A DNA stretch of 64,000 nucleotides from Mytilus galloprovincialis (taxonomy: Eukaryota > Mollusca > Bivalvia > Mytilida > Mytilidae): positions 62,825,122 through 62,889,121 of the forward strand of contig NC_134849.1 in the NCBI RefSeq assembly GCF_965363235.1, written 5' to 3'. Shown here in pieces: positions 1-64,000 of this stretch. The position numbers were made by a program, and so were the translations under genes. How positions within the stretch are numbered: position 1 is the first letter of the stretch; each line of letters starts with the position of its first letter. Below the pieces are notes generated by a model. That model had not been told where the DNA came from, ran no database searches, and saw only the letters and a list, made by a program, of their open reading frames with translations.

Positions 1-204
1 TCATAAACAATGTGTTAAAATTTAATGGATTACTTTTTACTTATACTCAAATTAATATCTGGAATCTGTCTTTGGACATTGCTGACAACGACAACAGCGC
101 CATACCAATTGCAATAAACGACCATTTTTTTTAAAATTTTTGTGGTCGTATAAAAATCTTTACGTTGTGATTACATGAATAAGGCCGTTAGTTTTCTCGT
201 TTGA

Positions 205-380
205 AATGTTTTACATTGTCTTATCGGGGCCTATTATAGCTGACTATGTGGTATGGAATTTACTTATTGTTGAAGGCCGTACGGTGACCTATAGTTGTTA
301 ATTTCCATGTCATTTTGGTCTTTTGTGGATACATTTGTAGTTGTCTCATTGACAATCATACCACATCTTCTTTTTTATAT
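205..380 (+). repeat. Dispersed repeat B copy
   Basis: Contains GAAGGCCGTACGGTGACC and CAATCATACCACATCTTC, which recur at 23758-23895, 25690-25830, 8060-8175 and, reversed, at 21708-21775. Copies tend to share the CCACATCTTC end, as expected for a 5'-truncating retroelement. Confidence 0.7.
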
Positions 381-493
381 AAACAAGCACAGGAAATAAT
401 AAGTTACTGAAAGCAAGCATAAAATAATGTCACCGTATCAGGAACTGTACTTCAGAGTAGATTCCTGCTGCTTTTTAGTAATTTATACATCCA

Positions 494-904
494 GAAACCA
501 CAACTGAAGATTTCATTGACTTTATCAAAAACCACAACTGAAGATTTCATTGACTTTATCAAAAACCACAACTGAAGATTTCATTGACTTTATCAAAAAC
601 CACAACTGAAGATTTCATTGACTTTATCAAAAACCACAACTGAAGATTTCATTGACTTTATCAAAAACCACAACTGAAGATTTCATTGACTTTATCAAAA
701 ACCACAACTGAAGATTTCATTGACTTTATCAAAAACCACAACTGAAGATTTCATTGACTTTATTAAAAAACCACAACTGAAGATTTCATTGACTTTATCA
801 AAAACCACAACTGAAGATTTCATTGACTTTATCAAAAACCACAACTGAAGATTTCATTGACTTTATCAAAAACCACAACTGAAGATTTCATTGACTTCAT
901 CAAA
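494..904. repeat. 34-bp minisatellite, 12 copies
   Basis: The unit contains CCACAACTGAAGATTTCATT. Copies start at 498, 532, 566, 600, 634, 668, 702, 736, 771, 805, 839 and 873, almost identical, with one 35-bp variant. Near identity implies recent expansion or homogenisation. Confidence 0.95.
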
Positions 905-969
905 TCCTGTAATCAATAATCCAAGTGTTGATACTAGCAATTATGAATTTGCACTGAGGTAACCATTTT

Positions 970-1250
970 TATTGGTTTTTCTCATTGTGGAAGGAAGAAA
1001 AATTACCTACAGCAGTTAATTTCTATGCAACTTGGTCTCTAGCAGGGGCGGATCCAGCCATTTAAAAAAGGGGGGTCCTAACCCAGGACAAAGGGGGGTT
1101 CCAATTACATGTCCCCATTCAAATGCATTGATCTTCCAAAAAAAGGGGGGGGGGTTCCAACCCCCGGAACCCCCCGTCTGGATCCGCGCCTGTCTAGTGA
1201 AGAGTTGTCTAATTTGCAATCATAACATATCTTCTTTTTATATGTTATAG
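970..1250 (+). repeat. Dispersed repeat B copy split by a MITE
   Basis: Left part has the ACCTAC...TTGGTCTCTAG section, right part AGAGTTGTCTAATTTGCAAT and the ATCTTC end; the MITE at 1043-1192 sits between them. Confidence 0.65.
1043..1192. mobile_element. 150-bp hAT-type MITE with 5-bp target duplication TCTAG
   Basis: Ends CAGGGGCGGATCCAG and CTGGATCCGCGCCTG (14 of 15 match inverted), flanked by TCTAG at 1038-1042 and 1193-1197. It interrupts a repeat B copy (about 970-1250). The G-rich and C-rich interior can fold back on itself. Confidence 0.9.
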
Positions 1251-1350
1251 TTACTTTAAAGAAGTGTTTGTTTGCTTTCAGATTTTTGTTAAGTGCTTGG
1301 CTGCAGGATTTTGTATCTTGAATTTATTTGCTGTATTCCTAATAGTTATC

Positions 1351-1815
1351 AAAGGTACCAGCATTATAATTTAGTACGCCAGATGCGCGTTTCATCTACA
1401 TAAGACTCATCAGTGACGCTCATATCAAAATATTTATAAAGCCAATCAAGTACAAAGCTGAAGAAGAGCATTACGGATTCAAAGTTAAAAAAAATTGTGC
1501 CAAAAACGGCTAAGGTAATCTATGCCTGGGATAAGAAAATCCTTAGTTTCAAAGTTTGACTAGATTTTACATATTCTATTCTAACCCAATCATATTCATT
1601 TAAGGAAGTGGCTTCAGTAGCTGGTCTTAATTGACCAAGAACGCCAGTTTTCCTGGTCTTCATTGACTGAGAACGCCAGTCAATAAAAATGGTCAACACC
1701 GAAGTGTTGACTATTGGGCTGGTGATACTCTCGGGGATGAAACGTTCACCAGCAGCAGCATCGACCCAGTGGTGTAAATAGTTATCAAAGGTACCAGGAT
1801 TATAATTTAGTACGC
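1351..1815 (-). mobile_element. Retrozyme-like repeat with hammerhead motif, interrupted by inverted-arm sequence
   Basis: Same repeat as at 61151-61798: begins with a TATCAAAGGTACCAG-type segment and hammerhead region, passes through CGGCTAAGGTAATCTATGCC, a hairpin GTCAACACCGAAGTGTTGAC at 1692-1711, and returns to GGTACCAGGATTATAATT at 1791-1808. About 133 bp of other sequence (1551-1683) replaces or interrupts the middle. Confidence 0.75.
1375..1420 (-). ncRNA. Type I hammerhead ribozyme motif with intact core
   Basis: On the minus strand: stem I GCGTCA (1419-1414), core CTGATGA (1413-1407), stem II hairpin GTCTTATGTAGAT, GAAA (1393-1390), stem III ACGC/GCAT, cleavage triplet ATC ending at 1382, then TGGCGT pairing back to stem I (6 pairs with two G-U). 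All core bases are present. Stem III has no loop and is near-palindromic, so cleavage would be favoured in a dimer. C-to-T changes weaken stems II and III. Confidence 0.65.
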
Positions 1816-2434
1816 CACTGTATCCACTTCATATGTTTATCACTGAAACAGGTCTATTAATCTTTTAGAATTGAATATGATTTGAACATGAAAATGATTG
1901 AATTAAGACCAGGCAAACTGGCGTTTTCAAGTCAATGAAGACCAGGCAAACTGGCATTCTCAAGTCAATGAAGACCAGGCAAACTGGCGTTCTCAAGTCA
2001 ATGAAGACCAGGCAAACTGGCGTTCTCAAGTCAATGAAGACCAGGCAAACTGGCGTTCTCAGTCAATGAAGACCAGGCAAACTGGCGTTCTCAGTCAATG
2101 AAGACCCATAAAACTGGCCTTCTTAGACAATGAAGACCAGGAAAACTGGCATTCTCAGTCAATGAAGACCAGGAAAACTGGCGTTCTCAGTCAATGAAGA
2201 CCCGTAAAACTGGTGTTCTCAGTCAATGAAGACCCGTAAAACTGACGTTCTCAGTCAATGAAGAACCAGAAAACTGGCATTCTCAGTCAATGAAGACCAG
2301 GAAAACTGGCGTTCTCAGTCAATGAAGACCAGGAAAACTGGCGTTCTCGGTCAATTAAGACCAGCTACTGAAGCCACTTCCTTAAATGAATATGATTGGG
2401 TTAGAATAGAATATGTAAAATCTAGTCAAACTTT
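1551..2434. repeat. Long inverted repeat enclosing the 32-bp minisatellite
   Basis: Arms 1551-1683 and about 2302-2434 are reverse complements: AAAGTTTGACTAGATTTTAC at 1551 against GTAAAATCTAGTCAAACTTT ending at 2434, and GAAGTGGCTTCAGTAGCTGG against CCAGCTACTGAAGCCACTTC. Confidence 0.85.
1904..2355. repeat. 32-33-bp minisatellite, about 14 copies
   Basis: The unit contains GACCAGGCAAACTGGCGTTC followed by TCAGTCAATGAA. Early copies carry an extra A (AAGTCAAT), later ones GACCCGTAAAACTGG, so there are sub-families. Two inverted units lie at about 1620-1683. Confidence 0.92.
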
Positions 2435-2539
2435 CAATAGTATTTTTAAATGCATTGCATCTTTAGCAATAAACTTTTTTTTAAGGTAGGGAAATTATAA
2501 TTTTGGTATCAACAAGAAGTAATTGTCTCCCAAACAAAG

Positions 2540-3490
2540 CTCCCATAACTCACCATTCATATGGTCCCATGTTCATTTGATTTGATTTTTTGTCCCATAC
2601 AAGAATATATATGGCTTACGAGTAGGGATCTCCACCATTTACAAGTATTCAAACAGGAGGGGGTGGTGGTGACCCCCAGGAAATTTACCAACATTTCATG
2701 TGATTTGTTTTATTGTCCCCTACAAGAATGTATATGGTTTAAGGGTGGGGATCTGGACTGTTTACAAGATAATAGCACATTCTCAAATTGAACGGGGTGG
2801 GGCGACCCCCAGGAACTTCCCTTTAATTTTATTTGATTAGCTTTATTGTCCCATACAAGAATATATATGGTTTAGGGGTGGGGATGTTAACCGTTTACAA
2901 GTTTTCAAACAAGAGGGGGTGGGGTGACCCCCTTGGGACTTCCCTCTTATTTCATTTCATTTGTTTTATTGTCCCCTACAAGAATATATATGGTTTAGGG
3001 GTGGGGATGTTGACCGTTTACAAGTTTTGAAACAGGAGGGGGTGGGGTGACCCCCTAGGGACTTCCCTTTAATTTCATCTCATTTGTTTTATTGTCCCCT
3101 ACAAGAACATATATGGTTTAGGGGTGGGGATGTTGACCGTTTACAAGTTTTGAAACAGGAGGGGGTGGGGTGACCCCCTAGGGACTTCCCTTTAATTTAA
3201 TTTCATTTGTTTTATTGTCCCCTACAAGTTTATATATGGTTTAGGGTTGGGGATCTGGACCGTTTACAAGATAATAACACATTCTCAAATTGAATGGGGT
3301 GGGGATGACCCCCGGGGACCTCCCTTTAATTTCATTTGATTTGTTTTATCGTCCCATTTAAGAATATATATGGTTTAGGGGTGGGGATCTGGACCGTTTA
3401 CAAGATATAAGCATATTCTCAATTGAAGGGGGTGGGGATGAACTCCAAGGGACTCCCCCTATATTTCATGTGATTTGTTTTATTGTCCTA
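2540..3490. repeat. Tandem array of 123-bp and 134-bp related units, about 8 copies
   Basis: The landmark TGTCCC/CGTCCC occurs at 2591, 2714, 2847, 2970, 3093, 3216, 3350 and 3484, spaced 123, 133, 123, 123, 123, 134 and 134 bp. Short units carry CAAGTTTTGAAACAGGAGGG, long units CAAGATAATAGCACATTCTC. Confidence 0.92.
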
Positions 3491-3762
3491 TAATCAATTC
3501 TGAAGACTGCATGTATCTATCACTTACAGATTTTCAAGTTATATTCATTTGAAAATTTTAGAAAATAAAATCCCATAGGGTTCTATAGTAAACCCCTCCC
3601 TCCTTTCTACCCCCCAAAATACCCATTAATAGACCCCAATGCACAAACAAAAGATTGATGGCTCACCTAGACATATTAGTCTACCATTTTATGAAATTCT
3701 AAGTCAATCTGACATGCGGTTTTGGAGAAACACTGCGGACAAGTTCATTTTTAAAGTGGCGG

Positions 3763-4011
3763 GAGAAGAAGAAGAAGAAGAAGAAGAAGAAGAAGAAGAA
3801 GAAGAAGAAGAAGAAGAAGAAGAAGAAGAAGAAGAAGAAGAAGAAGAAGAAGAAGAAGAAGAAGAAGAAGAAGAAGAAGAAGAAGAAGAAGAAGAAGAAG
3901 AAGAAGAAGAAGAAGAAGAAGAAGAAGAAGAAGAAGAAGAAGAAGAAGAAGAAGAAGAAGAAGAAGAAGAAGAAGAAGAAGAAGAAGAAGAAGAAGAAGA
4001 AGAAGAAGAAG

Positions 4012-4041
<30 letters not shown>
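3763..4041. repeat. (GAA)n microsatellite, about 92 repeats uninterrupted
   Basis: 279 bp of pure GAA/TTC. It produces spurious poly-Glu and poly-Ser reading frames. Polypurine mirror repeats of this kind can form triplex H-DNA. Flanks (AAACTTTGTTTGGGAC) recall the CCCAAACAAAGC next to the preceding array at 2530. Confidence 0.97.
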
Positions 4042-4042
<1 letters not shown>

Positions 4043-5934
4043 CTCCAAACTTTGTTTGGGACTTAAATATTCAAATTAAATGTACTTCAATTGGGAAAAT
4101 ATTGCATCAATTTTATTTCAAAATGATATGCTCATGAATACTTCATGAGTGATAAATACATGTACTCTAAATAGACACGATCAGTTATCAACAATAATAG
4201 TCAGAAATAATCATCGAATAAAAAATAACTCTAATCAATAACTGAGCTGCATCGGATAAAAAAATGACCTTATTCAAAAAATCTGTTAAATTATTCGGTA
4301 TAAAATCAATATCTATGCAGAGTTGGAAATTAATTTGAATGTTCCAATCAAAGTCCAATACATGTACATGTATACTTACACTTGCATAAGGTCGATTTCT
4401 ATCCCATGCAGTTCAACTTTAATTTTATATATATTTCTATTTTCCTGAAAAGTGATCTTAATATAGATTGATAGATAAAATTATCTTTGACGACAAAATT
4501 AACCATAAACAACATAAAAGATTAAACATTTGTATTTTGTCGAACAAGGTATTTCTTCACAATTTTAAGGTCTTTAAAAAATACTTTGTTTATTTATTTG
4601 TGCTGAAGGAAGAATAATTTACCTTACATAAAAAACAATGGTTTATTTCTTGATCCATGAGGAGCCAACTCCAATTACCCTTCCCGGTCATAATCTATCC
4701 CTAGAACTGACGATAAATAAATCATGTGATTTGTGTAAAAAAACAATCTAATGATTCACAATTTTTTTCTCAAAAATGGCTAAGACAAATAATGATTTAA
4801 TCATTATATTTATGACACAATAAAAACAAAAACATTAATAAACAATCCCAAAATAATAAATGTTAGAACTAAAAAATATTTTCTTGGTTGCTAATTTACA
4901 TATTCAAAATCACTATCATTCAAGTGTTTTATCAAACAATCAAATCACAAATGATACCAAGAAGTAAAATGACACAGATATACATTTTGTATTTACATAT
5001 TAAAATAATGGATAAAATAATATTGATACACCAAAACTTTATTGAATGTACAAATGTTTATTAAAAAAAATGGCTCTTTCTTTCCAGTTTTCATTAATAC
5101 ACTACTTAATTAAAAACCATCCCCACTTTCCCATTTCTTAATACATTGTACACAGATGCATTTCAGAAATCTAATGCATTCTGGGTAATATTTTCAAAAG
5201 GAAAAACTTAATTGTAACTTCCTAAAAACATTTTAAACAAATTTATCCAAAATTTCTTTTGAATCATGTTCGAATTTGTTTTAACAAAATTTAACAATTT
5301 AATCATTTCAGATCTCCAGTAAGTTTACTTTAATATTATGCTTTGACTAGACACAAGACATATATTTTCTAATTAAACTAAAAAGGTGTGAAATCCACAC
5401 AAATCACATCCTGTTTACATAGAAAAAACACTTGACAGAACATATATTTATTTAAATCCACAATTATAAATCTTAAATGCTCAGCATTTTATTATACAAT
5501 AAATGCAAATTTTTCAAATGACAACTTTAAAACATGATATTTTAACAACAAATTATGTTGCCATGACAATAATTTGACTAGACAAACTTTTATACACCTA
5601 TTTTTCAAAAACAACATGTCACTGCAAATTAGCAAGAGAAACTTAGAATTTTTTTCACACAGATTTTAGAAAAAGAAAAATAATAGTTGAAATTGTACAT
5701 AGAAAAAAATCTTAAATACAAATCAAAATATAGTGAAAAGTCGAGGTAAACACTTCATCCTGCTAAAAAGATTTGAATAGTAGTTACATAATTTAACAAT
5801 GTATTGCTAATTCAAAACACTTATTTGCAAAATATATCAGATTATTGCCTTTTGCCTGGTAAATTTTTATTAAAGACAGCAGCAAAATCTTTTACACACC
5901 ATGAAAGTTTATCAACCTTTCCTGGACAATGTGG
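4042..5934. other. A+T-rich DNA downstream of STK3/4, no gene seen
   Basis: No convincing coding exon on either strand. The segment 5168-5203 (ATGCATTCTGGGTAATATTT) recurs inverted at 14825-14862. Part may be STK3/4 3' UTR; AATAAA-like signals on the minus strand are too many to choose from. Confidence 0.5.
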
Positions 5935-5935
5935 C

Positions 5936-6215
5936 CACACTTAAAAATATTTTGGTTTGCCCAAACCCTACCCAAAAGTTGAGACAGTGGGTAGGCATGG
6001 TAGGTAGGTAGGCATTTTCTTTTTTTTTTCCCAAAAAAAAATTTGAAGTATCAGATGTTTATTAGTCTTCATGCCTATTTGATTAAAAAAAACCTTCTTC
6101 AAATCAGGACAATAAAAGAATTTGAGTAGGCAGCTTTTTTCTGGGTAGGTAGCGTTTGGGCAAACAAACCTATCATTTATTATGGCCTGACCTGTAAAAA
6201 AAAAATCCCCCTTCA
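5936..6215. repeat. Dispersed repeat C copy (GTAGGTAGGTAGGC-rich)
   Basis: Contains GCCCAAACCCTACCC, GGTAGGTAGGTAGGCATT and TTCATGCCTATTTGATT. Related copies at 8992-9090 and, reversed, 26155-26415. Confidence 0.7.
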
Positions 6216-6944
6216 TTTTCCTTCTGATTTTAAATAAAAGAAACATAATTCACATTGTTCATTTCTATTAAAAACTTATAATTTATGATGATGGGAGTTT
6301 TTAACGACCTTGACTAGCTATACAGCCCTTGCACGGTCAGTTATAAAGTAATTTTTATGGCAGTTGTTTTTATATTGGTACACAATACTAGACCAAGGGT
6401 AAGCCTATTGGAGTGTTCTGATGAGTAACTGACATGTGTTTATAATTTGAATGGTTGATTTCCTAGCTTCTTTGCCAAATGATTGGATTAGGCTGTACAT
6501 TCTAGTGCTAACTAAACACGCTTACCCCAAAATTTACAAATGAACTCAGCACTAAAGCCAGCCTATCAGTCATAGAACTTTCAGAACTCAAAAGCTAAAT
6601 CCAGAAAAAAAAGTTAGATACTTAAGGTACCTTGTTATATCTATAGAAGAAGCAATCACAATTTAACAAAATAAAAATGCAGCTAAAATGTTTCATAATA
6701 ATACTTTCTCACTGTAAGAGATGTACATATTAAAGATTCAATCACATGGAAGACTGATGGATTGCATATTTATAGATAACCTTTGAACTCTTGTGATTGT
6801 CCCAGGCATATATATGCTATTTAGTATTTTCATTTATAAGTATACACAGTTTAAAGAAATGTTTTTCAAATCTCAAGCAATTGCAAATCATCTTCACTAG
6901 TGCAAGAGTTGTTGTTCTTTAGTAAAAAGTATATATCTATATAA

Positions 6945-7163
6945 ACTGTAACCAACTTGTATTTGCAGATACTTTATTTCGCTTTTATTCCTTACTAGCC
7001 CTTTTCATGGCGATTTAATTTCACGATTTTCAAATTTGCTTGTTGTAGTTAAATAAGTAAAGATACCAAGTTTTATATATTTGCGATGATTTATATTCTC
7101 ATCATTTTTCTGCTTGCGAAAGACGCGAAAAAAAATCATTCACGAAAATTAGTTGTTTTACAG
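6945..7163. mobile_element. TA-type (mariner-like) MITE, weak
   Basis: Ends ACTGTAACCAACTTGTATTTG and its rough inverse TAGTTGTTTTACAGT, with TA following on the right. It lies just 3' of the STK3/4 stop, probably in its 3' UTR, and carries AATAAA motifs on the minus strand near 6970. Confidence 0.45.
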
Positions 7164-7364
7164 TAATTTTTTTCATTAATCTGGCCTTTTCATTTTACTT
7201 TTTTTTGAACATCTATATGCCTTGTATGTAATAAGTCTTATTTGTATGATTTTTTCTAAAAAAAAATTGCACTGTGCTGATTTTTACTACATTTCAAAAT
7301 CAAAAACTCTTCCATTTTTTATCACATGTATAATATATACAGAATCGTACTGTCAATGTTTAAT

Positions 7365-31257
<23,893 letters not shown>

Positions 31258-31570
31258 TTTGAAGAATAAATGGTCTACTATCCGTCTGGATTCATGGAAA
31301 AAAGTTTTAAAGTGAAAACAATGAAAGTTCTAATGTTTTCGTCTTGTCCGGAAGTAAATCAGGAAAGTCGTTCGTGTTCAATGAAAAGCTTTTTTTCTAG
31401 CCACAATGTGCCATCTTTCAAACGTTAAATTGATTTTTTAAGTTTCCGACAAATGCCGACCTTGTCTGATTATTTTTCTATTTCCTCAATAAAGATTAAT
31501 TTTAGTATAGTATTTTTATTTTTAGTTAAACCAGCAAATCATTCAACAAAGCATACATTCTTAACCCAAA

Positions 31571-31597
31571 ATGCCAGGTCACATGACTGTCATGTGA
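31571..31597 (+). other. Possible upstream ORF before LACTB2
   Basis: ATG CCA GGT CAC ATG ACT GTC ATG TGA holds three in-frame ATGs and a stop, 21 nt before the main ATG. If it is inside the mRNA it could lower translation of LACTB2. Whether the transcript includes it is unknown. Confidence 0.35.
31579..31597. promoter_or_regulatory. 19-bp palindrome with paired CACATG / CATGTG E-boxes
   Basis: TCACATGAC and its reverse complement GTCATGTGA flank one T. Each half holds a CANNTG core of the kind bound by bHLH-zipper factors. It ends 21 bp before the LACTB2 start codon. Binding is inferred. Confidence 0.4.
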
Positions 31598-31618
31598 TCT
31601 AACAAAAAATATAGAAGA

Positions 31619-31755
31619 ATGGCATCTTCAGTGAAATTAGCTCCACTTCCTCAAATAGAAAAACTGTCAGAACGTGTAATCAGAATATTAGGATGCAATG
31701 CAAGACCAATGACTTTACAAGGCACAAATTCCTACTTGATTGGTAAAGGTGACAG
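31619..31755 (+). CDS. LACTB2: LACTB2 exon 1
   Basis: [20 protein letters not shown], then [20 protein letters not shown]. The start aligns with the family start. Donor AG|GTGAAA. Confidence 0.95.
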
Positions 31756-34700
31756 GTGAAATTTCAATAAAATATTACACTCAGTCTGATGTCAGTGATG
31801 ATCAAATATTAAAATCAAAATTATATAATTTATCTAGACTATAACTATAGTACTGAGTATTGGCTTTAGCCTAAAGATGTTCTACATCTGACATCTAGAA
31901 CATGTTGAAGTTGAGTCTTGGGCTAGCACATGATGATATTTGAACCTCAGAATGTCGCTTTTAATGTACAGTGGCAAATAGTTGAGTGTATATAGATATA
32001 TATATATATCAGTGGTCTCGCTAGCCCAAAATAGAAGGGCGCCACGCCCTGGGTGTCCTCAGCTGCGCCCTGGGTGCCTTCATTTGCGCCCTTCTGCCCT
32101 GACGTCTTTTTCCAAAATTATCTTGTGCCGTTTTGGTAAAATTTTGTTTCATCGATTTCTGATCTCCAAGTTAATTACATATATGACACCTGTGTGATTG
32201 CCCCCAGGTTAATCATGTCATTACAATCAATTACAATGATAAAGACTTCAAAGGTGTTAATAACTAGGTAATTTAATTAGGACAATGTATCTTTTTGTCA
32301 TACTTTTGATGAATGTGTCAGCGAGTGTGTTTAGCTTGGGTCGGCATTTTCGATCTCCAAGTCACAATGGAAGAGCGTATATATAAATGAAGACTTTCAT
32401 GACTTTAGAATTGAATTTAAGTCATCAAAATAAAACTATGCCTTTACAGAAATGCCTTCCATCTCAACTTGTTAGCGACAAGTACAGTTTTTAATTAACC
32501 CAAACGTGGTGGAAATTAATTTTGGAGTTACTTCCCCTGTTTTAGCTTATTACAAATTTGTGCTCTAAAAATATTATCTAGTATCAAAAAAAGGAATAAA
32601 TTACCAATTGAATATATAATAACATAATAATGTTACCTTAAAGATATTAACTGTCTTTGAACATATTAAAAAATATATATTGCAATTTCTACTTGATTAT
32701 ACTTTTAGCAATCCATGTTCTAAACAATGTTAAATTAGTAATGCTCTCAGTTTTAGATTATATAATGTATTAAAAGCTATAATTCCTGAGATAAGAAAAA
32801 AACCCACATATTCTTTGATAATGGGTAGAGTGAAGTTAAACTGTAAAAACATAATATGTTGATGAAGATGTACTATATCATTCATAACTACACAAACAAT
32901 GAAATAAAGACTATAGTTGAAAAGCATCTTTATTTAAAAAAAACAACATATACAGTAAAAAAAAAAATAGAGATTCGTTAACTCGTGATACACACAGAAA
33001 CGTAGACAAAAAAAATGAGCAGTGCCTTTTCTTATCATAAAAAGTGCCCTGCCCTGCCCTCCACTGGCACCCTGCCCCTTTTGATTTCTAGCTAGAGCAC
33101 TGTATATTCAACCTAAGACTGCTATAAATTAATGTGTTGTAGTAGGCTCAGATTCAACACAAGAAGATATTAGGTAGCAATACACTGTTAGGAGTTTAGT
33201 TTGCATTGGCCCTGATGGATTTTTCTAATAGGAATGTAATTGTGTAATAAAATTCATTTTCAGACAGCTGAGTACTAACTTAGCCTTGAAAGATGGTTTA
33301 TAAGAGCATTAAGATTATTTTTTACACGTTTAATGGGCTATTTTCTGTATGACAATCCATATTTTCATTGCTTAAGACTGGCCATCGGTCCAGAAACTAA
33401 TGTAATGTTTACAAACACTTTTTTTCTACACGAAGTTTCTGATGCAATTTTACAAAAAAATGAGATGAAAGACATATGATTTTCATTAGATTTACTGAAT
33501 GATATATGTACACAGTTTAAGAAAAGGTATTACTTTGAGCGATTGAAATTCTACTTTTAGCCAAATTTTGGGGAAATATGTGACATCTTTTGCGGAGTTT
33601 TGCCCCCTTTTTGCAATATTTTATAGCAAATAAATGCAGATTGTTGCCATGGATACACCCAAAAGAAATTATATTTTACCATTTTATATTCTGAATATAA
33701 AATCTATGAAGGATTCTGATTACATACATATGCACATATATAACACAAACAGTTTACAAGCTTATATATACATGTAATTAATTTTGCAAGAAAGCAATGA
33801 AAAGGGGATGGTAAAATTTATGAGGGCAAATTTTAATATTTTTTCCTAACTGTTTATTGCTACCTTAACCCCCCAAAAAACCCAAAATGGTTCTATTTAA
33901 TATGTATATTAATTTATAAAATTTATGCCAATTATAATTATTACTGTGATTACCACAGGAGCATTTCCATTCAGCATGTTTAGGAGGATCATGAAAGGTT
34001 ATTAAAACAGAAAATAGATTTGTTTAGGGGCCAGCTAAAGGACGCCTCCGGGTGCGGGAATTTCTCGCTACATTGAAAACCTGTTGGTGACCCTCTGCTG
34101 TTGTGTTTTTTATTTGGTCGGGTTGTTGTCTCTTTGACACATTCCTCATTTCCATTCTCAATTTTATTAATCCTTTTCAGCAAAGCATATGCATAAGGGT
34201 AAGCAGATCCTGCTCCACATGTGGCACCCATTTAAACTATCAAATGCTACCAACATGACCAAACAAAATTAAATACTTTCAGCATGTTCAGGCAGCAGCA
34301 ATGTAAAAGTCATGTTACAATGTGTTAGAAACTTAAAACATGATAAAGATAATAAATAAAACTTTCGATTAACTTATGTTTGAACTCTGCTGTTCATATA
34401 ATTTAAGTAAAAAGTAATTAGATCTTAAGTTAACAAATAAAATTCTTGTCCCTTCTTTGCGTAATGAAATCATAGGTTCTTCATATTTCAGGTGTTTATA
34501 CGATAGATATATTGTTGGTTGCTTAATGTCCAGTGGCGATTTAAACTGTGTTAATTGTTAGCATACATGTATATCAGTCAGGGGACTTACCTAAATGAGT
34601 GATTTTCTAAATCACTGATTCAAGTAACATTATTTCCATAAAAGTTGGAAGTGAGAGTTGTCTTTCTCTAATAATCACCTATTTAAGTAGTACAAATTAA

Positions 34701-37700
34701 TTACTAGAAGAAGTGATTTAATTTTATGTACATGTACATGTAGCTTTAAATATACAATACTAATGATCCAGGGACTAATTATGTTTATAAACTTATCAGA
34801 ACCAACATCTGCATTGATAGGATGACCAGGTCATGTCAGGTGATGACCTTGTACTGAATCTAGGATAGTGAGATAAAAATGACTTGTTTAAGTATCAAAT
34901 CTCAATTTCCCTCCCAAAATTCACTTCTTGAATAAGTATCATTATTTTACTGACCCCCGCTAATTCATATTGTTGCATTTACTCATGAACCATTCAACCT
35001 AAGCTTTTCAAATTTTAATATGTTGATACTGATGACAAAATTGAGGTCAAATTTGACATTGACGATTTTCACTTTCACCGTTCATCAGTTATGGTTCTTG
35101 TGATATTGCCAGGACACAAAATTAAATGTTAATAAATCTGGTTTGCTGTCGTTGTGACAGCCTCTAAGTCTTGTTTCAACTCAAATAGAATTTGCAGCTA
35201 AATGACAGCATCAAAGGCATAACCTTACTACTAAAAGGAAGCAAAAAGTTGGTTTTTTTTTCATTTTACTAATGAAAAGATATTATTTAAACCTATGTGT
35301 TTAAAATTTTGGTAAAACTACAAAATCACATTTTGTGACAAAACTTCGAATTTGCTACTCAAATAAGTGATTTAAAAATCACTTATTTCAATAAGTCCCC
35401 TGACTGTATATGTTGATCTTTATATTATATCTTTGTAACATTTTTGTCTCGTTTACATATCCCTCATCACATACATTTGATTTTATATAATTTTAGGAGA
35501 ATACTATTGGATACCACAGACCCAGGAACACCTGATTACATCAAGAATTTACAGAATGTCTTATCACAACACAAATGTGGCATACAGGAAATAATTATAA
35601 CTCATTGGCATGCTGACCATTGTGGAAGTGTTCAGGATGTATGTAACCAAGTCACAAAATGTAATTATTATACAAATGTTATATTTAATCTCTAAAAAAA
35701 GAAAATAATAAATATATAATACATGTATTCTGAAGAGGCGGATTTAGAGGGTTTTCAGATGGCTGCACCTTTTTCTGAGGCTAAAATTTTGTTATTTATA
35801 TAGGGAATCACTGAATCATGACTGGAGCGCAGCCTTACCTCTTTTATGAACATTTCTGGATCAGTTACGGTTCCGGGAAAGTGAAAAAAACAAGAACAAT
35901 TTGAAGCAAGTAAGGATATCAAAGTAAAAATGAACTAGGTTAATTTACAGCTACAACAAAGTACTAGAACTTTGTCAGTCAGGATTAATCTTTGTACAAA
36001 TGTTTTTATGATTTACTGTAACATGCAGATAAATTATTTTGGAGGTAGAGTTATATCCCTTTTAAAGACATAAAGATTTTATTTTTAACCAAAATGTAAG
36101 TAAGAATGTCTTATTTTGACTACATTGCTCTAGTATACAGTCAGTGTATTATTGTCATTGCTATTTATAAAATGTATAATTCCATCAACCATGTTAACAA
36201 TAAAAATGTCATATTAGTAGGTCATTTAAAAAAAACCAACTCTTTTACATGCCTTTAGCAAGCAATTTTCAAGACTTTGCACAATTAATTATTATCTACA
36301 TGTTTAATAGCTTTCCTTGCTGAGTTTTTGAGATAAAAGGTGGATATTAAGGTGTTGTAAAAACAAATAACTTGTATATATATATATAAGCTAATTTTGG
36401 TGGAGATCAAAGGGAGATTATTCAAACCTTGAAAATAAAATCATATCGTACAGTTTACTTATGTAAGAGAAGGTCCCAGACCACAATTGTCGTCCCTTGA
36501 TTTTCGTTGTTCACGAATATAGTCCCTAGTGTTGACAGTGGGTTACTTGCCAATGTTTTTTATACCCATTCCAAATTTATTTCTCCATGTTTTATGCCTC
36601 AAATTGCAAGTAAGGGGGTGAAATTACACTGTAAAAAAATTTGGGTCCAGAATTTTAAAGGAAAGTAGTGATTTGGTCCAGCAGAAAAAGGTAAAAATTA
36701 GCAATTTGGAAGCTGTCAAAAGATTTCAAGACACCCTAAACATAAAATTGTCCATATTTTGAGTTAGAGCTGATGATGTTTTCTATAATTTTGATATAAT
36801 TTGTCCCAAAAGTAGTACAACACACTGTAAAAATTTAATTGAGAAAGCGCAGGTGGGATTTTTTATATTTCATTTATGTTCTAAAAGAAATGCACTACGA
36901 AATAATTGTGGTCTCGGACCAGAACATTACTTGTATCTTAAAGTAAATAAATATGTATAGGTATTTTGGAAAAGATGTTACAAAGTTGAAAAACGTGTGT
37001 CTAATCCATTTGTCCATTTTGAACACTATGAAATAAGTTTAGACTAAAACCAAACATTACCCCATATTGACTACACAGGGATGATTCCAGGTGTTTTCAA
37101 ATGGGTCCCTTGAACATCAAATTGGGAATTTTTATTCTAATTGGGAATTTTTTAAGCATAAAATCTAAGACGAAATAACATTATTTTCCTGTAAAAACGG
37201 AAAATGTATATTACTAGTTTTACCTGTACAGTACACTGATGTTCATGTAAGTTGTAACATTTTAAATAATTCTGGATGGGCTACTGTTATTACATGTATA
37301 TCATTGAACATGATGCACTAGTCTATCATCTTAGCTATAGTTACCTAGGCCTATTACAAAAACATATATTTCAGCTAACATAAACCACTGAAAAAAATCA
37401 TTCATCGGGTATTTTTTCAACAGCAGGTCATCTCTATAAATTTACCTTGATTCAAATGGATTTCAAATTGAACTGGTCAATTGTCGAATTCAGAAAAGCA
37501 ATTACAAAAGTTCATATACTTAATTGATAAGATATTTAAAGCATTGAACCAGTTTTCTATAAAATTATTTGGATCATCTTCAAAACTTTTGAAATAGTTC
37601 CATAATGATGACATCGTATTTCATGAATGGTCTATCATCAACATTATTTTCAAAAAACGCTTAAACTTTTGTCTTTAGAAATAGTTTCTTTTACAAAACA

Positions 37701-40700
37701 AGTTTTCATGATCATATTATATAACCAGCTCTGCTGGGCGATCTGCTTTAACGAGATCGGCGCCCATTAAACTTTAACCATCAATGTTATATCAAAATTT
37801 GAATTTGTTCTCTGCCGAGGTCTGCTTTGACTCCCTTTTTTATCAACCTGTTATATTTATAGTTGCCTTAATCGGTGACAGAAACTTTTCCAGAAATATC
37901 GATTTTTATTTTATTTTCCTGAATTGGGAATTCATTTTCATGTACATTGTTTTGGGGCCGCTGGCCAATTTTAGGGCCGCTAAGCAGCCCTAAACTATAT
38001 AGTGGAATCATCCCTGCTACACTATACATGATCTTGTCCTTGAATGCATGCAATATTTACAGCAGGACTTGAAACACCACTCCATCCATCCATCCATCCT
38101 ATTATTGAGTAATATGTGTCTTTTTATTTTATATTCACAGCTCAAGAGACCATTGTATCAAAATTCCAAAGATTATCTCAACAGGATCTAGACATCTCTC
38201 CAGCAAAGTATACATTTGTGGAAAACAACACAGTGTTTAAAACAGAGGGGGCTACTTTAAGGTATGTTGGTTGTGTGTTGAGGTATATAATAGAAAAAAC
38301 AAAGGATATGAGGTACCCGTTATGTCTTCACACAAAATCACTTCATGCATAGCAAGCGTTTTCATTGCTGTTCTTCATTTCAAAGTCACAGTGAGGCCAT
38401 CATCTAGGAGTAAAACAACTCTCACCTCACTGCAAGTATATTGGTCATTGCTATACACGAAAGGAGATGTGGGTTTAACGGTGCTGCAGCCAAATGTCAC
38501 AAGTAACTCAACAAAGACCTCTCTACTCTAATATGCTGTCTTCAACAATGATATTGATTCATGCTAGTGGCAGGTGTGTACGACTCAAACCTTATTTGTG
38601 ACTTAATGATTGCTACTAATCTGCCAAAAGTTTGTGGTTCTTCATGGACACTACTTCTTCCTCCACCAATGAAAACTGGCTCCTGTCCATAACATATAGC
38701 CAAAAGTGCTTGAAGTGCCAAAAAATCAATCAACAATCATACCCGTAGCCAGGGGGGGTTCCGGGGGTTCGGCCGAACCCCCTTGAAAACAATTAATGAC
38801 TGTTAAAGTCAACGTTCTGTTCGAATTGTGACTGTTAAAGTCGAGTTTTTGAGGCCAATTAACCCCCCTTTGGAAATTCCTGGCTATGACCCTGCCAATA
38901 TTGAATAGGCAAGTGTCCGTACTATACATTTGTACAAACATGTAAAGATCTTAATCCCCATCAGGGATGATTCCAGGTGTTTTCAAAAGGGTCCCTTGAA
39001 CATCAAAATGGGAATTTTTATTCTAATTGGGAATTTTTTAAGCATAAAATCTAAGACGAAATAACATTATTTTCCTGAAAAACGGAAAATGTATATTATT
39101 AAGTTTAACCTGTACACTGATGTTCATGTAAGTTTTAACATTTTGAATAATTCTGGATGGGCTACTGTTATTACATGAATATCATTGAACATGATGCACT
39201 AGTATATCATCTTAGCTATAGTTACCTAGGCCTACCGTATTACAAAAACATATATTTCAGCTAACATAAACCACTGAAAAAAATCATTTATCAGGTATTT
39301 TTTCAACAGCAGGTCATCTCTATAAATTTACCTTAAGTTAATTCAAATGGATTTCACATTGAACTGGTCAATTGTCGAATTCAGAAAAGCAATTACAAAA
39401 GTTCATATACTTAATTGATAAGATATTTAAAGCATTGAACCAGTGTTCTTTAAAATTATTTGGATCATCTTCAAAACTATTGAAATAGTTCAATAATGAT
39501 GACATCGTATTTCATGAATGGTCTATCATCAACATTATTTTCAAAAATACTCAAACTTTTGTCTTTTGACAAAATGTTTGAGGAAATAATTTCTTTTTTA
39601 AAACAAGTTTTCATCATATTATATAACCGGCTCTGCTGGGCGATCTGCTTTTACGAGATCGGCATCCATCAATGTTATATCAAAATTTGAATTTGCTCTC
39701 TGCTGAGGTCTGCTTTGACACCCATTTTTATCAACCTGCTGGGCGATCTGCTTTTACAAGATCCAATACTCCCATAACATATTAATCAATTGTATTCGGC
39801 TGCTAAAATTGTTTCCCACATGTTGACATAATTAAATTGTTGTTACTAAGATGCAATCGTAAACAGCATTCTTATCCGGATTTTAAAACGTTTTGACAAC
39901 AAACTATGAAAAATTATAGTTGCCTTAATCGGTGACAGAAACTTTTCCGGAAATATCGATTTTTATTTTATTTTCCTGAATTGGGAATTCATTTTCATGT
40001 ACATTTTTTTGGGGCCGCTAGCCAATTTAAGGGCCGCTAAGCGGCCCGAAACTATATAGTGGAATCATCCCTGCCCATTGTCAAGAAATAATTGATGCTC
40101 AATTTAATTGGGATTACTATTATCTGCAAACAAAACCCAGTTTAAGGTTAATAAAGCTTTAATTGGCCAATTACAAGTTGTTAAACGAAAAGGCTTGTTT
40201 TATTGTCATTTTGATCCTTTACTGCAAATGTAAAAAATAATTGTGAAAGTTAAAAAAAAGAATATTACTCTTAGAATAGATATGAAGTTATCAATAATGC
40301 ATGGATTTGTCATGTATATGCATTTCTTGATTTATGTCCATTCAACAGATTTGTTTTATTTGCAAAAAAGTGTATTATATTAGAGAGTGATGAATTAAAA
40401 CTGAAAGTTAATTTATGTATTTCAGAGCTATACATACACCAGGTCATACTGAAGAACACATGGCGCTGTACCTTGAGGAAGAGAATGCTGTGTTTTCTGG
40501 CGATACCGTACTAGGGGAGACAACTGCAGTATGTATAATAACAATGAATGACAGGAGAATTGCATCTTGTTTAATTCATTTAATCACAATAGAAGGGCCC
40601 CTTTTTTTTTAGGATATGTATACTGTTAAGTTTAATATTTTGAAAATCAGATAAAAGATGGTTTTAGTTGAATTATCGCTATAAGGTTTCTCTGGAATTA

Positions 40701-43700
40701 TGTCTTTGTGAGTTAAAAACAACTGCCTATACTAGTTTTACGCAGAAGGTATCACCTGTAAAAGCATAAAGTCTATTTCATTTAGACCTGTGTACTGTAA
40801 TTATAAGCCCTTATAGCATGTATAGACGAATTCTGCGTTATAATTTATCTATAGAGGAAAATAAAACAACAATCAATATAGTGAAATTGATTGCCTTTCT
40901 TCGTTAGCCTCATGTAAATAAAATCAAATTGAAAAGGTATAACAATTTTATGTAACGTTGATACTATCGATATGCATCATATCAGATGCTGATAAGATAA
41001 TGATAAGGGTACCAGTATTTTATAATCAGAAATTAAGATAGTTAAGGGTACCATGCACATTTGTCAGTCAAGTTTAGTAATTTCATTCAAATTGGAATAG
41101 CTTATGTATCTTCAAACTTTTTGGATATCAATCTTAGATTTTATGGATGAAATACTTGTAACTGAATTTATTTAAGGTGAAATTAGTGAAGTCGGGAATG
41201 TCACATATTATACAAATAATTTTTTCCAACTTTTGAATCTTTGTTATCCAATAAGTAGTAGACGTACCTAAATTAACAAGAAACTAAATTAAATAAATAT
41301 CTATTTATAGGTATTTGAAGATCTACAGACCTACATGGGATCTCTATCGAAAATACTTGAACTGAACCCATCAGTTATCTACCCTTCTCACGGTTCAGTG
41401 ATCAACGATCCTACTGACAAATTAAAAGAATACATCGCTCACAGGATGAACAGGGAACAACAGATTTTACATTGTATGAAAGAATTAAATCGACCAATGA
41501 CAGCCGAGGAGTTAGTAGAGAAAATATACACGGTCAGTTTGACTTATACTACTATTTGTTAATGTCAGACTTGCAAACTTTTGTGAATTTGGTCCAAATA
41601 ATCTTATTTTGACTAAAAGTTAATCTGTTGACCTAGAAAATCTCTTTTCATATATATATAAAATTGAGAATGGAAATGGGGAATGTGCCAAAGAGACAAC
41701 AACCCGACCATAGAAAAAAACAACAGCAGAAGGTCACCAACAGGTCCGAAATGTAGCGAGAAATTCCCGCACCCGGAGGCGTCCTTCAGCTGGCCCCTAA
41801 TCAAATATATACTAGTTCAGTGATAATGAACGCCATACTAATTTCCAAATTGTACACAAGAAACTAAAATTAAAATAATACAAGACTAACAAAGGCCAGA
41901 GGCTCCTGACTTGGGACCGGCGCAAAAATGTGGCGGGGTTAAACATGTTTGTGAGATCTCAACCCTCCCCCTATACCTCTAGCCTATATCTATATATAAA
42001 AGAATGATCATTGGCTACATTTATACACCATCAGGTTGATGATTACTGAAAAACTTACCTACTAAAAATTTTCATTTTACATTAAATGCCACTTTCTATA
42101 TAACCCAACTAGTTCAATCTCTCCCACCAACCGGGGCTTAAGCTCTTAACATGATAAATCCAGGATTTGATTGGTGCTTTCTGGGAGAGAAAAAAATTAC
42201 AGTGTGCTTTTGTAAGAGCCTTTATTTTCAAGCATCTATCATCTTACATCTTCTAGAGCAAAATGACCTGGAACATTTTTACCTACATCATTGTACATTC
42301 TTAATTCATCATACTGCTGTTTTTAAAGGGGCATTAGCTGTTGAATTCATGTTCACTGATTAAACTCAAATCCTCATATTTGATTTATAACAATGTAAAA
42401 AATTGATACAAATCATAAAAAGTATAAAATAAACAATTTACAGGGCATAGGCTCAACTATATGTAGCCTTGTTGCATGTGTATTTTAGTCTGAACACCAT
42501 CTAATTAACTATTGATTTGACCTTTGTCAACCTCTGATGACTATATAAGCGATATAAACTTAAATAGAAATTTCATACAATGGGATTTTTCTAGTTCTGT
42601 TTAATTTCTTTTTATAGATTAAAAATATATGTTATTCATTGTCTTTACCTGTATACGAATGATTTTCTTGTAGATTGAATCAGTTAATTTAATGATTTAC
42701 ATTTGTTTCACTTTCAATTTTGACATTCTTTTCTTTTAAACAACTCTACATGCACTATTCATGCGTTATCCATCAGTAGCTATGCCAATGGGTTGACATT
42801 GAAGTTCACAGAAAACAGATTCAATGAGGTCTAATTATTCACTTGCAAGTGAATAATTCATCATCAATGTTTCCTAACTTATTTTGACAAAATTGAACCA
42901 TACTGGCTGCTAAAGTTAGTTACAGTCCAAATTTGAATTTTGTTATGGTCTACTATACAAATCCTTGGTCTGATGATTTTGTACAGATTTATGGTCCTTG
43001 GAATTTTGAAATTCACTCAAGTAATCAGCATTCCACACTTAATTTCTTTTTTTAATTATAGGATTTAAATCCAATGTTAAAGATGGCAGCAGCCAATAAT
43101 GTTGTTCATCATCTGGAAAAGCTGGTTAAAGATGGATTTGCAGGTGGAATACAAGTTAAATTATCAAATTATGTACAAATGAACTGGATCTTTCAAAGTG
43201 AAAGTCAAAATAATGCAGTAAGCCAGTATGTACAGCCATCAACAATGAGCAAAACCCGTACTGGCTTACTGCATATATTTTTTATTGCACAAATAAAACA
43301 ATTTTCCCTTAATGATGTTCACGAAACACAATGCAGACGGTAACTGAGTTTCACTTCTCCCAAATCTCTCATGGAAGGAGAAGTGACTTTGGCCTCTCAA
43401 AAATCATAGATTAGCCCTGTACAGTGATATTTAGTCTGCTTTCATTCCTGTCATTTGGTCTCTTTGTGGAAGGGTAATTGTCTCCAGTGATATTGTTTGC
43501 CTTTAATAACTGGAGAATAAAGGCTTTTTCCCCTGGAGAAAAATCCCAATTTGAAAAAAAAAATGGCTTAAAATTATTCCCAAACAGATAACTTTTTTCC
43601 GCAACAGTGCAGTCTTGTGCATGAATGCAAACTGAAAAACACTCATTTCATAATTTTTCATGCCTAAAATGACTATTTGTGTAGATTTGAGGGTCTATTA

Positions 43701-44449
43701 ATGAATCTTCACTGACAATAAGAGGTCTTATTTCAAACGAGGGTTTACCTGTTGAAAGGAGGTCTGCAAATTGATGTTCCAGTCATATTCATGGTTTATT
43801 ATAAATTTCCCAATTTGATAAAAATGACGCATATTTTCCCAATAAAAAAGGGTAGAGGTAGTTTTGAAAAAAGCCAACAATATCACTGGTCTCATTAACA
43901 ATAAAATTGAGAATGGAAATGGGGAATGTGCAAAAGAGACAACAACCCGACCATAGAAAAAAAAAAAAAAAACAACAAAAAAAACAAAACAACAGCAGAA
44001 GGTCACCAACAGGTCTTCAATGTAGCGAGAAATTCCCGCACCCGGAGGCGTCCTTCAGCTGGCCCCTTAACAAACATACCAATTTTATACTTACATGACT
44101 ATTAACATTTTTTAGGATTTCAAGTCATCCAAAGTTGAAGTTTATGTCATGTTATATCATTTTAATATTGTACCAACTACATTATTGTCATTTTAGAGGG
44201 TTAAGGTAAACAAAAAAACTTCAACTTTCTCTTTAGTTACTTGTAGTTTGCTATCTGTGTTGATATTTTAAGATACTTTGCACTTGCTCATGTTTTATGC
44301 AAGATGGATTCTTTCAGTATAAAAGAGAGATCAGAAAAAAACACCTTTTCATCTAATTAAAATCAATTTGTAATGTACATAATATAATTACAGAAAAAAT
44401 TGAAGAAGAGGATACCAGATGGAATTTGAAGAAAACAGGGAACTTGTAA
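31619..44449 (+). CDS. LACTB2: LACTB2-type metallo-beta-lactamase-fold endoribonuclease, complete coding region in 7 exons
   Basis: Joined exons total 885 nt, 294 aa; human LACTB2 is 288 aa. The family is a single-strand RNA endonuclease with two metal ions, mitochondrial in mammals. Seen: N-terminal [36 protein letters not shown], the metal motif THWHADH (His82, His84, Asp86, His87), TPGHTEEH with metal His148, FSGDTVLG with bridging Asp167, YPSHGSVI with His202, and a C-terminal winged-helix-like tail with HRMNREQQI and [10 protein letters not shown]. All metal ligands are present, so it should be active. Splice phases agree at all six joins. No clear N-terminal targeting peptide can be judged by eye. 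Glyoxalase II and ETHE1 share the fold, but the TLQGTN start and C-terminal domain point to LACTB2. Confidence 0.95.
32010..33102. mobile_element. Non-autonomous hAT-like element, 1093 bp
   Basis: Ends CAGTGGTCTCGCTAG and CTAGCTAGAGCACTG (two mismatches), with TATAT on both sides (weak because the flank is a TA run). GCGCCCTGGGTG-type sequence on the left mirrors GTGCCCTGCCCTGCC on the right. LACTB2 intron 1. Confidence 0.75.
34020..34168 (+). mobile_element. Truncated copy of retroelement family A, opposite orientation
   Basis: GGACGCCTCCGGGTGCGGGA through TTGACACATTCCTCATTT to CCATTCTCAATTTTATT, the reverse complement of the copies above. LACTB2 intron 1. Confidence 0.75.
34575..35406. mobile_element. 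Non-autonomous hAT-like element, 832 bp, duplication TATAT
   Basis: Ends CAGTCAGGGGACTTA and TAAGTCCCCTGACTG, perfect over 15 bp, flanked by TATAT. Next to the ends are short hairpins of GTGATTTTCTAAATCAC type. It ends 90 bp before LACTB2 exon 2. Confidence 0.82.
35497..35660 (+). CDS. LACTB2: LACTB2 exon 2 (HxHxDH motif)
   Basis: Acceptor TTTTAG. Encodes [20 protein letters not shown] and [18 protein letters not shown], the metal-binding signature. Donor AAAT|GTAATT is the weakest-looking donor of the gene, but gives the right phase into exon 3. Confidence 0.92.
36472..36920. mobile_element. TIR-bounded element, 449 bp, superfamily unclear
   Basis: Ends GGTCCCAGACCACAATT and AATTGTGGTCTCGGACC (one mismatch) with AGAA on both sides. 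LACTB2 intron 2. Confidence 0.6.
37076..38016. mobile_element. hAT5-like element copy 1, 941 bp, 5-bp duplication CTACA
   Basis: Perfect ends CAGGGATGATTCCA and TGGAATCATCCCTG; CTACA at 37071-37075 and 38017-38021. Closely similar to copy 2 but lacks about 170 bp internally. GGCCGCTAAGCAGCCC near the right end is a small hairpin. Ends 125 bp before LACTB2 exon 3. Confidence 0.9.
38141..38261 (+). CDS. LACTB2: LACTB2 exon 3
   Basis: Acceptor TTCACAG, donor AG|GTATGT. Encodes [20 protein letters not shown] and [12 protein letters not shown]; the last part matches human [12 protein letters not shown]. It lies between two copies of the same hAT-like element. Confidence 0.92.
38740..38903. mobile_element. 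hAT-like foldback remnant
   Basis: CCCGTAGCCAGGGGGGG on the left and CCTGGCTATGACCCTG on the right are inverted; GGTTCGGCCGAACC is an internal palindrome. Target duplication not clear. Confidence 0.5.
38962..40073. mobile_element. hAT5-like element copy 2, 1112 bp, 5-bp duplication CCCAT
   Basis: Same perfect 14-bp ends as copy 1; CCCAT at 38957-38961 and 40074-40078. Same orientation as copy 1, with LACTB2 exon 3 between them. Confidence 0.9.
40426..40528 (+). CDS. LACTB2: LACTB2 exon 4
   Basis: [20 protein letters not shown] then [14 protein letters not shown], with metal residues His148 and Asp167. Acceptor TTTCAG, donor GCA|GTATGT. Confidence 0.96.
41311..41532 (+). CDS. LACTB2: LACTB2 exon 5
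   Basis: 74 codons from [20 protein letters not shown] through YPSHGSVI (His202) to [10 protein letters not shown]. Acceptor TTTATAG, donor ACG|GTCAGT. Confidence 0.95.
41660..41985 (-). mobile_element. Truncated copy of retroelement family A
   Basis: From AAAATTGAGAATGGAAATGG to AACCCTCCCCCTATACCTCT. LACTB2 intron 5. Confidence 0.75.
42833..42858. repeat. 26-bp perfect palindrome
   Basis: AATTATTCACTTG followed by its exact reverse complement CAAGTGAATAATT. LACTB2 intron 5. Confidence 0.8.
43062..43143 (+). CDS. LACTB2: LACTB2 exon 6
   Basis: [20 protein letters not shown] then LVKDGFA. Acceptor AATTATAG, donor G|GTGGAA. Equivalent to the C-terminal helices that carry HNLLLHLKKLEKEG in human LACTB2. 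Confidence 0.92.
43903..44068 (-). mobile_element. Truncated copy of retroelement family A
   Basis: AAAATTGAGAATGGAAATGG through an expanded A-rich stretch to CCGGAGGCGTCCTTCAGC. LACTB2 intron 6. Confidence 0.75.
44394..44449 (+). CDS. LACTB2: LACTB2 exon 7 (C-terminus and stop)
   Basis: Acceptor ATTACAG. Encodes [18 protein letters not shown] and TAA, similar in position and charge to human KIFSNTDPDKKWKAHL. Confidence 0.88.
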
Positions 44450-45030
44450 ATGATCTGGTACTCTAAAGAAAGCATGGAACCTGTAAAACTGATCTGGTAC
44501 ATCCTGATTGATGTTTTGGTGCCATTTTTCTTACTTTTTAAAAATGTATTGAAAAATATACCAAAGTATTTGTGAAGTATTGCGTTTTAAGTGATGAATT
44601 GAAATTCAGTTGTTGACATGATATGGTTGTATCCTGAGCACTCATCTGTAGAACAGAAAGGAGTGACCTTTATTTTGATATTAAGATTACAGAGTTAGTT
44701 TACTGTGGATTCATTGGTGGGATGGGGATGGGGTACCAATTTTTAGTGGATTAAGAAAAAATATATTTTTTGTATTTTTGGTTCAATGATTAAACAAGAG
44801 TCTTTACCATACAAAAAAATTAAAAATATGTACTTCTTTGACAATTTTTGAAGATATAAATTAGTGGTATCATCTGTACCCTTTGAATGGTTGTAAACTG
44901 GTACTCAATAAAAAAAATTCTGAATCCACAGTACATAGTTATTGATATGTTACATTAGCAAGTGTCAAAATTTGTCATTAATTTCTGCTATCTATTTTAA
45001 GATGCATTTGGAATTATAGGTTGAAATAAA
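44450..45030 (+). other. LACTB2: Probable LACTB2 3' UTR with candidate poly(A) signals
   Basis: AATAAA occurs at 45025-45030 in unique sequence and at 44907-44912 inside a TA-type MITE. Which one is used, if either, is not visible from sequence. Confidence 0.4.
44703..44931. mobile_element. TA-type MITE, family 3, in the LACTB2 3' region
   Basis: CTGTGGATTCATTGG and ATTCTGAATCCACAG between TA dinucleotides (44701-44702, 44932-44933). Contains AATAAA at 44907-44912. Confidence 0.75.
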
Positions 45031-45629
45031 GATTTTTCTGTGTATGGTTGAATTTAGGTAATAATCTTAGGTTGTTTTTCTATAAGGATATGCTTGATTT
45101 TTGGACAAAATCATTATAAGATTAAAGAGTCTGTGATTAAAAATTTTATATATTTGTATATGATTTTTTATTTTTATATTCGTATACAGGTTAAATGTTC
45201 AAAACAAAGGGCAGTAAAGTTTGAATAAAAGAAAAGTTTTATAAGAAAATGAATAGAGAGAAGGTATTTATAGAAATTTATAAAAATATATATAATCAGC
45301 AACAGGGTATGATTATTTTTTTAAGAAAAAAATTAAGAATAAACTAAATGAAACAAAGCAAAGATGTTGAAAATATTGACTTAAAGAGTTGTGAACCTTT
45401 TGGCTGTAAGTTTTCAGAGGTAAATGATAAAAATCATACTCAACATTCATTATTAGGTTAACAATTTTAAATTGTGACTGAAATGATGGCAATTACTGTA
45501 TTCTTATGCTTTCTGAGTAAAAATTGTGTGGGGCCATTTTTGTAAAATTCCTGTGAAATGATTTTTTTTTTTAATCTTTTTTTTATTTTAACTCCATGTT
45601 TAATAGTTGAAATACAAATTTCCTACATT

Positions 45630-46000
45630 ATATTCAGAATTTATGCACTTATTATTGCAATGTTTGAAGACAACTAAAATATGAGATAAATTTTTGCAAT
45701 TTCAGATTTTTTTTTTAATTCATCCACATATGAGAAATACGTATCAGATATCAGAATATGATCTTTATTTAGTGTAATATGCACTAGGCCAAGAATCCGG
45801 AATTTTTTTCACCTAATTTCAGTCATTTTGATATAACTTAAAAGTTGGTGCCCTTGTTCAAAGAAAGATGGTCAAAATCACATTACTGCATGATCATGCT
45901 CATACTCGTTCTCGTAGCATCAGCAAGCTTGTTTAAATTCATGATTTTTTTCTACCATTTTCCGTTAAAAAAAAACACGCAATTATTTCTGAATTAACAG
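45630..46000. mobile_element. Probable TA-type MITE, family 1, enlarged
   Basis: ATTCAGAATTTATGCACTTA on the left and CAATTATTTCTGAATTAACAG plus TA on the right; longer than its relatives, so probably carries an insertion. Confidence 0.45.
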
Positions 46001-46698
46001 TATTTTATTCTTAGAAAAATGGAGAGAGAAAATAAAAATAAAAATAAAATTTGAAATCATAACTTATTATTAACAATAGTATTAAAATATAGTGTTTTAA
46101 CCAAAGCATTGATAATATTTTGTCAACCATTGTGTTTAAATATAGTGTTTTGATATTATTTTGTTAACAATAGTATTTGAATATAGAGTTTTAACCAAAG
46201 CATTGATAGTATTTTGTCAATTATTGTGTTTTTTTAATTGTAATATTTTATCTAACCATGTACATGTATATACACATATGTATATTGTTTAATAACCACA
46301 TTTTTATTATGCTGAACATGCAGTGAATCTGTCTTGAAACTTCTCCTGACAGAACTCTGTCTTTTGAACAACTTTTTCAGAGTAGCAACTTTTCAATACC
46401 TATATGGGTAGACTAGTATTTTCAGAGATCATTATCACCCTTTATTAAGAACTTCAATTATCTCCCCTTATTAAGAATTTCAGAGATCAGCTGTCTTGAT
46501 TTGCAGTAGAAGTGGACTCTCAGGAGAAAATAAAATGTATTTTTTGCAAGGGTATTCAGATTTGTTAAGGTTCGAAAATAAATCTTGAAACTTTTCATTT
46601 GTCATTGAAAGGACCAAATAAATGTGAACACTCCTCTCGTTATATATATATATTATTAAGTATTATATTAATCAAGATTGTTATTGTAATGCCTTTAA

Positions 46699-46975
46699 GG
46701 CCATGGAAAATTAATTGTTGGTTTCCCCTAACATGCGAAAATTTTAAAGACCTGGCAACTAGGCAGGCTTTTTTTTTTTTTTTTCTGAACCATGCGTAAT
46801 TTTATATCTATTTATCTATTTGTTTGTTTTTACAGCGGAACTTTAATCTTGCATATTTTGTTTGTTTTTTTTGTTTTTTTTGTTGTTTTTTTTTCCCCAG
46901 AAAAATTAAATAACCCGGTGTTAAAACAATGACCCGGTCGGGTTAGGGGAAACCATGAATTATTTTTCCATGGCC
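46699..46975. mobile_element. Harbinger-like MITE, 277 bp, duplication TAA
   Basis: Ends GGCCATGGAAAATTAATTG and ATTATTTTTCCATGGCC; GTTTCCCCTAAC also mirrors GTTAGGGGAAAC. TAA at 46696-46698 and 46976-46978. Confidence 0.85.
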
Positions 46976-47249
46976 TAAGTGGTTTAATGTGTATGTCCTA
47001 TAGTTATCAAAATTTGATGACAAATCAGTTTGTTACATTTTGTTAAATGATATAAATTTCAAATAAAAACATGTTTAAAACATTTGTAAATTATTGTTAT
47101 ATAAAGATAATATAGTTGACTTTGGTACAGTGTTATAAACTCACCTGGCCATTTGACCTAATGCCATCACTTGGCGTATATTGACCTCTGTTTGTCATCT
47201 TAATTTGTTTATGTCTTACTGGAACAGAGGGGGCAGAGTGTTATCTTTG

Positions 47250-48420
47250 TCATTACTGTCATATTACCACAAGACGCAGATCAAGATTGGAATTGGGTGT
47301 TGTCACTTTTACTGTTCATGAGTTATGCCCCTTTATAAACATAAAATTTGCTGAATTTTCTTTTCTGTTTTCCGACTTTTGTTTGCCTCAAACAAATTTT
47401 ATAAAACCAATTCACAATACACTGTACGTTTCACACAAGACACAGATGAAGACTGAAATTGGGTGGTGTCACTTTTACTGTTTATGAGTTATGAACCTTT
47501 GTAAACATAAAAATTGTTGATTTTCAGTTTTTTAACTTTATTTTGCCTCATTTAAATATCATGAAACATGTTCACAATGCTTATTACAATTTTTACCATA
47601 AAATATCAATCAAGTTGGAAATTGGGTGGCATTACTTTTAATGTTCTTGAGTTAATATGCTGTTTCTAAATGTAAAACTTGTTTAATCTGTTGTTTCCAT
47701 TCTCTAACTTTAGTTTGCCTTATACCCAATGCCTATAATTACAAACTGGTCTTAATAATGTGTATGAGGCCTGCAACTGTATTTCAAAGTTGACTCATGC
47801 ATATTTACAAACAGGGATATTTGTGACCCATAAACACATTATTTTTTAAATTAAAATGCCATAGCAGAGGGGGCATTAAGTTTTACCCTTGTCTGTCCAT
47901 CCCTCCATTTGTACATCCCCAAATTTGTTTGTTCTTTTACTTTTTAGCCTCTACCAAATGTTATGAAACTTTTACACAATGCTTATTACCACAAAACATA
48001 AGTTTGAATTTTGGTGGTGCCATTTTTCCCATTCTAGAGTTATCTCCCTTTAAAAATGGATAAATTGCTGTTCTAAAAATATAACTGATGTCATTTTCAA
48101 AATCTTCTTTGGAAATTGGAATTATTTTTCTTTGTCCAAAATGGTAGTTGAATCAACTACAACCAATGCTTTATACAATGCAATGTTCAATTTTACTTCC
48201 CACTGATAAATTAAAAGCAATATTTACCATTCAGTGCTTACAAGCACTTTGATTACCATTCTAGGGTTATGCCCCTTTACAAATGGAAAAATTGCTGAAT
48301 TTTTGTTTCCATTTTCTGACTTTAGTTTGTCTCAACTAAATTAAATGAAATGTGAATTGTTTTGCTTATTACTACAAAACTCTGTTGAAGTTCTTGAGTC
48401 CCTTTATAACTTTATACGCC
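47250..48420. repeat. Diverged tandem repeats, unit about 165 bp
   Basis: GAGTTATGCCCCTTTATAAA-type landmarks at 47321, 47486, 47650, then less regular copies to 48265, each followed by a T/A-rich stretch with TTTGCCTCA. Old and diverged. Confidence 0.75.
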
Positions 48421-48914
48421 AGCAGGGGCATCATCCGTGTCCCTATGTACATATTTCTAATTTTCTTCTTTTAAACTAATGGTCCAATTGTTACCAAACC
48501 GTACCTAAATAACCCTTAAATTATCTTATCTTATTAAAAAAAGGTGTGTCTTTGGACTTGAGCCATCACCAGAATTGGCTGCAGTTGTTAAAAATAGAAG
48601 ATAGGATACATGTAAAGTGAAGTTTTGGCTTATCTCTAAAGCTTTAAGTGCAAAATTGACAGTGTAAAATTTTCAACAGTTCTTACCCCTGACGAAGTTG
48701 TAATAATTGTATCCTGCATCTCCAATATCCCCTTGCATTGATGAATCGACTCTTATTACTGGACGTCCAGTTGCCAATATTTCATTTATATTAAGAAAGT
48801 ACAGAGATCTTAGCATGAGGAGGGCTAGCATGTGTCTCCTACGTATTAAGTGTCACCAGACATTAAATGCTATTATTTATATACAACTGTGCAGTCAAGC
48901 CGTGATCCCTGGTC

Positions 48915-48960
48915 AGGTTGTTGTCTCTTTGAAATATTCCCAATTTCCATTCTCAATTTG
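48915..48960 (+). mobile_element. Small fragment of retroelement family A
   Basis: GTTGTTGTCTCTTTGAAATA then CCAATTTCCATTCTCAATTT. Confidence 0.6.
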
Positions 48961-49298
48961 AACACTATGATATTTTTATTTATTTAATGCTATGCCTAAT
49001 GGTGCATGTTTTTGTTGGTTTTTTTTTCAATTGGCTAGATCTGTAGGGGAGGGTTGACATCCTATAAAACCCTGCTACTTTTTACACCCGTCACGGGTCA
49101 GGAACATCTCTTTATCATAGATTTTTACTGTTGCATGATGTTTTGGGCCCCAATCCTAATTGCCAGATTTCCTTCAAAAGAGCAGTCGTTCTCTCCAGCA
49201 ATTCTGGCTTCAGGATTCCTGTTCGCCAGGAAATAATCAAAATTGCTGAAAGAAGCATTTCAATCAATCTTAAAACAATTTTTAAATGATTAACAGAA

Positions 49299-49395
49299 CG
49301 AGTTGGTGTACATGACGAATTGTCGACCCCTACTCAGCAAGGACGAGTTGGTGTACATGAATTGTCGACCCTTACTCAGCAAGAACGAGTCGGTG
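49299..49395. repeat. Tandem duplication, 42-45-bp unit, about 2.3 copies
   Basis: ACGAGTTGGTGTACATGA then TTGTCGACCCCTACTCAGCA, repeated with a 3-bp difference. Confidence 0.85.
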
Positions 49396-50014
49396 TGTAA
49401 CTATATGAGCAAGTATTGTTGTCTCCGCCTAAACACTGTAGTTTATCGTACGCATGTGTGTTTTCTATGAACTGTTTTTCTTCTTTGAGTTTTTGGTTGT
49501 AACAGAGATTACTCTAATTACAACACATCGTATTATTAAAGCTCAGGATGGTGTTGTCAAGCTATAATTCCTTGGCAAAAAAATGATTCCACTCTGACCA
49601 TTTGATAGCTTTTGAGAACAGTTTGAATTTTGGTGGCTTTATTTTGGCCCTTTTTGTTTAGCTTACCCGGAGTCAAAATACTTGCTGCAATACAGTGGAG
49701 TTAGTTGAAGGCATATCAATATTTTTTTTGTCGCAGAATGCTCGACATAGGCGACAGTGATCCGACGGTGGTGGCGTAAGCGAACTTCTTAAAAGTTTTA
49801 TATTTTAGAAGGTGGACGACCTGTATGCTTTTTAATTTGTATATATAGATGCCTTATGTCATTGCCCTTCAGTAACTACTTGAAAAAAAAGTTCAGACTA
49901 TTTGTAATGTTAATTTTTTTTTATTATGAGTAATACGATAACTATATATATATAGTACAATGCATGTGCGTACCTAGCAATGTCTTCAATCATGCCCGCC
50001 AGACAGTTTTTAGC

Positions 50015-50700
50015 GCTCGACCTTATTTTATGGATCGGTGAACACGGTTAACTTTTCGTGGTCAAGTCCATATATTAGATACTGTAAGCAATAGATATTC
50101 TATATTTGGTATATGGAATTTTTGTTAGGAGTACATATCCAACTGGCAGGTGTCATCTGACCTTAACCTCTAAGTTTTTGAGTTTTTCTTTTCTTTTTTC
50201 TAATGCTATATTCAATTGGTCAACCATATTTGTTGTATGGAAATATTCTATGATGTACGTATCGGCCTCCGCAGCTTTTTTTTTTACCTTGAAATACATT
50301 GACCTCATTTATTTGGATCATGTTAAGTTTATGTGATACTTGTAGAAAAGCTTTATATTTAGCACTATCAACATATTATCAATAATTAGTAAAGAAGGCG
50401 AGATATTTCAGCGTGTACAATCTCGTTTTATTTGCCCCCTTTTTTTTTGCTCTTTTTTTAGCTTTCTTGATGCATCATTGCAAGGTGTCTGTCTCGCATG
50501 GGCCATCTTGAATAGCTTGACCTTATTTTCATGGTTCATTTGTGAAGTTTAGTCATTTTCATTGGGACTTTTTCTCGGAAACAATATGACATAGGTTTAC
50601 TTTTATATTTGGTGTATACAACGATTGTGAGACGTACATGTAAACCGTCTGTCCGGTGGATCACCTGACCTTAACCTTGTTTATATGAATCATTGGTTTA
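50015..50700. repeat. Two diverged copies of a TGACCTTA-type repeat
   Basis: TTGACCTTATTTTCATGG / CGACCTTATTTTATGG starts and TCATCTGACCTTAACCTC / TCACCTGACCTTAACCTT ends, about 500 bp apart. Otherwise 48.4-52.6 kb shows no gene that I can support. Confidence 0.6.
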
Positions 50701-50968
50701 CTTATTTAATGTAATACTTGTCGCCAAACTCCGAAACAGTGGTGATATCTGGCTACGCTTCATTTTTAGAGAAAGGGAAGGATGACCCGAACGATAATGC
50801 TGTATGGAGTTTGACTTGTCGCATGAACCTTTTCTTTTTTAAAGACAATTAATACAAATTAAATCATGATCGGAAAAGGAGATTTCAGTGTGTATAAACT
50901 CTTTTTATAATTAATCCATAATCATACCACTAGACGTACATTAATTAATCGAGGCTCTTCTTTAATTA

Positions 50969-51150
50969 CTGTGGATTAATTAATATTCGTTGGAAACTAA
51001 TTTTCGTGGATTTCGTGGGTACAGGGAAACAACGAATTTATATGTTGAACGAAATGCATGTGAATATTTTCAAAACCACGAATTTAAATATCCACGAATA
51101 TGCAACTGTTCCTCTATCCACGAAAATTGGTACCCATGAAAACAAAATTA
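50969..51150. mobile_element. TA-type MITE, family 3, right end lost
   Basis: CTGTGGATTAATTAATATTC after TA on the left; the middle ATTTTCGTGGATTTCG is mirrored by CCACGAAAATTGGTACCC, but the final inverted end has decayed. Confidence 0.5.
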
Positions 51151-52691
51151 TTAGAAAGTTGCGGATACGGAACTGTTGACAATTTCCTTGATTGATAATT
51201 TTAACTTTTTGTAATACTTGTTGCTTAAGCTTTTTCTTAAAACAGTTCGGAAAAGCACATTACATGCAGTAAATGCACTCTTGTTATAATTAATCCGTAT
51301 CCAATATCACAAGTGCATTACTGCGGACTTTGAACTTTGGACACATTTCCTTGATAAACATGATAATGTGTGTGATTTTTCATTTGTATACATTTGTTTT
51401 CAGTTGCTAACCTAAATATTGGTGATGTACCTAATTACCGTGGTTTTTCCAAGGTCTAGATGCTTGTTAACCTTTTGTCAAATTTATCAAAATTAGAAAT
51501 AAAATTGTTGTTAAAGCTGTCATGTCATTTCCTTTATCGTCTGCTCATGTAACCGCAGCCATTGATTAATTCATTTTGTAGAAGAAATTTCGGTGCAAAA
51601 TTTGCAGAAATTCTGCAACAACCTAATTAAAATTTGTTTGATTCATAAACATAGGAGTATACCATTGTCACTCAAGTTAGAATTATAATGCTGACCGTCT
51701 ACCATATTGGTATTAAGATATGGCTATGGTTTTTTTTCTGTACAAACTCAAGTCGAAAACAATTATTTTCTTTCAATTTTAGCATTACATATAGTGGCAG
51801 CTGAGGGTGAAACAAACAATTTTTTTTTCTCAGAATCAAAAACAAATTATTTTTTTCTCCAAAAACTGGAAACAAACTTTTTTTTCCAAACCCCCCCCCC
51901 CCCCCCGAAAATCAAATGGTTGCTGCCTTATAGATTCGCCTTGGTATATATCAATTGTTTAAACCCAATAGATATACAGTGAAATCTGACCTTTTGAAAT
52001 TTTGACTGATTTGATATTAAAAAGCTAGTACGATACATCCTAAATCTAGTTTTTTACTCTTTTAATTTATGTGTATGGAATTTGATAGCATTTAGCCCGT
52101 AAGTTTAAATCTTGGCCATTAACATTAGAAATCATTTGAGGAAAAATAATAAAGATGCAGCATATATAAACGAATGTTCGTATGGACAAGAGCAAAACTT
52201 TTAACATTTTGAAATCTTGACTGATTTGAAATTAAAACCTAATACGGTACATCATAAATTTATTTATTTACTGGTATTAGTAAAAACCTTATAGAATACT
52301 AATTTTCAAAGTTAAACATACTTACACTCACAAACACACACTCTAAAAAAAAAAGGAGAGGGAAGGTCCATGCCCCAAGCCCTATGAAACAATTTGGTAG
52401 ATGTAAAAAATAAACTGAGGAATCACGGGAAATGAAAAAAAATAGTACAAACAAAATCAATTTGAGGTATTCTGTTTTTTGTATTTTTTATATTACATCG
52501 GTATGGGACTGAAAAACAACTTGTTTACTAAAATATTTAGCATTCCATTGTCAAACCTAATATGAAAGTTAATTGTAGATTGTGTAATCAAACAATAGGG
52601 TAAAGATAAAGGTTATCATTGCTTTGTTTATATCAGAGCTACTGGGTGTGTAAACAACATGTCACAGGCTACTGAAATATTTAGTCATCTA

Positions 52692-52806
52692 AATAAAATG
52701 TCATCTTTTTCTCTAGATAAAATATCATCTTTTTCTCTAGATGAAATGTCATCTTTTTCTCTAGATGAAATGTCATTTTTTTTTTCTAAATAAAATGTCA
52801 TCTTTT
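52692..52806. repeat. 24-bp minisatellite, about 4.7 copies
   Basis: Unit ATGAAATGTCATCTTTTTCT plus CTAG. A second partial copy of the whole locus (GTGTAAACATCATGCCACAG) begins at 52908. Confidence 0.85.
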
Positions 52807-53586
52807 CTGTCATACTTTTATTCAACTCTTCTCAAGAGAAAAATACTAGTAACCATTTAACTTCAAGGGGTGGGGAGGGAGGTTCTGCTTTTTTTCTTCT
52901 TTAGTGGGTGTGTAAACATCATGCCACAGGCTACTGACATTTAGTCATCTAGATAAAATGTCATCTTTGTCCGTCGTACTTTTAATCTTTTCTGTCGTAA
53001 TACAGCTTCTTCTCTAGGGAAAATACGAACGGAATAAACCTCTGCTTTCTGGTCATTCGTCTCAACTCGGCCGATTCCGTACCCTCATCTAACATAAGGA
53101 GAGTAGCGGATTCTACCGAGGATTGCCGAATGCTTTCTGGTAAGCGATTCTTAAGGAACTACTTTTTGATTTTTAGGGGGAAGGGATAGGATGAAAAATT
53201 TTATTATGCATTTTTTCAGTTGTTATATCTGTCCGGCATTATGTTTTTCACTCTATTCGGTCCTACATTTTTTTGGGGTATAATAATTTATCCATAGATC
53301 CTACCGAACCTGTGGATTAAGGATGCTGTATATATGGTAAAAGACGAAGATGGCAATAGCAAAATGATTTTGAAACTCTTTTAAATTTCAGCCTAATCTG
53401 TCTAACTAGATGTAGAAGAGTATGTATAAGAGAAAGCAAATAAATAAGAATTGAACTTAACATGCTTAAATATTTGCCACTGGACGTTGAGCATATATCA
53501 ATCAATCTTAGATAAGACAAAAGAAAAACGTAGAAACATTCAAATTCGAAGTGATTTAAAAATTTCTTGTGGTTTTTTTTCTTAAC

Positions 53587-53721
53587 CTGATTTAATGGTG
53601 ATACAACATCTAATGTAGTAAGAGGTAAATTTTTATCGGAGGAGTTTACTTTAGTTGATAATATATATTCACGTACAAATCTCAACGAAAATTTCATTTT
53701 CAACAGGAACTGATCCATCAT
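53587..53721 (-). other. Open frame with a splice-donor-like end, identity unknown
   Basis: On the minus strand MMDQFLLKMKFSLRFVREYI leads to DVVSPLNQ and a CAG|GTTAAG donor. I recognise no family. It may be a chance frame or an exon of a decayed element. Confidence 0.15.
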
Positions 53722-54789
53722 ATGTCCCTAGGTATCAAGAGAGTCTGTTCTGATTGTGTATAATTTGTAAAGCAATGTAAACTGTCACTCTAGCAATTAA
53801 AATAGAGTGTTTTATGGGTATTAGTCGAGGTGCACGGCAGCCTATAACGAGGACAGCGATAAGACACTATCTCTAAATACATTATTGTCAAGATCAATAA
53901 AACATTAAAAGATTGAAGACTTTGTTGAGGAAAGACACAAGACGTTCTTTATCAAGTCAATTGTGAAATTATTCAAAGTAGGTGGATAAAACAAACAATT
54001 AAATAATGAATACATTACAAATCTGCGCATAAACCTTAAAAATAAAAATAAATAAATAGATGAAATAAAATAAAAAATAATAAAAATAAATAGATAAATA
54101 ATAAAAATGATAAATGAATAAAATTGATAGATAAGTAAATACATGTATAAATGAAAAAAATAATCTCATTGTATACGTATTTGTAAACATTAATGACGAA
54201 ATCGGAATATCTTCGTACAATTACAAAAGTGTTGCATCTTATCTAAATATAAATACAATAATTAGTACTTGACCATCAAGTTTCCACACCATTAAGTATC
54301 CTGTAGTTATTTAGGAAACCGTCACTTGGCACAATAAGTACGTGTATTTGTGTTAGGTAAATAGACTTGCATATACATTCATGAAATAATTCACGTCATG
54401 GAAACATCTTAAAGACAAGGCTTTCACCTTTGAATAGGGGTCAAATTTTAAATGAAATACCAAATAAAAAGTGAATCTAAAAATAAGAAAATAAACAATT
54501 CTAAAATTATGTCCGACCGTCCACTCATCTATTTCGATCTTGTTATAAGGACTGTTTATTAATTTGTTTGTCGTGCCATTGTCTGATGATCTGGACCTTT
54601 TTTCGCGATGTTAGGGAAGGAGGTATATTCAATTTCAATAATTCAATTATATGCCATTCTTATCTATTCTTTCTTTACCTTGATTAATATCTATTCTTTA
54701 TATTTTAGTACCTTATTTTTATATATTCTTATATATCTATGTTGGCCCATTTTCTCTATATTCTGTACTTAGTTTAGGAATAGCCCCAT

Positions 54790-54945
54790 GACGACGGATC
54801 CAGCTATTTTGAAAAAGGGGGTTTCCCAACCAAGGACAAAAAAAAAGGGGGGGGGGTTCCAAGTATATGTACCCATTCAAATGCATTGATTGTCCAAAAA
54901 AAGGGAGTCCAACCCCTGGAACCCTCCCCTGCATGGATCATTATC
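54790..54945. mobile_element. hAT-like MITE, degenerate
   Basis: ACGGATCCAGC left end and interior CCCATTCAAATGCATTGAT, identical to the interior of the element at 1043-1192. Confidence 0.65.
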
Positions 54946-55326
54946 ATATTCTTTTCTGTCAACCCTATTCAGACAACTATGTGGGTAAGAAAATACACTC
55001 GGAATATACTTGTTCATCTATTACAAGAAGATAGTTAAAACGAAAGGTGTAAACATAGAAAGAAAGTTCTTCCGAAAGACCCTGTGATAATAATTTACAT
55101 TGACTTTTCAATAGTGGGAAATATGTCAAAGAGACACAAACCCGACCAAAAAACAGAAAACAGCCGAAATGAAAATGTGTGCTAGTTCATATTTTTTTAA
55201 AACACAGTAAGGTGGAATTTGATATCTAAATAAAATGATGTAGAATGAAAAAACGTGCTACTGGAATGCCCTTCTGGGAGAGACAGAATAGAAACGATAT
55301 ATGAATATTGGATACCTTTTGTATCA

Positions 55327-55413
55327 ATCTAATTAAAATATAGATCTCCGATTTCGTTATACTACGTTACTGCATATTAAAATATAGATCTATATTTTAA
55401 TTAGATTGCTTTT
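55327..55413. repeat. Inverted repeat of 23-bp arms overlapping a 24-bp palindrome
   Basis: AATCTAATTAAAATATAGAT on the left and ATCTATATTTTAATTAGATT on the right; TTAAAATATAG/CTATATTTTAA form a second perfect palindrome around AGATCT. Confidence 0.8.
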
Positions 55414-55607
55414 GTATGAAAAATTAAAATCCTTTGAAAGTCTCAATAACATAAGATATGTGATTTCTGTATGCTTATATCACTTTCGACGAAAAGCCAG
55501 TCAAGTCAGATCAATATTTTGTCATTTCTTATAAAAAGTATATGCTAAATAATCTTTATATTTAAAATGCATCCCTACGTTAATATATTTTGGCTTAACT
55601 AATTGGC

Positions 55608-55608
55608 G

Positions 55609-55641
<33 letters not shown>
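55608..55641. repeat. (AATC)n microsatellite
   Basis: About eight perfect AATC units. Confidence 0.95.
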
Positions 55642-55644
<3 letters not shown>

Positions 55645-56979
55645 CTAAATTATTATTTTATTTTCATATCAAGGTATAATTTGTAAACATCAATGACAAA
55701 TATTTTCGTACAAAGACACACGAGTTGCATCTTATCTAAATATACCTACAATATATAATAAGTACTTGACCATTGAGTATCCAGTCCACTTAAGTATTCG
55801 GTAGTTATTTCGGAAGTTGTCACTTGGCACAATTAACGACAATATATATGTTAGGTCAATAGAGTAGCTGATCATGTATATACATGAAACAAATCACCTC
55901 ATGGAAAACGTCTTCAAGACTATTAAACTAGTTTTGCATGAAATCACAAATTGAAATAAAATATATATCTATAAAACAAAACTAAAATGAGGATATTAAC
56001 CCTTTCCCGTGGTCAATATCGTTTTGAATTTAACAATTTTGAAATTTGGTCCGTCCACTAAACTATTTAGACATTCTTGTTATTCGTCTTTCAAGTTAAG
56101 GACTGATGATACCCTTTGTCGAGCCGTTGTTTGATGTTCCTGGCCTTTTTTGGGAAGGAAAGGGAGGGGGTGTCTTAATATCCCCCTCATTTTTTTTTTT
56201 ATCTAGCCTGTTCTTTGTCTTTTGCCTATTTGTATTCTTATATATTTTATATTTAAATAAACACTTTTGTTTTTCTTTAATCTGTATAAGTTTTGGCCAT
56301 GTTTTTTTTTGTTCTGACAACAGTATTGTATGTGTATAACTAAGATAAAATACAGATTGGGGGGTAAATTCATTCGTAAAATTGATGCTGTACCGTTTTA
56401 CCTTTTTAGCATTAGTTTAAATGTAAAGAACGTTCTTTAAAAAGCCTCTGTCCCAATAATTTGCATTGACCCTAAAACATATGTTCAGAAGTTAAACTTT
56501 TCATATTATATTTAAATAAATACTGTAGAATTTTGAGATGGAAACAGACAGATCAGACAAAATATGAAAATCGGCCTTCTTTGTATGAAAAAGTCAGTCC
56601 ATGGAATGTCTTTTTGATAGTCTTCTTAAACATGTTAAAAATAAGATCTAATTGACTTTTATATGCTTATAATATGTTCGACAAGAAAAGCGAGTCAAGA
56701 CAAATCTGATTGAATTGCTCATACCAGACAATTGTTCATTATTTAAATATTTTAAGAACAAAAACATAACTTTATATTTAAAACATTAAAATACATAATT
56801 TGGAATTTGCATATATTAACACCTCTTAAAAATCGTGTGACTACTTCGTACTTTCACACGGATAGAGCAAATATTTTAAATTCTTGTTCTAGCACCATCA
56901 ACTGAAGGCTAGAATGGGAAAAACCCAACTGTCACAAATATAGTTCACAAAGGTGACCTGTTATCCTCAACAAACTGAT

Positions 56980-57120
56980 ACAGGATGAAAACCAGCTTCC
57001 GTACCGACAGCGAAATAGACTCCGCCTAAGGCTTTTGATTGGATGAAAGTCCTCTTAACCTGAGAACAGAATGAGTGGTGTGCTCTTCAAATGAAATATA
57101 CTACCTGTTGCTGTGAAAAG
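56980..57120 (+). promoter_or_regulatory. Candidate OSR promoter and untranslated first exon
   Basis: The first coding exon of OSR opens with a splice acceptor, so an upstream leader exon is required. GAAAAG|GTAAGAC at 57115-57127 is a strong-looking donor. An inverted CCAAT box (GATTGG) lies at 57039-57044. This is inference only. Confidence 0.3.
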
Positions 57121-57929
57121 GTAAGACAATTGTTTTAAGTCTATATTTTAAATTATAAATAAATGCAAGTTTTAATTATTGAAAAAATGTAAGTGGCGAA
57201 ATGAATCGATTATGGAAAAAGTTAATTATGGGTTTATATATTATATTTAAAAAAATGAATTTCCTTCCATTTATATCTAAAAAAAAAATATATAAATTGA
57301 AAAAAAAAAAACCAGATGCAAAATGATAAAAGAACAAGTATATTGAATATAAAAAAAAATGAGAAAAATTTAAAGATATATTTTTTAAAAGTCTCTAAAC
57401 TTGAAAAAGAATAACTTCTGTTCGCCGTACTTATTTTTAGGATTTACTTTTTTCAAATAGATATTGGGGGAACACTTTAAAGATTCAATTTGATCATATT
57501 ATGTTTTGCTATTCGTAAATCAGGTCAATTCGAACATCTTAAGTTGGTGCTTTATTTTGCCGTAAGAATTGAGGAGATTTGGTTTGATTGACAGTGAAAT
57601 AAATGACTTAAATTATTAAAAATAACTATTGGTCACTGTACGGCCTTCAAGAACCCACACCGTATAGCAAGATAAAAAACTAAAAGGCCTTAAAAAATGT
57701 AATTCAATTCAAACAAGATAAAAGGCTTTCATCAGTAAAGCCATTCTAAAAATTACGAAATGAATGCATGCATTTTGATATAATGTAAAATTTTCTGTTA
57801 AATTTTGGTCGCATGTTCTTTGAGAAAAATCAAATTTCATGTCAAAACATATAGCTAATGATATATCATATGAAACAATCATACGACCGTACTATGTCAA
57901 TTGGTACTTAATTTCAATTTGGTCTTTAA

Positions 57930-58100
57930 AACTTTTTTTATTCGAGCAGTACTGATGAGTCTTATGTATACGAAACGAGCTTACCGTAATAAAGCAATTG
58001 ATCTGTTCAAGTTCGTACTGTATTTGGCCTCAAGTTTTTTTTTTATTCGAGCTTCACCGACGAGTCTTGTCACGTGTACACGAAACGAGTTTCAGACGTT
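57930..58100 (+). ncRNA. Two tandem hammerhead-like motifs, decayed
   Basis: First: CTGATGAGTCTTATG (57952 on) then ACGAAAC (57970-57976). Second, 105 bp later: CCGACGAGTCTTGTC (58057 on) then ACGAAAC. Both follow TTTATTCGAGC. The first keeps the CTGATGA core, but its stems II and III are broken; the second has two core changes. Probably relics of the retrozyme family, plus orientation. Confidence 0.45.
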
Positions 58101-58272
58101 CAACAGTATTAGAATGGTACATATATCTTTGATGGGGTTATATTCGTTTTATTGGGTTGCCAGGCTGTTTTCCGTGACCTGTAATACCCAACATATTATT
58201 TTTCTTCTTCAAAATTATATATTATGTAGTATATATTTAGCTGTTATGGCCACCGGTTCGACGCAAAAATGA

Positions 58273-59974
58273 GTCTGATATCAGATTGGTAAAGTTTTGA
58301 TTTAAAGAATAACTAATTAAAATTGTATACACTATGAAAATTAAAGATAAAGTGAAAATATAAAGACTTTATCATAATTCTATTATCACTTCGTAAGGAA
58401 GATGTGCCTATATTGGCAGAATATATAAAGATATAAAATACAGATGCATGATAATCAGACAGCAACCCAAGACACAAACAAACTCAATAGACATACAATG
58501 GCACGCTTGTAAAATCACTCGTAGCAATGAAATATTTTTTTAAGACAAAATAAGAATTTTATCAGTTTGAAATCCAAACAATCGTATTGTTACTAAAGAA
58601 AAAAAATTCTTATAAATTACTAAACGATGGACAGAAAACAGTAGCATTGCAAAAAGTTTAAAGTGTTAATATTTATAAAATTTAAAGACTATTTTTGACA
58701 ACATGCCTGAAGTCTCTATCAACAGTTATCTGTTCAAATATCTTGAAGTCATGAGGAAGAATTATACATGCACAGTTCATATATTGACAATATAGTTGTT
58801 TCTCTCATTATACATCCTAAAACATGAAAATAAAGTTACTAAATATTTAGGTTGAAGTATCACCTTCTGTGTGGGTTAAATGTGACCCACGTTAATGATT
58901 ATCCAGACTCCTACAAACACTTCGTTTACACATCAGCAACAATTAAATTCGTGTTTTATTTCAACCTTTAATGTCTCTGATGTGTGTTCTGTGCTATATT
59001 GCTTGATAAATTCGTTATCTTTATGTTGATTTTGACAAATTAATCAGTTTCATGTCGCTTTGAAATGTACATCCGAAAACTACCACCTAATCTGCAGCTA
59101 ATTTTATGGAGCACCGCACTTGACTAAACTGTCATAAATTATTTCTTATTTATGTTATTTTAATTTAATGGTTGTACAATGTCAATTGTGATGATACGGT
59201 AGTAGGGTATCTAAACAATGACAATTAATTTACAATCCGTCCGTTTTGAGCTGACAATTAATTTACAATCAGTCCGTTTTGAGCTTCCAAATAAATAAAT
59301 TTCAAAATAAGTGAAAATATATTCGTATATATACTTTTCAATAAAAACTTACTACTAAAAGTTGTTTTGAACGGGTTAATTGATTTTCAAACTTTAATTC
59401 GGAAATAAAACATTAATTCAAAAGATAATTATTATCTCCCTTAATACAAAAGTTGATTATTTTCAAACAATTCTAATGAAATTCCTTTGAAAGTATGTCT
59501 AGATAACAAAAAAAATCATTAAATTTCAACTCATACAGATCTATTTCGAGCCTCTATATTGATCTCAAACAGCTGGTTTATAGAAGGATAAACATTTTGG
59601 ATCTCATGGCGTAAACTTACCCCACAGTATACCCACGATATAAAATGCAATCATTTCAGTTTGAGTGTTATTGGTTTTCACGACAAGAGGCATATATTTT
59701 TTGCATATTCCAGACAATAATAAATGAGCAATAAATCCAATAGAAACTAAGGTGGACAAAGTTGGTCAGCGTGGGCTTAAAAACGGATTTTTTTTTAATT
59801 GTCAATGAAAAAGGAGGGCATGCATATGTAGTACACATATATTTCTGAACATTCAACCAAATTATGAGAAGTGTTACATATCTATTTGAAAAAAGAATTC
59901 TAACACAGATCGAAGGAAGGATTTTCTCATTTGCTTATTGATAGATTAAACGAATAACGAAAATTTTCTTTCAG
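58273..59974. other. Non-coding DNA upstream of the OSR coding exons
   Basis: Probably OSR intron 0. A 33-bp tandem duplication lies at 59220-59285 (ACAATTAATTTACAATC...CCGTTTTGAGCT). No other repeat or gene recognised. Confidence 0.4.
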
Positions 59975-60204
59975 ATTGTACTCAATCATAATGACGGACC
60001 CAACGTACATGTGCCCGACGATGAAGATGCACATGTACATGTATCACCTCAGAGTCACACATTTGCAGTCACGTGATTGCACCAGAGATAACACCAATTA
60101 CTTCCCTTTGCAGTCACTCATTAAATATGTTTCCTGCAGTAAATCAAACCAAAAAAATCTGGAAACTGTCAATAATCTAGACATATGCTTACCTGACCAT
60201 GCAG
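59975..60204 (+). CDS. OSR1: OSR first coding exon
   Basis: Acceptor CTTTCAG then 16 nt of leader and ATGACGGACCC. It encodes a Met/His/Tyr-rich start and [14 protein letters not shown], ending LDICLPDHA plus one base at donor GTAAAT. This N-terminal part shows no strong similarity that I can recognise, so the assignment rests on phase and spacing. Confidence 0.7.
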
Positions 60205-63157
60205 GTAAATAGAAAATATTTAGAACTCTGTATTAACTAAGCGAGATTATCAGTTTTTAATGATGGTGATAAATGACTGCTTAACGTCCAGCGGAAAATA
60301 TATATGCCTATTCAGGACGAGGATAATTTTATGATAATGTGATTTGAATATTTACCCTCATTTGAACTAGACAGACACGCTGAGTCGGCATTTTTAATGA
60401 GCAGTTAGTTATGTACACAATTTATAACAAAACAATCAATTTTACCAAGGCTATAGAATATGTCAAACTATGAGGAAACAAAAAACAACATAAGAATAAA
60501 TTTGAAGGTTTTGCAGGACTATGACAGCCATCTTGCACATACAATCGCCCATGGGGATTTTGAAATGTTAGAAAATATGTAAAACAATCAATCGAAATTG
60601 CATTAAGCTACTCAGGTATGATGCTGCTGCGGAGCTGCAAGTCTCCTAAGGTACTGTGCGTTAAAGCCAGATATTTTGAAAACTAGTGAGAATTTATATT
60701 TGATATTTTATTTCAGAACTTAAAAGCAAAGAACTTCGATTTGACTTTGCGAATCTTGCCCTGTCTGCCACACGTGGTCACATCGGGGAACCAATGAAAG
60801 ACGCCATTGTAGTTAGCCATGCCTTTGCCATAAAAGATAATACTGAAAATAGGTACAAACTTTTAGCAAAGAGAACTAAATAAAAAGAGTTAAATGAAAG
60901 CAAAATAATAATTAGATGTAAATAATATAAAAATAACATATAATTTAGCACTGGCTATATTATTGAAAAAACGAATTTAAGGCATTTCTGTTTATTTGTT
61001 TTAATAAATACTGAGTAAATCCCGTCACAGAAATTATTGAAGCAAATAAGCATACTTAGAAGTAATTTTATATGAAGTTTCATATAAAAAGAACCCAACA
61101 ACATAAAGTGACAAAGTAACTTTTGTGAAAAAAGTATATAAAGTATAGTTAAAGGTACCATGCAGGATTATAGTTTAGTACGACAGACGCGCGTTTCGTC
61201 TACATTACACTCATCATTGACGCTCATATCAAAATATGTATAAAACCAAACAAATACAAAGTTGAAGAGCATTGAAGATCCAAATTCCAAAAGAGTTGTG
61301 ACAAATACGGCTAAGGTAATCTATGCCAGGGATAAGTAAATCCTTAGTTTTTCGAAAAAATCGAAGTTTTGTAAACAGGAAATTTATAAAAATGACCACA
61401 TTATTGATATGCATGTCAACACCGAAGTGTTGACTACTAGGCTGGTGATACCTTCGGGGACGAAACGTCCAACAGCAGTGGCATCCACCCAGTGGTGTAA
61501 ATAGTTATCAAAGGTACCAGGATTATAGTTTAGTACGCCAGACGCGCGTTTCGTCTACATTACACTCATCATTGACGCTCATATCAAAATATTTAAAACG
61601 CCAAACAAATACAAAGTTGAAGAGCATTGAAGATCCAAAATTCCAAAAGAGTTGTGCCAAATACGGCTAAGGTAATCTATGCCTGGGATAAGACAATCCT
61701 TAGTTTTTCGAAAAAATCAAAGTTTTGTAAACAGGAAATTTATAAAAAATGACTACATTATTGATATTCATGTCAACACCGACTACTGGGCTAATGACAT
61801 AAAGTGAAATTAAAATTATTAAATTTCTTTTCGCAGTCAGCGTAACTCTGTGATACAGTTGTCTGACAAACCAGAAGAACTAATAAACTACAAAACGAAA
61901 CCATGTCGGAAGAGGATATGTTCAGTAAAAACAAGGTAATGCATCTAAAGATACACCAATATGTTATCATCTCAGACAATTTTGTTTTTATAATGTAGCA
62001 GAAATACATAAAAAAGAAAACAAACCAGTTTAACCCCGCCACATTATGCATGAGCCTGTCCTAAGTCAGTAGCCTGCTATTCAGTGGTTGTGCTATGGTA
62101 TATTAGTCTCAGATTTAAAACTGGGATTTAATAGTCAATATTATTTTCCAGCTGTCCTCGTTTTATAATTGTATCATGTGAAAATCCTATTTATTTATTT
62201 GCAAACTATTACAGCTAGACGCATTGCCCTGAAAAGTATATTGAGTTATGCCGCTTTATACATTTAACAATTTCAAATTAATTTTAAGTTGAAATTATGT
62301 CTTGAACAATAAATGTTTTACTATATCTACGATAGAACAGTATTCGAATGAATAAGCAAATGATACATATAATTAAGCGATGTTCACAGGGGAACTTGAT
62401 TTTTTGTATTAATTCAAGTAGGCAATTACCTACTAACAACTACTCTAGTATCTATATGTGAAGCACAGACTTTTCCCGATGTACGGAAACAAACAAAACA
62501 GGAGTTAGAAAATTCAAGTTATCGCCCCCCTTTTTTGATACGCCCGAACCGCATTTCTGGATTTGAAATTCTCAATTGTACAATCTTAATACCTGAAAGC
62601 AGATATTTAATGATTAAAATGAAATTAAAGCACGATTAAATATAAATATTTACCTATTCAAAGCCATAGTTTGTTGCATTTTAAACACTTCTATATGCCA
62701 TGTGATTGATTTAGATATATTTGAGGCCAGCTAATGCTTGAAATCCAGCATAAAGATTTTTAAATGTTGCAAATGCAAATAGAACATGCACTAGAAATAG
62801 ACCGGTCGGTAAATTGTGAGATTGGCAGGGGTTATATATCATGCCGAAATTGCACGTTTAAAAAAAAACAATTAAAAAAAACAAAACAATGTATTATCAA
62901 TGCATTTCATTTTAATGTAAATTATAACAGAAGAATAATTGTAAAATCACTCTTGGGGCCAACTTGAATCTATGTACTTTTGTACTTTTTTCTTACAGTA
63001 GAGAAAAAAGAGAGTTTGTATGTGAGTACTGTGGACGGAATTTCACCAAGTCGTACAATCTACTGATACACATTCGTACCCACACAGATGAACGTCCCTT
63101 TTCATGTACAGTATGTAATAAACGGTTCCGGCGTCAGGATCATCTTCGTGATCACAG
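59991..63157 (+). CDS. OSR1: Odd-skipped-related (OSR/bowl) C2H2 zinc-finger transcription factor, 5' part; continues beyond the window
   Basis: Four coding exons give the first 202 residues plus two bases. Seen: an OSR signature [19 protein letters not shown] (human OSR1 has [17 protein letters not shown]), a basic stretch [14 protein letters not shown], then zinc finger 1 with Cys158, Cys161, His174, His178 and the start of finger 2 with Cys186, Cys189, His202. [15 protein letters not shown] and [10 protein letters not shown] are diagnostic of the odd-skipped family. The proteins are nuclear DNA-binding regulators of gut, kidney and joint development in other animals. The exon joins are all in phase. 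The start Met at 59991 ([16 protein letters not shown]) is chosen because the acceptor TTTCAG lies at 59969-59974, so the exon begins with 16 nt of 5' UTR. OSR1 versus OSR2 cannot be decided. Confidence 0.92.
60717..60852 (+). CDS. OSR1: OSR exon 2 ([11 protein letters not shown] motif)
   Basis: Acceptor TTTCAG, donor AG|GTACAA. Encodes [20 protein letters not shown] then [20 protein letters not shown]. Carries the conserved motif N-terminal to the OSR fingers. Confidence 0.92.
61177..61223 (-). ncRNA. Hammerhead motif, core changed
   Basis: Minus strand: GCGTCA, then ATGATGA in place of CTGATGA, GACGAAAC, then palindromic stem III ACGCGCGT and triplet GTC. The C-to-A change at the first core base should abolish or strongly reduce cleavage. 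Confidence 0.55.
61532..61578 (-). ncRNA. Hammerhead motif, core changed (second tandem copy)
   Basis: Same as the preceding motif, again with ATGATGA. Stem III ACGC/GCGT and the stem I partner TGGCGT are intact. Confidence 0.55.
61837..61935 (+). CDS. OSR1: OSR exon 3 (basic linker)
   Basis: Acceptor TCGCAG, donor AG|GTAATG. Encodes [20 protein letters not shown] and [12 protein letters not shown], a basic run before finger 1 like the RGRLPSKTKK of human OSR1. Confidence 0.85.
62025..62085 (+). mobile_element. Fragment of retroelement family A
   Basis: AGTTTAACCCCGCCACATTA and GAGCCTGTCCTAAGTCAGTA, the inverse of GGGACAGGCGCAAAAATG...GGGGTTAAAC in the long copy. OSR intron 3. Confidence 0.55.
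62999..63157 (+). CDS. OSR1: OSR exon 4 (zinc finger 1 and most of finger 2)
   Basis: Acceptor CTTACAG, donor AG|GTAAGA. Encodes [20 protein letters not shown] and on to [10 protein letters not shown]. The intron falls between the third and fourth zinc ligands of finger 2. Confidence 0.97.
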
Positions 63158-63404
63158 GTAAGAATTCTATAATCATATACGAAGTATTAAATTACAGCAA
63201 ATTCCATGGTATTAATTCAAGCTTACCCTATATGTGTTTAGGTGTCACGGAATAGAAGTTCCTTCATAATTTAAATTCCAAAAGGAAGAACTATTCTGGA
63301 ATATTATTTCCACATGCATATATATTACAGTATAATAAGTATGTTCCATACGGAATAAATGGTATAGAATATTTGTTCTAACAGGAATAGACATTATAGT
63401 GCAT

Positions 63405-64000
63405 TAAGTTTCAGTTAAATCGTGATTTGTAAGTGTTCCTGTGTTATCAAGTTTTAGCTCAATCGTGATTTGCAGGTGCTCCTGTATTTATCCATTTTTA
63501 GCTCAATCGTGTTTCGAAGGTGCTCCTGTGTTTTTCCAGTTTTAGCTCAATCATGATATGCAGGTGTTCCTGTATTTATCCAGTTTTAGCTCAATCATGA
63601 TTTGCAGGTGCTCCTGTGTTTTTCCAGTTTTAGCTCAACCATTATTTGCAGGTGCTCCTGTGTTTATCAAGTTTTAGCTCTTTCGTGATTTGCAGGTGCT
63701 CCTGTATTTATCTAGTTTTAGCTCAATCGTGATTTGCAGGTGCTCCTGTGTTTATCAAGTTTTAGCTTAATCGTGATTTGCAGGTGCTCCTGTGTTTATC
63801 AAGTTTTAGCTCAATCGTGATTTTCAGGTGCTCCTGTGTTTATCAAGTTTTAGCTCAATCGTGATTTGCAGGTGCTCCTGTATTTATCCAGTTTTAGCCC
63901 AATCGTGATTTGCAGGTGTTCTGTATTTATCCAGTTTTAGCCCAATCGTGATTTGCAGGTGTTCTGTATTTATCCAGTTTTAACTCAATCGTGATGTGCA
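63405..64000. repeat. 44-bp minisatellite, about 13 copies, running off the window
   Basis: Unit TTTAGCTCAATCGTGATTTG then CAGGTGCTCCTGTATTTATC. Variants GTGTTTATCAAG and GTATTTATCCAG alternate. Lies in the OSR intron after exon 4. Confidence 0.92.

Follow-up and report, generated by a model that had tools for sequence, protein, structure and literature searches.

A degenerate retrozyme insertion in Mytilus galloprovincialis and a recurrent internal 3' end among the copies of its family

Introduction

The retrozyme described from Mytilus galloprovincialis comprises about 5000 copies of a type I hammerhead ribozyme (HHR) in repeats of 350-390 bp; a cloned repeat self-cleaves, and the circRNA is abundant in tissues and is ligated by RtcB (Cervera and de la Pena 2020, PMC7229834). 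The same paper proposes a primed circle as the template for reverse transcription (RT), with target-primed RT as one option, and regards Penelope-like elements (PLEs) as a strong helper candidate. PLEs are also the candidate favoured by a 2020 review, according to which the repeats hold no conserved motif from which the helper could be deduced (PMC7761336).

Plant LTR retrozymes are like the mussel family in their tandem HHRs, their circRNA and their non-autonomous nature, but they differ in having a type III HHR, LTRs with PBS and PPT, and a 4-bp target-site duplication (TSD) (PMC4918200, PMC7229834). For the anole PLE PAc/Poseidon, RT has been reported to start internally in vitro, in a stem-loop downstream of the HHR and at AT-rich sites; C3G abolished the activity of the anole HHR, and C3A itself is not reported in the accessible portions of that paper (PMC11167929).

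Here, we compare with these systems a window of 64,000 nucleotides of M. galloprovincialis DNA, and copies of the same repeat family across an assembly of 1.385 Gb in 331 contigs, in which contigs that supplied fetched loci measure 74-133 Mb.

Results and Discussion

A degenerate retrozyme copy in the window

The initial annotation had placed two hammerhead regions 355 bp apart on the minus strand, with a C-to-A change in the core of both, within a tandem of one full and one partial unit. A covariance search recovered both regions with a start-to-start spacing of 355 bp, and the core change was confirmed in each (coordinates are those of the window):

61145..61797, minus strand: retrozyme insertion, a 653-bp tandem of 1.84 units of a 355-nt repeat, GC 36.3%
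61535..61578, minus strand: type I HHR, decayed, C3 to A at 61572, predicted cut 61541/61540, 26.9 bits, E 0.00041
61180..61223, minus strand: type I HHR, decayed, C3 to A at 61217, predicted cut 61186/61185, 25.6 bits, E 0.0011

While the covariance search proposed in the initial annotation thus returned two type I matches, both score under the gathering score of 34, and a default-threshold scan of the window reported no HHR. A gathering-level scan of eight family loci gave one match only, a loop variant in locus L002 with 34.5 bits, even though 13 HHRs with the commonest family core are present in L002 and L008 alone; the gathering cut-off is therefore too strict for the mussel family.

By the features used to recognise metazoan non-LTR retrozymes, the window copy has one type I HHR per unit (under the gathering score here, the commonest core of the family being canonical), a unit of 355 bp present 1.84 times where tandems of about 150-450 bp from dimer to multimer are expected, and a GC content below 45%. 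As to dispersal in many copies, with TSDs where these are present, the core pattern has 9123 matches and the TSDs are only weakly above chance. None of the open segments listed from the window is as long as 170 aa; the frame with RT and GIY-YIG that marks a PLE was not found, and such a frame cannot fit in the 653-bp tandem. As far as the published description goes, the window family is like the M. galloprovincialis retrozyme in its type I HHR, unit length, thousands of copies, low GC and tandem arrays, whereas the window copy is unlike it in carrying C3A in both HHRs. Judged by copy number, unit length, HHR type and GC, the window family fits the published non-LTR retrozyme.

Over 286 aligned bases, the identity between the two window units is 92.7%. 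Compared with a yardstick built from related monomers, both carry C3 to A and two changes in or adjoining stem II, along with further differences of which some are common to both units and some are not. By analogy with the effect of C3G in the anole HHR, a copy with C3A is probably unable to cut itself, and the window locus is probably an ordinary, old and degenerate insertion, now dead. That the locus is instead a live source of circRNA, or an antisense regulator of its host gene, would agree with the shared orientation of the tandem HHR motifs and with their putative intronic position, inside the OSR gene and antisense to it according to the initial annotation, but the C3A change in both HHRs, read beside the loss of activity with C3G in the anole (PMC11167929), makes this extremely improbable.

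Other repeats were noted in the window. A second retrozyme remnant lies at 1341-1817 on the minus strand; it is interrupted by other sequence and keeps C3 intact, but has changed both within the core region and next to it. A short HHR-like stretch on the plus strand (57918-57980) reads CTGATGA...GAAAC with poorly matching flanks. Long tandem repeats occupy 495-904, 2572-3404, 3764-4041 and 63407-64000, and include 278 bp of perfect AGA repeats and 13.6 copies of a 44-bp unit.

Family size and the distribution of the C3A variant

A core pattern of 35 places with three free positions matched the genome 9123 times (4352 + 4771) while the reversed-pattern control gave 0 matches, and an internal 20-mer of the repeat matched 10754 times. 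An exact 39-mer had 0 matches in each of the viral and prokaryote collections.

The C-to-A change had been taken as recurrent, but it did not hold up as a trait of the family. The exact 35-nt HHR variant of the window occurs twice in the genome, both times in the window units, while cores that are canonical except for C3A were found in 51 copies at 51 scattered loci among the 9123 matches, no two of them closer together than one unit. Among the 40 of these 51 loci that were fetched, one array (L035) has two C3A units, the core of the second departing from the exact pattern. Across the family, C3A looks like sporadic decay. As a control, the catalytically neutral change N7 T to A was found in 36 copies at 35 loci, with one adjacent pair; since sharing between units is rare for C3A and N7 alike, these counts allow no statement on ribozyme dependence. 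Variants within arrays were, in the HHR core, fixed in 2 cases, confined to single units in 24 and found in a subset in 2, and in the rest of the unit 139, 492 and 65, respectively, counts that are biased because many of the loci were picked for C3A.

Against this background the window dimer is unusual, as private changes are present in both of its units. Rare variants at circular positions 13 and 248 (circular coordinate 1 being the first base after the predicted cut) are also common to the two units, and unshared differences lie between these variants and the HHR. A common template that already had these changes is therefore likelier than one conversion tract; a single gene-conversion tract was considered for the shared changes and judged less likely, as the shared variants at 13 and 248 stand beyond the unshared differences. 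The C3A of the two HHRs would then have been inherited from the template, or shared later.

A fixed 3' end about 41 nt past the cut

The initial annotation had the monomer bounded by the HHR cut, but the element ends about 41 nt downstream of it. The sense 3' end of the window element, at 61145, corresponds to circular coordinate 40 and so obeys the end rule of the family, and its 5' end lies near 61792-61797 on the minus strand. A block was a local alignment in a fetched locus that scored 120 or higher and had over 40 flanking bases on either side. Among the loci chosen for C3A, 42 of 52 complete blocks had their 3' end at circular 39-48, where 1.5 would be expected if ends were uniform, while the 5' starts were indistinguishable from uniform (KS p 0.15) and three of them fell within 5 nt of the cut. 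For a second sample, the places of the internal 20-mer on contig C1 were followed from the start of the list until 30 loci had been taken, two places being omitted, one of which was already among the fetched loci. Locus L050 yielded no block, and one of the blocks from the other loci was incomplete. Of its 31 complete blocks, 22 ended at 39-48 against about 1 expected, the commonest value being 41 (10 blocks), and the 5' starts were again indistinguishable from a uniform spread (KS p 0.21); a single end, and none of the starts, fell within 5 nt of the cut. The junctions of three loci in this sample (L065, L066 and L067) are identical, as if a single insertion had been duplicated; with the three treated as one, 20 of 29 blocks end at 39-48. 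In most of the sampled copies, then, the 3' end stands at one point some 41 nt beyond the HHR cut, and the 5' ends are spread round the circle. Copy lengths form a continuum between 0.25 and 7.6 units, the longest coming from best-match loci.

Among the blocks that end elsewhere (10 of 52 in the C3A sample and 9 of 31 in the 20-mer sample) are those of a divergent subfamily (L010, L015), which by eye end at the homologous place, and those of a third repeat family (L020, L040, L056), which matches the retrozyme from circular ~106 to 31 and diverges thereafter. This third dispersed repeat (L040 reverse ~1261-2087; also L056, L062 and L020) has about 280 nt of retrozyme-like sequence with a degenerate HHR and another 3' part.

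Copying of a linear monomer would end at the cut and most copies do not, so the template spans the cut, either as a ligated circle or as an uncut multimer. The fixed end points to RT from a single internal position on an RNA that would be either a circle or an uncut multimer, and not from a cleaved end. According to the initial annotation, copies bounded elsewhere than at the cleavage site would speak against a retrozyme; most of the sampled copies are indeed bounded about 41 nt past it, and the retrozyme reading is nevertheless kept, as we read such ends as the mark of an internal RT start and not of the absence of a retrozyme. As an insertion signature of the family the fixed 3' end appears to be unreported: our literature search found no publication on a fixed retrozyme 3' end, and no mention of one was found in the main text of PMC7229834, from which the strings "truncat", "insertion site", "priming" and "junction" are absent.

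Tandem arrays and the form of the template

Other tandem copies were present at at least 124 places in the genome (best 40 of 8881 candidates scored), as the initial annotation would have it, and the longest arrays span roughly 18-19 units among the same best 40 of 8881 candidates. The arrays might be seen as ordinary satellite DNA, extended by unequal crossing-over with the HHR as a passenger. Their lengths, and one array on contig C14 in which variants recur every third unit as in higher-order repeats, are in keeping with this, but scattered copies of 0.25-0.97 unit with one 3' end and spread 5' ends need insertion from a fixed start, and we hold a satellite origin to be improbable. The C14 array (L004, ~33.25 Mb) has more than 8 units, and its every-third-unit variants include A6 to T in the HHR core; this pattern may represent a higher-order repeat or a trimeric template, and it implies that amplification at the DNA level or from a multimer circle also occurs.

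In 12 of 14 arrays the units are more alike within the array than between arrays, and in 2 they are not. Unit identity reaches 98.8-100% in the five youngest-looking arrays, which were taken from best matches. Such identity suits a circular template without proving it. The template could instead be an uncut linear multimeric transcript, for whose insertion HHR cutting would be unnecessary. The fixed 3' end fits this form equally well as a circle, and mutants of the anole PLE HHR left insertion in vitro unaffected (PMC11167929). The window dimer also lends itself to it: the shared and probably inactivating change, together with the rare variants at circular 13 and 248, suggests a template that was mutated beforehand, and if this template already had C3A its own self-cleavage would be hard, so that an uncut multimer is favoured in the window case alone. 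The identity within the five youngest-looking arrays argues for one circle but would follow equally from a homogeneous source array. On balance, we regard the uncut multimer as rather unlikely, though a serious contender, and prefer the closed circle as the template of the family.

Two-hairpin domain and insertion sites

The internal hairpins noted in the initial annotation were found again as a domain beside the end point:

61415..61497, minus strand: two-hairpin domain (predicted fold), circular 44-126, directly 3' of the family end point

For the window sequence at 61405-61501 the predicted fold has -31.9 kcal/mol (z -1.98), with 9 of 200 shuffles as good, and for the hairpin domain of the family yardstick -38.2 kcal/mol is predicted. 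By eye, no compensatory pairs were seen in the hairpins among 40 copies, the changes being mostly one-sided.

Candidate TSDs can be read at the ends of the window element:

61138..61144, minus strand: candidate TSD, 3' copy, ACTTTAT, abutting the element
61799..61805, minus strand: candidate TSD, 5' copy, one base off the element

A longer match of 11 nt joins 61101-61111, further out, with 61797-61807. For the family, TSD scores of at least 7 were reached by 6 of 61 copies against 1.4 expected at the tightest of four settings, and by 6 against 2.5, 11 against 6.8 and 16 against 9.2 expected at the wider ones; exact flank words of 8 or more were shared in 17 of 62 against ~11.5 expected. The TSDs of the family are therefore weak and only slightly over chance. 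In the 5' flanks the last two bases are rich in T (52% and 51%), and there is no G at -2.

The combination of a fixed 3' end with variable 5' ends occurs in SINEs made by LINEs as well, and a LINE rather than a PLE might thus mobilise the mussel family, as with tailed SINEs. The 3' tail of poly(A) or short simple repeats that marks LINE-derived SINEs was not seen by eye at the printed 3' junctions of the sampled copies, and together with the weak TSDs this speaks against a LINE, which we consider a rather unlikely mover. The feature expected of PLE-like mobilisation, a fixed internal RT start 3' of the HHR, is present at family level as deduced from the insertion ends, and a PLE is the helper that we favour.

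Penelope-like elements and the proposed life cycle

The genome has at least 147 GIY-YIG matches (150 of 1001 candidates scored), several of them in open frames of 781-911 codons. In one long PLE frame RVT_1 and GIY-YIG both exceed the Pfam cut-off, and in a second frame RVT_1 is just below it. When the retrozyme was compared with three PLE stretches from the 147 matches, no homology was found except an 80-bp piece of retrozyme in the flank of one copy (L070). Because no homology beyond this flank piece was found in the three stretches, the link to PLEs is drawn from mechanism, by which we infer that a PLE may be the mover of the mussel family. The L070 copy has flanking repeats of 370 bp (530-899 and 3715-4083) that are 98.6% identical. 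By eye, an HHR-like motif in which C3 is replaced by T was seen in them; its last base stands 167 nt short of where the first repeat ends, and an Rfam scan did not report the motif. An RT fragment in L040 was considered and set aside, as it gave no Pfam match; it is near many of the fetched loci, most likely as the chance company of an abundant repeat.

As far as the anole work describes it, the mussel retrozyme is like PAc/Poseidon in its tandem copies, in its AT-rich targets and in an internal RT start 3' of the HHR, which in the mussel is deduced from insertion ends, but is unlike it in having no frame and no homology to the mussel PLEs examined. The start would lie ~41 nt past the cut in the mussel retrozyme and ~85-92 nt past it in the Anolis PLE, figures whose latter is a difference of two reported positions.

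We consider it probable that the window holds an old mussel retrozyme insertion of a family whose RT starts internally about 41 nt past the cut, with a PLE as the most likely helper. Under this account, tandem copies would be transcribed and the type I HHRs would cut the RNA into units of ~355 nt, which a host ligase would close into circles. A reverse transcriptase, most likely that of a PLE, would begin the cDNA internally ~41 nt past the cut, adjoining the stable two-hairpin domain, which may have a part in this step. It would then go round the circle for 0.25 to more than 7 units and halt anywhere, leaving a fixed 3' end and a random 5' end. More tentatively, with somewhat less than even confidence, we suggest that animal retrozymes in general are inserted by Penelope-type enzymes, which would start internally ~40 nt past the cut on a closed circle, recognise a two-hairpin domain and roll round the template.

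If this is true, the arrays are frozen records of rolling-circle reverse transcription. A 3' terminus fixed beyond the cut gives a pointer to the helper and shows where to seek its binding site. It also opens the question of the helper to in vitro tests that bring together purified PLE protein and retrozyme circles. On its own, the window copy contributes little, and it is the signature at the level of the family that merits a genome-wide test.

Long GIY-YIG frames stand in places in opposite-facing pairs a few kb apart, as at C13:29482393-29489131 and C8:49535925-49541044.
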